From Microcaldota archaeon (GTDB taxonomy: Archaea > Micrarchaeota > Micrarchaeia > Micrarchaeales > Micrarchaeaceae), in contig JAKAWW010000001.1 in the NCBI GenBank assembly GCA_021816895.1, positions 124,001 to 188,000 of the forward strand: a DNA stretch of 64,000 nucleotides, in the 5' to 3' direction. This document shows positions 1-64,000 of the stretch, in pieces (position 1 is the first letter of the stretch; every line of letters begins with the position of its first letter). Below the pieces are notes generated by a model. It was not told where the DNA came from, ran no database searches, and saw nothing but the letters and a program-made list of their open reading frames with translations. The translations under genes were made by a program, and so were the position numbers.

Positions 1-1074
1 GCCGAAAATCTCGTCAAGGTCAACATTGTTGTCTATCTTCTCTATGCGCTTCGCTATACCTTCTTCTGTGTATTCTGGAAAGTCGACTCCGCTTACAACT
101 ATCATGACCCTTAGCGTGTCCTTGCGCATGTCAGGCTCTATCCTTGCGCCCCACTTTAGCAGTGCGTCCTTGTTTATCCTGCTCGCAATGTCCTGGAAGA
201 CGGTTTCGGCCTCGCGCAGGCTTAGGTTTTCACCTCCAATTATGTTTATCAAGGCCTTCTTCGCGTTTGAAAGGTCCGCATCGAGCAGCGGGCTCTTGAC
301 TGCATTTTCAAGAGCAACTATCGCCCTGCTCGTGCCGTCGCTGGTGCCCACTCCCTCGCCGGTTCCTATCACGGCAAAACCGGAATCGCGGAGCACGCTC
401 CTCAGGTCTGCAAAGTCTATGTTTACCATTCCTGGCTTTGTGACCATCTCCACTATGCCCTTTGTAGCGCTTGCGAGCACCTCGTCGCTTACTCTGAAGG
501 CCATGTTGAGCGGCAAGTCTGGCGCAATGCTGAGCAGCTTGTCATTAGGTATTATTATAACAGTATCAGCAACCTTCCTGAGCTTTGAAAGCCCCTCAAG
601 GGCGTTATGCATCCTGGTTCGCCCCTCACTTGTGAACGGCAGCGTGACTATCGCCACGGTAAGCGCCCCGGATTCCTTGGCCTCGTGCACTATTGTGCTT
701 ATTGCCCCAGTGCCGGTTCCGCCTCCAAGGCCACAAGTCACAAACACAAGGTTAGAATCGCTTAGCAGGTGCCTTATCTCGTCCTTGCTTTCAAGAGCGG
801 CTTCCTCTCCCACTTTTATGTCGCTCCCGGCGCCAAGCCCGCGCGTTACCTTTTTGCCTAGCAGAAGCTTGCGCTCCGATCTCGTCTTGACAAGATGCGC
901 TGCATCGGTGTTAGCTGCGACAAGCGTGGCTCCTTGAATGCCTATGCTGTAAAGCCTGGTTATTGTGTTGCTTCCGCTTCCTCCAGCTCCAACCACATAT
1001 ATTTTCGGCTTAGCGCCCTCTATAAACTTTAGAATATCTTCGTCATCGGGGCTTATTTGCTCAATCTGGTCCAT
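1..1074 (-). CDS. ftsZ: Cell division GTPase FtsZ, first copy (3' end beyond window)
   Basis: Tubulin-like GTPase expected to polymerise into the cytoplasmic division ring. The reading frame starts at ATG 1074 and is still open at base 1, so 358 residues are visible and the C-terminal tail is missing. Visible motifs are the nucleotide-binding GAGGSGSNT near residue 29, the tubulin signature GLGGGTGTGA near residue 120, and the T7-loop-like NIDFADLRS near residue 218, which completes GTP hydrolysis in the neighbouring subunit. A TATA-like box lies about 40 bases before the start. A second, divergent ftsZ is at 32040-33107, matching the FtsZ1/FtsZ2 pair common in archaea. I cannot tell which of the two classes this copy belongs to. 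Confidence 0.95.
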   Translation of the reverse strand, partial: MDQIEQISPDDEDILKFIEGAKPKIYVVGAGGSGSNTITRLYSIGIQGATLVAANTDAAHLVKTRSERKLLLGKKVTRGLGAGSDIKVGEEAALESKDEIRHLLSDSNLVFVTCGLGGGTGTGAISTIVHEAKESGALTVAIVTLPFTSEGRTRMHNALEGLSKLRKVADTVIIIPNDKLLSIAPDLPLNMAFRVSDEVLASATKGIVEMVTKPGMVNIDFADLRSVLRDSGFAVIGTGEGVGTSDGTSRAIVALENAVKSPLLDADLSNAKKALINIIGGENLSLREAETVFQDIASRINKDALLKWGARIEPDMRKDTLRVMIVVSGVDFPEYTEEGIAKRIEKIDNNVDLDEIFG

Positions 1075-1111
1075 AAAATCACTGGTCGCAGTTCTATAAT
1101 AAAAGTAAAAA

Positions 1112-1120
1112 GATATAAAA
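1112..1120 (-). promoter_or_regulatory. TATA box of first ftsZ
   Basis: On the minus strand this reads TTTTATATC, about 38 bases before the ftsZ ATG at 1074. Transcription would start near 1087, giving a leader of roughly a dozen bases. This is a position-based call. Confidence 0.5.
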
Positions 1121-1356
1121 CTATTTGAAAATTGCACATAATGGCCAAGCAAGTCATTGCCATCCACAAATCCACAGCTAAAACATCATACTGCATTATA
1201 CAGGTATAGCACAGCTGACCAATCTCCCAAAAACGTAGGCTCCAAATATTCAAAGATTCAAAGCTGGCGTGAACATTTGTGTATGGAAAAGCGGGTGACG
1301 CGCTGCTTTATGCAAATTCTTAAATCTTTGTGTCTAATCATATAAATGGCGAGAAA

Positions 1357-1590
1357 ATGCCTGCCAACGAAAAGAAGTCAGATAAGCAATCAAGCAATGA
1401 AGAGAACGATATAGTACTGGTACCACTATTGTTAAGGGGAGGGTCTAAATCTCAAGTACCAGAAGCACAGCGCACAGTAAATCTACCGGGTGCAAAGGTA
1501 AGCAAGAAAGAGTTCAAAGAGATAATCAGGGTGTCAATAGAAATGGATCAGCACTATCTCAAGCAGTTCCGCGAAAGGAATCGATTCTAA
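1357..1590 (+). CDS. Small charged hypothetical protein
   Basis: A 77-residue frame starting MPANEKKSDK. An upstream in-frame GTG at 1330 would add nine residues. I do not recognise a family. The first 20 residues are Lys/Glu/Ser-rich and probably disordered. They are followed by a short hydrophobic stretch (DIVLVPLLLRGG) and a basic helical tail ending QFRERNRF. A TTAAATC element about 40 bases upstream of the ATG could be a promoter. It lies between divergent ftsZ and tRNA-Gly. The coding assignment rests on composition, a plausible promoter and absence of any competing gene, so it is tentative. Confidence 0.45.
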   Translation: MPANEKKSDKQSSNEENDIVLVPLLLRGGSKSQVPEAQRTVNLPGAKVSKKEFKEIIRVSIEMDQHYLKQFRERNRF

Positions 1591-1678
1591 AACAACCGAA
1601 AAATATCAAGCGATATACAAATTCAGACAGAAGCTTGATTTAACAGATTAAATGGTTTTGGATCTATTATTGCAAAAA

Positions 1679-1751
1679 GCGGGTATAGTCTAGCCTGGTA
1701 GGACACGGCCTTCCCAAGGCTGTAGCCCGGGTTCAAATCCCGGTGCCCGCA
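1679..1751 (+). tRNA. tRNA-Gly (anticodon CCC)
   Basis: A cloverleaf folds without an intron. Acceptor GCGGGTA pairs with TGCCCGC. The anticodon stem CGGCC/GGCTG encloses loop TTCCCAA with anticodon CCC, which reads GGG. The T arm is CCGGG-TTCAAAT-CCCGG. The discriminator is A and no CCA is encoded. This contrasts with the two other tRNAs in the window, which both carry insertions. Confidence 0.93.
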
Positions 1752-1795
1752 TTCATGCTTTACCAGGAAGGCATGTTATAGTTTCATGTGCAATG

Positions 1796-2290
1796 TTAAT
1801 ATTGCACGCCAATCTTCCCATGTATGGAATCTTGCATCTCTTTCCTCAGCTCTTGCCCTATTCTATTCTTGAGCTCTTCGGTTACCTTTATTCCTCTTCC
1901 CTCAAACATTTTCACCATATCATTCATATAACGTTCAAAAAATAGCTTCTCAAGTCCGTCTGTAACGATGTCAGAAATTGCTGATCTTAATGCCAATCTT
2001 AAGTCCTCTTCTTTTCTTAAGTCCTCTTCTTTTATACCCATGGAATTTAGTATTTCTTTCCTCAGCCTCTGCCCTATTCTATTCTTGAGCTCTTCGGTTA
2101 CCTTTATTCCTCTTCCCTCAAGCATTTTCACCATATCATTCATATAATGTTCAAAAAATATCTTCTCAAGTCCGTCTGCAACTATGTCAGAAACTGCTGA
2201 TTCTAATGCCAATCTTAAGTTCTCTTCTTTTATACTAATAAGATTTGCTTTGCCTTCATTATGCTTCACATCTTTCTTGGTCTTTGTCAT
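1796..2290 (-). CDS. Internally duplicated helical protein of unknown function
   Basis: A 164-residue protein (MTKTKKDVKH start) built from two copies of a 72-residue unit. Each unit runs from LRLALxSAxSDIVxDGLEK through YMNDMVKMxEGRGIKV to ELKNRIGQxLRKE. A doubled KEEDLR lies at the junction. The units are predicted mostly helical, charged and soluble, with no signal peptide or membrane segment. I recognise no family. The two copies are nearly identical in DNA (period 216 bases), so the duplication is recent. It stands alone between tRNA-Gly and a HAD phosphatase gene, with an AT-rich upstream region. The long preserved frame with mostly conservative differences between copies argues that it is a real gene. 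Confidence 0.7.
   Translation of the reverse strand: MTKTKKDVKHNEGKANLISIKEENLRLALESAVSDIVADGLEKIFFEHYMNDMVKMLEGRGIKVTEELKNRIGQRLRKEILNSMGIKEEDLRKEEDLRLALRSAISDIVTDGLEKLFFERYMNDMVKMFEGRGIKVTEELKNRIGQELRKEMQDSIHGKIGVQY
1838..2235. repeat. Tandem intragenic duplication, period 216 bases
   Basis: Two direct copies, about 1838-2019 and 2054-2235, are offset by 216 bases and differ at only scattered positions. Between them an 18-base unit (cttaagtcctcttctttt) is itself doubled at about 2000-2035, suggesting slippage at the junction. The duplication is in frame and adds exactly 72 codons. Confidence 0.85.
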
Positions 2291-2501
2291 GTACTCGCCA
2301 TTAATAATTAGGCTAATATTTTTCCTAATATTTAAACTTTTGGTTTTGTAAAATTCCAGTATCCTTACTGCCTTGAATTGATTAAAGATTAAGCAGCTGT
2401 AGCTCTAACATAGGGTTAAAATTGTTTATGGTCAAGAGATATATGGCATTGTATTGCTACTGCGAATGCTATCTTGTCGCAAGGTTCAGTGCTCGCAATA
2501 G

Positions 2502-3083
2502 GTGTTTGGTTTGCAGATAATAGGCATAGATTTGGATGACACAATTGTCGATTATGTCAACATGTGGCTAAAAGTGTTCGAGAAGGAAACAGGGGTAAAA
2601 GCCAGACTAAGCGACATCAAAAAATGGCACATATCGGAGCTCTTCCCAAATGTGCTTGACGATAAAAAAATGATAAGGCTCATGGTAAAGACATGGAAGG
2701 AAGAAGACAAGAATATGAAGCTTGTAGATCCAGAAATACCAGCAGTGTTTAGAAGGCTGCGAAAGCGCTTCAGGCTGTACATAACAACTGCCACGCTGGC
2801 AAGCGACTCCCAGATAAAAGAATTCCTTGAAAGGAATGACATAAAATACGACAAGCTTGTTCATGTGCAGCACCATGTAGAGAAGCTGCTTGACGAAGTT
2901 GACATATACATAGATGACAGCCCAAAGGTCGCGGAAGAATTTGTCAGCCATGGCAAATACGTAGTGGTATTCGCAAGGCCCTGGAATAGTTCTATAAAGC
3001 AGAACGGCTATGTCAAAAGGGTTTCCAACTGGAAAGCTGTAGAGCGCGCAGTGCTAAGCTTTGCATCGAAGGCAGGCCGATAA
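2502..3083 (+). CDS. HAD-superfamily 5'(3')-deoxyribonucleotidase-like phosphatase
   Basis: A 193-residue protein with HAD motif I GIDLDDTI near the N-terminus (nucleophile Asp and the Asp two residues later), motif II as TTATL near residue 95, and motif IV as YIDDSP near residue 138. The helical cap between motifs I and II and the overall length fit the NT5C-like nucleotidase group, which removes phosphate from (deoxy)nucleoside monophosphates. Substrate specificity cannot be read from sequence. The start is GTG 2502 or TTG 2511; no ATG is available. It is followed by the promoter of the deoxyhypusine synthase gene, so it is probably monocistronic. Confidence 0.75.
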   Translation: MFGLQIIGIDLDDTIVDYVNMWLKVFEKETGVKARLSDIKKWHISELFPNVLDDKKMIRLMVKTWKEEDKNMKLVDPEIPAVFRRLRKRFRLYITTATLASDSQIKEFLERNDIKYDKLVHVQHHVEKLLDEVDIYIDDSPKVAEEFVSHGKYVVVFARPWNSSIKQNGYVKRVSNWKAVERAVLSFASKAGR

Positions 3084-3153
3084 AGCCGCTTGCCAGGCAT
3101 AAGCGCGCTATTGCATGCCTTGGCTTTGCGGCGCGCAGCACAATGCAATCATG

Positions 3154-3160
3154 TATAAAT
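3154..3160 (+). promoter_or_regulatory. TATA box of deoxyhypusine synthase gene
   Basis: TATAAAT lies 25-31 bases before ATG 3185. Archaeal transcription starts about 25 bases downstream of the box, so the messenger is probably leaderless. Confidence 0.6.
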
Positions 3161-3184
3161 AACTTTATTGTATAAGGCTTAATC

Positions 3185-4129
3185 ATGGACAAAAAAGATC
3201 TGCTTAAGCACCCTATAAGGGATTTGAAGCTGAAGAAGGGCATGACCGTGAGCGAGCTTGTAGGCTCTATGGGCAGCGTCGGCGGCTTTTCCGCGCAGCA
3301 TCTTGCAGACGGGATAGGCATAATGAAAACAATGCTAAGCAACGAAAAGTCTTTCAACTTCCTGTCATTCCCTGCCGACCTTGTATCTACTGGCATACGC
3401 GGCATAATAGCTAGCGCGGTGAAGTATTTCGATGCCATAATAACCACCGGCGGCACGCTAGATCACGACATAGCAAGGGCAAACGGCGGCATATACCACA
3501 AGGGCACCTTCAACGTTGACGATTCAATGCTCCACAAGCTCGGAATATACAGGGAAGGCAACGTATTCATAGAGCGCGCGCAGTACGGCATGAAGATGGA
3601 GCAGGCATTCAACCGCATAATGACTGACATCTACAATTCGAAAGATTACAAGAAGGAATACAGCGCATCTGAACTCATATACGAGTTCGGCAAGCGCATT
3701 GATGACAATGGCTCAATAGTGCGCCAGGCATATCTAAACAAGGTGCCCATATTCTGCCCAGGCATACTTGATGGCGCCTTTGGCACTGCTTTGAGCATCT
3801 TTGCCCAGGACCACGACTTCAAGCTAAACCTAATAAAGGATGAGCTTGAATTGAGCAACATAGCGTTCGACAACAAGGTTACCGGAGCCCTAATGCTTGG
3901 CGGCGGAATAAGCAAGCACCATGTCATATGGTGGAACCAGTTCAAGGATGGACTTGACTATGCAGTTTACGTCACCACGGCAACGCAGTACGACGGCAGC
4001 CTTTCCGGGGCAAGGCTCACCGAAGCGGTCTCATGGGGCAAGATAAAGGAGAAGGCGCGCTACGTCACAATAGATGGGGATGCAACAATAATACTGCCTA
4101 TTATGTTTGCAGCGCTTGACATAGTATGA
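3185..4129 (+). CDS. dys: Deoxyhypusine synthase
   Basis: Transfers the aminobutyl group of spermidine to a lysine of aIF5A, the first step of hypusine formation. The 314-residue length is normal for the family. The signature GGGISKHH carries the lysine that forms the covalent enzyme-imine intermediate (Lys244 by this start). NAD-binding and active-site stretches TTGGTLDHD and SGARLTEAVSWGK are present. A TATA box about 25 bases before the ATG suggests a leaderless transcript. Together with the Dph2 gene in this window it shows that the cell makes both archaeal/eukaryotic translation-factor modifications. Confidence 0.96.
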   Translation: MDKKDLLKHPIRDLKLKKGMTVSELVGSMGSVGGFSAQHLADGIGIMKTMLSNEKSFNFLSFPADLVSTGIRGIIASAVKYFDAIITTGGTLDHDIARANGGIYHKGTFNVDDSMLHKLGIYREGNVFIERAQYGMKMEQAFNRIMTDIYNSKDYKKEYSASELIYEFGKRIDDNGSIVRQAYLNKVPIFCPGILDGAFGTALSIFAQDHDFKLNLIKDELELSNIAFDNKVTGALMLGGGISKHHVIWWNQFKDGLDYAVYVTTATQYDGSLSGARLTEAVSWGKIKEKARYVTIDGDATIILPIMFAALDIV

Positions 4130-4179
4130 CTGTATGCACGTTTAAATGGTGACCGATCACGGCTGTTTTTAGGTATGTA

Positions 4180-4443
4180 GTGCACGGCTTCGTGCAGGGC
4201 GTGGGCTACCGGGCATACATTAAAAGGGTTGCCGATTCTTACGGCATTTGCGGCTATGCGAAAAACATGCCAGACGGCAGCGTCGAGATTGTTGCAAAGG
4301 GCGATGCAGAAAGCATAGCAAGGTTTGAATCAAGCATAAAAATAAGCATGCACAACGGCCCAGAAGTCATCGCGGTAGAAAAGAGCGAGACTGCCGAAGC
4401 CGAGGAGGGCGTTTCTGCTTTGAAAGGTTTTGAAGTGCGCTAG
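4180..4443 (+). CDS. Acylphosphatase
   Basis: Small enzyme hydrolysing acyl-phosphates, or an acylphosphatase-like fold. HGFVQGVGYR contains the phosphate-binding loop and catalytic Arg. The catalytic Asn is in YAKNMPDGSVE. The start is a puzzle. The first usable codon is GTG 4180, giving a protein that begins at the phosphate loop. The upstream in-frame codons read VFRYV, exactly what the first beta strand should be, but the frame holds no ATG, GTG or TTG before a TGA at 4150. A TTTAAA element at 4141 would place the transcript start near 4170, which supports GTG 4180 or an unusual initiator. The 3' end overlaps the convergent SPFH gene by four bases. Confidence 0.85.
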   Translation: MHGFVQGVGYRAYIKRVADSYGICGYAKNMPDGSVEIVAKGDAESIARFESSIKISMHNGPEVIAVEKSETAEAEEGVSALKGFEVR

Positions 4444-5495
4444 CTCTTCGGCTTTGACCCTTTGCCCTTTGTGCTTTGTTGCCCCTGGCCTGATGAGCTC
4501 TGCGCTCCGCCCTGCTGTTGCTGCTTGTAGTAATCCTGCAGGCCCATCACGCCGAAAGGCGTAGGTATGCTGAAGCCCTTTGCTTCTGTGGGCACGAATA
4601 CTATGAGATTCTTGCCGCTCAAGCTTATCTCGTACATCATGTTCAGCGACCTGAGCTGCATGGCGTAAAGGTCCTTCCTGTATTTTTCAGCGGCTTCAAG
4701 CATCTTGTCCGCAGCAAGCGATTCTGATTCGGCGAGTATCACCCTTGCCTGCTTCTCCCTGTCGGATGTAGCTACCCTGGCCATAGCGCTCTGAAGTTCT
4801 GGCGGTATGGTAACATCTCTTATCTCTACAGATATGGCTACAATGCCCCAGCTTTCTATGCGCTCCTGTATGAGCTTCCTTATGTCCTCGCCTATTATAT
4901 CCCTGCCAGCGAGCATAAGCGAGAGATCGTTCTTGCCTATTATGTCACGCATTGCGGTCTGCGAGGCAAGCTGCACCGATTGCATATAGTTCTGCACGTT
5001 GAGCACTGCATGCTCAGGGTTTCTGACCTGCCAGAACAGTATAGCATCAACATCAACGGGCACATTGTCCTTGGTAAGCGTTTTTTCAGCGCTGAACGGC
5101 GTGCTTATCACTCTAAGGTCAACATTGAACGGCGTGTGGTCTACTACTGGTATTATGAAATATATGCCTGGCCCTATCATGCCCTTGTATCTTCCGAACC
5201 TCAGCACTGCCATGCGGTTCCACTGGCTTACTACCCTGACGGAAAGGGAAAGCACTATTATGAGCACAACCAGGGTTAAGACCAAACCAGCAAGAATGCC
5301 TATTTCATAAATGCCAATGCCTCCTATTATGACAATTATGAGCAAGTCCGCAATAGCGCCTGCCCCGCCCGCATATTTTTTCATATTCTGGGCAGCTTCG
5401 GCCTGCTGCGCCGCAGCTACATCGTCGCGCTGTGCAGCTATTGAAACATTGTCTTGTGAGTCCTGCGCATTGTCTTCATCAGAGCTTGTCTGCAT
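4440..5495 (-). CDS. SPFH/stomatin (band 7) membrane protein
   Basis: A 351-residue stomatin-type scaffold protein. The N-terminal 40 residues are acidic and Gln/Ala-rich. A double hydrophobic segment follows (LLIIVIIGGIGIYEIGILAG and the next 25 residues), then the SPFH core (QWNRMAVLRFGRYKG, GPGIYFIIPVVD, VDVDAILFWQVRNP, EIRDVTIPPEL), a helical region, and a Gln/Gly/Ser/Lys-rich tail. Such proteins organise membrane microdomains and often control proteases. No NfeD partner is adjacent. Upstream in-frame codons exist, but the TATA box at 5525-5533 places transcription near 5500, so ATG 5495 (MQTSSDED) is chosen. Confidence 0.9.
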   Translation of the reverse strand: MQTSSDEDNAQDSQDNVSIAAQRDDVAAAQQAEAAQNMKKYAGGAGAIADLLIIVIIGGIGIYEIGILAGLVLTLVVLIIVLSLSVRVVSQWNRMAVLRFGRYKGMIGPGIYFIIPVVDHTPFNVDLRVISTPFSAEKTLTKDNVPVDVDAILFWQVRNPEHAVLNVQNYMQSVQLASQTAMRDIIGKNDLSLMLAGRDIIGEDIRKLIQERIESWGIVAISVEIRDVTIPPELQSAMARVATSDREKQARVILAESESLAADKMLEAAEKYRKDLYAMQLRSLNMMYEISLSGKNLIVFVPTEAKGFSIPTPFGVMGLQDYYKQQQQGGAQSSSGQGQQSTKGKGSKPKS

Positions 5496-5524
5496 GCAAT
5501 CACTGCTTTCATTTCTCTGACAAA

Positions 5525-5533
5525 TTATATAAA
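5525..5533 (-). promoter_or_regulatory. TATA box of SPFH gene
   Basis: TTTATATAA on the minus strand, 30-38 bases before ATG 5495. It also excludes the longer upstream start for this gene. Confidence 0.6.
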
Positions 5534-5736
5534 TCCAAAGCATCAAATTTCATGTAAGAATAAGCGAAAGCTCCAATATGCGGCATAATAAACATTGGAA
5601 GCCTATATTTTAATGGAGCATGCGCACAGTTGCACGGCACCTGGTGCACACCATGTGTAGCGGTATAAAGCGAAATCCTGCGCAATCAATATAAAGCATC
5701 ATCTGCAAAATAGTCTAAGACAATACACTGCGTGGT

Positions 5737-6738
5737 ATGTTGGCTGACTCAATCTATGTGTCAAGGCTGGTCAAGCGGTACGGTTCGTTTGCCGCGGTAA
5801 AGGGCATTTCGTTCAGGGTCAAAAAGGGAGAGATATTTGGCTTCCTCGGCCCAAATGGCGCGGGCAAGACCACAACGGTGCACGTGCTTACTACTATAAT
5901 AAACAAGACTAGCGGCCAGGCCAAAGTGGCGGGGTTTGATGTGTCGAAGGACAAGGAAAAGGTCAGGAGCGCAATAGGCATAGTATTCCAGGATCCTTCG
6001 CTTGATGACAGGCTTACCGGCTACGAGAACCTCGACTTCCACGCGATAATATACGGCATAGGCAAGGATGAGAGGAAAAAGCGCATAGCCGATATGCTTG
6101 AAATGGTAGAGCTGACTGACAGCGCTGGCAAGCTTGTGGAGAAATACTCTGGGGGCATGCGCCGCAGGCTCGAGATTGCGCGAGGGCTGCTGAACAAGCC
6201 AGAAGTGCTGTTCCTTGATGAGCCCACAATAGGCCTTGATGCCCAGACGAGGAGGCACATACTGGATTACATAAAAAATCTAAACAAGAAATACAAGCTC
6301 AGCATATTCATAACCACGCACTACATAGAGGAAGCTGACTACATCTGCAACAGGATAGCGATAATCGATCACGGGAAGATAGTTGCATGCGACACGCCGC
6401 AAAACCTGAAGCAAAAACTGGAGGGCGATGCCGCTATAGTAAAGCTGGAATCTGAGGAAAGCAGCAACAAGCTTATTGCCGCAATGAAGCTAGAGAAATT
6501 CGTAAAATCCACGCGCAAGGACGGACTGAACCTTTACGTCTATGTCAAAGAAGCAGAATCTGCGATACCGAAGATCATGTCCATCGCCTATAAAGCCGGA
6601 ATCAAGGTCACAAGCGTGGAAGTCCACAAGCCGAGCCTAGAGGACGTATTCATATATTATACTGGAAGGACAATACGCGACACTGAAGCTGAATCGAACG
6701 AGCGAATACGCGGAATAATGCGCAGCCGAATGAGGTAA
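5737..6738 (+). CDS. ABC-2 type exporter, ATP-binding subunit
   Basis: A 333-residue ABC ATPase of the drug/polysaccharide exporter (DrrA-like) type. Walker A GPNGAGKT, Q-loop VFQDPSLDD, signature YSGGMRRRLE, Walker B VLFLDEPTIGLD and H-loop TTHYIEEAD are all present, so it should be active. A C-terminal regulatory extension of about 100 residues ends with the DrrA-like SLEDVFIYYTG. It lies four bases before the permease gene, with which it must form a transporter. An ATATAAAG element at about 5688 could be the promoter. The substrate is unknown. Confidence 0.92.
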   Translation: MLADSIYVSRLVKRYGSFAAVKGISFRVKKGEIFGFLGPNGAGKTTTVHVLTTIINKTSGQAKVAGFDVSKDKEKVRSAIGIVFQDPSLDDRLTGYENLDFHAIIYGIGKDERKKRIADMLEMVELTDSAGKLVEKYSGGMRRRLEIARGLLNKPEVLFLDEPTIGLDAQTRRHILDYIKNLNKKYKLSIFITTHYIEEADYICNRIAIIDHGKIVACDTPQNLKQKLEGDAAIVKLESEESSNKLIAAMKLEKFVKSTRKDGLNLYVYVKEAESAIPKIMSIAYKAGIKVTSVEVHKPSLEDVFIYYTGRTIRDTEAESNERIRGIMRSRMR

Positions 6739-6742
6739 TTCT

Positions 6743-7513
6743 ATGAACAGGAACCTTGCAGCAATATATGTCCTGTGGCTCAGGGCGATGAAGCGCTTCA
6801 AGCGCTCGCCTTCGCAGATAATAGGGTCTGTGGCAATGCCGTTCCTTTTCCTGATATTCCTGGGCGCGGGGTTCAGCGCTGTGAAATTTCCAGGGCTTCC
6901 TCCGGACTTCAGCTACATCGATTTTCTGGTACCCGGAATACTTGGCATGTCAATGTTATTTGCAGCCACTACCGCTGGCATATCCCTCCTTTGGGACAGG
7001 CAGTTCGGCTTTCTTAAGGAAGTGATGGTTGCCCCTGTAAGCAGGCTCAGCATAATGCTAGGCAGGACATTCGGCGGCATAACGACCGCGTTCCTTCAAA
7101 GTCTGCTGCTTATAATATTCGCCCTTTTCATAGGTTTCCATATAGTAAGCATAGCCGGCCTGTTCGTCTCTTTCGGCTTCATGCTACTGATTGGGCTTGT
7201 GTTCATCTCAATAGGGCTTATACTTGCTTCTGTGATAACCGACATGCAGGGCTTCGGCCTGATCCTGAACTTGTTGATATTCCCAATATTCTTCCTTTCC
7301 GGAGCAATATATCCAGTAAGCGCGCTCCCCAGCTTCATACGCTATGTGACATATTTCAACCCTTTGACATATGGGGTTGATGGGATGCGCGGGGCGCTTC
7401 TCGGGGTTTCTGTGTTCCCTGTATGGACGGATGCCGTTGTGCTTGGGGTCACAGCGCTGGTAATGCTGGCTTTGGGCGCGTATTCGTTCTCCAAAGCCAA
7501 AGCAGTCGCCTGA
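6743..7513 (+). CDS. ABC-2 type exporter, membrane subunit
   Basis: A 256-residue protein with six predicted membrane spans. It contains the ABC-2 family landmarks PGILGMSMLFAATTAG, LWDRQFGFLKEVMVAPVSR and IFPIFFLSGAIYPVS. The cytoplasmic coupling region follows the second span. It pairs with the ATPase encoded just upstream (spacer of four bases). The family exports drugs, lipids or glycans; nothing here fixes the cargo. Confidence 0.92.
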   Translation: MNRNLAAIYVLWLRAMKRFKRSPSQIIGSVAMPFLFLIFLGAGFSAVKFPGLPPDFSYIDFLVPGILGMSMLFAATTAGISLLWDRQFGFLKEVMVAPVSRLSIMLGRTFGGITTAFLQSLLLIIFALFIGFHIVSIAGLFVSFGFMLLIGLVFISIGLILASVITDMQGFGLILNLLIFPIFFLSGAIYPVSALPSFIRYVTYFNPLTYGVDGMRGALLGVSVFPVWTDAVVLGVTALVMLALGAYSFSKAKAVA

Positions 7514-7678
7514 AAATAAGGAAGCACTTATGCTGTGTTTCAGTGTGCACAGGATTACTGCCGAAATTGACAATGCATGCTTCTGCTCGCTCGGATTGCT
7601 ACACAGCGCCGCAATGATTGCTCAAAACAAAATACTTTTAAACCCTTGCCCACAATAAATATCAGCTGAGGTGTTTTC

Positions 7679-9658
7679 TTGGAATTCTACTATTACAGCC
7701 TTGCAATAGGCATACTGTCCTTGCTGTTCTCGTTAGTGGCAGCTTACACAGTGCTGAAGAAACCTGAAGGAACAGAAAAGATGAAAGAGATATCGAATGC
7801 GATACGCGCAGGCTCCAAAGCATACCTGCTAAGGCAGCTCAAGACAATAGCAATATTTGCAGTAGTTTTGGTGATAGTGCTCGCTTTCCTGCCGCACGGC
7901 CTGCAGCTTGACGTGGCTTTCATAACCGGTGCAGTTGCCTCATACCTGACAGCGTATCTGGGCATGAACGTGGCGGTGCGCTCTAATGTAAGGACTACAA
8001 AAAGCGCCGAGAAAGGTGTTTCGCATGCGTTCAGCACAGCGATTCTTGGAGGCTCGGTAACAGGCTTTGCAGCAGTAGGCTTCGGCCTTGTTGGGCTCAG
8101 CCTTCTTCTTGCATTCCTGACACTTTCAAAGGTCGAGTTGCTTATAGGCTTCGGCTTCGGCGCCTCGCTAATCTCGCTATTCGCAAGGGTGGGCGGCGGA
8201 ATCTACACGAAGGCAGCTGATGTGGGCGCCGACCTTGTGGGGAAGACTGAGCTTAACCTTCCAGAAGACGATCCCAGGAATCCAGCGGTCATAGCTGACA
8301 ACGTTGGCGACAACGTAGGTGACTGCGCGGGCATGGGCGCCGACGTGTTCGAGAGCTATGCAGTTACGCTTGTGGCGTCGCTTCTCATAGCTGCGGGGCT
8401 TTCGCTTTCATCGGCGCAGTTCGCATATCCATTGCTCATAGCAAGCGCTGGCATAATAGCTAGCATGCTCAGCATGGCATTCCTGCGCATAGGCAGGGGC
8501 GGGTCACCAACAAGCGCCCTTTACAAGGGCATCTCGGCAAGCATAATAATTGCGGCAATACTAGACATAGCTATAACATATCTTGGCCATTATCCCGCTG
8601 GTTATTTCATATCGGTGCTTGGCGGACTGCTGCTAGCAATTGTGATATTCGGGATAACCGACTACTACACCGGAACTGGAAGGAAATCCGTGGTGAAGGT
8701 TTCAACCGCTGCCAAAGGCGGAGCAGGTACAGACGTGATAATGGGGCTCGCGGTGGGCCTGAGGAGCGTGTGGCTTCCTGTCATCGCAGTTGTAGTGGGC
8801 ATACTTGTAGGATACTTCAGCGCAGGGCTTTACGGCATAGGCATAGCAGCAGTAGGAATGCTTTCGCTCACAGCAACCATACTTACCATAGATTCGTTCG
8901 GGCCTATAACAGATAATGCAGGGGGCATAGCAGAGATGAGCCACCTGCCGGAGCACGTCAGGAAGGTCACTGATGAGCTGGACGGCGTGGGCAACACCAC
9001 AAAAGCAACCACGAAAGGGTTTGCCATAGGCGGCGCCGCGCTTTCTGCAACAGCGCTATTCGTGGCTTTTGCGAATGCCGTCGGCCTCACATCGATAGAC
9101 GCCCTGAATCCTATAGTAACGGTGGGCATATTCATAGGCGTGCTGATGCCTTTCATATTCTCCTCGTTCCTCATGGAAGCAGTAGGCCACGCAGCCAACC
9201 TTATGGTTGAAGAGGTAAGGCGCCAGGTGAGGACAATAAAAGGCATACTTACTGGCAAGGCGAAACCGGATTACGCCAAAGCGGTTGACATAGCAACGGT
9301 CAATGCGCTCAAGTCGCTCGTGATACCTGAGCTCATTGCAATAGTAACGCCGATAGCGATAGGCCTGCTGCTAGGGAAGCAGGCTCTGGGCGGGCTGCTT
9401 GTAGGAATGATACCAGCAAGCTTCCTGCTTGCGCTATTCATGGCAAACAGCGGAGCTACGATGGACAACGCTAAGAAATATGTCGAAGCAGGCAATTTCG
9501 GCGGCAAGGGCAGCGATACTCACAAAGCCGCGGTTGTGGGCGATACTGTAGGAGATCCGCTCAAGGATACTGCTGGGCCTGCGCTAAACTCCATGATAAA
9601 AGTAGTAAGCACAATATCGATACTTCTTGCTCCGATATTTGTCTACGCGCTGATATAG
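7679..9658 (+). CDS. hppA: Membrane H+-translocating pyrophosphatase, K+-independent type
   Basis: Couples pyrophosphate hydrolysis to proton export, energising the membrane with a biosynthetic by-product. The 659 residues form about 16 spans. Pyrophosphate/Mg-binding motifs are DVGADLVGK, the Asp-rich EDDPRNPAV, and DNVGDNVGDCAGMGAD, with the second set DNAGGIAEM and GDTVGDPLKDTAGP near the C-terminus. The motif GNTTKATTKG carries Lys where K+-dependent enzymes have Ala, which marks the K+-independent proton-pumping class. The start is TTG 7679, with a GAGGTG ribosome-binding site about ten bases before it and a TTTTAAA promoter element near 7635. No other V- or A-type pump gene is in the window. 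Confidence 0.96.
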   Translation: MEFYYYSLAIGILSLLFSLVAAYTVLKKPEGTEKMKEISNAIRAGSKAYLLRQLKTIAIFAVVLVIVLAFLPHGLQLDVAFITGAVASYLTAYLGMNVAVRSNVRTTKSAEKGVSHAFSTAILGGSVTGFAAVGFGLVGLSLLLAFLTLSKVELLIGFGFGASLISLFARVGGGIYTKAADVGADLVGKTELNLPEDDPRNPAVIADNVGDNVGDCAGMGADVFESYAVTLVASLLIAAGLSLSSAQFAYPLLIASAGIIASMLSMAFLRIGRGGSPTSALYKGISASIIIAAILDIAITYLGHYPAGYFISVLGGLLLAIVIFGITDYYTGTGRKSVVKVSTAAKGGAGTDVIMGLAVGLRSVWLPVIAVVVGILVGYFSAGLYGIGIAAVGMLSLTATILTIDSFGPITDNAGGIAEMSHLPEHVRKVTDELDGVGNTTKATTKGFAIGGAALSATALFVAFANAVGLTSIDALNPIVTVGIFIGVLMPFIFSSFLMEAVGHAANLMVEEVRRQVRTIKGILTGKAKPDYAKAVDIATVNALKSLVIPELIAIVTPIAIGLLLGKQALGGLLVGMIPASFLLALFMANSGATMDNAKKYVEAGNFGGKGSDTHKAAVVGDTVGDPLKDTAGPALNSMIKVVSTISILLAPIFVYALI

Positions 9659-9660
9659 GC

Positions 9661-9682
9661 TTCTTTTTTGTTTTCTTTATTC
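9661..9682 (+). terminator. T-rich terminator after hppA
   Basis: Directly after the hppA stop there are runs of 6, 4 and 3 T residues within 20 bases, the usual archaeal termination signal. It lies just before the left hairpin of the tnpB element. Confidence 0.55.
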
Positions 9683-9698
9683 GTAGGGCAAGAATACC

Positions 9699-9714
9699 AC
9701 GACTTTTAAGTCGT
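9699..9714. repeat. Left-end hairpin of the tnpB element
   Basis: Perfect inverted repeat ACGACTT-TT-AAGTCGT, followed by AGATGA. The architecture (TT loop, then ATGA) resembles the right-end hairpin although stem sequences differ. It is likely a single-strand recognition structure. A hppA termination role is less likely because a T-rich tract already precedes it. Confidence 0.6.
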
Positions 9715-9783
9715 AGATGAATTGCGCGGATGTATTTACGCAGTTGCAGATAAGTATATAAATGTTGATTTTAGTATAATATC

Positions 9784-11043
9784 ATGGAGTGCATAAGAGC
9801 ATACAAATTCGCCGTCTATCCTGACGAAAAAAGGCGAAAGGAGATAGACAATATGCTGGTACTTGCGCAACGGCTCTACAACAAAATTCTCGAGAAGACT
9901 AGAGAAGAATACAAAAAGAGCACGAATTCCAAGGTAAACCTGTCGACTCTCAACATGTACATGAACGAGGCGATAAAAGAAAACAAAGAGTTTTCAAAAC
10001 TCTATTCGCAGACAAGGCAGGACATATTCGTCAGGCTCCAGAGGGCATTTCAGAACTTCTTCAGAAGAGTGAATAAAAGCAAGCATGGCAAGAAAGTAAA
10101 AGTGGGATTTCCTCGTTTCAAGCCAATCGATAGGTACAAGTCGCTGAAATACCCGCAGAATAACGGCTCCTTCTCGATTGAAAAAAAGAGAAAAACTATA
10201 ATGCTCAGGGTGTCAAAGATCGGCAGGATGAAAATAGACCTGCACCGGCAAATCGGCGGAGATATAAAAACCCTCACGATAAAAAGGGAGGCGGGCCAAT
10301 ACTACGCGATTTTCACCGCGATAGAACATATTTCGCTTCCGAAGATAGAGGATACCAATCCTATAGGCATAGACTTGGGGCTGAATAATTTCATCGCACT
10401 CTCTGACAGCACAAAGGTGGAAAAACCGAAGTTCGCAATGAAAAGGGAGAAACGCATTGCGCGCTGGCAGAGGAAGATCGCAAGGAGGCAGATGAAATCT
10501 AAAAGGAGGCAAAAGGCAAAGCAGGCTCTGGAGAAGGAGTGGAAGTACGCGACAAACCAGTCGGAAGACTTTGCGCATAAACTTTCAAGCGAACTTGTGC
10601 ATTCTGGCGCCACCTCATTCGCTGCTGAGAAACTCAACATACAGAACATGGCGAAGAACCACAGGCTTGCGCAATCCATTTATAACGCTTCATGGAATAA
10701 ATTTATTCAGATGCTTTCATATAAGGCTGAAAGTGCTGGTATGAAAGTAATATTGGTAGACCCAATGGGTACGACACAGGAATGCAGCAACTGCCATCAT
10801 GTAAAGAAAAGCAGTGAGATGCTTACCCTCGAAGACAGGATATATCACTGCAATGCCTGCGGTTTTACCATTGACAGAGACCAAAATGCGGCGATAAACA
10901 TACGCAACAGATCTAGGGCAGGACTTGCCCGAAGTTACGCTCAGGGAGATGATTGCCTCTGCGCTTCAACTGGAAGTGCAAGCAGCGTCGGCGAACTGAG
11001 AACATACTCTGTAAGTGCAGGGGAAGCCCCTACCTTTAGGTAG
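9784..11043 (+). CDS. tnpB: TnpB RNA-guided nuclease
   Basis: A 419-residue transposon-encoded nuclease of the family ancestral to Cas12. RuvC residues are intact: Asp197 in GIDLGLNNF, Glu in AAEKLNIQ near 281, and Asp in TIDRDQNAA near 364. The zinc ribbon is CSNC...CNAC between the last two motifs. The N-terminal helix-turn-helix-like region begins AYKFAVYPDEKRR and is of normal length. A TATATAAAT box at 9755-9763 implies a nearly leaderless transcript from ATG 9784. About 50 residues after the last RuvC motif are low in conservation features, and that DNA probably doubles as guide-RNA scaffold. The stop codon lies inside the right-end hairpin. Confidence 0.95.
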   Translation: MECIRAYKFAVYPDEKRRKEIDNMLVLAQRLYNKILEKTREEYKKSTNSKVNLSTLNMYMNEAIKENKEFSKLYSQTRQDIFVRLQRAFQNFFRRVNKSKHGKKVKVGFPRFKPIDRYKSLKYPQNNGSFSIEKKRKTIMLRVSKIGRMKIDLHRQIGGDIKTLTIKREAGQYYAIFTAIEHISLPKIEDTNPIGIDLGLNNFIALSDSTKVEKPKFAMKREKRIARWQRKIARRQMKSKRRQKAKQALEKEWKYATNQSEDFAHKLSSELVHSGATSFAAEKLNIQNMAKNHRLAQSIYNASWNKFIQMLSYKAESAGMKVILVDPMGTTQECSNCHHVKKSSEMLTLEDRIYHCNACGFTIDRDQNAAINIRNRSRAGLARSYAQGDDCLCASTGSASSVGELRTYSVSAGEAPTFR

Positions 11044-11056
11044 GGGATGAGGTCAC
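10900..11056 (+). ncRNA. Probable right-end (omega) RNA scaffold for TnpB
   Basis: In this family the guide RNA is processed from the 3' part of the tnpB transcript, ends at the element's right boundary and takes its guide from the DNA just outside. Here the hairpin CCCCTACCT-TT-AGGTAGGGG (11027-11046) is the conserved terminal stem, followed by ATGAGGTCAC. The 5' limit of the RNA is unknown and the start given is approximate. The guide would begin near TCAACGAAGC, in the short spacer before the bud32 stop. Confidence 0.5.
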
Positions 11057-11082
11057 TCAACGAAGCTTTATGAGCATAAGCG

Positions 11083-11700
11083 CTATACCGCGAGTGTTCT
11101 AGTCTGGTATCTTCCACGCCTTTCTATATCGCGCAGTCTTTCGAGCACAGCATCGCTGTCATCGCAATGCGCTTTGTAGCTCGATGCAAATACCTGGAAA
11201 TCATTGTGGCTAAGCGATCTTTTCATAAGCAGCAAATCCAGCGCCTTGTCCTCTGCGCTTGCAGTAAACGACGAAAGGCCGAAATCTATTATATATGTAT
11301 CCTTGGCATCATTGCTCGATACCATTATGTTTGCGGGAGTAAAGTCGCCATGGACTATGTTGTGTGAATGCAGCATCGCCAGATACCTTCCAGAATCAGC
11401 CAGCGCCTTCGCCGGCGCCTTTGCACCATTATCCCCAAGAATATCTGCAAGAGTCCTCCCGTTTATCCTTGTAGTAAAAATCCCGAACCTGCCGACCAGC
11501 ACTATCTGGGGCACCTTCACCCCCAAACCTTGCGCGGTTATAAGGGTGCGCGCTTCAATCCTGGTTCTCCTAACCCTGATTGCTTCGTCAAGGGCTCTGA
11601 TCCTGTAGCGCTTTGGCTGTCTGTACTTCAATATTGCATTTATGCCGAAAATCATCGCTGCATAGATGCGTGCCTCAGCTCCCTCTGAAATCATTTTCAT
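11083..11700 (-). CDS. bud32: KEOPS kinase Bud32
   Basis: Small atypical protein kinase of the KEOPS complex, which makes the t6A modification on ANN-decoding tRNAs together with Kae1. The 205-residue protein has the kinase catalytic motif VHGDFTPANIM and the metal-binding motif IDFGLSSF. It lacks most of a normal kinase C-lobe, as usual for this family. The start codon overlaps the kae1 stop (ATGA at 11700-11697), indicating translational coupling. In many archaea the two genes are fused; here they are separate. The gene ends about 25 bases from the tnpB element. Confidence 0.95.
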   Translation of the reverse strand: MKMISEGAEARIYAAMIFGINAILKYRQPKRYRIRALDEAIRVRRTRIEARTLITAQGLGVKVPQIVLVGRFGIFTTRINGRTLADILGDNGAKAPAKALADSGRYLAMLHSHNIVHGDFTPANIMVSSNDAKDTYIIDFGLSSFTASAEDKALDLLLMKRSLSHNDFQVFASSYKAHCDDSDAVLERLRDIERRGRYQTRTLAV

Positions 11701-12674
11701 GGCCATCCAACCTTCACTTTGTCTACACGATATCTCTGCTCTATTGTGCATTCATCGAGCCCGGGCTTATCCATGAAGTTGTGCATCTTTTCTGCCACAA
11801 TTGCTATCATTGCGCCATTGTCGCTGTTGAATTCGTTCGGCGCAGCGTAAAATTTCACATTGTGCTCCTTTGCGACCATGCCGAGCATCTCTCTCAGGCG
11901 AGAGCTCTGCGCAACTCCGCCGCTTACGACAAGCTCCTTTTTATGCGTAAGCAGCAAAGCCCTCTCTGTAGCTTCGCACAGCATCGAAAAAGCCGTTTCC
12001 TGGAGGGAAAAAGCCACGTTTTTTATGCTATTTTTGCTCAGCACCTTTGCCGCATGCGTAAGCAATCCTGTAAAAGCGAAATCCATGCCCTTCACAGTGT
12101 AAGGCATCTCAATGTAGCTTCCTCCGAGCGCAGCTTTCTCTACTGATGTGCCCCACGCTGGTATTAAGCCGGCTTCCCTTGCAAATGAATCCAGCATGTT
12201 GCCTACCCCAATATCGAAAGTTTCCCCATATATGTGGTAGTGCCTAAAAGGCTCGCCAGCAATGGCAAGGATTTGGGAATTTCCGCCGCTTACATATAGT
12301 GCAAGGGGATCATTGAACCTTGCAAGATGCTTCGTCACCTCTATATGCGCAACTGCATGGTTTACAGGGTATAAGGGCAGGCCCCTTTCAACGGCTATGG
12401 TCCTTGCAATTACCTGCCCCACCCGAAGGCATGGGCCAAGCCCTGGCCCCTTGGTATAGCCTATTGCTTCTATGTCATCAATGCCCACGTGTGCCTTCCT
12501 TAGGGCCCGTTTCAATAGCACAGCGCTGTTGCGTGCATGAAAATCAGCGACGCGCATTGGTATAATGCCACTGCGTATCTTGTACATTATTTTTTCATTG
12601 GCAAGTATCCTGCCTTCGTCAACAATGCCTATGCCCAATGTGTGTGCGCTGCTCTCTACACCCAACACAGGCAT
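11697..12674 (-). CDS. kae1: KEOPS catalytic subunit Kae1 (tRNA t6A synthase)
   Basis: ASKHA-fold enzyme transferring threonylcarbamoyl from threonylcarbamoyl-AMP to A37 of tRNA. The 325 residues are full length. It has the N-terminal GVESSAHTLGIGIV, the metal-binding histidines in VNHAVAHIEV, the nucleotide-binding YVSGGNSQ and the C-terminal SDNGAMIAIV. It overlaps bud32 by four bases and follows aIF1 by eight, in one minus-strand unit uL29-aIF1-kae1-bud32. The partner Cgi121 is encoded separately near 63 kb. Confidence 0.96.
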   Translation of the reverse strand: MPVLGVESSAHTLGIGIVDEGRILANEKIMYKIRSGIIPMRVADFHARNSAVLLKRALRKAHVGIDDIEAIGYTKGPGLGPCLRVGQVIARTIAVERGLPLYPVNHAVAHIEVTKHLARFNDPLALYVSGGNSQILAIAGEPFRHYHIYGETFDIGVGNMLDSFAREAGLIPAWGTSVEKAALGGSYIEMPYTVKGMDFAFTGLLTHAAKVLSKNSIKNVAFSLQETAFSMLCEATERALLLTHKKELVVSGGVAQSSRLREMLGMVAKEHNVKFYAAPNEFNSDNGAMIAIVAEKMHNFMDKPGLDECTIEQRYRVDKVKVGWP

Positions 12675-12682
12675 GCAACCGC

Positions 12683-12988
12683 CTACACAATCTCTATGTT
12701 AGTGTCCTTGTAGCCTATGCTTATTAGTGCGTTCTTTGTATTGAGCTTGTGCTCTCCCTGCAATTCGATATAGCCGTCCTTGTACGTGCCTCCGCAAGCG
12801 AGTATGCGCTTCAGGCTTTTCATCGTGCGCTCTATGTCGTCAGCAGATATGCCTTCCACAATAGTGACAAACTTGTTGAACTTCGCCTTCTTTGTAGATA
12901 TCTTGATCTTCGCTTCAGTTTCCTTGTCAAGGACGTCGCATACGCAAAGGTCCTTTGGCAAGCCGCATCTAGGACAAATCTCTGCCAT
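12683..12988 (-). CDS. Translation initiation factor aIF1 (SUI1 family)
   Basis: A 101-residue ribosomal-P-site factor controlling start-codon selection. An N-terminal CPRC...CVC zinc-ribbon-like segment is followed by the SUI1 core FNKFVTIVEGI and the highly conserved LACGGTYKDGYIELQGEH. It begins two bases after the uL29 stop and precedes kae1, an arrangement typical of archaeal information operons. Confidence 0.95.
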   Translation of the reverse strand: MAEICPRCGLPKDLCVCDVLDKETEAKIKISTKKAKFNKFVTIVEGISADDIERTMKSLKRILACGGTYKDGYIELQGEHKLNTKNALISIGYKDTNIEIV

Positions 12989-12989
12989 C

Positions 12990-13196
12990 TTACTCTTTCA
13001 CACCCTTTTCTTTTAGCACCGTGTTTATCCTTGCAATGGTGCGCCTGAGCTCCTTGGCCTTTACCACTTTGCTTGACACGCCTGTAGAAGCTATCTTCCT
13101 CTTTTCGATGCCGAGCTCTAGCAAGAGCTGGTTCCTTCTGTCCTTTAGCTCATTGACGCTCAGCGGCCTTATGTCTTTTATCTTTATAATAAGCAC
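12990..13196 (-). CDS. rpl29: Ribosomal protein uL29
   Basis: A 68-residue helical large-subunit protein near the exit tunnel. Family features are the LSVNELKDRRNQLLLEL helix and the basic KAKELRRTIARINTVL helix. The start is GTG 13196. A TATA box (13229-13238) lies 33 bases upstream, and an AAGGTG motif overlaps the start region. First gene of a unit with aIF1, kae1 and bud32. The usual ribosomal-protein neighbours are absent, so the uL29-aIF1 pair has been detached from the large ribosomal operon. Confidence 0.92.
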   Translation of the reverse strand: MLIIKIKDIRPLSVNELKDRRNQLLLELGIEKRKIASTGVSSKVVKAKELRRTIARINTVLKEKGVKE

Positions 13197-13228
13197 CTTA
13201 ACGACGTATAGTGACTATGCACTTTAAG

Positions 13229-13238
13229 ATATAAATAC
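13229..13238 (-). promoter_or_regulatory. TATA box of the uL29-aIF1-kae1-bud32 unit
   Basis: TATTTATATC on the minus strand, 33 bases before GTG 13196. It predicts a short or absent leader. Confidence 0.6.
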
Positions 13239-13347
13239 CTTATGATTATCCATATGATAACCCGTAAAGTTTGGCAACATCGCCTGTTTTAGGTGTTGTA
13301 GTGCAGTATCCTACCAACCAATGGAAAATCTGTTTATGCTTGCAATG

Positions 13348-15069
13348 CTAACGCGCAACGTATCCGTAGCATTCAAAACTCACATTGCTGCTTAACTGGT
13401 ATGGTATTACGCCCACGCCATTGAAAATGAAATAAGAGGAAAGCCATTGCGGTCTTTCTATGTTAATCTGCTTAAAGCCGCATCTAGTAATTACGGCAGG
13501 GTTATTATAACCGCACAGCAGAATGCTGCTACTGCTGGCCGATAGTTGAGAGCAATTCGTTACCGAAGTCAAATAAGTATAGTTTTTAAAATAACCAGTA
13601 TACGGCATAATTACATCAATGGGCACGTTTGAGAACACGTACGTAGTGCCTTCATACTGTGAGTTTATTTCATTTCCAAAAGCGATTACAGGATAAAGAT
13701 AGCTGTATTCCGTGTAGAGTACATATCTCGATATGTAAAAGCACTGGAAAAATAGTAGCAAGAGCAGCAGTAGCGCAACTGAGATGCCCACATACCTTTT
13801 GAGATGACGTCTATCCTCAATGGAGATGTTTTTGCTTTTCTGTTGTATATTGCCTAATAGCATGTCTGTAATGCCCATTCCAATAATGAGCGCTGCTCCT
13901 GGAAACATTATAGAGACAAAGCGCGGCACGAAGCTTATCCCAACATAGCTGTGTATGCTCATGGTGCCAAATGAGAGATAAATTAAAGGTAATATCACCC
14001 ACAACACAGGGAGCAGCATAACTCTATTTCGCTTGGTCAGCATGTACAAACCAAATATCAACGCCAAATAGAATGTCAACCCCGAAACGTACCCAAATAT
14101 TGCTGTGTTCTTGATTGTGTAGGTAAGCAATGACAGGTTAGTTGTATTGTTGGGAAGAGGAAGTGCCTGGCAGAAATTTGCCCAGCACACAAGAGAATGT
14201 CCAATAATACTGTAATAGGGAAACATTGTTTGAAGGTATAATGCAAGAAGGCCTATCCCTGGGGTTGAATGCGGGGCAATGGCTTGGTTACCATACCATG
14301 ACATATCAACAGCAAACACGCTTAAAGGCGCGCCTCCCGAAAGAATGCCAAATAAAACTATTAGGCCTAGCCCTAATGCAACACCGGCAATGAATGGCAG
14401 TGCTATGTGGCTCAAAGATCTTCGCCCTGATTTAATCAGCAGGTAAGCAAGAAACGGCAGCACTATCAAAGATATTATTACACCTTCAATCATTGCTATT
14501 ACATTAAGCATCAAGAAGAGCCCAGACAATCCATAGTAAAGCGCAGATCTCCTGGCTCGCTTTTCCTTATACCCCATCAACATAAAAAGGACTGTGGATA
14601 TAGTGATTAACCCAAGTAGGATATTGACCCCGAGGCTTGCAGTATCTATTATGTTGAATGGGATAATGACATAAATAATCGCGGAAAGAATCCCGCTTTT
14701 ACGTCCGTTCAAAAGGCTGCCTATTTTATAAATGCCGACAAAACTCAGGGCCAGCAGTAAAAAGTTTGCCATGGTGCCTGAATATGTGTTCACTCCAAGC
14801 AGCTTGTAGAATAATGCAATATATGTAAGGAAAAGGTAGAATGTCGCCAACGGGCCCGCATTATCAAGACCATAATACCCATGATGTGCGATGTCGCTTG
14901 CAAGCTGGGCATATATCGGCGAGTCAAAAGCCGATACCACCCCCGGCCCATAAAAGAACGCGGTGACTAGAAAATACGCAAATATCATTGTTGCTATTGC
15001 TACAATCAATATTGCAATCAGTTCAATCCTATCAGTGCCGTTACTTATTGCGTCGTGATCTCTTTGCAT
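13348..15069 (-). CDS. GT-C type membrane glycosyltransferase (PMT/ArnT-like)
   Basis: A 573-residue polytopic protein with about 12 spans. The first external loop holds an acidic motif (SAFDSPIYAQLASDI), the place of the catalytic Asp in lipid-linked-sugar-dependent GT-C enzymes. After the last span an Asn-rich external domain of about 110 residues follows. This architecture matches enzymes that take a sugar from a polyprenyl-phosphate donor outside the membrane. Donor and acceptor are unknown. It is divergent from the ABC exporter at 15122, sharing a 52-base promoter region. A second protein of this general type is at 19815-21539. Confidence 0.75.
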   Translation of the reverse strand: MQRDHDAISNGTDRIELIAILIVAIATMIFAYFLVTAFFYGPGVVSAFDSPIYAQLASDIAHHGYYGLDNAGPLATFYLFLTYIALFYKLLGVNTYSGTMANFLLLALSFVGIYKIGSLLNGRKSGILSAIIYVIIPFNIIDTASLGVNILLGLITISTVLFMLMGYKEKRARRSALYYGLSGLFLMLNVIAMIEGVIISLIVLPFLAYLLIKSGRRSLSHIALPFIAGVALGLGLIVLFGILSGGAPLSVFAVDMSWYGNQAIAPHSTPGIGLLALYLQTMFPYYSIIGHSLVCWANFCQALPLPNNTTNLSLLTYTIKNTAIFGYVSGLTFYLALIFGLYMLTKRNRVMLLPVLWVILPLIYLSFGTMSIHSYVGISFVPRFVSIMFPGAALIIGMGITDMLLGNIQQKSKNISIEDRRHLKRYVGISVALLLLLLLFFQCFYISRYVLYTEYSYLYPVIAFGNEINSQYEGTTYVFSNVPIDVIMPYTGYFKNYTYLTSVTNCSQLSASSSSILLCGYNNPAVITRCGFKQINIERPQWLSSYFIFNGVGVIPYQLSSNVSFECYGYVAR

Positions 15070-15121
15070 AAATTACACTTACCATAATAATATTAATAAG
15101 TATTAATCAATATCCCGTAAT

Positions 15122-16015
15122 ATGGGCCAAATAATGGTAAGTGGTGTCACAAAGCGTTTTGGCAATGTCGTAGCTTTGGATCATATAATGCTAAAACCGA
15201 AAAGCGGCCTAAATTTCGTGCTAGGGCCGAATGGCGCCGGGAAGAGCACGCTGCTAAAAGTGATCGCAGGGCTCTACAGGCCAGATAGCGGGAAGGTGTC
15301 AGTGCTCGGCGAGAACCCATACGCAAATGACAAGCTGAAGCAGGTCATGTCATTGCTTACAGACAACTATGCACTTTACGATTTTCTCACCGTAAGGAAG
15401 AACCTGGAATTCTTCGGCCGGCTTTACGGGATCGAAGGCGGAAAAGCCATATCTAAAGTGGAAGAAATGCTCAAAGCGCTTGGCATATACGAGCTTCTTG
15501 ATTCCAAGGTAGAAGCGCTTAGCCGCGGCACAAAGCAGAAAGTGGCATTCTGCAGGGCGATACTCAGCGATCCCAAGATATTGCTGCTTGACGAGCCGAC
15601 CGCATTCCTTGATGCGAGCGCTTCGAATATTATAAGGAATTATATCGTAGAGAGCGTGAAAGGCAAGGATATCATTTTCGTGACGCAGAAGCTTGACGAA
15701 GTGGCAAGGTTCAACGGTGCTGTCCACATAATGCGCAAAGGCCGGATTGTAAAATCCACCAGCATAAGCGGCATGTACAGAAATGTGCTTAAGGGCATGG
15801 TGGTCAACATAAGGTTTGCGAGGCCCGTGCGCTTTGAAATGCTTAAGCATCTTCAAGGCCTGCAGGGCGTGTACCCAGGGCTTGCAACCATGGTGCACAT
15901 AAAAATAAACAATTACAAGGATATAAGCGCCGCAGTCGACGCGATAAGAGAAAAGGGCATCGCTATAGTTGGCATAGACTACATAGAGCCTTTCATAGAG
16001 AGCATTTTCAGGTAA
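15122..16015 (+). CDS. ABC-2 exporter ATP-binding subunit (second system)
   Basis: A 297-residue ABC ATPase with Walker A GPNGAGKST, Walker B ILLLDEPTAFLD and switch region IIFVTQKLDEV. The signature reads LSRGTKQKV instead of LSGG, a common variant in ABC-2 exporters. About 80 C-terminal residues form a regulatory domain. It is followed four bases later by its permease. In this neighbourhood it may export a glycan or surface component, an inference from context. Confidence 0.9.
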   Translation: MGQIMVSGVTKRFGNVVALDHIMLKPKSGLNFVLGPNGAGKSTLLKVIAGLYRPDSGKVSVLGENPYANDKLKQVMSLLTDNYALYDFLTVRKNLEFFGRLYGIEGGKAISKVEEMLKALGIYELLDSKVEALSRGTKQKVAFCRAILSDPKILLLDEPTAFLDASASNIIRNYIVESVKGKDIIFVTQKLDEVARFNGAVHIMRKGRIVKSTSISGMYRNVLKGMVVNIRFARPVRFEMLKHLQGLQGVYPGLATMVHIKINNYKDISAAVDAIREKGIAIVGIDYIEPFIESIFR

Positions 16016-16019
16016 TCAC

Positions 16020-16793
16020 ATGAAGGTCGGAAATGCGTACGCAATAGCCAAAAAAGACATAAGCGAGGTATTCAGCAGCATTTCAATCTACGGACCAATG
16101 CTTGGTGTTCCTATCTTCTTTGCCCTGGTGCTGCCAGTGCTCACTTTTTACGTTGCAATTCACGCTGCGCCGAGCCTAGCAGCCAGGCTGGTGCCTGCAC
16201 TAACAAGCAGCACAAACATAAAAAGCCTATCATTCATGGCATTCTTCTCTATAAATGTTCTCGGCCCCATATTCCTCACAATGCCAATACTCACCGCGTC
16301 GGTAATAGCGGCGGACAGCTTTGCAGGAGAAAAGGAGCGCAAGACTTCAGAATCACTCCTTTCCACACCTGTAAGCATACCGGAGCTTATGCTGGGCAAG
16401 ATACTGGCATCGCTCATACCTACCATTGTGCTTACGTTTGCGGTTTTCGGCATATACGGCTACATTATCAACATCTTGGCGTATAGTGCCTTCGGCACAT
16501 ATGTGCTGCCCACACCAGCATGGATAATGATGCTCTTCACATCGCCATTTCTTGCAATAGTGGCCATTGGCGTCGTGGTGATCATATCTTCGCATGTAAA
16601 AGGGGTCAAAGAAGCACAGCAGATAAGCACGCTGCTGGTATTGCCAATACTGATAATGCCATTCATAGCGATAATGGGCGTTGCCAGCATGAATGTGCTT
16701 TTCTTCGCGTACCTTATGGCATTCCTTGCATTGGTATCTGCAGCAGTTTTGTATGTCGGTATAAAATGGTTCAAAAAAGAATCTATATTGTAG
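16020..16793 (+). CDS. ABC-2 exporter membrane subunit (second system)
   Basis: A 257-residue protein with six predicted spans and the ABC-2 landmark SFAGEKERKTSESLLSTPVS followed by ELMLGKILAS. It resembles NatB/permease-type subunits more than the first system's permease. It is transcribed with the upstream ATPase gene and is the last gene of the pair. A 137-base gap follows before the radical SAM gene. Confidence 0.9.
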   Translation: MKVGNAYAIAKKDISEVFSSISIYGPMLGVPIFFALVLPVLTFYVAIHAAPSLAARLVPALTSSTNIKSLSFMAFFSINVLGPIFLTMPILTASVIAADSFAGEKERKTSESLLSTPVSIPELMLGKILASLIPTIVLTFAVFGIYGYIINILAYSAFGTYVLPTPAWIMMLFTSPFLAIVAIGVVVIISSHVKGVKEAQQISTLLVLPILIMPFIAIMGVASMNVLFFAYLMAFLALVSAAVLYVGIKWFKKESIL

Positions 16794-16930
16794 AGTGAGA
16801 CGAGCTACCATCAGTGCACACTCTCCATACAATATGCATACTGTGGCGGGAAATGTAAAAACGCCAAGCGCACACCCCCTCAACGCAAGTAATATATATC
16901 TGGAAAATATAATTCTAGAAGGGGAATAAC

Positions 16931-18010
16931 TTGGCATTGAAGGAATTGTTTAGTATAGCTGGCACGAGCATAAAGAGCAACTTTGTCACTTTGAAAAGGC
17001 CGTACAAACTCAATTTTGCGATCACATACTGGTGCAATTCTCGCTGCTTGACATGCAATATATGGCAGATGAAGCCTAAGGGCGAGATAACCCTAGAAGA
17101 AGTAAGGGAGTTCGCCAAAAAGAACAGCTACTTTAAATGGATAGAGATTACCGGGGGAGAGCCTTTCATGCGCAGTGACATAGTGGAAATTGTCAAGGCC
17201 TTCAAGGAAAACTCAAAAAGCCTATACATTGTCACAATACCCACGAATTCGCTCACTAATCACGATACTGTAATAGGGAAGATAAAGGCCATGCTCGATC
17301 TCGGTATACCGAAGCTTGCAATTACGGTCAGCCTGGACGGTTACCGTGAGCTTCACGATAAGATACGCGGTGTGCCTGGCAACTATGACAAGGCGATAGA
17401 CATGTACAAACGGCTTGCAGAGCTCAAAGCCGTATACAGAAACCTGTACTTCGTTTTCGGCTACACCATGAGCAATCTGAATGAGGGACAGTTCCAGAAG
17501 ACCTACGAGGCTGTGAAAAGCGAAATACCAGGAATAACCTACAACGATTTCCACATAAACTTGGCGCAGATATCTGATAATTATTACGGCAACGGCAGCC
17601 TTAACATAAAGCCGTCAGGAGCTGCCATTGCAGACGAAATAGCATATGTGGTCAGCAAAAGGAAGGCTAAGCTTGATGCTGTGGAGATGATAGAGCACAC
17701 ATTCCTGAAAGGGCTTGTTGCATATGCAAGAACCGGAATAATGCCGTTGCACAGCAGGAGCCTTGAGGCATCTGTGTTTATGGACAGCTTCGGCAACATT
17801 TATCCATCCATAATGTGGAACCAGAAGATAGGCAACATAAGGGATTCAGCGTACGAGCTAAGTCCTCTGCTTGAAAATCCCGCAGCCAATTCGGTGCGCA
17901 ATGCCATAAAAGAAGGGAAGGAGCCTGTTCAATGGACCTCTTGTGAGGCATACCAGGCAATAACAGGTAAGATATCCAGCATGCTCATCCTCAAATCCGG
18001 CCAAAAATAG
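16931..18010 (+). CDS. Radical SAM enzyme of unknown specificity
   Basis: A 359-residue radical SAM protein. The cluster motif is CNSRCLTC (Cx3Cx2C) near residue 37, followed by GGEPFMRSDI, the SAM-binding motif. TVSLDGYRELHDKIRG is typical of the wider SPASM-type branch. Only an isolated Cys is seen at the C-terminus (TSCEAYQ), so a full auxiliary cluster domain is not evident. The start is TTG 16931 with a GGGGA element just upstream. It lies in a glycan/envelope gene region, so it may modify a sugar, lipid or peptide of the surface, but this is inference. Confidence 0.85.
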   Translation: MALKELFSIAGTSIKSNFVTLKRPYKLNFAITYWCNSRCLTCNIWQMKPKGEITLEEVREFAKKNSYFKWIEITGGEPFMRSDIVEIVKAFKENSKSLYIVTIPTNSLTNHDTVIGKIKAMLDLGIPKLAITVSLDGYRELHDKIRGVPGNYDKAIDMYKRLAELKAVYRNLYFVFGYTMSNLNEGQFQKTYEAVKSEIPGITYNDFHINLAQISDNYYGNGSLNIKPSGAAIADEIAYVVSKRKAKLDAVEMIEHTFLKGLVAYARTGIMPLHSRSLEASVFMDSFGNIYPSIMWNQKIGNIRDSAYELSPLLENPAANSVRNAIKEGKEPVQWTSCEAYQAITGKISSMLILKSGQK

Positions 18011-18115
18011 CCCGTTGAATAACGTATAATGTATTTAGCTGTTTGCCTCCAAAGTCTAATAAAATGAAATGGGGATTGTGGGGAAAACCTCAAAAAATTA
18101 AATACGGTGCTTAAA

Positions 18116-18964
18116 ATGCGTTTCTACAAAACAGTTGTGTACTTCATCACGTTATTCGCCTTCGCATTAGGTGTGTCTGGTGCAGTTACAACAGTTACGC
18201 TTACCGGCACTTGCCCAAGCTTTGTGACAAATTCATCAAATTCATATTTCAACTTCAGCTTATACAATTCTGGAAATGGCGTTGCATCAGATTTTGTAGC
18301 AGAGCCGCTGTTCGGCGGTTTTTCTACATATAACTCAACGCTTTCGTTGCAAAGCCTAGGGCCAAACTCTACATATTACTTCAGCTTCAAGTTGAAGAAT
18401 TTTACGATGCCAGGCAGCTACGTAGAGGCGGTAATTATCAGCTACCAGCAAGGCGGTTCTTCTTTTGCAACAATGTATCCATGCCTCACTAATGTCAAAA
18501 AGGCAGCAAATGGCCTCATCATAGCAACAAGTGCTTCATTAAGTGACGGGAAGCTTAATGCCACAATGCTCAATCTCGCCAACTACACGATTAATGGAAC
18601 TGTAAAAGTTTTTGCTCCGCCGATGTTTGCGGTTAAACCGCAGTACCTGAACATATCAGTGCCACCTTTTGGCACACGCGCTGTTAACTTCAGCATGGCA
18701 ACGCCGAAATACTCCAATGCTACTATCCCAATTGCCATAAGCACATCATATGAAAAGGACGGATTGCACTATGCATCCATATACACAATAGATTCGATAA
18801 TCCACCCTTCAAAAGTGCCTTTAATGAGTTACACAGAGATAGGCATTATTCTCATAATTGCAATAGTTGTCGTACTAATAATTTTTTCAGTGATGCGCGG
18901 CAAGGGCAAGCGAACCGGCAAAAAGGTTGCAGCCGTGGAAAATGCAGTGCTGCACGGCAGCTGA
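18116..18964 (+). CDS. Exported, C-terminally anchored surface protein
   Basis: A 282-residue protein with an N-terminal signal peptide (basic MRFYK, hydrophobic core, AVT after it), a beta-rich external region with numerous N-x-S/T sites, and a C-terminal span followed by the basic tail RGKGKRTGKK. The external part has two repeats of a CARDB/Ig-like flavour (YNSGNGVASDF, NLANYTINGTV). No enzymatic motif is seen. ATG 18116 is preferred over GTG 18107 because a TTAAATA element 20-25 bases upstream implies a leaderless message. A glycosylated cell-surface role is inferred. Confidence 0.75.
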   Translation: MRFYKTVVYFITLFAFALGVSGAVTTVTLTGTCPSFVTNSSNSYFNFSLYNSGNGVASDFVAEPLFGGFSTYNSTLSLQSLGPNSTYYFSFKLKNFTMPGSYVEAVIISYQQGGSSFATMYPCLTNVKKAANGLIIATSASLSDGKLNATMLNLANYTINGTVKVFAPPMFAVKPQYLNISVPPFGTRAVNFSMATPKYSNATIPIAISTSYEKDGLHYASIYTIDSIIHPSKVPLMSYTEIGIILIIAIVVVLIIFSVMRGKGKRTGKKVAAVENAVLHGS

Positions 18965-19121
18965 AGAATTAAAGCAACATTGCGGCATTGTAAGTTATGT
19001 AAGTCGGCGAAATATGCATTACAACAAGAGGTTTCTCGTGCGGACGTGCCTATTGCCGAACTGCACGCATCAAGCGCATACAGTAAAGTCGGTCTTCGAG
19101 ACAATGGGCCGGTGATTTACC

Positions 19122-19802
19122 TTGAAAGACTATATAAGCGTGGTGATACCTACATTGAACGAGGAGAAGAACATTGGCAGAGTAATCGCGGGTGTGAAAA
19201 GTGTGCTTGAGCACTATGCATACAAATATGAAATAATTGTTGTTGACAAGCATTCCAAGGATAAAACTGTTGAAATCGCTAAAAGTTTAGGCGCAAAAAT
19301 CATATATGACGATTCCGGGAAAGGATCCGCGCTTATATCTGGGATGAGAGCAGCAAAAGGAAACGTAATCGTATCAATGGATGCAGATCTGTCGCACAGG
19401 CCAAAGGAACTGTTGCTTCTTATCGCTGGCATTGATGCTGGATACGACGTGTGCATAGGGTCGCGGTTTCTTACGGGCGGCGGCTCGGAAGACATGCCTC
19501 TAATACGGAGGTGGGGAAACAAGTTTTTTGTAGCTTTGGTTAATCTGATATATGGGATGCATTACACCGACATGTGCTATGGCTACCGTAGCTTCGACAG
19601 GAATGCAGTGACGAAGCTTCATCTAAGGGAGCAGGGCTTCGGCATAGAGACAGAAATAAACATAGAAATCGCAAAGCGGCATCTTAAAGTGCTCGAAGTA
19701 CCGAGTTACGAGAAGCTAAGGGCAAGCGGGCAAGGCAAGCTTCGCACGTTCCATGACGGCTTTATCATTCTGAAGACAATACTGAAGAATATGGGCAAAT
19801 GA
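19122..19802 (+). CDS. Family 2 glycosyltransferase, dolichol-phosphate sugar synthase-like
   Basis: A 226-residue GT-A fold enzyme. It has VVIPTLNEEKNIG at the N-terminus, the metal-binding MDADLSH (DxD) near residue 87, and the acceptor-site GSRF. MCYGYRSF and the absence of membrane spans fit soluble polyprenyl-phosphate-sugar synthases, which would supply the lipid-linked donors used by the GT-C enzymes on either side. The start is TTG 19122, with no ATG available before the conserved strand. It converges with the GT-C gene at 19815. Confidence 0.88.
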   Translation: MKDYISVVIPTLNEEKNIGRVIAGVKSVLEHYAYKYEIIVVDKHSKDKTVEIAKSLGAKIIYDDSGKGSALISGMRAAKGNVIVSMDADLSHRPKELLLLIAGIDAGYDVCIGSRFLTGGGSEDMPLIRRWGNKFFVALVNLIYGMHYTDMCYGYRSFDRNAVTKLHLREQGFGIETEINIEIAKRHLKVLEVPSYEKLRASGQGKLRTFHDGFIILKTILKNMGK

Positions 19803-19814
19803 CCGCTCCTCTTT

Positions 19815-21539
19815 TTAGCTGTTTTTGCCTATAATCCTGTAAAATCCAAACGTGAAGCCGTTCTTTGCATAAGTCGCTGTTTTTAGTGGCGAAGTCTTGT
19901 ATTCAGCCATCGCAGAAGTGCACATATTGTTCGGCGTATTGCACCAATATCCATCGTCAATTACAAGGCAGCTGTACGTGCTTTCTGCGCTGGACATAAA
20001 GGTATCATTGAACAAGTAGAACATCTGCGCGGCACTCCTGTTGTTTATGTTGAACAGGTATGGCACATATGTAAAGACAAGGCAGTCGCTAGGGATTGCA
20101 GAAATATTAGTATATATGAAATTTTCATCAAATCTTGCATTGCCTGCCTGCATGATGGATGACGGATTTATTGAAAGTTTTGGTGCAAGTGCAAACAACG
20201 GATAAAATATCGCTGCTAACAATAGCACAATAGCCACGATTGCGAGGGCAGCCTTGGGCTTCCTGCCAAGCTTCTTAATTTTGAGCGATCTACCTATATT
20301 CTCATAAATGAACCATGCGCCAATGCCGCTGAAAAATGACACTTGGAAAACAAGGCTAAGCATAAAGCGCCAGTCAACTCCATAAATGACGCCGCCTGCA
20401 TAGAACGCAGTATATATGACAAACAAAACGATAAACCAGATGCCTATGGCGGCAAGCTCCTTCCTCTGCTTGCCAAAAAGCATTGATACTACCCCAATGA
20501 TTGCAAATATGGTAAAGAGAGCTGGCTGCATTATATAGACATACGAATAATTGTCGAACCAAAACAGCACATTGGCGCAGAAATTGTACTTAAAGTTGTC
20601 AAATGTCAGCGTTCCTGTATAATTCATCGGCGGTGCGGAAGGATTGCATGAATTTTGTATTAGCGTAGCGCCATAGCTTCCATTTTGAAATTCATATGCG
20701 GCATAAAATACTTCTGGTGCTATTGCAATTATAAAAATAAGAAGAACAACAAGCACCCTGGTGTCAAGAATATGTTTTTTAAGCATGTCATAATTATTTT
20801 TTAGCGAGTGCACGAAGTTCCTGTCATCCAATATCAGGTAAATCAATATGAATATCAGTACGTATAAGATTGCAAAAACCTTCATGTATGCAAGCAGGGC
20901 CATAGATAGCAGGGCGTTGCTCAGGCTGAATATGTTTTTGCCGTTCATGAATATAAGAACAAAGAATAATGAAATAAGCGAATACGTCAGCGTTGGCATG
21001 TCTGAGGTTGTAGGAAATGCCCATACTAGCATTATCGGCGACAGCGCCATAAATAGCGCGGTAAAATATCCTATGCGGTTGTTTTTGGTGATGAGCGAGG
21101 CCGCAAAGAAGCTTATAAAGACAGCAAGGGCAGCGAGAAAAAGCATAGTCCCATAAGCAACAATCCTGCGCACACCAAACACTACAAATGCTATTGCAAA
21201 GTTCAACGAAGTGCCTATTGGCTCATGGAATACTTCACCAATGTAGCAGGCACTCGGCGTACCGTAATCGCACATGAACGCCTGGCCCGTGTGTATTAGG
21301 TCAAGCGCCATGCCTTGGTATATCGCATCATCAAAAAAGAGCTGCTGCGTGGGCTTTACAAGAACTAGCGCCACAACCACAAAAAGCACTGTTATGGCAA
21401 TAGCCATTGATATCTGGAACTTTCCTATCCTATGCTTTCTTAAAATCTCGGCAATGTTCCTTCTGTCAAGTATGGCACCCAGCACCAGGCCAACGAAAGC
21501 TATGATAATACCTGTCGTAAGAAGATATTCGAGCATCAT
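19815..21539 (-). CDS. GT-C type membrane glycosyltransferase, second copy type
   Basis: A 574-residue protein with about 12 spans. The first external loop has LFFDDAIYQGMALDLI, an Asp-pair motif at the catalytic site of PMT/ArnT-like transferases. The C-terminal external domain of about 110 residues contains four or more cysteines (SDCLVFTY, YSCLVIDDGYWC, NMCTS), which may form disulfides. It begins 14 bases after the carbamoyltransferase gene and is probably co-transcribed with it. It differs strongly in sequence from the protein at 13348 but shares its architecture. Confidence 0.75.
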   Translation of the reverse strand: MMLEYLLTTGIIIAFVGLVLGAILDRRNIAEILRKHRIGKFQISMAIAITVLFVVVALVLVKPTQQLFFDDAIYQGMALDLIHTGQAFMCDYGTPSACYIGEVFHEPIGTSLNFAIAFVVFGVRRIVAYGTMLFLAALAVFISFFAASLITKNNRIGYFTALFMALSPIMLVWAFPTTSDMPTLTYSLISLFFVLIFMNGKNIFSLSNALLSMALLAYMKVFAILYVLIFILIYLILDDRNFVHSLKNNYDMLKKHILDTRVLVVLLIFIIAIAPEVFYAAYEFQNGSYGATLIQNSCNPSAPPMNYTGTLTFDNFKYNFCANVLFWFDNYSYVYIMQPALFTIFAIIGVVSMLFGKQRKELAAIGIWFIVLFVIYTAFYAGGVIYGVDWRFMLSLVFQVSFFSGIGAWFIYENIGRSLKIKKLGRKPKAALAIVAIVLLLAAIFYPLFALAPKLSINPSSIMQAGNARFDENFIYTNISAIPSDCLVFTYVPYLFNINNRSAAQMFYLFNDTFMSSAESTYSCLVIDDGYWCNTPNNMCTSAMAEYKTSPLKTATYAKNGFTFGFYRIIGKNS

Positions 21540-21552
21540 AAAAGCACGCCAG

Positions 21553-23259
21553 TCATACTCCTTTTGTGTTTTCTACAAAAATACCATTGATGAACATATA
21601 CTTGGTTTTTGTTTGCTCCATTGTCTTTAACGCATCGTCTGGGTTCATAACAATGGGCATGCCATGTATGTTGAAGCTGGTGTTTAACACTAGCCCGTAA
21701 CCAGTTTTCTTCTTTATGCCTTGCAGAAGCTCAGCGTAAAGTTTGTTTTCATCGCCTACCATCTGTGGCCTTGCTGACCTATCAACGTTCGTTACCGCTT
21801 TGGCCACGCTGTCAAGGCCTTCTCTTATGTAATATGTGTTTGTCATGAACTTGTCAGCGCCCTTTTTGTCGTATTCTAGTATTTTGTTTGCATCGCTTTC
21901 CAGCATCGACGGCGCAAAGGGCTGGAACCACTCCCTTTTCTTCACGTAAAGGTTCAGCCTGTCCTTCACTTCGTCGGAGCCGCTTGGCGCAAGTATGCTC
22001 CTGTTGCCCAGTGCTCTTGGGCCGTATTCCATCCTTCCTTGGAACCAGAATACATAGTTGTTGCCGTTTATGAGCTCTGCTGCGTGCTTGGCCTGCTCTG
22101 CAGGGCTTTCAATTTCATATTTGAGCCATTCACGCTTTTTGATTTCGCGAAGTGTTTCCTCTTCGCCATATGCATTTCCGAGGTAAGCGCCAAAGTCGTA
22201 ATGCGTTGTGCCATTGAGCAGATAATTGGTGTAGAGTGCGCCCCCGAGTGCCATGCCTCCGTCGCCCATGTGCGGGAATACGAACCAGTGCCTTAGCTTG
22301 TCAAGCATGCGAATCTTCATGTTGGCTTTTACATTGGAAAATATGCCCCCCGCCAAAGCCACATCACCCATGCCGTATTCATCTATCGCATTCTGAACGA
22401 ATTTTACGAGCACCTTTTCGAGAACCTGCTGCGCCATGTATGAAAACTGCTCCCTCGGGGTTTGCCAAGATATCCTCTGCAGCAGGTCAAACTGCTTCAA
22501 TGGTGAATATCTTGCTTTTATCGAAGTGCCATGCACTTCAAAGAAGTTCTTGAGCTTGTTGTTCTCAAAGTCAAAAGGGTAGGAATAGTCAGCCATGGCC
22601 ATTATTTTGCCTTCGTCTTCAAGCTCGCGCATGCCTACAATATTTGTAACCTGCTCATAGAATATGCCTATTGAATCTGTGGCTTTTATCTTCTTGTGCC
22701 TTTCAAGCCTGCCATTATTAAGGGTGCTTATGCTTCCTGAAAGGCCGTCCCCAAGGCCATCCACAGTTATGACCAAAGGATCTCTGAACGGCGCAGTAAA
22801 GCCCGCAGTGGCCGCGTGTGCGACATGGTGCTCCACAATGTGCAGCTTGAAATCCTTGAAGCCCATATGCCTTAGTGTTCTCCCTATAATGTAGCTGCTT
22901 ATGCCGTTGCAAAACGGCAATACGCCGAAACTAGTAAGAAAATACTTGAGCTTGTGCCTTTCGTTTTCGAACCTGGGCTTCAAGATTTTGCGCCTTCTGA
23001 ACTGGTAGTAGTTTTCCTTTGAATAGGGCATTATCCTCTCAAGTGTTTTGGTAAACTCTGTAGTTGTAAACGCTACGTGCTCTATGTCTGTGGGCTTAAG
23101 CTTGGCGAACTCAAGCGCTGCGTTTATGGCGTTGTACGGGAAATTTACCTCCAGCTTCCTTTTGGTAAAGCGCTCCTCGTTGGCAGCGAATAAAATCCTC
23201 TTGTCATCTATCAATGCAGCTCCAGAATCATGGCCATCCCACACTCCTAAAATGTACAA
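21553..23259 (-). CDS. NodU/CmcH-family carbamoyltransferase
   Basis: A 568-residue enzyme predicted to transfer carbamoyl from carbamoyl phosphate to a hydroxyl, classically on sugars or antibiotics. It has the N-terminal ASKHA-like GVWDGHDSGAALI, the metal-binding EHHVAHAATAG, the ATP-site VDGLGDG, and the C-terminal YrdC-like signatures QGRMEYGPRALGNRS and VLNTSFNIHG. It is full length. Its position next to a GT-C transferase suggests carbamoylation of a surface glycan. The ornithine carbamoyltransferase-like gene at 40948 uses the same donor. Confidence 0.92.
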   Translation of the reverse strand: MYILGVWDGHDSGAALIDDKRILFAANEERFTKRKLEVNFPYNAINAALEFAKLKPTDIEHVAFTTTEFTKTLERIMPYSKENYYQFRRRKILKPRFENERHKLKYFLTSFGVLPFCNGISSYIIGRTLRHMGFKDFKLHIVEHHVAHAATAGFTAPFRDPLVITVDGLGDGLSGSISTLNNGRLERHKKIKATDSIGIFYEQVTNIVGMRELEDEGKIMAMADYSYPFDFENNKLKNFFEVHGTSIKARYSPLKQFDLLQRISWQTPREQFSYMAQQVLEKVLVKFVQNAIDEYGMGDVALAGGIFSNVKANMKIRMLDKLRHWFVFPHMGDGGMALGGALYTNYLLNGTTHYDFGAYLGNAYGEEETLREIKKREWLKYEIESPAEQAKHAAELINGNNYVFWFQGRMEYGPRALGNRSILAPSGSDEVKDRLNLYVKKREWFQPFAPSMLESDANKILEYDKKGADKFMTNTYYIREGLDSVAKAVTNVDRSARPQMVGDENKLYAELLQGIKKKTGYGLVLNTSFNIHGMPIVMNPDDALKTMEQTKTKYMFINGIFVENTKGV

Positions 23260-23438
23260 TAAAATCCCTCCGCAAAAAGCAAAAAGCCCGTTTAAGCCGA
23301 TGCACGCGCAACGATGTCTATAAATTAATATATCCTCTTAATTTTAAAAGTTTATAAATATATGTATCAGGCAAAACAAGGCATCATTTATATTTATTTG
23401 TGCTGCATATACCTATACAAGCAACAAGTGTTTGCGTT

Positions 23439-25421
23439 ATGAATGCCAAGAAAGCAAAAAGGGCCAGAAGGGAGAGGAAGGCGAAAGAATCTTCATATGC
23501 TGTAAAAGTGCGCACCACTGCGGACATATCCATACCAATCAAGCTTATCGACCAGGTTGTTGGTCAGAAGAAAGCTGTTGACATCATCAAAAAGGCAGCG
23601 AAGCAGAGGAGAAACGTGCTGCTTATCGGCTCCCCGGGCACTGGCAAAACAATGCTCGCCCAAGCAATGGCAGAGCTGCTTCCTGCGACTGATTTGGAAG
23701 ACGTGCTTGCATACAAGAATTTCAATGACGAGAACATGCCCCTAATCAAGGCTGTGAAAACATACCCTGAAGGCTATAACGGCGGCGACGGGCAGGGCAG
23801 GCTCCTGCTGCAAAAGGAAAGGATGAAGGAACGAATGAACCTGAATAAGGGCAACTCCATAATAGGGCCTGCTGTGATAATTCTAATTATAATACTGTTC
23901 GGCATTACCCTTACCGGCCTGATAAAAGGGTACGAGCTCGTTGTAATGGCTGCGCTCATACTCGGAATAATGCTTTTCGGCTCTGCTCTGATGTTTATGG
24001 GCGGCCTGGCCAGGCGTGTGGGCATGCCTGGCAGTTTTGACAGCAACGAGCCAAAGCTGATTGTTGACAATACTGGCTTGGCGCATGCTCCGTTCATCGA
24101 TGCTACCGGCGCCAGGGCGGGTGCACTTCTTGGCGATGTAAAGCATGATCCGCTTCAGTCCGGCGGTCTGGGAACTCCTGCGCATCTGCGCGTGGAAAGC
24201 GGCGCGGTGCACAAGGCAAACAAAGGCGTGCTCTTCATAGACGAGATAGCAAATCTCGACATGAGGGCGCAGCAGGAACTGCTTACTGCAATGCAAGAAA
24301 AGAAATATCCGATAACAGGTCAGAGCGAAATGAGCTCTGGTGCGCTTGTCAAAACAGAGCCTGTGCCAAGCGATTTCATACTCATAGCCGCAGGGAACAT
24401 ACAAGACGTGCAGAAAATGCACCCCGCGCTCCGCTCAAGGATCCGCGGCTACGGCTATGAAGTGTATATGGAGTCTACACTGGAAGACAACGAAGTTAAC
24501 AGGAAATACATGATGCAGTTTGTCGCGCAGGAAGTCAAGAAAGACGGCAAGATACCGCCATTTGATGCTTCTGCGATAGAAGAGATAATACAGGAGGCGC
24601 GCCGCAGGTCGGGCCGCAGGAACAAGCTTACCCTGATACTAAGGGACTTGGGCGGCCTGATAAGAGCGGCAGGAGACATAGCAGTTGAAAAGAACTCTAA
24701 GGTTGTCAAAAAGGAGCACGTGCTCGCGGCGAGAGAGCTTGCCAAGCCCATAGAGGCGCAGCTCGTAAGCCAGGAACTCGAGTATAGAAAAGACTATAGG
24801 GTCTTTTCCACGCACGGCTTCAAGGTCGGCAGGGTAAACGGCCTTGCCGTGATGGGCACGAGGAACATGTATTCAGGCATAGTCATACCGATTGCAGCCG
24901 AAGTCACTCCAGCAAGCTCAAGGTCTGAAGGCAAGTTCATACCGACAGGCAAGCTGGGCAAAATTGCAAGCGAAGCGGTCACCAACGTGAGTGCTGTAAT
25001 AAAGAAGCACATGGGCAAGGACGTAGCCAATTATGACATGCATGTCCAGTTCCTGCAGATAGAAGGCGTAGAAGGGGATAGCGCCAGCATATCGGTAGCA
25101 GTGAGCATAATATCTGCCATGGAAAATGTGCCTGTTGACCAGTCTCTCGCGATGACCGGGTCTCTGTCTGTAAGGGGCGACGTGCTGCCAGTCGGCGGTG
25201 TTACCGCCAAAGTAGAAGCTGCAATAGACGCTGGCATACACAGTGTGATAATACCTGCAAGCAACATAAGGGACATATCGATAGACAGCGACAAGCTCAA
25301 AAAGATAAAATTGCTTCCTGCGAAAACTATGGCCGATGTGCTCAGATACGCGCTCAAGGAAGGGCCAAAGCGTGATAGCATAGTGAAGGAGCTAAGCAGC
25401 CACGAGGGAGGTAAGCCTTGA
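23439..25421 (+). CDS. lon: Membrane-bound ATP-dependent protease LonB
   Basis: The archaeal membrane Lon: an AAA module interrupted by two spans, then a Ser-Lys protease domain. It has Walker A GSPGTGKT near residue 64 and a double hydrophobic insert ([13 protein letters not shown] and the following 40 residues) between Walker A and B. Walker B is [11 protein letters not shown]. Catalytic Ser is in [10 protein letters not shown] and Lys in [10 protein letters not shown]. It degrades misfolded and regulatory proteins at the inner membrane face. An upstream GTG (23400) is in frame, but ATG 23439 ([12 protein letters not shown]) fits the promoter elements at 23351-23397 better. The stop overlaps the top6A start. 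Confidence 0.95.
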
Positions 25422-26524
25422 CCAATACAGAAGGGGCGGATTCAAAGGCAAAGCTAGAGGAATTTGCATCAGATATAGTCAGCGACATAAGCGCAGGGAA
25501 GAACCCGAAGTTTACCGCCACGGCAAGGACGCGCTCCAACATTACATACGACGCGAAGAAGGGCTATCTCTCGCTTGGCAATGCAAAGGAAGAGCGCAGC
25601 TTCCTCAACGTGGCGCAATCAAAGAGATTCATGCAAACCATTGCAATAGCTGCAAAGTGCCACAAGTTTGTAGAGGAAAACCTGCACACCACGATAAGGG
25701 GCCTGTATTACCAGCTCAAATACTCCCTTGGCGAGGATGTCGATGAGAATATATTCAACGAGCAGGCAGAGTCCAATCCGCTCATAGAGGATCTTGAGGT
25801 ATCGCTGAACATGAGGCGCGAAGACCTTAATTTGAATGCCAACAGGAAGGGCGTTCTCTCCGGAAACGTAAAAATCATAGACACATTCGGCAATGAGAAG
25901 CTAGAAATCGATGCCAGCAAGATGGGAAGAAGCGGGTGGGCCATACCCAGCGATGTCGACAACGACATAAAGTTCGTAGATGTAAAGGCGAAATATGTGC
26001 TTGTCGTCGAAAAGGATGCGCTATGGCAGAGGCTCAACGAGGATGGCTTTTGGCGCAAGGAGAACATAATACTGATATCCCCGCAAGGGCAGGCCGCAAG
26101 GGGCACAAGACGCCTGATAAGGAAGCTTGCTGATATGGGTTTGCCGGTATATGTTTTCAATGATGGCGATGCGTGGGGCTGGTACATATACTGGACCATA
26201 AAAACCGGGAGCATGAACCTGGCATACATAGGAAGCGACATCGCAACCCCGGAAGCCAAATTCATCGGAGTTACAATGTCCGACATAGAGCACTACGACT
26301 TCCTCAAGAATATGACAATGAAGGCGAGCGAGGTCGATCTAAAGAGGGCGCAGGAGATGCTGGCATATCCATGGATAAACAGGCACAAGGAGTGGGTAGA
26401 AGAGCTGAAGAAGGTGCTGGTTACGAAGAAGAAACTGGAGCAGGACACGCTGCAAGGCCCAAGGCTCACCTTCGTAGACGACTACATAAGGGACAAGATA
26501 AAGCGTGGCGAATTCCTGCCGTAA
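25418..26524 (+). CDS. top6A: DNA topoisomerase VI subunit A
   Basis: Spo11-related DNA-cleaving subunit of the archaeal type IIB topoisomerase. The catalytic Tyr is in [12 protein letters not shown]. The Toprim domain shows [11 protein letters not shown] (Glu) and [12 protein letters not shown] (DxD). The 368-residue length is normal. It starts at TTG 25418, overlapping the lon TGA (TTGA), so it is translationally coupled to lon. Subunit B is usually adjacent but is not in this window. The gene converges on the secretion ATPase. Confidence 0.95.
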
Positions 26525-26526
26525 GC

Positions 26527-27861
26527 TCACACTTTTATTACAGGATGCAAATTGGGCAGGCCAATTTTTTTCAATGTAGCTTCTGGATTGTCATAGTAGT
26601 CGCGCACAAATTCGCTTATGCTCTTCATGTCGCGCATGCCTAGCCTGTTTATCCTGTCAAGCATTATCGCCCTGATGCGCTCCTCCTCCAATATGTCTGG
26701 CGGCGGCACGCCGAGCACCTTTGACAGCATGTCCCTATACGTTACACTTGGCAATATAGGAGAGCCCTTTTGGGTTTTATAATCATACTTGTATAGATCA
26801 GAAAGCAGTATCTGCGTTTCTATGCCGGATATCTCAGATATCTGCGTAACCTTCCTGCTCTGCAATCCCCCTGTGTATACCATCGATACTACAATAAGCG
26901 CATCTATAACCGGTATTATATCCATCGGCACATTCATTGGCGTGTGCTGCAGCCTGTTTATAATATCCCTGGTTGAAGATGCATGTATAGTGCCCATCGA
27001 TATCTTGCCGATGTTCATCGCCGTAATCATGTCATTGGCTTCCGCGCCCCTCACTTCGCCTATTATTATCATGTCAGGCCTCATCCTAAGCGCGTTCTTG
27101 ACAAGGTCTACCATTGGCATGTCCTCGCTTGTCTCTAGCCTCACGCAGTTTTCTTGCGTCCTGGTGTCAAGCTCATAGGTCTCTTCAATGGTGACAATCC
27201 TTGCTTCGGGCCTGAAAAACGAGAACATTGCATTGAGCAGCGTTGTCTTGCCTGCAGCAGGCATTCCTCCTATCAGGATGTTTGCCGGCCTTACCTTCAG
27301 CCCGTCAACGTAAAGCCATAGCCTTGCAGCTATACTGTAATCAATCTCTCCTGCGTTTACAATGTCCAATATGCTGAGGGGATTCCGCTTGAAATTTCTC
27401 ACCGTCACGTCATAGCCCATCGGAGATGACACGACATTTGCCCTGCTCCCATTGGGCAGGTGTATGTCAAGTATGTTGCCGTTCGAAGATTCGTTTGTAG
27501 CATAAAGCTTGAGCTTGTTGATAAAGGTTTCCAGGTCCTCTTTGCTGCCGATCTTCTTGTCAACTTTCTTGGGTCCCTCCTTTGAACTGTATTCGAATAT
27601 GTTCTCGGTGTTGTTTATCATGATGTCTTCTATGTCCTCATTATCGATGAGCTCGGCTAGGGGGCTTATGTCATACATGTCCTTGAGCATTTCATCAATT
27701 TCGTCTTCGCCGACATGCGGGTCTATGCTCTGCGCTATGTCCTTTATGATCTGCCTTCGGTGCAAAGGATCAGTGATTGTTGTAAACTTGCCTTTAGCCT
27801 TGGTAAGTATCAGATTCTCCATGTCCCTAAGTCGCTGCTCCATAAACGTTGGCATCCTCAT
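26527..27861 (-). CDS. Type II/IV secretion and pilus assembly ATPase (CpaF/VirB11-like)
   Basis: A 444-residue hexameric ATPase that powers pilus assembly or secretion. The N-terminal region is followed by LAELIDNEDIEDIMIN (typical N-terminal domain), Walker A GGMPAAGKTTL, Asp box TIEETYELDTR, Walker B MIIIGEVRGAEA and the His box MGTIHASS. The short C-terminal domain is mostly helical. No membrane platform gene (TadC/FlaJ-like) is adjacent. The class III pilins at 34768-35895 and the stalk protein at 51390 are candidate substrates. ATG 27861 is preferred over the upstream TTG. Confidence 0.93.
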   Translation of the reverse strand: MRMPTFMEQRLRDMENLILTKAKGKFTTITDPLHRRQIIKDIAQSIDPHVGEDEIDEMLKDMYDISPLAELIDNEDIEDIMINNTENIFEYSSKEGPKKVDKKIGSKEDLETFINKLKLYATNESSNGNILDIHLPNGSRANVVSSPMGYDVTVRNFKRNPLSILDIVNAGEIDYSIAARLWLYVDGLKVRPANILIGGMPAAGKTTLLNAMFSFFRPEARIVTIEETYELDTRTQENCVRLETSEDMPMVDLVKNALRMRPDMIIIGEVRGAEANDMITAMNIGKISMGTIHASSTRDIINRLQHTPMNVPMDIIPVIDALIVVSMVYTGGLQSRKVTQISEISGIETQILLSDLYKYDYKTQKGSPILPSVTYRDMLSKVLGVPPPDILEEERIRAIMLDRINRLGMRDMKSISEFVRDYYDNPEATLKKIGLPNLHPVIKV

Positions 27862-28011
27862 ACCAGCGTGCAATGCCGTGCTTTACAAACGAAGCTGGTT
27901 ATACAGATAGATGGGATAAAAATGTATATATATGTTTGCGGGAGGATGGCGCATTGTTGAGATTTTAGCATTGTTATTCAAATACTAACAATGGATTAAA
28001 AATGGCAACTT

Positions 28012-29163
28012 TTATCCAGCCTTTGGTTCTGGCAATATGGAATCGACTACGAACTGCGGGCTATACCTTACCAGTGCATCATAGCTCTCCCCTGTGCCGA
28101 AGTAAAGTATTGGTATGCCTGTAAGGTGCGATATCGACACCGCGCCTCCGCCCTTTGCGTCGCAATCAAGCTTGGTGAGTATTATGCCGTCTATCTTTAT
28201 CGTTTTTGAGAACTCCATTATCTGCTTCGCAATTGCGTTGCCAGAGATGCTCTCTCCCACGTAAAGTGTTATGTCTGGTTTTGCTACCCTCACTATCTTT
28301 TCCATCTCCTTAAGCAGGCTTTTGTTCGTGTCTTGCCTGCCTGCGCTGTCTATGAGCACTATATCAATGCCATGCGCCTTGGCGTAAGCTATGGCGTCAA
28401 AGGCTATGCTTGCAGGGTCAGCTCCGTATGTGCTCTTTATGACAGGAACGCCTATCTTATTGGCGTGGAATTCCGTCTGCTCTATTGCCGCGGCCCTGAA
28501 GGTGTCGCTTGCAGCCATCACACATGCAATTCCACTGCTTTTGAACATGTAAGCAAGCTTCGCTATTGTGGTCGTCTTGCCCGTGCCGTTGGGCCCAAGG
28601 AAAAGGATCTTCACCGGTTTCATGCCTTGTGAAACGCGTTCCTTTGAAAATTGAAGCAGGTCGATGCCCTTCGTCTCACTCAAGGTCTTCTCCAGCGCCT
28701 CGCGCACTACGCCAAGCATTTCTTCCTCTATGCCGTTTGAGCTGAACTTCCTGCCGCTTACTTCATTTTTCAGCATTTGCTCAAAATATGCGGCAGTATC
28801 ATATGATACATCGGATTCAAGCATCGATTTCCCTATTGCGTCGACAAAATTGTCTACCTCTTTTTCGTTTAAGGTTACAGAGCCAATAAACCTGCTCTTT
28901 ATCTTTGTGGCAATCCCTAGCTCTACAACATGCTGCGCATCCTTTGCATTTTTCGCTGCTTCAACTTTCTTGCCATTCATTGTCTCTTTTTTTGGCTCTT
29001 CGCGTTGTAGCGCGCTCTCTTCTTTCTTGCTTTCGGGGCTATCCGCAGCGGCGACTTCCTCCTGCTTGCTGCCGCTTCCTTCAAGCTCCTCTTCCTCCTT
29101 GTGTGCAAAGCCTTTTATCGCATTGGAAAGCTTTTTTCTCAGCGCATCAAACAGACCAATCAC
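28012..29163 (-). CDS. ftsY: Signal recognition particle receptor FtsY
   Basis: SRP receptor GTPase targeting ribosomes to the membrane. The N-terminal GLFDALRKKLSNAIKGF helix is a membrane-binding helix, followed by an acidic, Glu/Lys-rich linker. The NG domain has GPNGTGKTTTIAKLA (G1), DTFRAAAIEQ, DSAGRQDTNK (G3), TKLDCDAKGG (G4) and the closing FGTGESYDAL. The start is GTG 29163, eight bases after the prefoldin stop; longer upstream frames overlap prefoldin and are rejected. The linked SRP RNA is at about 60 kb. Confidence 0.95.
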   Translation of the reverse strand: MIGLFDALRKKLSNAIKGFAHKEEEELEGSGSKQEEVAAADSPESKKEESALQREEPKKETMNGKKVEAAKNAKDAQHVVELGIATKIKSRFIGSVTLNEKEVDNFVDAIGKSMLESDVSYDTAAYFEQMLKNEVSGRKFSSNGIEEEMLGVVREALEKTLSETKGIDLLQFSKERVSQGMKPVKILFLGPNGTGKTTTIAKLAYMFKSSGIACVMAASDTFRAAAIEQTEFHANKIGVPVIKSTYGADPASIAFDAIAYAKAHGIDIVLIDSAGRQDTNKSLLKEMEKIVRVAKPDITLYVGESISGNAIAKQIMEFSKTIKIDGIILTKLDCDAKGGGAVSISHLTGIPILYFGTGESYDALVRYSPQFVVDSILPEPKAG

Positions 29164-29170
29164 CTGCAGT

Positions 29171-29584
29171 TCATCTGCTGCCTGCAGCAGCATCGAGCCT
29201 ATGTATAACCTCAAGAAGCGAGCTTTCTACTTTCTTCCTGTTGCTTATTGCGGCTGTAAGCTCCGCGGATTTCTTCTCTATCAACCGCGCAATGTATTCT
29301 TTTGCGTAATCGGCGCTCATCTCTTCAAGGTATCCGCCGCCTATGCCAACTGTGAAAGTTTTTGCATCCATGGCCTTGCTGCGCACATAGAAGCCGGAGC
29401 CGACATGCGTGAAAAGCTCCCTGTTTTCAAGCAGCGCGCTCTCTTCAATGGCTTTCTGCACGGCACTGAGCTCTCTAAGCTCGTTGGAATTAGATGTTAT
29501 TGCTTCGGACAGTGACCTGTACTGCTGCTCGTAAAGCTGCTGCATGTACATGAGCTCTTCCGCGCCCTGATTGTTTGCTGCCAT
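29171..29584 (-). CDS. pfdA: Prefoldin subunit alpha
   Basis: A 137-residue co-chaperone subunit handing nascent chains to the thermosome. Two long coiled-coil helices (ELMYMQQLYEQQYRSL and the C-terminal EYIARLIEKKSAEL) flank a beta-hairpin region, HVGSGFYVRSKA and TFTVGIGGGYLEE, the family signature. It sits upstream of ftsY, as in many archaea. A TATA box 35-45 bases upstream supports ATG 29584. Confidence 0.9.
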   Translation of the reverse strand: MAANNQGAEELMYMQQLYEQQYRSLSEAITSNSNELRELSAVQKAIEESALLENRELFTHVGSGFYVRSKAMDAKTFTVGIGGGYLEEMSADYAKEYIARLIEKKSAELTAAISNRKKVESSLLEVIHRLDAAAGSR

Positions 29585-29618
29585 TGTATCACTTACCCGC
29601 AAGTAATATTCAATTGAA

Positions 29619-29628
29619 TATATTTATA
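29619..29628 (-). promoter_or_regulatory. TATA box of the pfdA-ftsY unit
   Basis: CTATAAATAT-like element on the minus strand, 35-44 bases before ATG 29584. It is the only good promoter match upstream of the pair. Confidence 0.55.
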
Positions 29629-29729
29629 GTTTTACTACGCATATGTTATTTGAGGCAGGCTCATTGCACTTATGCTTAACATTGCAGCTTATAGGTCGCC
29701 TGCCACTGCCATGGTATGTGTTTGTGGTA

Positions 29730-32036
29730 ATGCCAATGATAGAAAGCATAGAACTTACGAACTGGAAGGTGCATAGCCACACAAAGCTCGATTTCAAGAA
29801 GGGCGTGAACGTGCTTGTCGGCGTGATGGGTGCAGGCAAGAGCTCAATACTAGATGCGATATCGTTCGGCTTCTTTGGCTCGTTTCCTGCCCTCAGCCAC
29901 AGGCGCTCGTCACTTGATGACATAATAACGAGGAAGCCCGAAGTAAAAGAAGGGGCTGAGGTAAAACTGAGCTTCACCATAGACAGCGACCATTACACAG
30001 TGTCGAGGCGCATAGTAAAAAACGGAAGCTCTACTGCAAGGCTTGAAAAGAACGGTACATATTTGCAGTCGCAGCCTGAGCGGGTCAGCGAAGAGGTCGA
30101 GCGCATCCTCAAGGTAGATTATGACACCTTCTCAAGGGTGATATATGCAGAGCAGAACAGGCTTGACTACTTTCTGGAGCTCGCGAAAGGCGACCGAAAG
30201 CGTCAGATAGACCGCATGCTCGGCCTTGACAGTTTCACCAGGGCTGAGGAGAACGCAGTATCTCTTGCAAACCACATCAAGGACATAATAAGCGGCAGCG
30301 AAGAGAGCATTGCGCATATCGACATAGCTTCTCTTAAGGCAAGCATGGCAAGCCTTGTAAAAGAGAGGGAGAAATATGCAGCTGAGCGCAAGAAGCTTGA
30401 AGCCGAGGCAAAAAGCACAGAGGAGAGCGCGAAAGGGGCAAGCGCCCAGTTGAACAGGGCCAAAGAGGAATATGACAAAAAGCAAAAGTTGTTGAAAGAT
30501 GTCGCGGAGCTTACGGCAAGGCAGGCGACGCTCAAGGCAGAAATAGAAAAGATCTCAAGCAAGCGCAGCAAGGACGAAATTGAGCGCGAGCTTTCTGGCG
30601 CACGCGCAGATGCTCAAAAAGCAGAAGAGGAGCTAAAGAAGCTAAGGGCAGGAGAGCGGGAATCGACAAAAAAGCTGTCTGATGCAGAATCAAGGCTTGC
30701 AGATGCGCAGGAGAAGCTCAAGGAGCGCGACAAGCTTGCCACCGGGCTTAAGGGCCAGAGCATTGAAGATATTGAGAAGGCGGCGCGGAAGATAGATGAA
30801 GAACTTGGCGCAGGGCAGAAGGATCTTGCAGCGGCGCAGAGTATGCTTGCAGAGAACGAGAAGTGGGCTAAAGAGCTGGAAAAGCACATTACTTCATGCC
30901 CTGTGTGCAACCGTGAGCTCACGCAACAGATGCGCGAGCAGCTCCTGGAGCAGAAAAACGGGCTCATAAGAAAGGCAGAGTCAGAAGTTTCAAGGCTATC
31001 ATCGCACGTGGAAGAGCTCAAGCACAGGAAGCTCGCGGCCGAGAAGGAAGAGCGGGTTGCGAAGCTCTCATTCGAAAAGCTTGCAGCGTTCAGCGGGCTT
31101 GACGAAAAGGCAGCGAAATACGCGCGCGATGTTTCAATGTTAAAAGCTGATGCGGCCAAGGCAGCACTTGCTGCTGATTCAAAAGCGAGCGATTTGGACA
31201 AACTTAAAAAGCGCAGCAATGACCTGAGCGTTGAGCTTGACAGCGTTTCAAGGAAGGAGCGCTACAGCCGTGACATTGCTGCTGCAGCATCGTTGGCGGA
31301 AGCGAAAAAAAAGGAAGCTGAGGCAATAAGCATAAGCGATCATGACCTTGACGTGCTGCGCGAGAAGCTTGCAAGCGCAAGGGAAGAGCTCAGCAAGACA
31401 ACGGAAAAGCTTTCCGGCGGCGAGAAAATGATGGCAAGCCTAGATGTTCAGATAGATGAAAAGGCGAAGAGCATAGCAGAAGCAGAAAGCATAAAGGCAA
31501 GGATCGAGCGCAGCAAGGGGCTTGTTGCCGAGCTCGGCAAGTTCAGGTCAGCACTGGCCGATACGGAAAGCGCGCTTCGGCTTGAGCTTGTAAAATCAAT
31601 AAACAACCTCATGCAATCAATATGGCCAGAGCTCTACCCATATCTGGACTATCCTTCAATAAGGCTCAGCGCAAGCAAAGACGATTACGTGTTGGAGGCG
31701 GCCACAACAATGGGCAGCGAGAAGCAATGGTCTGATATAAACAGCATAGCCAGCGGCGGCGAGCGCAGCATAGCCTGCCTTGCAATGCGCATAGCCCTCG
31801 CCATGGTAGTAGTGCCAAACCTCAGGTGGCTCATACTCGACGAGCCTACCCACAATCTCGATGAGAACGGGATAGGAAAGCTCATAGACGTTTTGGGAAG
31901 CTCCCTTCCAAAAGTTGTTGACCAGATATTTGTTATAACACATGACAATTCGTTGCGCAGCATAAGCTCTGCACGCGTTTACCAGATAGAGCGCAACAAG
32001 AACAGCGACGAATACGCCAATGCAGTAAGCATCTAA
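29730..32036 (+). CDS. rad50: DNA double-strand break repair ATPase Rad50
   Basis: SMC-like ATPase that tethers and processes DNA ends. It has Walker A GVMGAGKSSILD near residue 37, the Q-loop EQNRLDYFLEL, two long coiled-coil arms rich in Lys/Glu/Ala, and the zinc hook CPVC near residue 391. The signature is ASGGERSIACLAMRIAL and Walker B is WLILDEPTHNLD. At 768 residues it is slightly shorter than typical archaeal Rad50. ATG 29730 (MPMIESIEL) is chosen because the conserved strand follows directly; earlier in-frame codons encode an implausible hydrophobic leader. Mre11, HerA and NurA, the usual neighbours, are not present here. Confidence 0.93.
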   Translation: MPMIESIELTNWKVHSHTKLDFKKGVNVLVGVMGAGKSSILDAISFGFFGSFPALSHRRSSLDDIITRKPEVKEGAEVKLSFTIDSDHYTVSRRIVKNGSSTARLEKNGTYLQSQPERVSEEVERILKVDYDTFSRVIYAEQNRLDYFLELAKGDRKRQIDRMLGLDSFTRAEENAVSLANHIKDIISGSEESIAHIDIASLKASMASLVKEREKYAAERKKLEAEAKSTEESAKGASAQLNRAKEEYDKKQKLLKDVAELTARQATLKAEIEKISSKRSKDEIERELSGARADAQKAEEELKKLRAGERESTKKLSDAESRLADAQEKLKERDKLATGLKGQSIEDIEKAARKIDEELGAGQKDLAAAQSMLAENEKWAKELEKHITSCPVCNRELTQQMREQLLEQKNGLIRKAESEVSRLSSHVEELKHRKLAAEKEERVAKLSFEKLAAFSGLDEKAAKYARDVSMLKADAAKAALAADSKASDLDKLKKRSNDLSVELDSVSRKERYSRDIAAAASLAEAKKKEAEAISISDHDLDVLREKLASAREELSKTTEKLSGGEKMMASLDVQIDEKAKSIAEAESIKARIERSKGLVAELGKFRSALADTESALRLELVKSINNLMQSIWPELYPYLDYPSIRLSASKDDYVLEAATTMGSEKQWSDINSIASGGERSIACLAMRIALAMVVVPNLRWLILDEPTHNLDENGIGKLIDVLGSSLPKVVDQIFVITHDNSLRSISSARVYQIERNKNSDEYANAVSI

Positions 32037-32039
32037 TGA

Positions 32040-33107
32040 TTAGAGCTCGCCAATGCCTAGACCTGCTGATTCCTCGCCACTTTTGGGCCCCAATATCTGC
32101 GGGCTCTTCACTCCTGTGAAAATTGCTATTACTTCAACCCTGCCATTGTACGCCGGGTCGACCCTTGCTCCCCATATTACATTAGCATTCGGCGCTGCCA
32201 GCGCTGTGAGTTCAGTTGCAATCTCGTTGGCCTCTCCAAGTGTCAGGTCTTCGCCGCCCCTTATATGGACAAGTATGCCTTTTGAATCTTCATAATCAAC
32301 GTCAAGCAGCTTGTGCTCAAGTGTATCCTTCACGACATCCTTCACCTTGTTGGTGCCGCTGCCCTCGCCTACGCTTATCATGGCAAGGCCGCCGTTGCTC
32401 ATTATGCTCTTCAGATCTGCGAAGTCAACATTGATAAGGCTTGGCGCATTTATCGTTTCGGTTATGCCTTTCACCGCTCTGGAAGTGACCTCATCAGCGA
32501 GCTTGAATGCCTGCTCTATCGCAAGGTTTGGGTAAACGTCAACAAGCCTCTGGTTGTCTATGACTATGAGCGTATCCACGTTTTTCCTCAGTTCCTCGAC
32601 ACCCTTCCTGGCGACATTTATGCGCACACGCTCTAGCGAAAAAGGGAATGTGACAATGCCTATCACAACTGACCCGCTCTTCTTTGCTATGTCCGCTACA
32701 ATCGGCGCTGCCCCGGTGCCTGTGCCTCCTCCCATGCCAGCAGCCAGGAACATGAGATTGCAGTCCTTCACTGCTGCTTCTATGTCAACCCTGGAATATT
32801 CTGCAGCCTTGGCCCCTATCTCTGGGAAGCCTCCTGCGCCTAACCCTCTTGTAAGCGCCCCGCCGATGAGAATGCGCTTAATGGAGCTGTCAAGGCTGTT
32901 GAGATGCTTTGCATCCGTGTTCACTGCGACGAGCTGCGCCCCGCTTACTCCTATGCGGCTCAGCCTCTGCACTGTGTTCGAGCCGCCGCCGCCAACTCCG
33001 CAGACATATATGTTGGCCCTGAACATGTTATCCGGCTGCGCATCAGAGCTCAATGCGCTTTCTAGTATGCCTATCCAAACACCCTTTTCCTGTTTATTAA
33101 CACTCAA
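32040..33107 (-). CDS. ftsZ: Cell division GTPase FtsZ, second copy
   Basis: A 355-residue FtsZ, divergent from the copy at the window start. It has the nucleotide loop VCGVGGGGSNT near residue 34, tubulin signature GMGGGTGTGAAP, FSLERVRINVARKG, and T7 loop NVDFADLKSIM. The C-terminal tail (LGPKSGEESAGLGIGEL) is short. The start is TTG 33107; the nearest ATG (33026) would remove residues just before the first beta strand. An AT-rich promoter region (TTTTTATAG) lies immediately upstream. Convergent with rad50, three bases apart. Confidence 0.94.
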   Translation of the reverse strand: MSVNKQEKGVWIGILESALSSDAQPDNMFRANIYVCGVGGGGSNTVQRLSRIGVSGAQLVAVNTDAKHLNSLDSSIKRILIGGALTRGLGAGGFPEIGAKAAEYSRVDIEAAVKDCNLMFLAAGMGGGTGTGAAPIVADIAKKSGSVVIGIVTFPFSLERVRINVARKGVEELRKNVDTLIVIDNQRLVDVYPNLAIEQAFKLADEVTSRAVKGITETINAPSLINVDFADLKSIMSNGGLAMISVGEGSGTNKVKDVVKDTLEHKLLDVDYEDSKGILVHIRGGEDLTLGEANEIATELTALAAPNANVIWGARVDPAYNGRVEVIAIFTGVKSPQILGPKSGEESAGLGIGEL

Positions 33108-33261
33108 ACAAACTATAAAAATTTATGCAAAATTTGCGTTTATCACACATATTTGGGCATCCAGCGCAAATCAGTGCAAGCTATATATTTTTATAGCTTA
33201 GCGATACAATATTCTTTACTGCTTTTCAAAGAGCATGTAAACTTTGCAACAGTGTGTTTTT

Positions 33262-33792
33262 ATGGTAAGGCTTAGGCCAGCGCATACGATGAGGGATGCT
33301 TCTTCCCAGTCATGGTCAAGGTATTCGTTGAAGAACCCGAAGAAGAATTACGTGAAGTCACTGCCGCATACGAGCCTGCTCATCTTCAAGATGGGCGTCG
33401 AAAAGCCGTATGACGTCGAGCTGAGGCTCGAGTCGCAGCAGCCTATACAGCTCAGGTCCAATGCCCTGGAAGCTGCGAGGCTTCTCGTAAACAAGCAGCT
33501 CGAAGCGCAGCTGCCGCAGAACTACCTGCTCAGGGTGCTCGTCTACCCTCACAACGTGATCAGGGAGCACAAGATGGCCCAGGGCGCAGGCGCTGACCGT
33601 ATCTCGCAGGGAATGAGCCTTTCATTCGGCAAGGGCATATCCGTGGCTGCAAGAGTGCGCAGGAACCAGGCATTGTTCTCGCTCAGGGTGAGCAGCGGCA
33701 ACAGGCGCTTTGCTACTGAAGCCCTGAAAAAGGCAGCGCTTAAGCTTTCCGGAGCCTACAAGATAAGGGCATACGATATAAAAAACAACTAA
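33262..33792 (+). CDS. rpl10e: Ribosomal protein L10e (uL16)
   Basis: A 176-residue large-subunit protein near the A site. It begins MVRLRPAHTMRD and contains QNYLLRVLVYPHNVIREHKM and GADRISQGMSLSFGK, where bacterial uL16 aligns. ATG 33262 is chosen over the in-frame ATG 33244 because it gives the family's standard start. The promoter element CTATATATTTTTATAGC is near 33180. The stop TAA overlaps the dph2 ATG (TAATG), indicating coupled translation. Confidence 0.95.
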   Translation: MVRLRPAHTMRDASSQSWSRYSLKNPKKNYVKSLPHTSLLIFKMGVEKPYDVELRLESQQPIQLRSNALEAARLLVNKQLEAQLPQNYLLRVLVYPHNVIREHKMAQGAGADRISQGMSLSFGKGISVAARVRRNQALFSLRVSSGNRRFATEALKKAALKLSGAYKIRAYDIKNN

Positions 33793-34721
33793 TGGTAAGA
33801 ATGCGCATCCTACTGCAGTTTCCTGAAGGGCTGAAGCAGAAGGCACTGGAATACGCAAAGAAATATGAGCAGGAAGGCAACGAGGTTTTTGTTTCTTCCT
33901 CACCAAGCTTCGGCGCTTGCGATCTGGCGATAGACGAGGCGAAAGCGATAGGCGCAGAGAAGATCGTGCACTTCGGCCATGCTGAATTCAAGCGCGTCGA
34001 CTTTAATGTAGAATACGTGCCTTATTACATCGATGCGCCGCTTGAAATACTAAACAACTCATTAGAGCTGTTAAAGCCTTATTCAAAAATAGGCCTTGTC
34101 ACCACGATACAGCATGTCAACCAGCTTGACAAGATAAAGGAATTCTACGAGCAAAGCGGCAAGGCAGTAATAATAGGCAAGCCGTATGGTTTCGCAAAGG
34201 TGCGCGGCCAGATACTGGGCTGCGATGTCGGAAGCGCGGCTACAATAGACAAGCAGGTCGATGCATTCGTGTATTTCGGCGGGGGCATGTTCCACCCTTT
34301 GGGCGCGCTCCTCGCTACAACGAAGCCTTTCCTTGTCGTGGAGCCTTTTGCAAATAGCATAGAATTCATAGACAAATACAGGGATATATACAGGAAGAAG
34401 AGCAACGGCAAGCTTCTCGCGGCGCTCAACGCGAAGAACTTCGGAATACTTGTAAGCACGAAGAACGGCCAGTACAACATGAGCTTCGCAAAAATCATAA
34501 AAAGCAAGCTTGAGGGAAGCGGTTTTTATGGCATTATACTTGTTTCAAACACGATAGATTTCGAGGCGCTGAACAACATGCTTGAAATCGATGCATTTGT
34601 GAATACCGCATGCCCGCGCATAGCCATAGACGATCAGGGCAGGACAAGGAAGCCGATACTCAGCGCTGACGAGCTGATAAGACTAATCGAAATGAAGAAG
34701 GAGTTAAGCGGCAGAGAGTAG
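33792..34721 (+). CDS. dph2: Diphthamide synthase Dph2 (radical SAM-like)
   Basis: Transfers the aminocarboxypropyl group of SAM to the target His of elongation factor 2, the first step of diphthamide formation. The three widely spaced cluster cysteines are visible in SFGACDLA (near residue 40), ILGCDVGSA (near 143) and NTACPRIAIDD (near 274), the non-classical arrangement of this family. The 309-residue length is slightly short but complete. It is translationally coupled to rpl10e. Confidence 0.93.
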   Translation: MVRMRILLQFPEGLKQKALEYAKKYEQEGNEVFVSSSPSFGACDLAIDEAKAIGAEKIVHFGHAEFKRVDFNVEYVPYYIDAPLEILNNSLELLKPYSKIGLVTTIQHVNQLDKIKEFYEQSGKAVIIGKPYGFAKVRGQILGCDVGSAATIDKQVDAFVYFGGGMFHPLGALLATTKPFLVVEPFANSIEFIDKYRDIYRKKSNGKLLAALNAKNFGILVSTKNGQYNMSFAKIIKSKLEGSGFYGIILVSNTIDFEALNNMLEIDAFVNTACPRIAIDDQGRTRKPILSADELIRLIEMKKELSGRE

Positions 34722-34734
34722 CCACTGTGCAAAG

Positions 34735-34767
34735 GCTTCAAAAATAAAAAGAAGAAAAAGAAAGAGT
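34735..34767 (-). terminator. T-rich terminator of the first pilin gene
   Basis: On the minus strand, immediately after the stop, the sequence is CTCTTTCTTTTTCTTC and TTTTTATTTTT, a pyrimidine tract typical of archaeal termination. Confidence 0.55.
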
Positions 34768-35268
34768 TTATACCTCCTTCAATGTTGCTGTTGCTATCTG
34801 TGTTGAATATGTCGGCGTGCTTCCTGATGTGGCATACAAAGCCCATACAGATCCTGTCACTACTGTGCCTGCAGTATTAGATATCCCGCTAAGCGCAAAG
34901 CTTGCCTGTACTGATTGGCCGCTTGCTAGACCATTAGTTACCGTATAACTGCCCGTGCCAGTGCCTGTTGGGCAAGATGTTGCTCCAGATGCAGGAGGCG
35001 TAGCACTGCTAGGCACGAAGCACAATATTGTAGCCGTCCAGCTCGTACCCGTAGCCTGCCCTATCGTGGCGCCAAAAGCACCTCCATGCAATATAGGATT
35101 GCTGCAAAGGTATCCCGAGCTTGCAACGCATGTTGTGCCTGTGAAAGAGGTGCTGCTGAATACTCCCAGTGAGAATAGTGCCGCCAGCACTATTGCTATT
35201 ATCAGGATGGCCCACCCGTATGTCATCAGGTATTCCATCGCGCTTTGTCCTTTCTTATTTCCAAACAT
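34768..35268 (-). CDS. Class III signal peptide pilin-like protein (copy 1)
   Basis: A 166-residue prepilin. The N-terminus MFGNKKGQSAMEYLMTYG carries the archaeal class III motif, with predicted cleavage between Gly and Gln by a pilin peptidase. A 25-residue hydrophobic helix (WAILIIAIVLAALFSLGVF) follows and would form the pilus core. The mature head is Ser/Thr/Gly-rich with four cysteines (GTTCVASSGYLC, TILCFV, TSCPTG). ATG 35268 is used, with GGTGA just upstream and a TATA box at 35301-35308. The first 60 residues are the same as in the copy at 35398-35895; the heads differ. Confidence 0.88.
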   Translation of the reverse strand: MFGNKKGQSAMEYLMTYGWAILIIAIVLAALFSLGVFSSTSFTGTTCVASSGYLCSNPILHGGAFGATIGQATGTSWTATILCFVPSSATPPASGATSCPTGTGTGSYTVTNGLASGQSVQASFALSGISNTAGTVVTGSVWALYATSGSTPTYSTQIATATLKEV

Positions 35269-35300
35269 ACTGTCACCTTGATAATAAATGAGTAGCAAGA

Positions 35301-35308
35301 TTTAAATA
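35301..35308 (-). promoter_or_regulatory. TATA box of pilin copy 1
   Basis: TATTTAAA on the minus strand, 33-40 bases before ATG 35268. The same box at the same distance precedes pilin copy 2. Confidence 0.6.
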
Positions 35309-35359
35309 CATAACTGTCATTGCTTGCTCACGGCAATGTCATAGTCAAACAGGAGAATC

Positions 35360-35393
35360 AAAAAGAAGAGAAAAAAGGAGAAAAAAAGAAAAA
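35360..35393 (-). terminator. T-rich terminator of the second pilin gene
   Basis: The minus strand after the stop reads TTTTTCTTTTTTTCTCC and TTTTTTCTCTTCTTTTT, so each pilin gene has its own terminator as well as its own promoter. Confidence 0.55.
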
Positions 35394-35397
35394 TGAT

Positions 35398-35895
35398 CTA
35401 TACTGCCTTTGCTGTGACCGTTGCTATCTGTGCTTCGTAATAGTTGTTGTTGCTTGACGCGGTCTGGTATACGGCCCATATAGTTCCGGTAATTACTGTT
35501 CCTGTTGCGGTCGAAGCAACACCAGTAAACTGTTCTGATGCGCTTTGTCCGCTACTGAATGTGGTAAATGTAGGAGTGCCTACTGTTCCTCCGGGGCAGG
35601 TCGGCGCTGCGGAAGTCAACGTGTTACCCGATGGGACGAAGCAGAACGCTTCAGTACCGCCAGTCCATGTCGTTCCAGTGGCCTGCCCTATCGTAGCAAT
35701 AAAATTGCCATTGTGCAATACAGGATTGCTGCAAAGGTATCCTGAGCTTGCAACGCATGTTGTGCCTGTGAAAGAGGTGCTGCTGAATACTCCCAGTGAG
35801 AACAGTGCCGCCAGCACTATTGCTATTATCAGGATGGCCCACCCGTATGTCATCAGGTATTCCATCGCGCTTTGTCCTTTCTTATTTCCAAACAT
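35398..35895 (-). CDS. Class III signal peptide pilin-like protein (copy 2)
   Basis: A 165-residue prepilin with the same class III signal (KKGQSAMEYL), hydrophobic helix and first Cys pair (TTCVASSGYLC) as copy 1. Its head differs: EAFCFVPSGN, a PTCPGG segment and a hydrophobic end, IATVTAKAV. The cysteines keep similar spacing, suggesting the same fold with conserved disulfides. It has its own TATA box and terminator. It is probably a major or minor pilin assembled by the ATPase at 26.5 kb; that link is inference. Confidence 0.88.
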   Translation of the reverse strand: MFGNKKGQSAMEYLMTYGWAILIIAIVLAALFSLGVFSSTSFTGTTCVASSGYLCSNPVLHNGNFIATIGQATGTTWTGGTEAFCFVPSGNTLTSAAPTCPGGTVGTPTFTTFSSGQSASEQFTGVASTATGTVITGTIWAVYQTASSNNNYYEAQIATVTAKAV

Positions 35896-35927
35896 ACTGT
35901 CACCTTGATAATAAATGTATGGTAAGA

Positions 35928-35935
35928 TTTAAATA
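35928..35935 (-). promoter_or_regulatory. TATA box of pilin copy 2
   Basis: TATTTAAA on the minus strand, 33-40 bases before ATG 35895, equivalent to the copy 1 promoter. Confidence 0.6.
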
Positions 35936-36214
35936 CGTAACTTATCGTTCAAAATTTGCGGAATTGCAAAGCACTCAATAAAAAAATGGTAAAAATTTGC
36001 TCTGCTTGCAGCATTGGCATCAACCTGCTCGTAGCATGCCTGTCACGCATAAGAATGTGCTCTTTCTGTAATAATCGCTTTCTCTCTTTGGGCTGTTTCT
36101 AACCGATAGTGTTGCTTTTCGTGCATTTATATGATACAAGGTATAACATTAAATTGCAAATTTATTTAAAAGTTCTTTGCCTTTTTAATATATCTATTGT
36201 TCTTGGTGAGCAAA
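35936..36214. other. Intergenic region before gdhA
   Basis: AT-rich spacer between the divergent pilin and gdhA genes. It holds promoter-like tracts (TTATTTAAAAG near 36163, TTTTTAATATAT at 36182-36193) and GGTGAG at about 36205, a good ribosome-binding site for gdhA. I see no convincing gene or RNA in the remainder. Confidence 0.5.
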
Positions 36215-37480
36215 ATGGCAGAAGAGCTAAATCCATTCAAAATAGCGCAGCAGCAGCTTGATGAAGCAGCTGAGATAATGCAGCTTGACAAGACAGCACA
36301 CGCGATACTAAGGGAACCTATGGAGACGCTTATTGTCAACATACCAGTAAAGATGCGCGACGGCTCTGTTAAAGTATTCCAGGGCTTCAGGGTGCACTAC
36401 AACAATGCGCGCGGGCCGATGAAAGGCGGCATAAGGTTCCACCCGCAGGAAAGCATTGATACAGTAAAGGCGCTCTCTGCATGGATGACATGGAAAACAG
36501 CGCTTGCGAACATACCATACGGCGGCGCAAAAGGCGGCGTCATATGCGACACAAAGGCGCTGAACGACGAAGAGCTTGAGAATCTATCCCGCGGCTACGT
36601 CCGCGCAATCCACGACTTTATAGGGCCTGACATTGACATACCTGCTCCTGACGTATACACAACGCCGCAGATCATGGCCTGGATGATGGACGAGTACAGC
36701 AAGCTAAAAGGCCGCAATGAATTCGGCGTAATTACCGGAAAGCCCCTTGAAACCTGGGGCTCAGAGGGCAGAGGCGATGCAACAGCGATGGGCGGCATGT
36801 ATGTGCTCCGCGAAGCGGCGAAATACAAAGGCATAGACCTCAAGAAGGCGCGCATAGCCATACAGGGCTTTGGAAATGCTGGCACCTTTGCGTTCAGCAT
36901 AGCCCAGAAGATGTTCGGCTCCAAGGTTGTTGCGATAAGCGATTCAAAGGGCGGCATATACAGCGAGGACGGGCTGGATTTCGAAGCGGTGCAGAAGGCG
37001 AAGCAGAGCACAGGCACAGTGCAGGGCTATGACAAGGCGCAGAAGATAACGAACGAGCAGCTGCTTGAGCTCGATGCCGACATACTAATACCGGCTGCGC
37101 TTGAAAACCAGGTAACCGGAAGCAATGCGGACAAGGTGAAAGCCAAGATACTGCTGGAACTCGCAAACGGTCCAGTGACAATGGAAGCAGACAAGATACT
37201 TGCAGAAACCGGCGTGTTTGACCTGCCCGACTTCCTTGTGAATAGCGGCGGGGTCATAGTGTCGTATTTCGAATGGGTGCAGAACATAGGAGGCTATTAC
37301 TGGAGCGCCGACGAAGTATACGCAAAGCTGGACAAGATAATAACAAAGTCGTTCAACGACGTGATAGCAACCCAAAAAGCGTATGAGCAGAAGGGCACTA
37401 AGATAAATCCAAGGATGGGTGCGTACATAATAGCTGTAGACAGGGTCGCAAAAGCGATGAAAGCAAGAGGCTGGTACTAG
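36215..37480 (+). CDS. gdhA: Glutamate dehydrogenase
   Basis: Interconverts glutamate and 2-oxoglutarate plus ammonia using NAD(P). The 421-residue hexameric type is typical of archaea. It has [11 protein letters not shown] and the catalytic-Lys motif [15 protein letters not shown] with catalytic Asp, and the Rossmann motif IQGFGNAG. The Asp after the dinucleotide fold (ISDSKGG) fits NAD preference but does not prove it. ATG 36215 follows a GGTGAG site; the in-frame TTG 36197 is rejected. It is one of few central-metabolism genes here and would link amino-acid catabolism with the aminotransferase at 42.7 kb. Confidence 0.95.
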
Positions 37481-37484
37481 CTAG

Positions 37485-37515
37485 CTTCTTTCTCTTTTTT
37501 TATCTTTTCTTTTTC
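37485..37515 (+). terminator. T-rich terminator after gdhA
   Basis: TTCTTTCTCTTTTTTTATC followed by TTTTCTTTTTC directly after the stop, between convergent gdhA and mcm. Confidence 0.55.
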
Positions 37516-37555
37516 GCGTTTTGCGCATTCAAGAAAAAGGATAGTGCTGTAAAAC

Positions 37556-39637
37556 TTACTCTGTCTCGTGCTTTACCGTTTTCACTATTCCCTGCTTTGG
37601 CCTGTAGATGTCGCCGCTCCTCTCCAGCTCGTTCAGGTACTTGTTTACCGTCTGCTCGTCAATGCTCTCCTTGCTCGCTTCTTCCATTACTCGCTGTATC
37701 TTCGCAGTGCCCTCGCTCTCCTCTAGCCTCTTTATTATGTTCATTATTGCGTTTATGCGGTCTACTTTCTCCCTTGGCATGCCTGTGAGTATCGTGTCTA
37801 TGTCCCTCCTTCCTGTCCTGTCCACCGCAAGGGTTTTGAGCATGTATTCTGTGAGAGCTATGGCGCGCTCAGCGTCGCTCACTTCTACAATATTGGAAAG
37901 CCTTGATTTTGCGCTCGCCTCAGCAAGCCTTACTAGCCCCTCTATCTGCCTGGGCGTTATCGTGGGCGCTCCCTTCCTTGCGCCTATGCGCCTAAGGTCT
38001 ATGTAGTAATCCTGTATTCTTGCGCCCGCCTCATCAGTAAGCCTTGGGTAAATATGCTTTCTTGCGTATGCAATATACTTCCTGAGCAGGTCGCTCGGTA
38101 TCGGAGCAGCTTCGACCTGCTCGTGCTCCTCCACTTCGGCAATTCGCGCGCCGGCTGCTTCATGCTGCACAAGTATGTGCTTCGCTATGTTCTTATCGAG
38201 CTCCTCGTCCATTATGTCCCTTATCGGGAATATCAGGTCGAATCTGGATAGCAACGTTGGCGGTATGTCGAACTGCTCTGCAGGGTATATGTTCTGGTCG
38301 AACCTCCCGTATTTCGGGTTTGCCGCTGCAAGCACCGCCGCCTTCGCGGAGAACGTCGCTACAATGCCTGCCTTTGCCACGCTTATCGTCTGCGATTCTA
38401 GCGCCTCGTGCAGCGCAGCCCTGTCTTCATCGCTTACCTTGTCGAATTCGTCTATGCATACGACTCCGCCGCTACCTAATACAAGCGCTCCTGCCTTGAG
38501 CGTCCACCCTCCTTCTGAAAATTCATCCCTCTCTGCAACGGCAGTCATGCCTCCACCGGTTACCGATTTTCCGCTCACGTAGATGCCTTTTGGCACTAGC
38601 CTCGATACAGCTTGCAGTATCCTTGTCTTCGCGCTCCCCGGATCGCCTATGAGCAGTATGTGTATGTCGCTCCTTATGACGCCACCGTCAACGAGCATCT
38701 TGCCCGGGGTGCCGCCAAAAAGCTCCAGTGCAACCGCCTGCTTTATCTCATCGTAGCCGTATACAGAAGGCACTATGGAGCGCACAATGCTGTCGAACAC
38801 GTTCTGCCCCTTCGCCAGCTCGTTTATCTCCCTCTCCTCCTCTTCGCTTATGGGTATGTCTGTGAACTCCTTCTCCTTCGCTGCTATCGACACTGCGTCA
38901 AGGAACATAGTATAAAGATTCTTCTCCAGTTTGCCCCTTATGTTGCGGCGCGGCCTTATGCGCAGCACTCCAGTTATTTCAATCCTGTCCCCAGGTATGA
39001 CCATGTTCACAAGGTCGTCTTCCGCCCATACCTCAAGCTGCCATGTCGGCACGTTGCCGTGGAGCTTTTCAAGCGGGTCCTGCACGGCAAGCTTCTGCAG
39101 GTTTATGAACTGCGATTCCTCGGGAACCTGCTTCAGCGACTTCCTCTTGCACTGCTCGCATATCTCGGGCACCTCGTCCCTGTCAAGCCTTATCTTATAC
39201 GTGGCTCCGCAATATGTGCACTTGTAGAATCCTATCTTCACCTTGGGGTTTATCTCTGAGCGCTTTACAACAAGGCTGTCCAGCATAACGAGCTTGCCTA
39301 TGTAGTTGGAGCCGATGTCCTGCACAAGCGGCGTGTTGATGTTCTGCCCGTAGAAGCGCACGTGCGGCTCCTTCTCCTTCATATTAATGTCCTTGAGCTT
39401 TCCCTTCAACGATTCATTTGCTGCGTCTATTATGGATTCAGGGTTGTTTATGAGCTCGCTTGCCAGCTCCGGGTCGAACTTGCTCAAATCCTTGAAATCC
39501 ACGTTAAGGCTGCGCTTGTCAGGGAATGCGACTATTATGTCTGCTATCGCTTCCTTGTAGTACTGGTCTAGGAAGTCGTCAAATTTTGCCTTTACTGCTT
39601 CGCCAACGGCATCAAGCACAACAAGCACCCCTATCAT
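37556..39637 (-). CDS. mcm: Replicative helicase MCM
   Basis: A 693-residue hexameric helicase. The N-terminal domain contains a CTYC...CEQC zinc ribbon near residues 140-163 and the OB-fold hairpin region. The AAA core has Walker A GDPGSAKTR, Walker B VVCIDEFDK, sensor 1 AAANPKYGRFD and the arginine finger LLSRFDLIF. A C-terminal winged-helix domain ends KQGIVKTVKHE. ATG 39637 is the first start, though GTGs at the next few codons are possible. It is 36 bases downstream of a tRNA-binding-domain gene on the same strand. No GINS or Cdc6 gene is adjacent. Confidence 0.95.
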   Translation of the reverse strand: MIGVLVVLDAVGEAVKAKFDDFLDQYYKEAIADIIVAFPDKRSLNVDFKDLSKFDPELASELINNPESIIDAANESLKGKLKDINMKEKEPHVRFYGQNINTPLVQDIGSNYIGKLVMLDSLVVKRSEINPKVKIGFYKCTYCGATYKIRLDRDEVPEICEQCKRKSLKQVPEESQFINLQKLAVQDPLEKLHGNVPTWQLEVWAEDDLVNMVIPGDRIEITGVLRIRPRRNIRGKLEKNLYTMFLDAVSIAAKEKEFTDIPISEEEEREINELAKGQNVFDSIVRSIVPSVYGYDEIKQAVALELFGGTPGKMLVDGGVIRSDIHILLIGDPGSAKTRILQAVSRLVPKGIYVSGKSVTGGGMTAVAERDEFSEGGWTLKAGALVLGSGGVVCIDEFDKVSDEDRAALHEALESQTISVAKAGIVATFSAKAAVLAAANPKYGRFDQNIYPAEQFDIPPTLLSRFDLIFPIRDIMDEELDKNIAKHILVQHEAAGARIAEVEEHEQVEAAPIPSDLLRKYIAYARKHIYPRLTDEAGARIQDYYIDLRRIGARKGAPTITPRQIEGLVRLAEASAKSRLSNIVEVSDAERAIALTEYMLKTLAVDRTGRRDIDTILTGMPREKVDRINAIMNIIKRLEESEGTAKIQRVMEEASKESIDEQTVNKYLNELERSGDIYRPKQGIVKTVKHETE

Positions 39638-39673
39638 ATTTGCTACAGCAAAGATTAATACTTTATGCGCATG

Positions 39674-40000
39674 TCAGTGGATCCTGCTTCCCGGAGCTAT
39701 GTCCTTGTCAGGCCTTATGAGCACCACCTGCCCATTGTCTTCAGCTGCAAGCAGCATGCCTTCAGAAGTTATCCCTGCAACCCCTTTCGGGTCAAGGTTT
39801 GCCACAACCACGATGCTTGTGCCTTCAAGCTCTTCCTTTTTGTATATGTCCTTTATGCCAGCTACTATGGTGCGCAGGCCGAGCTCGCCAAGATCCACTT
39901 TCAGCACGTACATCGGCTTCCTCGCGCCTTCATGGTCCTTCACTTCAATGATCCTTCCAACCCTAAGGTCTATGCTGCCGAATTCTTCAATCGAAACCAT
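39674..40000 (-). CDS. Stand-alone tRNA-binding OB-fold protein (MetRS C-terminal/EMAPII-like)
   Basis: A 108-residue protein with the complete tRNA-binding domain: FGSIDLRVGRIIEV, YVLKVDLGELGLRTIVAGI and ANLDPKGVAGITSEGMLLAA. In many archaea this domain is a separate subunit of methionyl-tRNA synthetase. No synthetase core is in this window, so a CsaA-like or general tRNA-binding role is also possible. First gene of a pair with mcm. Confidence 0.9.
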   Translation of the reverse strand: MVSIEEFGSIDLRVGRIIEVKDHEGARKPMYVLKVDLGELGLRTIVAGIKDIYKKEELEGTSIVVVANLDPKGVAGITSEGMLLAAEDNGQVVLIRPDKDIAPGSRIH

Positions 40001-40116
40001 TTCAGCACCTTATCGTTTTTTATTATTATCCTGAACAATTATATATATCAATTGTGTGCAGGTGGCAGCGCAGCAGGTTCGCGCACGTGCATTGATTTTT
40101 ATGCTGAAGTGGTAAT

Positions 40117-40509
40117 ATGAGTCAGTTTGGTTCTCAGATACATGCCAGGTCAAACACGAAGAGAAGCGGCAACGGCAAGCAGGTAAGGAAATTCAGGGAC
40201 AAGCGCCGCAGCGAGATGGGCAGCTATTTTGCTTCAACGAAGCTTTCCGGCGAGAGCGTAGCGGTAAGCGAGAGGCGCCGTGGCGGCAACATGGGCAAGA
40301 AGCTCAAGCGCGTGGCGTTTGCGAATGTGCTTACGAAGCAGGGCTACAAAAAAGCGAAGATAACAGAAGTAATAGAATCGAAGGACAACAAGAACTTCGC
40401 AAGGCAGAACATAATAACCAAGGGCACGCTGATAAACACTGAGCTAGGCAAGGCCGTCGTGCTCAACAGGCCGGGCAGGGAAGGTGCTGTCAACGCAAGG
40501 CTCATATAA
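40117..40509 (+). CDS. rps8e: Ribosomal protein eS8
   Basis: A 130-residue small-subunit protein found in archaea and eukaryotes. It is highly basic and has the family signature KRSGNGKQVRKFRDKRR, then ERRRGGNMGKKLKRVAFANV and the C-terminal ITKGTLINTELGKAVV with SRPGQEG-like NRPGREGAVNA. First gene of a unit followed by an unknown protein and a carbamoyltransferase. Confidence 0.95.
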   Translation: MSQFGSQIHARSNTKRSGNGKQVRKFRDKRRSEMGSYFASTKLSGESVAVSERRRGGNMGKKLKRVAFANVLTKQGYKKAKITEVIESKDNKNFARQNIITKGTLINTELGKAVVLNRPGREGAVNARLI

Positions 40510-40522
40510 GAGTGGTGCCGCA

Positions 40523-40951
40523 ATGGAGAGGGTATACTCTTTCGACAGGACCGAAGAGGAGAAGCTCAAGCGTATGCTTGCATATGATCCATATACAGAT
40601 CCCGCTGTGATACCGCCAGCAAGCAAGGGCGATGACAAGGAACGTGAAAGCACGATAAAAGCCAACATGGAGAAGCTTGCGCAGAGCGACAAGTTTTTCG
40701 ACGTAATATTCGCCAGGCAGGAGTACAGCCTAAGGGAAGGCCCGTCAATAGGCATGGGCGAAGACAAAGTGTACCTATACCTGAAGGCAAACGACAGCTT
40801 CTTTGCCAAGGCCGAAGAAAAACTTAAGCAGAATTTTCCCAGCTTCAAAAGAGAAAGCGCAGAGACGGAGCAGAAAGTAATAAGCTTCATAAAAGAGGAG
40901 CAAGACCGCTCAAATTCGGGCTTTGGCATGATATTTGGTGGTTCAGCATGA
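40523..40951 (+). CDS. Conserved-looking soluble protein of unknown function
   Basis: A 142-residue protein starting MERVYSFDRTEE. I do not recognise the family. It is acidic and helical with a central FARQEYSLREGPSIG, a segment resembling a beta hairpin (DKVYLYLKAND), a long charged helix, and a Gly/Phe-rich end (SGFGMIFGGSA). There is no membrane segment or metal motif. It begins 13 bases after eS8, and its stop overlaps the carbamoyltransferase start (ATGA), so the three genes should be co-expressed. That context hints at a translation-linked role but does not establish one. Confidence 0.75.
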   Translation: MERVYSFDRTEEEKLKRMLAYDPYTDPAVIPPASKGDDKERESTIKANMEKLAQSDKFFDVIFARQEYSLREGPSIGMGEDKVYLYLKANDSFFAKAEEKLKQNFPSFKRESAETEQKVISFIKEEQDRSNSGFGMIFGGSA

Positions 40952-41847
40952 ACTTGTTGAGCTCTAATGACCTATCTAAGGCCGAAATCAACAAGGTATT
41001 TGACATAGCTGACGATCTTGTCGAAGGCAAGGAAGGGCTCTCGCTAAAGGAGCATACGACCCTTGCGCTTCTATTCTCAGAGCCTTCTACACGCACAAGG
41101 GTTTCTTTCGAAGTGGCCATGGCCCAGCTCGGCGGGCATGCGATATTCGTAGATATGAGCACCACCCATCTGAAGCGCGGCGAAACACTTGCAGACACAG
41201 CAAAGGTGATAAGCGGCTACTGCGATTTCATCGCAATGCGCGTTGACAGCCATGACGACCTGCTTACAGTTGCCAGGAATTCAAGCGTGCCTGTCATAAA
41301 CGCGCTCACAAGGCTTGAGCACCCCACGCAGGCCCTTGCAGATGTGTACACAATACAGAAGCACTTCAGCCGCATAAAAGGTTTGAAGATTGTGTTCGCA
41401 GGCGACATTGCGCAGAACACCGCGAATTCGCTGATGATCACCGCAGCAAAGCTCGGCGCAGACATAGCGCTCGTAGGACCCAAGGGCGTAATGCCGAACG
41501 AGCTCTTCTTCAACAAGGCAAGGGAGTATAGCAAGGTCGACGTTTACAATGACATAGAGGAGGGGGCATCGGAAGCAGATGTGATATACACTGACACGTT
41601 CGTGAGCATGGGCCTCGAAAGTAGTGCAGAAGGCAGGACTAAATTATTCGCGCCGTACCAGGTCAACAGCACAATGATGAGCTATGCAAGGGAAGGCGCT
41701 ATTGCAATGCATCCGCTTCCAGCGCACCGCGGCGAGGAGATCTCCGCAGAGGTTCTTGACGGCGCGCAAAGCGTAGTATGGGAGCAGGCAAGGAACAAGC
41801 TGCTCCTTGAAAAAGCGGTGCTCATATACCTCTCTAATTCTGCGTGA
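40948..41847 (+). CDS. argF: Ornithine carbamoyltransferase-like enzyme
   Basis: A 299-residue aspartate/ornithine carbamoyltransferase family protein. The carbamoyl-phosphate site is SEPSTRTRVSFE, with HPTQALADVYT in the second shell. The late motif HPLPAHRGEEI and the DTFVSMGLESSAEGR...FAPYQVN region match ornithine transcarbamylases (HCLPAHRGEEV, SMGEE). The usual Cys is Pro and HPTQ is aspartate-transcarbamylase-like, so substrate specificity is not certain. No other arginine or pyrimidine genes are nearby. It is translationally coupled to the preceding unknown gene in the eS8 unit. Confidence 0.75.
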   Translation: MNLLSSNDLSKAEINKVFDIADDLVEGKEGLSLKEHTTLALLFSEPSTRTRVSFEVAMAQLGGHAIFVDMSTTHLKRGETLADTAKVISGYCDFIAMRVDSHDDLLTVARNSSVPVINALTRLEHPTQALADVYTIQKHFSRIKGLKIVFAGDIAQNTANSLMITAAKLGADIALVGPKGVMPNELFFNKAREYSKVDVYNDIEEGASEADVIYTDTFVSMGLESSAEGRTKLFAPYQVNSTMMSYAREGAIAMHPLPAHRGEEISAEVLDGAQSVVWEQARNKLLLEKAVLIYLSNSA

Positions 41848-41857
41848 GCAGCGCTCG

Positions 41858-41873
41858 TTTTTTCCCTTTTTTC
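41858..41873 (+). terminator. T-rich terminator of the eS8 unit
   Basis: Two runs of six T separated by CCC, starting about ten bases after the carbamoyltransferase stop. Confidence 0.55.
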
Positions 41874-41923
41874 CAAAGCGTCAAGTTTTTAGTAATATTC
41901 ATTCATATTATATTTGTGGTATT

Positions 41924-42640
41924 ATGAAGTATGCTAGGGAGCACATAAAGCGCTATTGGATATTTGAGTACAGGCGTGCCCTTGGTATATCAATGGTAAC
42001 GTTTGCAATAGCGCTCTCTGTAGGCATGGTATTCACAACCATGATCAACGCGTTTGCTATACCAAATCCAGTATACGAGCTTGCCTTCTGGGGGCTGCTG
42101 ATATTGTTCACGTCGCTTGTGCTGGTAAGCAGCTTCGTTAATGCTCACATACTCTCTGTCAAATACATGAACGACATGGAGCGCACCCGCCATTCAAAGT
42201 ACATGGGCGGCTGGCTTACCATACTTGCAATCGGGGCCATAGCGTTTGTAATACCATTGATATTCTTCACAAACGTGTACGAGCCCGTAGCGATACTTTT
42301 CGGCTTCGGTGGTGTTTTCCTGGTGCTTTTCCTCTCTGTGAAGTACTTGTTCAACTACTCGTATTATGAAATTGCAATAGGTGTTGCGGCACTGTGGGTC
42401 GTGGCCATTATCACCGCAATAGGGGCATATACTTATTCAACCCCAAGCAACACGGTTGCCCTGGGCTCGTTCTCCCTGTTTGTATCAGTGCTCTCCCTGA
42501 TAATAATAACAGGCTTCATCGGCATGTCCCTTCTGGTCAATGCGACTAATGAGTTTTCGCACGAGTTCAGGCTTGTGGCCCAGAACCTTGAGCGCCAGCA
42601 AAGTGCTGCAAAAGCGCGAAGCCGGCGCACGCGCAGATAA
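41924..42640 (+). CDS. Polytopic membrane protein of unknown function
   Basis: A 238-residue protein with six predicted membrane spans, a basic N-terminus (MKYAREHIKRYW) and a basic, Arg-rich cytoplasmic tail (QQSAAKARSRRTRR). No motif of a known transporter or enzyme is seen. The DNA upstream has an ATATTATATTTG promoter about 20 bases before ATG 41924, so longer in-frame versions are unlikely. It is followed 12 bases later by an aminotransferase gene, probably in one unit. Confidence 0.8.
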   Translation: MKYAREHIKRYWIFEYRRALGISMVTFAIALSVGMVFTTMINAFAIPNPVYELAFWGLLILFTSLVLVSSFVNAHILSVKYMNDMERTRHSKYMGGWLTILAIGAIAFVIPLIFFTNVYEPVAILFGFGGVFLVLFLSVKYLFNYSYYEIAIGVAALWVVAIITAIGAYTYSTPSNTVALGSFSLFVSVLSLIIITGFIGMSLLVNATNEFSHEFRLVAQNLERQQSAAKARSRRTRR

Positions 42641-42652
42641 CGCGGCGATTCT

Positions 42653-43885
42653 ATGATCCTATCAGCAAGAAGCAGGTATGCGCAGAATCCAATAGAAGAA
42701 GAGGACATCGTGGCTGACGGGCTTGTCAAAAAAGGTAAGAACGTGGTGCGCTTGAACCGTGGCGATCCGCCGGTGTATTTTCCAACGCCGAAATATATAA
42801 TAAATGCTTACATAAGCGCTCTGCGCGAAGCAAAAACATTTTATTCCAGGGCCGAGGGTGCGCACATGCTTGTCGAAGCCGTGCAGAAAAGATACCGGCG
42901 CATGTACGGCATAAACGCCAGCGAAGACAGCATCATAGTCACGCAAGGTGTGTCTGAGGCCCTCGGGTTTATCAACAGCGCTTTAATAAATGATGGTGAT
43001 TCAGCTGTAATATTCAAGCCGTACTACCCGCTATACGTGCCGCTGCTCAAAATATACGGAGGCAATCCAATAATGGGAAGCTACAACGAAGCATCTGGAT
43101 GGGGCATAGACTCGGAAAAGCTGTCGCGCATGCTAAAGGCGCTTCCGAAAAGCAGGGCGCGCCGCGCAAAGTACCTCCTAATCACAAATCCCAGCAATCC
43201 AACCGGCACCGTGCTAAGCAGGAGAGTGCTTAAGGAAATAATAGACATAGCAAACGAGCATTCGTTGCTGATAGTAAGCGACGAGATATACGATGAGATA
43301 ACATACAACGGCGCCAGGTTTACTAGCGTAGGCGAGCTCGCGAAAGGCGTGCCCCACATAATACTCAACGGCGCTTCAAAGGATTTCGATGCCACAGGCT
43401 TCAGGATCGGCTTCATGCTTGTGCCTGAGCATGACAAAACCTCAATGGCAATAAAGGAAAAGCTGGCAGATTACGCAAAGGCAAGGCTCTCTGTCAACAC
43501 GCCGGCGCAGTATGCGGTCGCAGCTGCGATGAGCAATGAAAGCGAGCACAGGAAGGCTATCCGCAGCATGGTGCGCGGCATAGCGGACCGCGCAAATTTT
43601 GCCACGAGGCTCATAGCGGAAAACAGCCTGTTCGAAGTGGTCGAGCCGAATGGCGCATTCTATATCTTCCCCAAAGTGGACCTCAAGAAAATAGGCTTCA
43701 AAAGCGATGCCGAATTTGTGGACAGGCTTTTAAAGGAAGAATACGTGCAGCTTACCCGCGGCTCTGGCTTCGGCGCGCCCTCGCACATAAGAATAGTGGC
43801 ACTGCCTCCTAAAGATATATTAGGCTATGCCATTAATAAGATAAATGAATTCTGCAACAGGCATTCCAGAAGCACGGGCCCGTAG
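42653..43885 (+). CDS. Class I/II PLP-dependent aminotransferase
   Basis: A 410-residue alanine/aspartate-type aminotransferase. It has TQGVSEALGFINSAL, the substrate loop LITNPSNPTGTV, the cofactor Asp/Tyr pair in VSDEIYDEI, and the PLP lysine with phosphate Arg in GASKDFDATGFRIGF. The C-terminal GSGFGAPSHIRI contains the carboxylate-binding Arg. The amino donor is unknown; AlaT-like enzymes use glutamate. Its last ten bases, including the TAG stop, lie inside the acceptor stem and first bases of tRNA-Val. Confidence 0.92.
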   Translation: MILSARSRYAQNPIEEEDIVADGLVKKGKNVVRLNRGDPPVYFPTPKYIINAYISALREAKTFYSRAEGAHMLVEAVQKRYRRMYGINASEDSIIVTQGVSEALGFINSALINDGDSAVIFKPYYPLYVPLLKIYGGNPIMGSYNEASGWGIDSEKLSRMLKALPKSRARRAKYLLITNPSNPTGTVLSRRVLKEIIDIANEHSLLIVSDEIYDEITYNGARFTSVGELAKGVPHIILNGASKDFDATGFRIGFMLVPEHDKTSMAIKEKLADYAKARLSVNTPAQYAVAAAMSNESEHRKAIRSMVRGIADRANFATRLIAENSLFEVVEPNGAFYIFPKVDLKKIGFKSDAEFVDRLLKEEYVQLTRGSGFGAPSHIRIVALPPKDILGYAINKINEFCNRHSRSTGP

Positions 43886-43962
43886 TCCAACGGTTAAGAT
43901 GCCAAGCTGGAGCGCATAAGCCTTACACGCTGGAGATCGGAGTTCGACCCTCCGCGGGCCCA
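43876..43962 (+). tRNA. tRNA-Val (anticodon TAC) with a 15-base intron in the anticodon stem
   Basis: Acceptor GGGCCCG pairs with CGGGCCC, and the T arm is CGGAG-TTCGACC-CTCCG. The DNA between D arm and T arm is 15 bases too long. Removing 43905-43919 (or the same segment shifted by one) leaves CCAGC-CTTACAC-GCTGG, a perfect anticodon arm with anticodon TAC, as in other archaeal tRNA-Val. The intron therefore lies in the 5' strand of the anticodon stem (about position 29/30) and not at the usual 37/38. The 4-base AGCG in the intron can pair with CGCT in the 3' exon, a possible relaxed splicing motif. No CCA is encoded. Confidence 0.82.
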
Positions 43963-44049
43963 CTATCATCGCAGTTTCAAGGTGCGCAAAGCGCCGCGCA
44001 TGGAAAGAAAGAAATAATTTTTCTACCTATCCATCAATGGTGTGTCCGA

Positions 44050-44889
44050 ATGCCAGGCAATGACGCAAGCACTGTAATCGATGCATACGGGGGCATGATA
44101 ACCCGGAAGCAGGCCCAAGGCATAACTGATGGTCGCATTGCCGGCAATGAAGACGAAAAGCAAAGCCGCGACATAACAACTGTGGCTGCGTTGCTTTCTT
44201 TCATCAGCGCCAAGGAGCAGCGTGCAGGCTCAAGGCTTTTTCCTGAGAGCGCAAGCAGCAGCACCTACACAGCAAGCATCCAGGACAGGATATACCGGAT
44301 ATTCAACCCCATTGCCAGCATGCTTGGCTCAAAGCAGCAGGAAAGGCGCACGATTGTTCTGGGCAGCGAAGGCTCTACAATAAGGCTTGAGCTTAGGGGG
44401 CGCCTTTCACAATATATTGATTCAAATGTCTTTGAGCGCGGCGATCTTGTAATGGTAAGGAATGCAGCATATGATAACACTTTGGGGGCGCTTGTTGCGA
44501 TGCAGAGCACAGTGATAAGCAAGATAATGCCAGCCCAGGATGGCGCAATAACCGATTACTCAAAGCTGCGCGAAGGAATGAAAAATATAGACATAATAGG
44601 CAAGCTGATGGAGATAGGTCCTATACGCTATGTAAGCAGGCTGGGCGGCTCAGGCCAGGTGGCAGTATCAGATTGCACGCTCTCCGACCTGGAGGGCAGC
44701 ATAAGCATCTCGCTGTGGGGATCTTCGGCACTGGTGACAAGCAGGCTCAATATCAATGATTTCGTGAAGGTCGAATTTTGCAGCACCGTGCAGAAAAGCG
44801 GCGCATTAAGCATCTATGCAAACGAATTCTCGCGCGTTGTCGCAAGCAAAACATTTGAAGGCAGGATGCGCCCTTCAGTCAGGCCTTAG
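44050..44889 (+). CDS. RPA-like single-strand DNA-binding protein with OB folds
   Basis: A 279-residue protein with a poorly conserved N-terminal helical region and two OB-fold segments. The second is the clearer: DIIGKLMEIGPIRYVSRLGG, VAVSDCTLSDLEGSISISLWG and INDFVKVEFCSTV, patterns of archaeal RPA OB domains. No zinc finger is visible, unlike many archaeal RPAs. It follows tRNA-Val and converges on the AAA ATPase gene. A role in ssDNA protection is likely but unproven. Confidence 0.8.
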   Translation: MPGNDASTVIDAYGGMITRKQAQGITDGRIAGNEDEKQSRDITTVAALLSFISAKEQRAGSRLFPESASSSTYTASIQDRIYRIFNPIASMLGSKQQERRTIVLGSEGSTIRLELRGRLSQYIDSNVFERGDLVMVRNAAYDNTLGALVAMQSTVISKIMPAQDGAITDYSKLREGMKNIDIIGKLMEIGPIRYVSRLGGSGQVAVSDCTLSDLEGSISISLWGSSALVTSRLNINDFVKVEFCSTVQKSGALSIYANEFSRVVASKTFEGRMRPSVRP

Positions 44890-44898
44890 CTATGCTGG

Positions 44899-47667
44899 CT
44901 ATCTATTGCCGTATTTCATCATGAACGTTATGTACGTGCTGAGCAGCGTGTCTGGCGCAGAAGGTCTTGTCTTTTTCACTATGGACTCTATGTCATCCAT
45001 TGTTATATCGGATTCTTCGCCTGTCTTTATCGTGGCTTCGAGCGCTCTTGTCTTTACTTCCCTGCATATGTTTGCGATATCGGCTCCGGTGAAGCCCTTC
45101 GCGTCTTCGGCAAGCTTTCCAAAATCTACGCTATCGTCAAGCGGCGCCTTCTTCAAGTAATACTTGAACATCTGGGCCCTTTCCTCTGCGCTTGGCGGTT
45201 TTATGTACAGCAGCTTGTCGAACCTGCCCGGCCTCAGCATGGCGGGGTCAAGGGCATCCGGCCTGTTGGTTGCAGCTATAATCACAATACCGGAAAACTC
45301 CTTCAGCCCGTCTATCTCCTGCAGAACGGTGCTTGTTATCAGCGCGCCTTTTTCCGATGCCCCCTCGCGCTTGGGCAGTATGCCGTCTATTTCGTCTATG
45401 AATATTATGGATGGTATGTTCTCCCTCGCGCGGTTGAACAGCTCCTTGACCTCAGAAACTGCATTGTCCGGGCCGAGATTGGCCAGATCCTCGCCGTTTA
45501 TCTGCAATATCGTCACTCCCCGCATCTCGTTTGCGACTGCGCGCATGAGCATCGTCTTGCCCGTGCCAGGCGGCCCGAAAAGCAGCAGGCCGTTTATGGG
45601 CTTTATATCGTACCTCTTTATGAGATCTGGATGCATTAGCGGTATCTGCACTGCTTCTACTATCGCCTTTTTCGCGTCATTCATGCCTATCACATCATCC
45701 ATGCCCACTTCATCCTTGTTCTCCTGCTCGGGCTCCCCGTGCAGGCTCCTTTCGAAGTCTATCTTGAACTTGTTGTATTCTTCAAGCTGCGACAATGTTG
45801 TCGAGGGCTTGGTTGCCGCTATGACGTTCAGTATGTCCTGCTGGGTTACCTCAAGGATCTTGTGGTGCGCCAAGGCATCCTGGCCCACAAGCTGTGCCAC
45901 GCTCTCGCATACCGATTTGATGTCTGCTCCGGAATACCTCTCCGTGCTCTCTGCAAGCGCGTCAATATCAACATCTTTATCTACGGGCATCTTTGCCAGA
46001 TATATCCTAAATATCTTTTTCCTGCCGTTGAAATCTGGCAACTGCATGTATATGAGCTTGTCAAGCCTGCCCGGCCTTAGCAATGCGGGATCCAATACAT
46101 TTGGAACATTCGTTGCCCCTACCACTATCACCCTGTCAAGCTTTACGAAGCCGTCTATCTCTATGAGAAGCTGCGAGAGCGCCTGCCTGTGGGTTTCGTC
46201 AACGTCTGGCATGTTCCTGCTGGCTGCTATGCTGTCTATCTCGTCGAATAGAAGCACGCATGGTGCATTCTTCCTCGCGGTGTCGAATATCTTGGATATA
46301 GCCCGCTCTGTTTCGCCAGGATATGCTGATATAAGGCTTGGTGTTTTGACAAGGAAAAATCCGCCGTGAATCTCATTTGCAAGGGCGCGCATCATCATCG
46401 TTTTGCCAGTGCCAGGCGGCCCGAAGAGCAGAATGCCTTTCGAAGGCTTTATGCTATATGCCTTTGATATGCCACGCTGCTCTATCGGTGTTATTATTGC
46501 TTCCTTGAGCTCCTTCTTCGTTGCTTCGTAATCGCCTATGCTCTGGAACGTATCGCTTGAAGTGCCCGCCGAAAGGTCTTCGAAGGCCTCGCCGAACTTC
46601 ATCCTTATGTCCTGCTTCCTTACCTCAAGGCTTTTGACCACATTGAAATTGAAAAGCTCCAGCACGGCAACAAATGCCGGGGCTATCGCAAAGCTCACAA
46701 GCGCAAACACTACAGTTATAGCGCCAATAGAGCTGTATGAAAGCGCAATGTACACTATCGGTAATGCAATGCCTATGATGCTCGCTTTCGTGCCCTTGTA
46801 CTTCGACCTGCTCGACACAGCCGCAGCGTCTATTGCAAATATCACAAGTGCGAACGCCACTATCTCTATTATGTAAAAGTAACTTTTGCCGAGCATGCTT
46901 ATGAACGCAATGAGCACCTCGCTTATATGGTATATGACAAGGTTGCTTCCAAACGCGCGCAGCGAAGCGCTCAGCCCTGGCGCGAATGCAGCAAGGCTCA
47001 GCATCGATTTTTCAGGTATCGTATAGTTGAGCACGCCCGCAGGCAGTATCGCCTGCTTTATGAGCTGCGCGTGCGCTGCGACGCCATTGTACACCACATA
47101 GCCACTGTTCCCTATCCCGCTTACACCTGAAAACATTACTATGGATATTATTACAAGCGCCGCAAGGACAATGCCTCTCCTGTATCCGACTATGAGCACC
47201 GCTACAATGAGCGTTGCAAACTCCATTACATACCCAAGCTGCGAGAAAGCCAGCGCGAAAAGCATGAATGCGAACGCTATGGTCCTATGGTGCATGTAGC
47301 CATAAATGAGAGATGCGCTGATCGCGAACATGAATATCCACGCAAAAGCTGGCGCCTGATATACGAATATCAGTGCTGTGAAGAATATCATTACCACAAG
47401 CCCCAGGAAGGAATTGTATTGCGTTGTAAAGAAAAGCAGTACCAGTATGAGCAATATCAATACATAAGGATAGAAAGGGAACGCTGCTGCGAACGCCAAG
47501 AACGCCAGCATAACTATTACAGTGTCTATGAAGTTCTGGTTCGATACAGCGTCAGAAACAGAAGAAGCAATCCTGTACATGGAGACGGGCGTCATGTGCC
47601 CCCTGCGTATTATATGCTGCGCGATGCTCTCCTTTGCCGTTCTCCTGGGGTTCCTCGCTAGCGCCAT
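44899..47667 (-). CDS. Membrane-embedded double-AAA ATPase, Cdc48/VAT-like
   Basis: A 922-residue protein. Residues 1-45 are basic. About 46-375 form some ten membrane spans, with a larger loop after the sixth or so. Two complete AAA modules follow. D1 has Walker A GPPGTGKT near 416 and Walker B LLFDEIDSIA, then NVPNVLDPALLRPGR. D2 has Walker A GPPGTGKT near 698, Walker B IFIDEIDGIL and RPDALDPAMLRPGRFD. The modules are closest to Cdc48/VAT, but the double-psi-barrel N domain is replaced by the membrane domain. No protease domain is present. It is presumably a membrane protein unfoldase or extraction motor, with LonB or the proteasome downstream; this is inference. Confidence 0.93.
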   Translation of the reverse strand: MALARNPRRTAKESIAQHIIRRGHMTPVSMYRIASSVSDAVSNQNFIDTVIVMLAFLAFAAAFPFYPYVLILLILVLLFFTTQYNSFLGLVVMIFFTALIFVYQAPAFAWIFMFAISASLIYGYMHHRTIAFAFMLFALAFSQLGYVMEFATLIVAVLIVGYRRGIVLAALVIISIVMFSGVSGIGNSGYVVYNGVAAHAQLIKQAILPAGVLNYTIPEKSMLSLAAFAPGLSASLRAFGSNLVIYHISEVLIAFISMLGKSYFYIIEIVAFALVIFAIDAAAVSSRSKYKGTKASIIGIALPIVYIALSYSSIGAITVVFALVSFAIAPAFVAVLELFNFNVVKSLEVRKQDIRMKFGEAFEDLSAGTSSDTFQSIGDYEATKKELKEAIITPIEQRGISKAYSIKPSKGILLFGPPGTGKTMMMRALANEIHGGFFLVKTPSLISAYPGETERAISKIFDTARKNAPCVLLFDEIDSIAASRNMPDVDETHRQALSQLLIEIDGFVKLDRVIVVGATNVPNVLDPALLRPGRLDKLIYMQLPDFNGRKKIFRIYLAKMPVDKDVDIDALAESTERYSGADIKSVCESVAQLVGQDALAHHKILEVTQQDILNVIAATKPSTTLSQLEEYNKFKIDFERSLHGEPEQENKDEVGMDDVIGMNDAKKAIVEAVQIPLMHPDLIKRYDIKPINGLLLFGPPGTGKTMLMRAVANEMRGVTILQINGEDLANLGPDNAVSEVKELFNRARENIPSIIFIDEIDGILPKREGASEKGALITSTVLQEIDGLKEFSGIVIIAATNRPDALDPAMLRPGRFDKLLYIKPPSAEERAQMFKYYLKKAPLDDSVDFGKLAEDAKGFTGADIANICREVKTRALEATIKTGEESDITMDDIESIVKKTRPSAPDTLLSTYITFMMKYGNR

Positions 47668-47790
47668 TCAATCATTCAAGGGGTTGAATATCAATATAGC
47701 TATGAGCAGAAATATATATATTTAGCACGATGTGTAAAGCAAATAAACGAATGAGCAGAAAATTTTGCGTGCCTGAACCTATAGAAGCAG

Positions 47791-48036
47791 CTATATGAGG
47801 CTTTCCTCGTCGACTTCAACTTCGCTGACCCCGTCCAAAGCCTTGATGCTCTCTTCTATCTTTGATGAGCTGGTCTGCGAATCGTCGAACTTGAACAGCG
47901 CCTTTATGACCTTTATGCCGAAAGCTACATCCTGCGCCTGCACGCCCGCAGCGCCGAGCCCCTTCACGCTGTCAAGCACCTTCTCCAGTTCCCCTTCCTT
48001 GGCGTAGATCTTGAATACAACGGCTACTCTTGGCAT
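47791..48036 (-). CDS. ef1b: Elongation factor aEF1-beta
   Basis: An 81-residue guanine-nucleotide exchange factor for EF1A. Features are the N-terminal VAVVFKIYAKEGELEKV, AFGIKVIKALFKFDD (the segment that contacts EF1A) and the acidic C-terminus. It is directly coupled to the upstream zinc-ribbon gene (TAAATG), a pairing I know from other archaea. Confidence 0.93.
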   Translation of the reverse strand: MPRVAVVFKIYAKEGELEKVLDSVKGLGAAGVQAQDVAFGIKVIKALFKFDDSQTSSSKIEESIKALDGVSEVEVDEESLI

Positions 48037-48201
48037 TTACGGTCCCTCAAAGCCACACACGTCGCACTTGTAGCTATTCGTTATCTCCCTGCAGTGATCG
48101 CACCTTATTATTGTGCCCTTGCCGCATTTTGGGCACTTGAATTCGGTATACTCGCTCGTGAGCCTTCCGCACGAAACGCACCTCTTTCCTGGCAATACCA
48201 T
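48037..48201 (-). CDS. Small four-CxxC zinc-ribbon protein (predicted RNA-binding)
   Basis: A 54-residue protein with four CxxC knuckles: CVSC, CPKC, CDHC and CDVC, giving two zinc sites. It matches the archaeal zinc-ribbon family usually encoded beside aEF1-beta and thought to bind RNA. ATG 48201 (MVLPGKRCVSC) is chosen; the in-frame ATG 48231 would add a non-conserved leader. Confidence 0.88.
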   Translation of the reverse strand: MVLPGKRCVSCGRLTSEYTEFKCPKCGKGTIIRCDHCREITNSYKCDVCGFEGP

Positions 48202-48273
48202 ATTATCTACCTTGTTTTCGGAGCCGCGCATTTGTCCTTGAAAAGCGACTAAGCTTTGAAGTATAGCATATGC

Positions 48274-50112
48274 TTACCTGCTTTTCCTTACGTGCCTTGC
48301 TCTGCGCTCCCCTTGCATTTTACGCTTATTTAATTGAAGCATAACAATTATAATGATTACTGAAAAGAGCGCTATCTCTGCAACCTCGATAACTGCTAGC
48401 GCATAGACCTCTGCATCCAGGCTTTCAACTTGTGCTTCAATCTCGTTTACGCCGTTCTCTACCTGTGGGCTAGTTGCTTGCGCAGCTGGTTCAAGGTTTC
48501 TCGCTATCAAAGAAGTGTCATTGCTCAGCTGTGAGGCAAGCTCCGCCACAGAGTATGCTTGCGATGCGTAATTTCTCGCAAGCGTCGAGTTTGTTGTCGC
48601 GCCTGCTTCATATGCGTAGAATCTTGCCTCGTTTGCATACTGCGTGGCCCATACACCGAATGTTGCATTTGCCGAGAGCGTGGTGGCATTGCCTATAAGC
48701 GCCTGCGTTGGTATGCTGCCTATGGGTGCATATAGCGCGTATGCGTAATCCGCGTCAAGTATTGCAAGTGCATAGTTGCCTGAATCGTACGCTTTGACTG
48801 CTGTTGAGAGGTAGAGCCCCTGGTAATTTGAAGCTCTCTCAATTCTCGAAGCTGCAACCGCTTTGAGGCTTTGGCTGGGAGAAACTGCTGTGCCTCCCAT
48901 TGTTGCGGATGCGTTATATAGGAATGATGCAGCATTGCACCATCCCTGTGCCTCTCCCCCCTCGTAAAGTGAATCCAGCACGCCATCGGTGTCTATTGCG
49001 GTAAGGTTATAAAGTCCAATTGTGCTGCCTATCGTGAAATTCGCCCATGCCTGCCTGAGCTCGCCGCCAAGCACATATTCATAGTTTGCACTTGTAAGCT
49101 GCGGCGCAGAAAGGGCGGCACACGAGTAGTTGATGCCTTGGAGCGTGCTCAAGCCGCTCGCTATGTTGGTAGTGTGCTGGCTAAAGTAGAATGCGTTTAT
49201 ATAATCTAGAAATGCAAAATCCGCGCCTGTATAAAGGTAGCCTTTTGCCGCTATCGCCCTGCTCTGGTTGAGCACAGCAAGAAGCTGCCCGCTAACGTTT
49301 GCGAAGCTGCTGCTTTTAGCAAGCTCGTTGATCTGGCTTGACGTGATGTTAAATGTGAATAGCGTGAGATCAACGAACGTCGAGTCGTTGCAGCCATTGC
49401 TGCATGCGAGCGGTGCCGATGGCAACGTGCTAACACCATAGTGGGTGTAGAAATTGTAGTATGTCTCATGCGCGTACGGATTCATGCTGGCATTGAATGC
49501 GTATTGCGCAGCCTCGCTTATGTTGGAAACCTGAACAAGCGGCAAGCCGAACTCGTTTTGCACCAGGTAATACAGCTCGTTTTCGCTGCTCGTGCCAGGC
49601 ACTGCCGGCACCATCACGAAGTCCATGCCGCCTAGCTTTGCGGCGCTGACCTTGTCATAGACGCCGCCTATCTCGCCTATGGAGCCATTGCTGCTTATCG
49701 TGCCTGTCATGGTGAAATCCTGGCGTAGCTGCCTATGTGATAATGCTGATATCGCGAGCATCGTCATGGCCGCTCCTGCGCTCGGGCCTGACACGCTTGT
49801 GGTGTCGTTCATTATGTAATATGTAAAGTTGTAATCATTGAAATCTACCCCCAAATAGCTAGATGCATACGTGGCTGCCTCTTTTGCCGAGCCAACCGTT
49901 GAGTTGCCCACGCTTTCTGGGCCCACTATTGCCACGTTCCCGTTCCCGTAGGTAACATTGAGCATTATTGTTGTAAGTGCACCCTTGTTGGTCTGCAATA
50001 TCACAGCTGGTGCATGAATGGTTGCACTGCCAACAAGCGCTGGGCTCGAATAGGCATAGCCTGCCATGAAGATTGCCACAAGCGCGGCAAGCAAGAAGAA
50101 CCTATAGTTCAT
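48274..50112 (-). CDS. Secreted Lon-like serine protease with C-terminal anchor
   Basis: A 612-residue protein. Signal peptide at 1-25 (MNYRFFLLAALVAIFMAG). Residues about 30-200 form a Lon-type protease domain without an AAA module: the catalytic Ser is in VSGPSAGAAMT and the Lys in GGVYDKVSAAKLGG. The remaining ~350 residues are Ala/Ser/Asn-rich and helical, with many N-x-S/T sites and a few cysteines. A C-terminal span (VAEIALFSVIIIIVMLQL) and basic tail RRARHVRK close it. It should act outside the membrane. Related archaeal Lon-like proteins are known, but substrates are not. The start is ATG 50112, matched to a TATA box at 50146-50154. Confidence 0.9.
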   Translation of the reverse strand: MNYRFFLLAALVAIFMAGYAYSSPALVGSATIHAPAVILQTNKGALTTIMLNVTYGNGNVAIVGPESVGNSTVGSAKEAATYASSYLGVDFNDYNFTYYIMNDTTSVSGPSAGAAMTMLAISALSHRQLRQDFTMTGTISSNGSIGEIGGVYDKVSAAKLGGMDFVMVPAVPGTSSENELYYLVQNEFGLPLVQVSNISEAAQYAFNASMNPYAHETYYNFYTHYGVSTLPSAPLACSNGCNDSTFVDLTLFTFNITSSQINELAKSSSFANVSGQLLAVLNQSRAIAAKGYLYTGADFAFLDYINAFYFSQHTTNIASGLSTLQGINYSCAALSAPQLTSANYEYVLGGELRQAWANFTIGSTIGLYNLTAIDTDGVLDSLYEGGEAQGWCNAASFLYNASATMGGTAVSPSQSLKAVAASRIERASNYQGLYLSTAVKAYDSGNYALAILDADYAYALYAPIGSIPTQALIGNATTLSANATFGVWATQYANEARFYAYEAGATTNSTLARNYASQAYSVAELASQLSNDTSLIARNLEPAAQATSPQVENGVNEIEAQVESLDAEVYALAVIEVAEIALFSVIIIIVMLQLNKRKMQGERRARHVRKSR

Positions 50113-50145
50113 AAAACCACTATAAGAGTAGAAATCTGCGCTCAA

Positions 50146-50154
50146 CTATATAAA
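50146..50154 (-). promoter_or_regulatory. TATA box of the Lon-like protease gene
   Basis: TTTATATAG on the minus strand, 34-42 bases before ATG 50112. It lies within the longer in-frame reading, so it supports the shorter start. Confidence 0.6.
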
Positions 50155-50249
50155 TGTTTTTGAAGGTTTCTTTTATGCCTATGCAAAGAATGCATTATTC
50201 AAAGCCATACGAGTGCATGGCAGCGAACGTGCGGCGCCTGCAATGCACA

Positions 50250-51227
50250 TCACTGCTTCATGTTCTCTAATTTTGTAGATTTGGACCATAGGTAATCAAA
50301 TCTGCTCCTTGCTTCGCTGTAGTTTACGCCTATTATGTGTTCGCTCTTCTTGTTTATTATGTTCAGCGGCGGTATCTTGTATGCTGAACTGTCATCAAGT
50401 ATGAGCCTTTCGTGCTGCTCCGCAATCAGCTCTTCGGGCACCACCCTTAGCTCAAAGCCTACTCCTTTCTTCTTCATCTCATTGACAAAATCAGCATAGT
50501 CTGCTGAAAATTCCCTGCCTAGCCTGTCCTTTTTGGCAACAACCATGAAGCTCTTGTAGCTGTCTTCCCTGCCCTGTATAAGCCTTGAGAGGTTCTCCAA
50601 AGCTTTTGCGTCGAAATGCATGTCAAGTATGCGTATGTTGCCGCCAAGCCTCGACATTAGCCTCCCGGAAAGCACAAGCATGTTCGTATATGGCGTATCC
50701 GGGTTTATCGCTATGGGCCGCGCATGCGCAGTCCTCTCCTCTTTCCTGGTATGCACAGTAAGGTACGCGCTTGGCGCAAGAGTTATTGTCACTCCGATAT
50801 AGAGCAGCAGCGAGTATGTGGTAAGGTAATGCCCTCCGAATGTGGCTTCAACTATTATAGCAACCACCATGATTACTATGGAAGAGAAGGCAACAGCCGC
50901 CCAGCCCATCCTAGAATGAGAACGGGAAAAAAGAAGCAGGACGCTCATAGCAAGCGCTATGAGCCCAAAAGGCAGCAATATGTACGTCATATACAGCCCT
51001 AATGCAGTCGCTGAATACTGCGCTGCAAGGTTCGTTATACCTTCCTGCGCGATTATCGTTGAATTGAGATGCGCCACCAAGAGCAGCGCTGAATAGAAGC
51101 CGCTTGAATATGACAGCTTTACTATATAGTAAAACGTGTAGAGGAGCATGAGCAGCGATCCTGCTGTCGCAAGAATCGGCTCAATCGCATCATGGCCGGA
51201 ACGCATACGTTTGAATAGCAATTTCAA
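50250..51227 (-). CDS. Four-span membrane protein with phospholipase D-like cytoplasmic domain
   Basis: A 325-residue protein with four predicted spans in the first 160 residues, then a cytoplasmic domain. That domain resembles a phospholipase D half: beta strands NIRILDMHF and YKSFMVVAKK, and HERLILDD, close to HxKx4D with Arg in place of Lys. It ends in PPLNIINKKSEHIIG and DYLWSKS, a pattern seen in PLD-like sensor domains of archaeal regulators. It carries one degenerate motif, so catalysis is doubtful and a sensory or lipid-binding role is possible. Start ATG 51227, upstream region AT-rich. Divergent from the stalk protein gene. Confidence 0.65.
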   Translation of the reverse strand: MKLLFKRMRSGHDAIEPILATAGSLLMLLYTFYYIVKLSYSSGFYSALLLVAHLNSTIIAQEGITNLAAQYSATALGLYMTYILLPFGLIALAMSVLLLFSRSHSRMGWAAVAFSSIVIMVVAIIVEATFGGHYLTTYSLLLYIGVTITLAPSAYLTVHTRKEERTAHARPIAINPDTPYTNMLVLSGRLMSRLGGNIRILDMHFDAKALENLSRLIQGREDSYKSFMVVAKKDRLGREFSADYADFVNEMKKKGVGFELRVVPEELIAEQHERLILDDSSAYKIPPLNIINKKSEHIIGVNYSEARSRFDYLWSKSTKLENMKQ

Positions 51228-51389
51228 TTATAAATTACTTCTCTTTTGGAGTCTCTATAACCTTTGCTGAATGACAGGCAATATGGGGTACGTCAACGTG
51301 AATGTGCACGCACAATTCACGTGCGTAGATAGTTATTTAATTATTATATCTTATAACATATTTAGCCACGAAAGGCAATAAGTAGTTTT

Positions 51390-54215
51390 ATGCCTCAGAA
51401 CTTCAAAACGCGGCAGGAGAAGCATGCACAGTCCGCATTAGAGTACCTTGTCACGTATGGCTGGGCAATACTGCTTATCTCAATAATAATAGCGCTTCTT
51501 TACCTTTATGTGGTGGTGCCGAAGGTGGTTGTGCCTGCTTCCTGTAATTTCGTGAGTGGCGCATACTGCAATGACCTTATACTGGGCACCAATGTCACTA
51601 CCCACGCGACAAAGCTTGCCGTGTTCCTTACAAACACGCAGCCGTATCCAATACAGGATCCGCAGCTCTATGTGAAGATCAGCAATACATCATCTTCTGC
51701 AAGTCAATGTTCCCCAAAATTTGTGCTTCCTGGCGGCTCAATAATCTGTGAGGTTCAAGTTCCTGTGACTACCTCTCTAGGCGCGTTTGTAGCCGGCTCT
51801 ATATACCTAAATGCGACGTATTGTGGACTTGCGCCTAATTACACCACAACGCATAATTGTGCCGCTGCCCCAAGGCAAACATATACTGGCAGCTTCAATG
51901 CACATGCCGCGCCCCTTGTGTCTACTACATCTCACATATCCCTTACTGCGTCAAATGCCACAAACCCTGCCAACAACGCCAAAGATGTGCTTACTGCCAC
52001 TGTAGACATGCTCGGCTACCCGTTGAAGGGTGCGAGCGTGAACTTTACTGAAAACAATACTGCATATACTCTCCAGCCCAACCTCACCACAACAAACACA
52101 AACGGACAGGCTCTCTCATACATATGGGGTACTACTGTAGGCAGGGTTCTTGTTTCAGCGGACTATGCTGGCCTGCCTCCTAGCAGTGTCATAATAAACT
52201 TTTCAGCTCCAGCAACAGTGACTTTCAAGATAATAAACTTTCCATATTGTTCATCTTATTCATCCGCAATAGGAAAAATAGATGGTATTGCATATACGTG
52301 CTCACAGCTTTCCACTCAAAAATTTGAGTGGGGCCTGAACAGTGTGCACTCCTACAATTTTACCTATATGGCGGATGTTGCTACCGATACAAGGAGCATA
52401 TTTCAAAATATTGTAATATCTGGCATAACCTATACAAGCCCAAACGGCACTATTACTGTAACAGGCAATACCACAATTCCAGTTACCTACTATACGCAAT
52501 ATTACTTCACAGAGCTCGCCAATCCAAGCACTGGTGGTGCAGTTACACCAGGAACAGGATGGTACAACATTTCAACCCTGAGCATAGCGGAAACGCCAAG
52601 TACCGGCTGGTTCTTCAATAATTGGGCGTGCACAGGAACAGGCTGTTATGCGGGAACATCCCCTACTGCAGCAATAACCCTAAACAACCCGATAAGTGAA
52701 ACTGCAAACTTTTACTCTACTTCATCTACCTCGACATCTACAACTTCTACAAGCACATCAACTACAATAACAACCACTACAACCTCGACTACATCAACAA
52801 CCTCTACAAGCACTTCCACGACATCAACCAGCACCTCAACCACATCGACAACCACAAGCACCACAACCTCGACAACCAGCACAACAACCTCAACAACATC
52901 AACTTCAACCTCAACAACCTCCACCACAACATCTACAACCAGCACCACAACCTCAACAACCAGCACAACAACCTCAACAACATCGACTTCAACCTCGACA
53001 ACCTCCACCAGCACATCAACAACGATCTACATTCCTCCCCCAACCTCGACAACTACAAGTACCTCAACCACATCGACAACCACAAGCACCACAACCTCGA
53101 CAACCACAAGCACCACAACCTCGACAACTACATCTACAACCACGTCTACAACAACAGTATTGTCAACCTGTTCATGTGGTCAAGACAACTATGTATGTGA
53201 TAGTACAGCCAAAATAGTATGCAGCGGGTGCCCATCAAGCTGCCCTGCAGTGGCTTCTACACCATCATGCACACATATAAGCGGGGGTAGCTATTATTAC
53301 TGTGCTCCAACCACGACTTCATCAACAACAACCAGCACAACAACAAGCACAACAACAAGCACGACAACAACAACCTCTACTACTACTGCCTATTACTCAT
53401 GCGCTACTTGCACATACCCAACTACTGGCTATTCATGCCCGTCATCCTGCCCGTATCAGATATCAAGTTATGCTTGCGTTGGAGGTGATATTATATGTGC
53501 ATCCGCTTGCGCATGTAACACATGCATGAATGGTGTTGGTGTCTCTTGTATTTGCCCATCGTCATGCTCAATTGCCGGATCTTGTGGTAGTAGCGGTGAA
53601 GAGGAATGCAGGGCTTCTTCAACTACAACTTCCACCGCAACTACAACATCAACCGCAACTACAACATCAACCGCAACTACAACATCAACCGCAACTACAA
53701 CATCAACCGCAACTACAACATCAACCGCAACTACAACTTCCACCAAAACTACAACATCAACTTCAACCTCTAAAAAAACCACCACGTCAACGAGCAGCAT
53801 AGCTTATTCCGATGGATCCGTTTATGGAAGCATGATAATAATGATGGCCAATGGCACAGGAATACCCGCAAGCAATGTTAAAGTTGGCGACATAATAATG
53901 TCGTATGACTTTGCCACAGGAAAATTGGTACCATCTATAATAACAGACGTTCAAGCGTTGAAATCAAACAACACGTACATATTTAACAACAATCTACTCG
54001 TTGATTCAAATGAAGTAATGTATGTAAACGGGAAGTGGCAGAGGGCCTATAATACAAAGGTGGGAGACAAGCTGTTCATGCCAGAATACGGAAACGTGAC
54101 AATCTATTCTATTAAAATATACAACACTAGTGGCGGCATTGTATACGACTTCCTTGGAAGTCCTATAGATAATTATATAGCTAACGGATATGTTATCGAT
54201 ACAATAGAAAGTTGA
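51390..54215 (+). CDS. Giant pilin-type stalk protein with degenerate Hint domain
   Basis: A 941-residue surface protein. Residues 1-40 form a class III prepilin leader: KHAQSALEYLVTYG with predicted cleavage before Gln, then a hydrophobic helix. About 45-165 is a pilin-like head with Cys pairs and about 170-270 an Ig-like repeat. About 370-430 is an InlB/bacterial-repeat-like domain (GGAVTPGTGWYN, AETPSTGWFFNNWAC). About 441-590 is an almost pure Thr/Ser stalk, followed by two Cys-rich modules separated by further Thr stretches and a TTTSTA repeat. The last 135 residues form a Hint/intein-like fold without catalytic residues. Such a protein could be a pilus-tip or cell-surface adhesin; this is inference. 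The leader links it to the pilins near 35 kb. Confidence 0.88.
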   Translation: MPQNFKTRQEKHAQSALEYLVTYGWAILLISIIIALLYLYVVVPKVVVPASCNFVSGAYCNDLILGTNVTTHATKLAVFLTNTQPYPIQDPQLYVKISNTSSSASQCSPKFVLPGGSIICEVQVPVTTSLGAFVAGSIYLNATYCGLAPNYTTTHNCAAAPRQTYTGSFNAHAAPLVSTTSHISLTASNATNPANNAKDVLTATVDMLGYPLKGASVNFTENNTAYTLQPNLTTTNTNGQALSYIWGTTVGRVLVSADYAGLPPSSVIINFSAPATVTFKIINFPYCSSYSSAIGKIDGIAYTCSQLSTQKFEWGLNSVHSYNFTYMADVATDTRSIFQNIVISGITYTSPNGTITVTGNTTIPVTYYTQYYFTELANPSTGGAVTPGTGWYNISTLSIAETPSTGWFFNNWACTGTGCYAGTSPTAAITLNNPISETANFYSTSSTSTSTTSTSTSTTITTTTTSTTSTTSTSTSTTSTSTSTTSTTTSTTTSTTSTTTSTTSTSTSTTSTTTSTTSTTTSTTSTTTSTTSTSTSTTSTSTSTTIYIPPPTSTTTSTSTTSTTTSTTTSTTTSTTTSTTTSTTTSTTTVLSTCSCGQDNYVCDSTAKIVCSGCPSSCPAVASTPSCTHISGGSYYYCAPTTTSSTTTSTTTSTTTSTTTTTSTTTAYYSCATCTYPTTGYSCPSSCPYQISSYACVGGDIICASACACNTCMNGVGVSCICPSSCSIAGSCGSSGEEECRASSTTTSTATTTSTATTTSTATTTSTATTTSTATTTSTATTTSTKTTTSTSTSKKTTTSTSSIAYSDGSVYGSMIIMMANGTGIPASNVKVGDIIMSYDFATGKLVPSIITDVQALKSNNTYIFNNNLLVDSNEVMYVNGKWQRAYNTKVGDKLFMPEYGNVTIYSIKIYNTSGGIVYDFLGSPIDNYIANGYVIDTIES
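52711..53157 (+). repeat. Thr/Ser-coding low-complexity tract
   Basis: About 150 codons almost entirely ACN and TCN, encoding alternating TSTTS-like units, broken once by IYIPPP near 53022. Synonymous codons vary, so the protein repeat is conserved more strongly than the DNA repeat. The tract is expected to be an extended, probably O-glycosylated stalk. Confidence 0.9.
53625..53760 (+). repeat. 18-base tandem repeat inside the stalk gene
   Basis: At least six near-perfect copies of ACAACATCAACCGCAACT, each encoding TTSTAT (read as TTTSTA units). The 18-base period is in frame, so copy-number change lengthens or shortens the stalk without breaking the gene. Confidence 0.9.
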
Positions 54216-54246
54216 ATTGGAAAAATAAGATTTGAATGTGGTTATT

Positions 54247-55206
54247 ATGGCTGAAGATGTGAATGCTAACATGCCTGATAACGGCAACGCGGTACCAGGA
54301 GCGCCCATACTAGAACAAGCAGGCAATCCAGCAGCAGAACCACAGGCTGCTGCCATGCAGCAGCCGCAAGCTCCACAAGCTGACCAGAAACCTCTGCAAG
54401 CAATGAACAGACCTAGCATGTCCCATCTGGTAAGCATAGTTTTGGTTTTAATATTAGTCGCGGTGGTGTTCTTTGCTGCGCGCTACGTGAGTCAGCCGCA
54501 TTCAACCACTTCAACATATACAACCATACCCACCACAACCACAGCCTATATAAACATAAGTAACATCAGACCCAACGCCCCAAAGCTTCTTGCAGGAATC
54601 CCTAATGCAAGCCAGTACGTCGAATTTATGAATAACACAAACCTCAACTTCGTATTGGGCGCATACAACATCACAGCAAAAGAAGCAGATTTTGCGACAT
54701 ACGGACTCAATTTTACCAACGAATTAATAACATCTCCAATTGAATTCGCACCTAACTACACATTAGCGATACCAAGCAAATACGCAGACTACAAATATCC
54801 TATCATAAGTTCTATTTTCGCATATAACCTATCTTCTCCTACACAGGCGGCAGAATTCTATAATTACGAATTGAACTATGTACTGTTTGGTAGCAACATG
54901 ACATTTCCAATATACAATAAGACCGTCTATTATGCAAGCAACTTCTCCACTGCAACAAACAGTGGCGTGCCTGGTTACACGTATGCGACAAAGACCAGTG
55001 TTTACAATCTAAACTCAAGCATACCTGGCATGACCATTACTGTTGCTATTATAAAACCGATGTATCAGACAACAGAATGGTTTCATGTGCTCGTGCTGTA
55101 TAAGAACTACTTCATAGTATTCGGCTATTTTGGGGTATTGAATGAATTCAATCAGAGTAGTGCAATAAATATCTCTGAGCGCTACATAAATGCAACACTA
55201 GTGTAG
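54247..55206 (+). CDS. Membrane-anchored surface protein, N-in C-out
   Basis: A 319-residue protein. The N-terminal 60 residues are cytoplasmic, Gln/Ala/Pro-rich. A single span (LVSIVLVLILVAVVFFAA) follows, then a short Thr-rich linker (TTSTYTTIPTTTTAY) and an external domain rich in N-x-S/T sites and Tyr. No enzymatic motif. It starts 31 bases after the stalk gene, so it is probably in the same unit. ATG 54247 is chosen over TTG 54232. The external domain is weakly reminiscent of that in the next gene. Confidence 0.75.
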   Translation: MAEDVNANMPDNGNAVPGAPILEQAGNPAAEPQAAAMQQPQAPQADQKPLQAMNRPSMSHLVSIVLVLILVAVVFFAARYVSQPHSTTSTYTTIPTTTTAYINISNIRPNAPKLLAGIPNASQYVEFMNNTNLNFVLGAYNITAKEADFATYGLNFTNELITSPIEFAPNYTLAIPSKYADYKYPIISSIFAYNLSSPTQAAEFYNYELNYVLFGSNMTFPIYNKTVYYASNFSTATNSGVPGYTYATKTSVYNLNSSIPGMTITVAIIKPMYQTTEWFHVLVLYKNYFIVFGYFGVLNEFNQSSAINISERYINATLV

Positions 55207-55214
55207 GTACTTTA

Positions 55215-55880
55215 ATGAGGCGCATTTATCCAATAAGTTTGGCTTTAGTGCTGGCATTGGCAATTTTTATGGCGCTGCTGTTTGCGCATCAAATAGCCCA
55301 CCTGGGGCAGCACAACAACCTTTACCTTAATATCAGTGCCAACTATATAAGTTCAGTGCTTCCAGGTGAAAATATCTCTATCATATCGAACAAATCTGTT
55401 GTATTTAGCGGCACAGCAGAAAGGGAGGGCTACATCGCTACAGCGGATGAAGCCTTTTCTGGCAAGGTAAAAGATAGCAATGCAAGCATAATAATTTTCA
55501 TCATAATGCAAGATAACAACGATACCGTATCAAATTCAACACTGTATAATGAATTGACACTTGCCAGCAGCAATGTGTCGCATGCAGGCAGTTACTTTAA
55601 ACTGCTTAAAATTACAAATTACAGTATAGGCAGTTTGAACATAAACATACCAATATACACGATTTTCGACAGAGGCGTATTTAATACATCCAAGGTAGAA
55701 AATTCACAAAATGCCGGCATACCTCTTCTGCCCTATTATCAATATGTCAGCATGTTTACCTATAAAAATTATTACGGCAGTGTAGTTGTTGACGCGTATA
55801 CAAACGCTTCTTTATACAGCAATGCGTCAATTGTACTTGCTAAATACATGCTCAATTATACCGCCACAAAATTTGGCTAG
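55215..55880 (+). CDS. Exported or N-anchored surface protein
   Basis: A 221-residue protein with an N-terminal hydrophobic segment (YPISLALVLALAIFMALLF) and an external domain carrying many N-x-S/T sequons. Its C-terminal half (YQYVSMFTYKNYYGSVVVDAY ending in a SNASIVLAKYMLNYT helix) looks like the equivalent region of the preceding protein (WFHVLVLYKNYFIVFG, SAINISERYINAT), suggesting distant paralogy. It starts eight bases after that gene's stop. No function can be assigned. Confidence 0.7.
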   Translation: MRRIYPISLALVLALAIFMALLFAHQIAHLGQHNNLYLNISANYISSVLPGENISIISNKSVVFSGTAEREGYIATADEAFSGKVKDSNASIIIFIIMQDNNDTVSNSTLYNELTLASSNVSHAGSYFKLLKITNYSIGSLNINIPIYTIFDRGVFNTSKVENSQNAGIPLLPYYQYVSMFTYKNYYGSVVVDAYTNASLYSNASIVLAKYMLNYTATKFG

Positions 55881-55934
55881 CATTTCAAAAATAAGAGCAA
55901 AAAGCATATTAAATAAGGTAGCGTATTAAATACC

Positions 55935-57761
55935 ATGGAGCTATTCCGGTTCGAAAAACTAAGGCCATACCAATCGCAGATAATAAATGATATCCGCACA
56001 GCCATCTCATCAGGCAGGAGCATAATAGTCAGCGCGCCTACCGGCGTAGGCAAAACTGATGCGGCGCTGAGCGCTGCATTGAGCGTTGCGCTCGAAAGCA
56101 ACCGCGACATTTTCTTCCTTACTCCAAAGATCTCTCAGCATAAGATTGCGATAGATGTTTTGCGCGGGATAAACCAAAAATTCGGCCTAGATGTAAAATT
56201 TTCCGATATTGTTGGAAAGAGAAACCTGTGCACAAATCCTGATACGAACGGCATAGAAAGTGAAAGTTTCTACAAGGAATGCGAAAAGCTCGTGAAAAAT
56301 GGCAAATGCCCTTATTATTCAGCATTCAAAAATCTCTCAGGCGAACTCCCGGAGGAGATTATAGAAGCATCTAATAGGGGGCACAACGCGCTATTTGACA
56401 GGTGCTTCAAGTATGGGATATGCGCATACGAGGCAAATGCTCAGATTGCAAAATACTCAAAAGTAGTAATAGCGGATTATGCGCACGTGCTAAATCCTTC
56501 AATCTACAATTCTTTTATTAGGAAGATAGCACACAAGCTCGAAGGCAGCATTGTAATATGGGATGAAGCCCACAACATAATAGACTTGGCGTCAAGATAC
56601 TCCAGCACGGCAATTAGTACAAGTGCGATACAAAACGCCGAAAAAGAGCTCTCAAAGATAGGCAGCAATGTGGATTTAGGCTATCTAAGATTCGCAATAG
56701 AGAAGCTTGCAAAGAGTAAGCTTGCAAACATTGACGAAGCGTTTGTAGAAAAAGAAGACATGCCCCTGGAGATAAGGGAGAACACAGGAGAGATAGAAAA
56801 GGTGCTGATGGAAAAAGGCCTTGAATATATAGAAAAAACAAAGGCGAAGCACACGTCTTTGATGCATATTGCAAAATTCCTTGAGCTCTGGGGTTATTCT
56901 GGAGAATCGTTTGTGAGGATCATATCTAAAAGCGGCAAAAGGATCGTGCTCTCAATGGTTTCATTGTATCCAGAAAACATAGTGAAAGTATTCAATGAAG
57001 CCCACGCAAACATATTCATGAGCGCTACATTGAACCCTTTAAGCATGTACAAAGAGCTTTTCAATTTAACCGATGCTGATGCAAAGCAATACGGTGCGCC
57101 TTTTCCAAAATCAAATAAGGCCATATTCATAGATGGCAGCATAACTACCAAATATGAGAGCAGGTCAATCTTGGAGTATAAGAAAATAGCGCAGCGCATC
57201 TCCGAAATAAAGGCTTCAATACCCGGCAACATTGCCGTGTTCTTTCCAAGCTTTGACGTGCTGAATAGTACAATGCGCTATCTGAGCAACGCTTCAGTAT
57301 TCGTTCAAAGGCGTTCCATGGGCAGCATTGAAACCGAGCGCGTGCTCGAAGATTTCAGGAAAAGCAGCGATTCGATGCTTCTAGGCGTAATGGGCGGCAG
57401 CCTGAGCGAAGGCATAGATTATCCTGGAAATTTGCTGAAAGGCATCGTAATAGTTGGCGTGCCATTGTCAAAGCCCAGCCTAGAGACGCGTGCGCGCATA
57501 AATTATTACGATAAAAGGTTCAACGGCAAAGGGCTTGAGTATGCATACATTGCGCCTGCTGTGGTAAAAGGGATACAAGCCGCAGGGAGGGCCATAAGGA
57601 GCGAAACCGACAAGGCAGTAATAGTATTCATGGACAAGCGCTACAAATGGCGTGCATACTACAACACAATACAGGGCGCTGATGTATACTCGGGAGATGA
57701 CTACATAAGCAAGATAAGGGAATTCTGGTCAAGGGCTCAGATAAGTGTTATGCCTAAATAA
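55935..57761 (+). CDS. xpd: XPD/Rad3-family iron-sulfur DNA helicase
   Basis: A 608-residue superfamily 2 helicase unwinding 5' to 3'. It has Walker A SAPTGVGKT near residue 35, four 4Fe-4S cysteine candidates (Cys99, Cys116, Cys125 and Cys157 or 163) between motifs Ia and II, and DEAH box IVIWDEAHNI. Motif III-like FMSATLNP, then GGSLSEGIDYPG and motif VI QAAGRAIRSE complete the set. Functions in nucleotide excision repair are assumed from the family. An XPF-type nuclease gene is at the window end. The last 25 bases overlap the convergent presenilin-like gene. Confidence 0.94.
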   Translation: MELFRFEKLRPYQSQIINDIRTAISSGRSIIVSAPTGVGKTDAALSAALSVALESNRDIFFLTPKISQHKIAIDVLRGINQKFGLDVKFSDIVGKRNLCTNPDTNGIESESFYKECEKLVKNGKCPYYSAFKNLSGELPEEIIEASNRGHNALFDRCFKYGICAYEANAQIAKYSKVVIADYAHVLNPSIYNSFIRKIAHKLEGSIVIWDEAHNIIDLASRYSSTAISTSAIQNAEKELSKIGSNVDLGYLRFAIEKLAKSKLANIDEAFVEKEDMPLEIRENTGEIEKVLMEKGLEYIEKTKAKHTSLMHIAKFLELWGYSGESFVRIISKSGKRIVLSMVSLYPENIVKVFNEAHANIFMSATLNPLSMYKELFNLTDADAKQYGAPFPKSNKAIFIDGSITTKYESRSILEYKKIAQRISEIKASIPGNIAVFFPSFDVLNSTMRYLSNASVFVQRRSMGSIETERVLEDFRKSSDSMLLGVMGGSLSEGIDYPGNLLKGIVIVGVPLSKPSLETRARINYYDKRFNGKGLEYAYIAPAVVKGIQAAGRAIRSETDKAVIVFMDKRYKWRAYYNTIQGADVYSGDDYISKIREFWSRAQISVMPK

Positions 57762-58687
57762 ATTGCAAGCGCAATGCAGATGCCAAAGAGGAGCGGTGGT
57801 ATGGCGGGCAGCGGTCTTTTGAGCCTTGCCAGTATTGTCATTGTGAGTATCAGGCCAAGCACTGCACCAAGCGCAATCACGAAGCTCAAGACAAAATTAA
57901 GATAAACCTTATATGCCGATACCGCAAGCATAAGCGGCACTGCCAGGTCGCCAGTGCCAAGCGCTGTCCTTGCGGATACAGGTACCAGATCTTTTTTTGC
58001 AAGGCTTTTGAGTATGCCTCCGCGCTTTATAATCTGGCTCCTGTCTTTTTCAAACTCTTTCCTGTCGCTTGCGCTCAGGCTGCTTTCAGGTACAGCCTTG
58101 AACTCATTGACCATCACGAGGAAAGAGAGGTTCCTGTCTATTGCAATGTTGCCCAAAGCGACCATGTGCTTCGTTATGAACACCGCTACAAAGTCATACG
58201 CGGCAAGAATGGCCATAAAAACAAACGCGGCAATGAAGCTAAAGCTTATGCCTAGTATGAGGCCTACGCCAACACTTGCCATCATCGCAGTCACGTTCCT
58301 GAGCCTTGGCATCTTGAGCTTCGCGGCAACAAGGATTGCCGCAAGCGCGATAGAGCTTCCAATTATGTAAATGTTTCCTGGGCCGTAAAGGTTATACGCG
58401 ACAGAATGGAAGATCGCTGCTATACCTATAAGGAAAACGAAAAATGACGATACGAGCACCACGCCGGCTTCAAGCAGCAGGTAGAGCTTGTTGCCTTTGT
58501 ATATGCGAAAAATCAGCAGCAGCACAGCAGTAATGACAATTATGTAGATTATATAGATAAATGCGCTCGCCGAAGAAGATATTACCTGTGCGCTCTTTAC
58601 CTGCACGTATGAAAGGCCTGAATACGCCTGCGAGGCAAGCAGCAATCCGAAGAACTGCACAATCATGAACATTGCGAGTATCTGCAT
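57737..58687 (-). CDS. Presenilin/signal peptide peptidase-type membrane aspartyl protease
   Basis: A 316-residue intramembrane protease with nine predicted spans. The two catalytic aspartates are in AAYDFVAVF (Asp165) and ALGTGDLAVP (Asp247, the GxGD motif). A PAL-like LPAIPPLLFG lies near the C-terminus. A hydrophilic loop of about 70 residues separates the two Asp spans, as in archaeal presenilin homologues. ATG 58687 is used; longer in-frame versions run into tRNA-Ser. It may clear signal peptides or cut membrane anchors; the substrate is unknown. Confidence 0.9.
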   Translation of the reverse strand: MQILAMFMIVQFFGLLLASQAYSGLSYVQVKSAQVISSSASAFIYIIYIIVITAVLLLIFRIYKGNKLYLLLEAGVVLVSSFFVFLIGIAAIFHSVAYNLYGPGNIYIIGSSIALAAILVAAKLKMPRLRNVTAMMASVGVGLILGISFSFIAAFVFMAILAAYDFVAVFITKHMVALGNIAIDRNLSFLVMVNEFKAVPESSLSASDRKEFEKDRSQIIKRGGILKSLAKKDLVPVSARTALGTGDLAVPLMLAVSAYKVYLNFVLSFVIALGAVLGLILTMTILARLKRPLPAIPPLLFGICIALAIYLGITLI

Positions 58688-58730
58688 CAGCTGCCTGAAC
58701 TCTATTACCCTTTGCTGCAATAAAACACCA

Positions 58731-58834
58731 TGGCGCTGGAGGTGGGAATTGAACCCACGGAAGCCATTTCTGGCTAAACAGCTTAGCAGGCTGCCGCCCT
58801 TTAGTGCCATAAGGTACCACTAGGCGACTCCAGC
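58731..58834 (-). tRNA. tRNA-Ser (anticodon GCT) with a 15-base D-loop intron
   Basis: A class II tRNA. Acceptor GCTGGAG/CTCCAGC, anticodon arm GCAGC-CTGCTAA-GCTGT, long variable arm AGCCA-GAAA-TGGCT, T arm GTGGG-TTCAATT-CCCAC. The D arm is too long. Removing 15 bases (plus-strand 58800-58814) leaves GCCTAGTGGTAGGGC, the standard archaeal tRNA-Ser D arm. The inserted segment contains CACTA, which pairs with TAGTG of the 5' exon, so a helix can hold the splice sites. The discriminator is G and is followed by an encoded CCA (58731-58733), unlike the other two tRNAs here. Confidence 0.85.
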
Positions 58835-58908
58835 ATGTACTTTTTATTTTTTGACATTCATTATTTTATGTCTTTGCCTGGCACTTGCAAAATGGCTTAG
58901 GTGATGTT

Positions 58909-59899
58909 ATGAAAATAAAAGACATTTTATATGGTGAATTCAACATAGAAGAGAAGGTAATAATAGATCTGTTGAAATCAAAGCCAATGGAGCGCATAAA
59001 GCACGTTTCGCAGCAAGGCATCCCAAAGGAGTTTGCTTTCAACAAAAGAGCAGCAACAAGCAGATACGAGCACTGCGTTGGCGTCATGCTGCTTCTAAGG
59101 AAACTGGATGCGCCATTAGAAGAGCAGGTGTCTGGTCTTCTGCATGATGTGTCCCATACTCCATTTTCACATACAATAGACATGGTGCTTGGAGATTATT
59201 CCAAGCAATCGATTCAAGATTCCTTGCATAAGAAATACTTCCAGCATGGCGAAATTCCTTATATACTTAAAGCAAACGGATTCATACCTTCAAGGATCAT
59301 GAAGGAAGAGCTGTTTAAGCTGCTTGAGAGAAAAGCGCCCGCGCTTTGCGCTGACAGGGTGGACTATTCGCTCCGTGACGCAGCATACCTCAAAATCAGC
59401 AATGCCAAGGAATTAGCGAAGCACATCATAGTGCATAAAAATGAGATAATGTATGACTCCAAAAAATATGCCATTGAATACGGAAAATTGTTTGTGGAGC
59501 AGCTCGAAAAGTCATATTATTACAGCAAAAAAAGATCTGGCCATTAAATACGTGTTTTCCCAGGTTCTCCGCAAGGCGCTTTCCGCAGGCATTATAAGCA
59601 AGAGAGAACTCTTCTATGGGACTGATGATCTGATAATGGAAAAAATAAAAGCAAGCACAGATCCTTATGTGCGGCGCCTGCTCCGTGCATTGGGCAAAAA
59701 TGATATCAAAATCTCAAAAGGTAGCATAGTCCTAAAGGCGAAGCCCAGATACGTCGACCCAAAATTCTTAGAGGGGGGCAAAGTTTACCTCTCAACAGAA
59801 GCAAGCAGTGAATACAAGAGGCTTGTGGAGAGGCGCTTATTGATTGAGAATGAAGGCTACCACGTAAGCATTAAGGCTGGGAAAACAATGTTTGCATAG
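58909..59899 (+). pseudogene. HD-domain phosphohydrolase interrupted by a frameshift
   Basis: An HD-superfamily nucleotide phosphohydrolase (dGTPase/SAMHD1-like group). The first frame (58909-59547) has the metal-binding residues in SRYEHCVGVM, LLHDVSHTPFSH and the later Asp in CADRVDYSLRD. It then ends abruptly after YYYSKK. The rest continues in the +1 frame from KDLAIKYVFSQVL to 59899 and completes a roughly 330-residue protein. The shift lies at a run of seven A (59527-59533); six A would restore one frame. It could be a sequencing error, a true mutation, or programmed slippage. All catalytic residues lie before the shift. Confidence 0.8.
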
Positions 59900-59950
59900 C
59901 TTGCCACGCATGAATGGCAGAGGCCAGAATTGCAGCAAAAGACCATGCAA

Positions 59951-60183
59951 GGTTGACTGCGCTTCGGCTTGGTCCTGTATCTTAAGAGCATAGCCCTATT
60001 GCACGCTTTCGCTTTATGCTTAAGGTTGCTCCTTCCGGCCTGGCCTGGTTCACATAGAGGGCCACCACCTAAGGCAGGGCTTCATCACATCGGCACAGGC
60101 CTTGCAGGGCCTTAAGCCACGCATCTGGCACTGGCCCGCCGAAAGGGATTTGCGTATGGGAAACCCTTAGCTTCCCGGCCTAT
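59951..60183 (-). ncRNA. ffs: Signal recognition particle RNA (7S)
   Basis: On the minus strand the SRP S-domain core is present: GTGAACC, CAGGCC, then GGAAGGAGCAACC, the conserved helix 8 loop region that binds SRP54. The 5' part (GGCCGGGAAG...GGGTTTCCC) forms an Alu-like domain, and GGCCTGT/ACAGGACC flank the central helix. A TATA box lies about 26-34 bases before the inferred 5' end. Ends are approximate. At about 230 bases it is shorter than the roughly 300 bases usual for archaea. Confidence 0.85.
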
Positions 60184-60208
60184 CTGCCAAGGATTAATTC
60201 GCCTTTTA

Positions 60209-60217
60209 CATATAAAT
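60209..60217 (-). promoter_or_regulatory. TATA box of the SRP RNA gene
   Basis: ATTTATATG on the minus strand. Transcription about 25 bases downstream would begin at roughly 60183-60185, matching the start of the folded RNA. Confidence 0.65.
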
Positions 60218-60346
60218 AGGTATCTCAAATGGCTCTGTGCAGGAAAAATGTGTATCTGCATAAATGCTTTGTTATAGGTGCTTTTTAATATTTGCTATGG
60301 CTAATTTATCTCTAGTCTTATTGTTGCATAAAGGCACTGATATCAC

Positions 60347-60760
60347 ATGAGTGACGAAGATTACGAGAAGCTGCTTGACAGGGCGTTTTCGCAGCTGCCC
60401 ACGCTTAGCGCTAGCAAGGAGGATTTTGTCATACCAAGAGCAGACATGCTTATCCAAGGCAGCAAGACCATAATAAGGAACCTGTATCCGATAGCCGACA
60501 AGGCAAGACGGAAGCCTGAAGATATTGCGCGCTATATAAGCAAGGAGCTGAGCGTGCCTGTAAGCATAGACGAGCAGCGTATGACCATAAGCGGCAGGTT
60601 CACCCAGGACGAGCTTGACGCAAAAATTCATAAATATTTTGAGATATATGTTATATGCAAGGAATGCCACAAGCCTGATACCCATCTGGAGAGCGCGGAC
60701 CGCGGCATGTATATTGTTTGCGAGGCATGCGGCGCAAGATACTGGGTGAAGGGCTATTAA
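60347..60760 (+). CDS. eif2b: Translation initiation factor aIF2 beta subunit
   Basis: A 137-residue beta subunit of the aIF2 complex that delivers initiator tRNA. The N-terminal helical region is followed by the core domain (PTLSASKEDFVIPRA, TIIRNLYPIADKARR) and the C-terminal zinc ribbon CKEC...CEAC. Length and order are standard. It is followed 11 bases later by aIF1A, so two initiation factors share a unit. Confidence 0.95.
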   Translation: MSDEDYEKLLDRAFSQLPTLSASKEDFVIPRADMLIQGSKTIIRNLYPIADKARRKPEDIARYISKELSVPVSIDEQRMTISGRFTQDELDAKIHKYFEIYVICKECHKPDTHLESADRGMYIVCEACGARYWVKGY

Positions 60761-60771
60761 TAAATGGTTTT

Positions 60772-61068
60772 ATGCGTACTGAACAAAACGTAACATACAC
60801 ATTGAAATTGCCCATGGGCAGCGAGGTAGTCGGCAAAGTCACCCGCATAGCAGGCGCTACACGTTTCTTCGTCAAATGCAATGACGGGAAGGAGCGCATA
60901 TGCACCATACCTGGCAGGTTGAGGCGCAGATTCTGGATAAAGGTCAACGACATAGTGCTTGTCAAGCCGTGGGTCGTGCAGAGTGACGAGCGCGGGGATA
61001 TAATATGGCGCTACAGCATGATGGACATAGGCAAGCTTCGTGCCAAAAACCTGCTAACGAACATATGA
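60772..61068 (+). CDS. eif1a: Translation initiation factor aIF1A
   Basis: A 98-residue OB-fold factor binding the ribosomal A site. Core features are LPMGSEVVGKVTRIAGATRF, KERICTIPGRLRRRFWI and VLVKPWVVQ. The C-terminal acidic tail of the eukaryotic factor is absent, as in archaea. ATG 60772 gives the normal family start. Confidence 0.95.
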   Translation: MRTEQNVTYTLKLPMGSEVVGKVTRIAGATRFFVKCNDGKERICTIPGRLRRRFWIKVNDIVLVKPWVVQSDERGDIIWRYSMMDIGKLRAKNLLTNI

Positions 61069-61095
61069 TGTTTACCAAATAAAAAGGTGCTTTGT

Positions 61096-62778
61096 GTGGT
61101 AAGATTTGTTCTTGTATCTGACAACACACTAGTGTATGATTTTCGCCATTTCCCACTTTTGGATTTCCTTCCAAGTGCTCCAAGCCATGCAATACCCTCT
61201 ACAATATACAAATTCCTTAGGGGCAAGCCTGTTCCTGCCACTTCAAGAGGCGAGCTGAGGTTTGCGCCATACGGTCTCAGGAAGATAGAAGCCGCTCTGC
61301 TGCAAAGGTACAAGCCGGAAGAGGTGGCAGTGGCTCATCCTGATTATCTGGGCAAGCTGATAAGCGACGACACCGAAATAATAGCGGTGCACACCATGGA
61401 TCCGTTTGGCCTTGGCCCTACTACCATGTCTTACTACGCGCTCTTCGGCGGCAACGAGCTTCAGGCATGGGTGCGCAGGGAGTGGGACGAGCTCATAGAA
61501 AAAATTAATGCTGCAAGAATAGGCAAGAAGGCGAAGCTCATTATAGGCGGCCCTGGCGTATGGGAATACACGCTGCTCGAAGATGAGATAGAAAGGCAGC
61601 ACATCGACTTCCTATTCCAAGGCGAGGCAGACGAGGTTGTTGCAGATTTGTTCGAGTTCATATCAACGGGGCATGGTGACGGCTCATTTTCAAACAGCTA
61701 CGTTACATACAGCGACACATTCCAAAGGAGCATAGTGCAGCATGATAAATTCCTTTCGAGAGGCAACAAGTACAAACTGTATCCGAACCTAGAAGAAATA
61801 CCACTTATAGTAAAGCCTTCCATGGATTCGCTCGTGGAAGTGATGCGCGGCTGCGGCATAGGCTGCGACTTCTGCGAAGTTACGCTGCGCCCACTAAGGT
61901 ACCAGCCGGTTGAAAACATAGCAAAAGAGATAAAGGTGAACGTGGCGGCAGGCTACTCAAATGCATGGCTGCATTCCGATGAAATATTCGGCTACATGCA
62001 TTTCCAGAACTTCGTTCCTAACGAAGATGCGCTTGTAAACCTCTTCACAACTGTAATGCAAATTCCGGGTATAAAGATAACCAATCCTACCCACGGCCGC
62101 ATATCCCCTGCAGCTGCGTATCCTGAGCTTATAGAGAAGCTGTCGAAGATAGTCCGCGCCGGCCCAAGGAGGTGGATAGGTGTGCAGGTCGGCCTTGAAA
62201 CAGGAAGCGAGAAGTTAGCCAAGATGCACATGCCGGCAAAGACGCTGCCGCTTAAGATAGGAGTTGACGGAAGCTGGCAGGAGATTGTGTGGAACGGCGT
62301 CCACAACATGAACAAGTACTATTGGAGGCCTGCATTCACGGTGCAGGTGGGGCAGGCCGGAGAGACCGACGAAGACAATTGGGATACCGTAGCTCTTATA
62401 AACAGGCTGAGCAGTTCTGTAGTTGATGGCAGGCCTTTCGAGTTCACTGTGACTCCTTTGTACAACATGCCTCTTGGCCGCATCAAGGCAAAGAAGGTAA
62501 ACTTTGCCGACACGCTCAGCATTTCAGCGCTTGCCGTATACTATGCTTCATACGCCCATCTTGCCAAGATGGCTGCCAGGGATTCAAGGAAAGAGGCAAA
62601 GGGCTCGCCGTTGGTAAGGATTGGCACCTCTTCGCTAATCTCGCTTGGCGGCTACATAATGCTGAAGACTGTTGAAAAAATAGCAAGAAAGGCTGGCCTT
62701 GACATAGAAAAGGCAAAGCGTTACGGCACAAGCGGCAGCAAGGAAATAGAAAGCTGGGCTGTTGCCGAGAAGCTATAG
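61096..62778 (+). CDS. B12-binding-type radical SAM protein
   Basis: A 560-residue protein. Residues about 90-200 resemble the B12-binding domain (IIAVHTMDPFGLGP, KLIIGGPGVWEY, FLFQGEADEVV), but the cobalamin-ligating DxHxxG is not evident. The radical SAM cluster is CGIGCDFC near residue 255 (Cx3Cx2C), followed by IGVQVGLETGSEKLAK. The C-terminal part is helical. This group includes methyltransferases, tRNA methylthiolases and lipid-modifying enzymes; the product cannot be named. GTG 61096 follows an AAAGGTG site. The next genes are small GNAT and Cgi121. Confidence 0.88.
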   Translation: MVRFVLVSDNTLVYDFRHFPLLDFLPSAPSHAIPSTIYKFLRGKPVPATSRGELRFAPYGLRKIEAALLQRYKPEEVAVAHPDYLGKLISDDTEIIAVHTMDPFGLGPTTMSYYALFGGNELQAWVRREWDELIEKINAARIGKKAKLIIGGPGVWEYTLLEDEIERQHIDFLFQGEADEVVADLFEFISTGHGDGSFSNSYVTYSDTFQRSIVQHDKFLSRGNKYKLYPNLEEIPLIVKPSMDSLVEVMRGCGIGCDFCEVTLRPLRYQPVENIAKEIKVNVAAGYSNAWLHSDEIFGYMHFQNFVPNEDALVNLFTTVMQIPGIKITNPTHGRISPAAAYPELIEKLSKIVRAGPRRWIGVQVGLETGSEKLAKMHMPAKTLPLKIGVDGSWQEIVWNGVHNMNKYYWRPAFTVQVGQAGETDEDNWDTVALINRLSSSVVDGRPFEFTVTPLYNMPLGRIKAKKVNFADTLSISALAVYYASYAHLAKMAARDSRKEAKGSPLVRIGTSSLISLGGYIMLKTVEKIARKAGLDIEKAKRYGTSGSKEIESWAVAEKL

Positions 62779-62786
62779 GTATTTGG

Positions 62787-63062
62787 ATGGCGCGCATACT
62801 GCATGACAGGAAGGAAGGCAGATTCTACATGCGCACGCCAGATGGCGATGCAGAGCTCCTTTACGGCGTAAGGTCAGGCATAATGTACATCTACCACACA
62901 TACGTTCCTGAAGGCGCCCGCAACGAAGGCATAGCGGAAAAGCTCGCTGATGCCGCCTTTGCGTTCGCGATAAAGAGCAAGCTTAAGGTAAAGCCTGCTT
63001 GCAGCTATATAGAATACTATCTTTCAAAGCGTAAGGAGATGCAGATTTATGCAGTACAATGA
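62787..63062 (+). CDS. Small GNAT-fold acetyltransferase (YjdJ-like)
   Basis: A 91-residue minimal N-acetyltransferase. The core is YIYHTYVPEGARNEGIAEKL (acetyl-CoA pyrophosphate-binding RxxGIAxKL) and VKPACSYIEYYL, matching the short YjdJ/YidJ type that lacks several GNAT strands. Substrate unknown. It starts eight bases after the radical SAM stop and overlaps cgi121 by 14 bases, so the three are one unit. Confidence 0.88.
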   Translation: MARILHDRKEGRFYMRTPDGDAELLYGVRSGIMYIYHTYVPEGARNEGIAEKLADAAFAFAIKSKLKVKPACSYIEYYLSKRKEMQIYAVQ

Positions 63063-63525
63063 CGAGATGCTCGACGCACCTGACGAGATATTCAAGAAAT
63101 TTTATCCTAGTGCAGGCATTGAAAAGATACTGGAAAAAGCGCAGGAGCTTAGCTTGGGCAGCACCGTGGTGCAGGTATTCGATGCCCGTGCCATATTTAG
63201 CAGGGAGCATCTTCAGCTTGCTTATGCGAACGCTGTGCTTGCCACAATAGAGAAAAGAAGCAGGTCAAAAAGCATATCGATGGAGATGATGCTGTATGCA
63301 GCGCTGACTCTGCAGATAAGCGACGCAATAAAATTGGTCGGAATAAAGGGCAGCACTGAGGCAGTGCTATTTTCAAACAGTAATGAAGCGTATAACCGCA
63401 TCAAAGGCATGCTTGGCCGCGTAGGGGAACTTGGCGGCACAAACGACAGTGCTTTGAAAATATTGGGCGTCAATGATTTCCAGGGCATCATGAACAAGAT
63501 GTCGCTGATGAGTATAAGCGACTAG
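63049..63525 (+). CDS. cgi121: KEOPS subunit Cgi121
   Basis: A 158-residue KEOPS accessory subunit that binds the tRNA acceptor end and Bud32. It has the family patterns VVQVFDARAIFSREHLQLAYANA, then MEMMLYAALTLQISDAIKLVGIKG. The start overlaps the GNAT gene by 14 bases. Kae1 and Bud32 are 50 kb away. The 3' end overlaps the convergent nuclease gene by four bases. Confidence 0.85.
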   Translation: MQYNDEMLDAPDEIFKKFYPSAGIEKILEKAQELSLGSTVVQVFDARAIFSREHLQLAYANAVLATIEKRSRSKSISMEMMLYAALTLQISDAIKLVGIKGSTEAVLFSNSNEAYNRIKGMLGRVGELGGTNDSALKILGVNDFQGIMNKMSLMSISD

Positions 63526-64000
63526 CCCTTATACTGCCTATTAAGGATCTTGGCAATAAGTTCAGCCTTCTTTTTGCCTATCTTGTCTACGGACATGAGC
63601 TCCTCGCTGCTGGCATTTGCTATGTTTCTTATCGATCCAAAATGTGCAAGCAGCGACCTGGCTATCTTGGCGCCTACACCTGGAAGATTCCCTACAATAA
63701 GCTCTTGGAACTGCGTGTCATTGTACGCCCTGGCGCCTCCCTTGGGCGAAGGTTCCCTCTGCTTGTCTGCTTGCTCGTGTTTTGCAAGGCTTGCCATGAG
63801 CTCTGCTGTCTCTTTGCTGCTTTCCGTGGCTATGCATACTATGCCGTATTCGATGTATATATAAGTGATAGTGCCATTTATTACAGCACTTTTGAGCCTG
63901 AATTCGCCATCGCCCTCTATTATCAGGATTGGAAATTCATAGTGCTCTTTTAGCCTGTGTATCTGGTCGAATAGCCTTCCATCGATGAGCGAGCTTTCGA
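63522..64000 (-). CDS. XPF/Mus81-family nuclease, C-terminal part (5' end beyond window)
   Basis: The frame is open to the last base, giving 158 C-terminal residues. The first visible segment, SSLIDGRLFDQIHRLKEHY and PILIIEGD, is the second half of the ERCC4 nuclease domain; the catalytic ERKxxxD would lie just upstream. A linker with QREPSPKGGAR follows, then a helix-hairpin-helix pair: NLPGVGAKIARSLLAHFGSI and MSVDKIGKKKAELIAKIL. It could be a Hef-type helicase-nuclease or a short XPF; the part shown cannot decide. Paired with XPD, it suggests structure-specific repair. Confidence 0.88.
   Translation of the reverse strand, partial: ESSLIDGRLFDQIHRLKEHYEFPILIIEGDGEFRLKSAVINGTITYIYIEYGIVCIATESSKETAELMASLAKHEQADKQREPSPKGGARAYNDTQFQELIVGNLPGVGAKIARSLLAHFGSIRNIANASSEELMSVDKIGKKKAELIAKILNRQYKG

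Follow-up and report, generated by a model that had tools for sequence, protein, structure and literature searches.

A putative modular pilin with a degenerate Hint-fold end and two linked membrane-anchored partner genes in Micrarchaeota

Over 1,200 modular pilins are on record in bacteria (PMC8179133), and for two of them, PilB and PilC of Streptococcus sanguinis, which carry a vWA module and an Ig module plus a ConA-like lectin, respectively, a tip position has been proposed (PMC8179133, PMC9934059). In archaea, EppA-type substrates display a glutamine at +1 and a glutamate at +5, and the subunits of the Sulfolobus bindosome are at least four times the size of a pilin (PMC4371748). DUF2341 proteins encoded in archaeal type IV pilus loci have been proposed to act as tip adhesins (PMC4858521), and in Mia14, whose two type IV pilus systems are accompanied by a single FlaK-like peptidase, some of the LamG proteins are linked to pilus loci (PMC5498576). 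Filaments of the Micrarchaeum harzensis-host pair have been seen by cryo-tomography; the authors lean towards a host-made filament, and in the part of their account drawn upon here no components are assigned to these filaments (PMC8975820).

The gene considered here lies in a stretch of 64,000 nucleotides (the window) from a Micrarchaeota archaeon whose genome consists of one contig of 928,770 bases.

The reading frame and its pilin part

Positions 51390-54215 of the window were found by ORF analysis to form a single uninterrupted ATG frame of 941 codons (Table 1). A preliminary description of this DNA had named, within one open frame, a class III leader, a pilin-like head, an InlB-like repeat, a Thr/Ser stalk of about 150 residues, two Cys-rich modules and a Hint-like end, and each of these segments is present: the head consists of a beta domain of pilin type and a Big_1 Ig domain, and the stalk and Cys-rich modules are evident from composition and from the positions of the cysteines. 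The same description had proposed a search for this domain order in related genomes, and the succession of leader, head, InlB-type repeat, stalk and Hint does recur there; the best homologous loci belong to Candidatus Micrarchaeota, with two labelled Marsarchaeota.

Table 1. Features of the 941-residue protein, its neighbours and other leader-bearing proteins of the genome (window coordinates)
Feature	Coordinates	Strand	Basis
Putative modular pilin, whole gene, 941 aa	51390..54215	+	Open frame; homologues keep same order among order-level relatives
Class III leader peptide, residues 1-13, predicted cut A13/Q14	51390..51428	+	Q14, A16, E18 invariant, 19 homologues
Hydrophobic N-terminal helix of pilin, residues 14-45	51429..51524	+	AlphaFold2 helix 8-42
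Pilin beta-domain, residues 46-178, six conserved Cys (52, 60, 107, 120, 145, 157)	51525..51923	+	Invariant Cys; leaderless match to small free-standing pilins
Ig-like domain Big_1, residues 183-271	51936..52202	+	Pfam PF02369, E 6e-9, above cut-off; 17/19 homologues
Beta-rich domain without family, residues 275-370	52212..52499	+	AlphaFold2 strands, pLDDT about 90-96
InlB-type B-repeat, residues 371-442	52500..52715	+	Pfam PF18998 in 11/19 homologues
Thr/Ser stalk, about residues 443-592	52716..53165	+	Composition, mixed synonymous codons, tandem repeats
Cys-rich module 1, about residues 594-638	53169..53303	+	Cys positions
Cys-rich module 2, about residues 671-740	53400..53609	+	Cys positions
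T/S/A linker, (STATTT)n type, about residues 743-802	53616..53795	+	18-bp tandem repeat 53620-53761
Degenerate Hint domain, residues 809-937	53814..54200	+	Profile, fold, residue counts
dn1, TM-anchored ectodomain, short Thr stretch, likely ATG 54247	54232..55206	+	Homologues directly behind Hint-tipped genes
dn2, 221 aa, TM-anchored ectodomain	55215..55880	+	Downstream position; no credible Pfam family
Short pilin, leader of same type (GQSAMEYLMTYGWAIL), 176 aa	34768..35298	-	Leader motif
Short pilin, leader of same type, 165 aa	35398..35895	-	Leader motif
Leader-bearing protein, same genome, 591 aa			Kelch repeats
Leader-bearing protein, same genome, 549 aa			DUF2341-like tail
Leader-bearing proteins, same genome, 328, 344, 491 aa (open-frame lengths)			LamG
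Leader-bearing protein, same genome, 719 aa			Own head, T/S stalk, DUF2341-like end unscored by Pfam (by eye)

It had also been allowed that homologues might prove to be split into separate genes, or that a frame error had joined unrelated ones. All 26 of the homologous Hint ORFs with an intact 5' end have a class III-like leader in frame with the Hint (the leader of L117 was called by eye and lies outside the script pattern), and leader, stalk and Hint are kept together in that frame in every one of them. The sole split copy of a Hint-tipped gene occurs in strain A_DKE (L092, about 2291-5530; G154:C1:452-455 kb), where one in-frame TGA stands at a Trp position of the homologues and the downstream TM-anchored partner genes are retained; this TGA may reflect a pseudogene, decay or a sequencing error. 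While that interrupted homologue would speak for a frame error or a chance joining of unrelated genes in the 941-residue frame, the 26 intact homologues that share a single frame leave such an explanation a negligible probability. Because all of these carry the leader in the frame of the Hint, the joined segments are judged not to be an artefact, and the frame is taken to be real, a frame error being excluded by the homologues. Elsewhere in the window, 48274-50145 (-) encodes a membrane-anchored protein with a Lon-type (S16) protease domain, which, together with a 325-aa neighbour (50250-51227), stands in the same divergent arrangement beside a pilin-headed gene in L128.

The leader of the 941-residue protein is KHAQSALEYLVTYGWAIL; the window holds three copies of its motif, one in this gene and one in each of two short pilins, and none appeared in 20 shuffles. 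Invariant across 19 homologues are Gln14 (+1), Ala16, Glu18 (+5), Tyr23, Trp25 and six cysteines, and the class III assignment made earlier stands. AlphaFold2, supplied with 19 sequences, returned a helix spanning residues 8-42 followed by beta domains (mean pLDDT 84.5). With leader and helix removed, a profile of the globular part matched free-standing pilins of Micrarchaeota (185-195 aa, E 3e-25 to 7e-11), together with one from a Woesearchaeon (171 aa, E 1.6e-6), and gave no match in a reversed database, which argues that residues 1-178 represent a complete pilin, to which the remainder of the protein has been added.

None of the curated pilin or class III models in Pfam and NCBIfam matched the 941-residue protein, and no solved pilin was matched by a profile search of PDB sequences; since curated models are supporting tools and not the definition of the family, the missing match lowers, and does not exclude, membership among the pilins. 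A Foldseek search with the head model likewise returned no pilin, Ig-type adhesins such as intimin being among the best matches, probably because the model comprises several domains. A search of viral contigs found no relative of the pilin head. By sequence criteria the protein qualifies as a modular pilin, in that a pilin module is joined to Big_1, InlB-type and Hint modules that are not pilus-specific, and it would be expected to work like one.

Middle modules and the degenerate Hint-fold end

The Big_1 region matched intimin both by profile and by fold, and the InlB-like repeat named previously corresponds to Pfam Flg_new_2, which scores weakly here (E 0.024) and clearly in relatives (11/19, best 6e-12). 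Threonine and serine together account for 143 of the 155 residues between positions 443 and 597; the Pfam Mucin model scores 17.6 bits on this tract, below its cut-off, and the composition fits a mucin-like glycoprotein. Because synonymous codons are mixed along the stalk, we infer that selection has acted on the protein, rather than that the tract arose by mere slippage of a short DNA repeat. For the first Cys-rich module one weak homologue was found (L064/L094, E 6e-5); tick complement inhibitors were considered as homologues of the Cys-rich region and rejected, their PDB matches being too weak (E about 0.1). The T/S linker that precedes the Hint is the third such linker in the protein, and is, together with the catalytic loss described below and two conserved downstream genes, an addition to the preliminary description.

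A profile built from 19 tips matched Hint and BIL chains in the PDB (best 2e-12; 2lwy at 1e-8), and a model of the tip (five sequences, pLDDT 76, with only the best of five models good) matched BIL and intein structures with TM scores up to 0.77. The Hint-like end was in this way upheld in fold and profile; its catalytic residues, on the other hand, are degenerate. S810, D872, E875 and D937 occupy the positions of C1, of the T and H of TxxH, and of the C-terminal residue, and in an alignment to 6y75 the D and E of the tip fall on its T and H. Across the homologous domains, position 1 is serine in 42 of 46 and cysteine in the other 4; in block B, where TxxH has become DxxE, the threonine is replaced by aspartate in 44/50 and the histidine by glutamate in 44/50, the block-B histidine itself occurring in 0 of 50 Hint domains. 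The terminal His-Asn is replaced by Ile-Asp. Tandem pairs of Hints are found in many family members, and in complete members the last Hint is usually followed by 1-4 residues, and by at most 8.

Because its catalytic residues are replaced, the tip is predicted to be unable to splice by the usual route, and it is probably a non-splicing binding domain in which the fold has been retained for another task. That the domain might have kept its catalysis through a changed site (Ser1, Asp, Glu and a C-terminal Asp), serving in self-cutting, release of the stalk or covalent linkage to a partner, appears improbable: Ser1 does serve in some inteins, and the replacement residues are conserved (42/46, 44/50 and 44/50) beyond the drift expected of a dead site, but TxxH and the terminal His-Asn have both been lost, and the 1-4 residues that follow the Hint in most members leave nothing to splice.

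A Hint with intact catalytic residues (TGEH, terminal HN) lies directly after a 492-aa Gly/Cys-rich ORF at L229 22-1905 (G300), in the same class and outside the order. It may be related to the ancestor from which the degenerate tips arose; because an intact relative exists in the class outside the order, loss would be the likely direction of change.

Exchange of heads and tips, and the downstream gene pair

The same genome encodes five or more further proteins with such a leader, about 310-720 aa in length; together with the Sulfolobus bindosome and the bacterial modular pilins, they overturn the earlier supposition that large class III proteins are exceptional. Among the fetched loci, distinct leader ORFs number 79 of at least 300 aa and 109 that are shorter. 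The Hint of the window is 68-70% identical to its closest Hint relatives, in G156 and G160. Between the heads of these two and the window head BLAST found no match; they are instead about 45% identical to the 719-aa protein listed in Table 1, and the window head in turn shows 54% identity to a protein of G089 whose tail is rich in Gly. Between G146 and G160 the middle module is 89% identical, the heads 47% and the Hints about 41%, and within G146 two different heads bear Hint segments, each truncated by a contig end, that share 99% identity across 102 aa. Such comparisons place the 941-residue protein in a modular Micrarchaeota family whose heads and tips recombine. Two G146 contigs end in the same Hint sequence (L091 4654-5038 and L117 8256-8640, 96% DNA identity), which may be due to gene conversion or to an assembly break at a repeat.

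The modular gene is followed after about 31 bases (measured to the likely ATG) by dn1, and dn1 after 8 bases by dn2, each of which encodes one TM segment plus an ectodomain. Pfam provides no family for either ectodomain; a MatE match for dn2 and single-member Pfam matches for dn1 were rejected as TM-segment noise. The two products display only weak mutual similarity (prob 40, E 0.0003).

A dn1 homologue lies directly downstream in 14 of 22 unique Hint loci, as against 0 of 41 non-Hint leader proteins of at least 300 aa, the split A_DKE gene being one further dn1-linked Hint locus outside this count (raw counts of 16/8/1/41, which include duplicate loci and the A_DKE fragment, gave a Fisher p of 1e-8). 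Among the 8/22 Hint loci in which dn1 was undetected as a homologue, L126, L094 and L119 have two TM-anchored ORFs downstream. Across 164 genomes, incomplete ones included, 17 contain both a strong dn1 match and a Hint, 11 a Hint only, 2 dn1 only and 134 neither (p 6e-14, uncorrected for relatedness); dn1 matches near E 1e-7 were left uncounted as probable TM-plus-Thr matches. Each of the two genomes with dn1 only encodes a leader-stalk-Cys-rich protein directly ahead of the partner or close to it; one of them (G011) harbors at L241 5389-10787 a tandem array in which leader-stalk-Cys-rich proteins alternate with TM-anchored ectodomain proteins, accompanied by (NGAS)n-type repeats. Hint and dn1 distances are correlated (r 0.68, Mantel p 0.0005, n 14), and the correlation persists with head distance controlled in the eight loci where head distance is measurable. 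Shared descent of the cassette accounts for part of both the co-occurrence and the correlation.

In Pfam, the Hint matches PT-HINT best, and this, along with the two small genes downstream, would fit a contact-dependent polymorphic toxin stalk with a pretoxin Hint and with dn1 and dn2 as immunity genes. That explanation was rejected as very improbable, since no complete member has a toxin domain after the Hint, and dn1 and dn2 resemble anchored ectodomains and no immunity family.

Proposed function and comparison with known systems

Two loci of the genome combine a VirB11-type ATPase with platform (TadC) genes, which in one of them are followed by class III minor-pilin-like genes; the ATPases and the T2SSF platform score over cut-off, and the two loci parallel the pair of pilus systems described for Mia14 (PMC5498576). 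The sole candidate prepilin peptidase is a weak A24 match (E 1.8e-4, below the Pfam cut-off) with two aspartates in what we take to be the expected kind of motif (FDLFNKRNVP, GAAD). A third T2SSE match, at 26527-27873 (-) of the window, was set aside as probably no pilus ATPase; it adjoins an SRP54-type GTPase gene (28012-29214).

On balance, we favor an archaeal modular (minor) pilin acting as an extended fibre on the cell surface, the tip of which can be exchanged. A prepilin peptidase would cleave before Gln14, and the N-terminal helix and pilin domain would then be seated in a filament of the type IV pilus kind or at the base of such a filament in the membrane; a probably glycosylated succession of Ig, InlB-type and Thr/Ser parts would keep the C-terminal Hint-fold domain off the cell, where the non-splicing Hint would serve as a binding domain with one or both of the dn1 and dn2 products as its likely ligand or cis partner. 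Of the earlier picture, in which the stalk projects the head, what survives is a pilin-type leader on a large surface protein of modular build whose stalk projects, and the projecting end would instead be the C-terminal Hint-fold module; insertion into a pilus, at its tip or base, and a sensory or adhesive role, all proposed there, stay predictions. The three-gene set, recurrent in relatives, is probably a surface-contact device.

A serious rival, which we hold to be possible rather than probable, is that the leader provides a membrane anchor only, and that the protein, cleaved or not, stands singly on the cell and forms a membrane complex together with the dn1 and dn2 products, in the manner of the Sulfolobus bindosome and outside any pilus. 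The dn1 and dn2 products each have a TM anchor and an ectodomain of their own, the 941-residue gene is remote from the ATPase and TadC loci, and Sulfolobus places class III leaders on large non-pilin proteins (PMC4371748); against this, homology to free-standing pilins extends beyond the leader across the globular part of the N-terminal 178 residues, and the bindosome subunits resemble substrate-binding proteins instead (PMC4371748).

Within the modular-pilin reading, we offer as a tentative and rather doubtful extension that archaeal pilins have adopted the splicing-dead Hint as an exchangeable tip for recognition, which a matching pair of membrane proteins encoded next to it would read, and that the tip-plus-partner cassette recombines between heads and so changes the partner or host that is gripped. 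The wider question is how ultra-small DPANN archaea hold their hosts, and for this the pilin-headed family provides named candidate genes in a cultivated relative, Ca. Micrarchaeum harzensis A_DKE, where a pilin-headed protein is encoded at about 802-805 kb. The family would carry the principle of modular pilins over to archaea and points to a role for the Hint fold other than splicing. We know of no earlier description of a tip of the Hint-fold type; a search of the open-access literature found none of such a pilin tip or of the linked partner pair, and both appear to be undescribed.

Like PilB and PilC of S. sanguinis, the 941-residue protein combines a class III leader and a pilin module with unrelated functional modules that are widely exchanged; unlike them, it has an archaeal head, a long Thr/Ser stalk, a Hint-fold tip (its tip position being predicted) and two linked TM-anchored partner genes. 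The archaeal DUF2341 proteins and the LamG proteins of Mia14 are likewise large, located at the surface and tied to pili, and tails of the LamG or DUF2341-like kind are also present on leader-bearing proteins of this genome, whereas the gene itself has a Hint-fold end and sits outside the pilus loci. The bindosome subunits of Sulfolobus are similarly large proteins with a class III leader, but are substrate-binding proteins and lack a pilin head, stalk or Hint. Finally, the tip resembles BIL and other Hint domains (PDB 2lwy, 6y75 and 6tmm) in fold (TM about 0.77) and in sequence profile, and differs from them in that Cys1, TxxH and His-Asn are replaced and that the domain forms the C-terminal end of its protein, with no extein.
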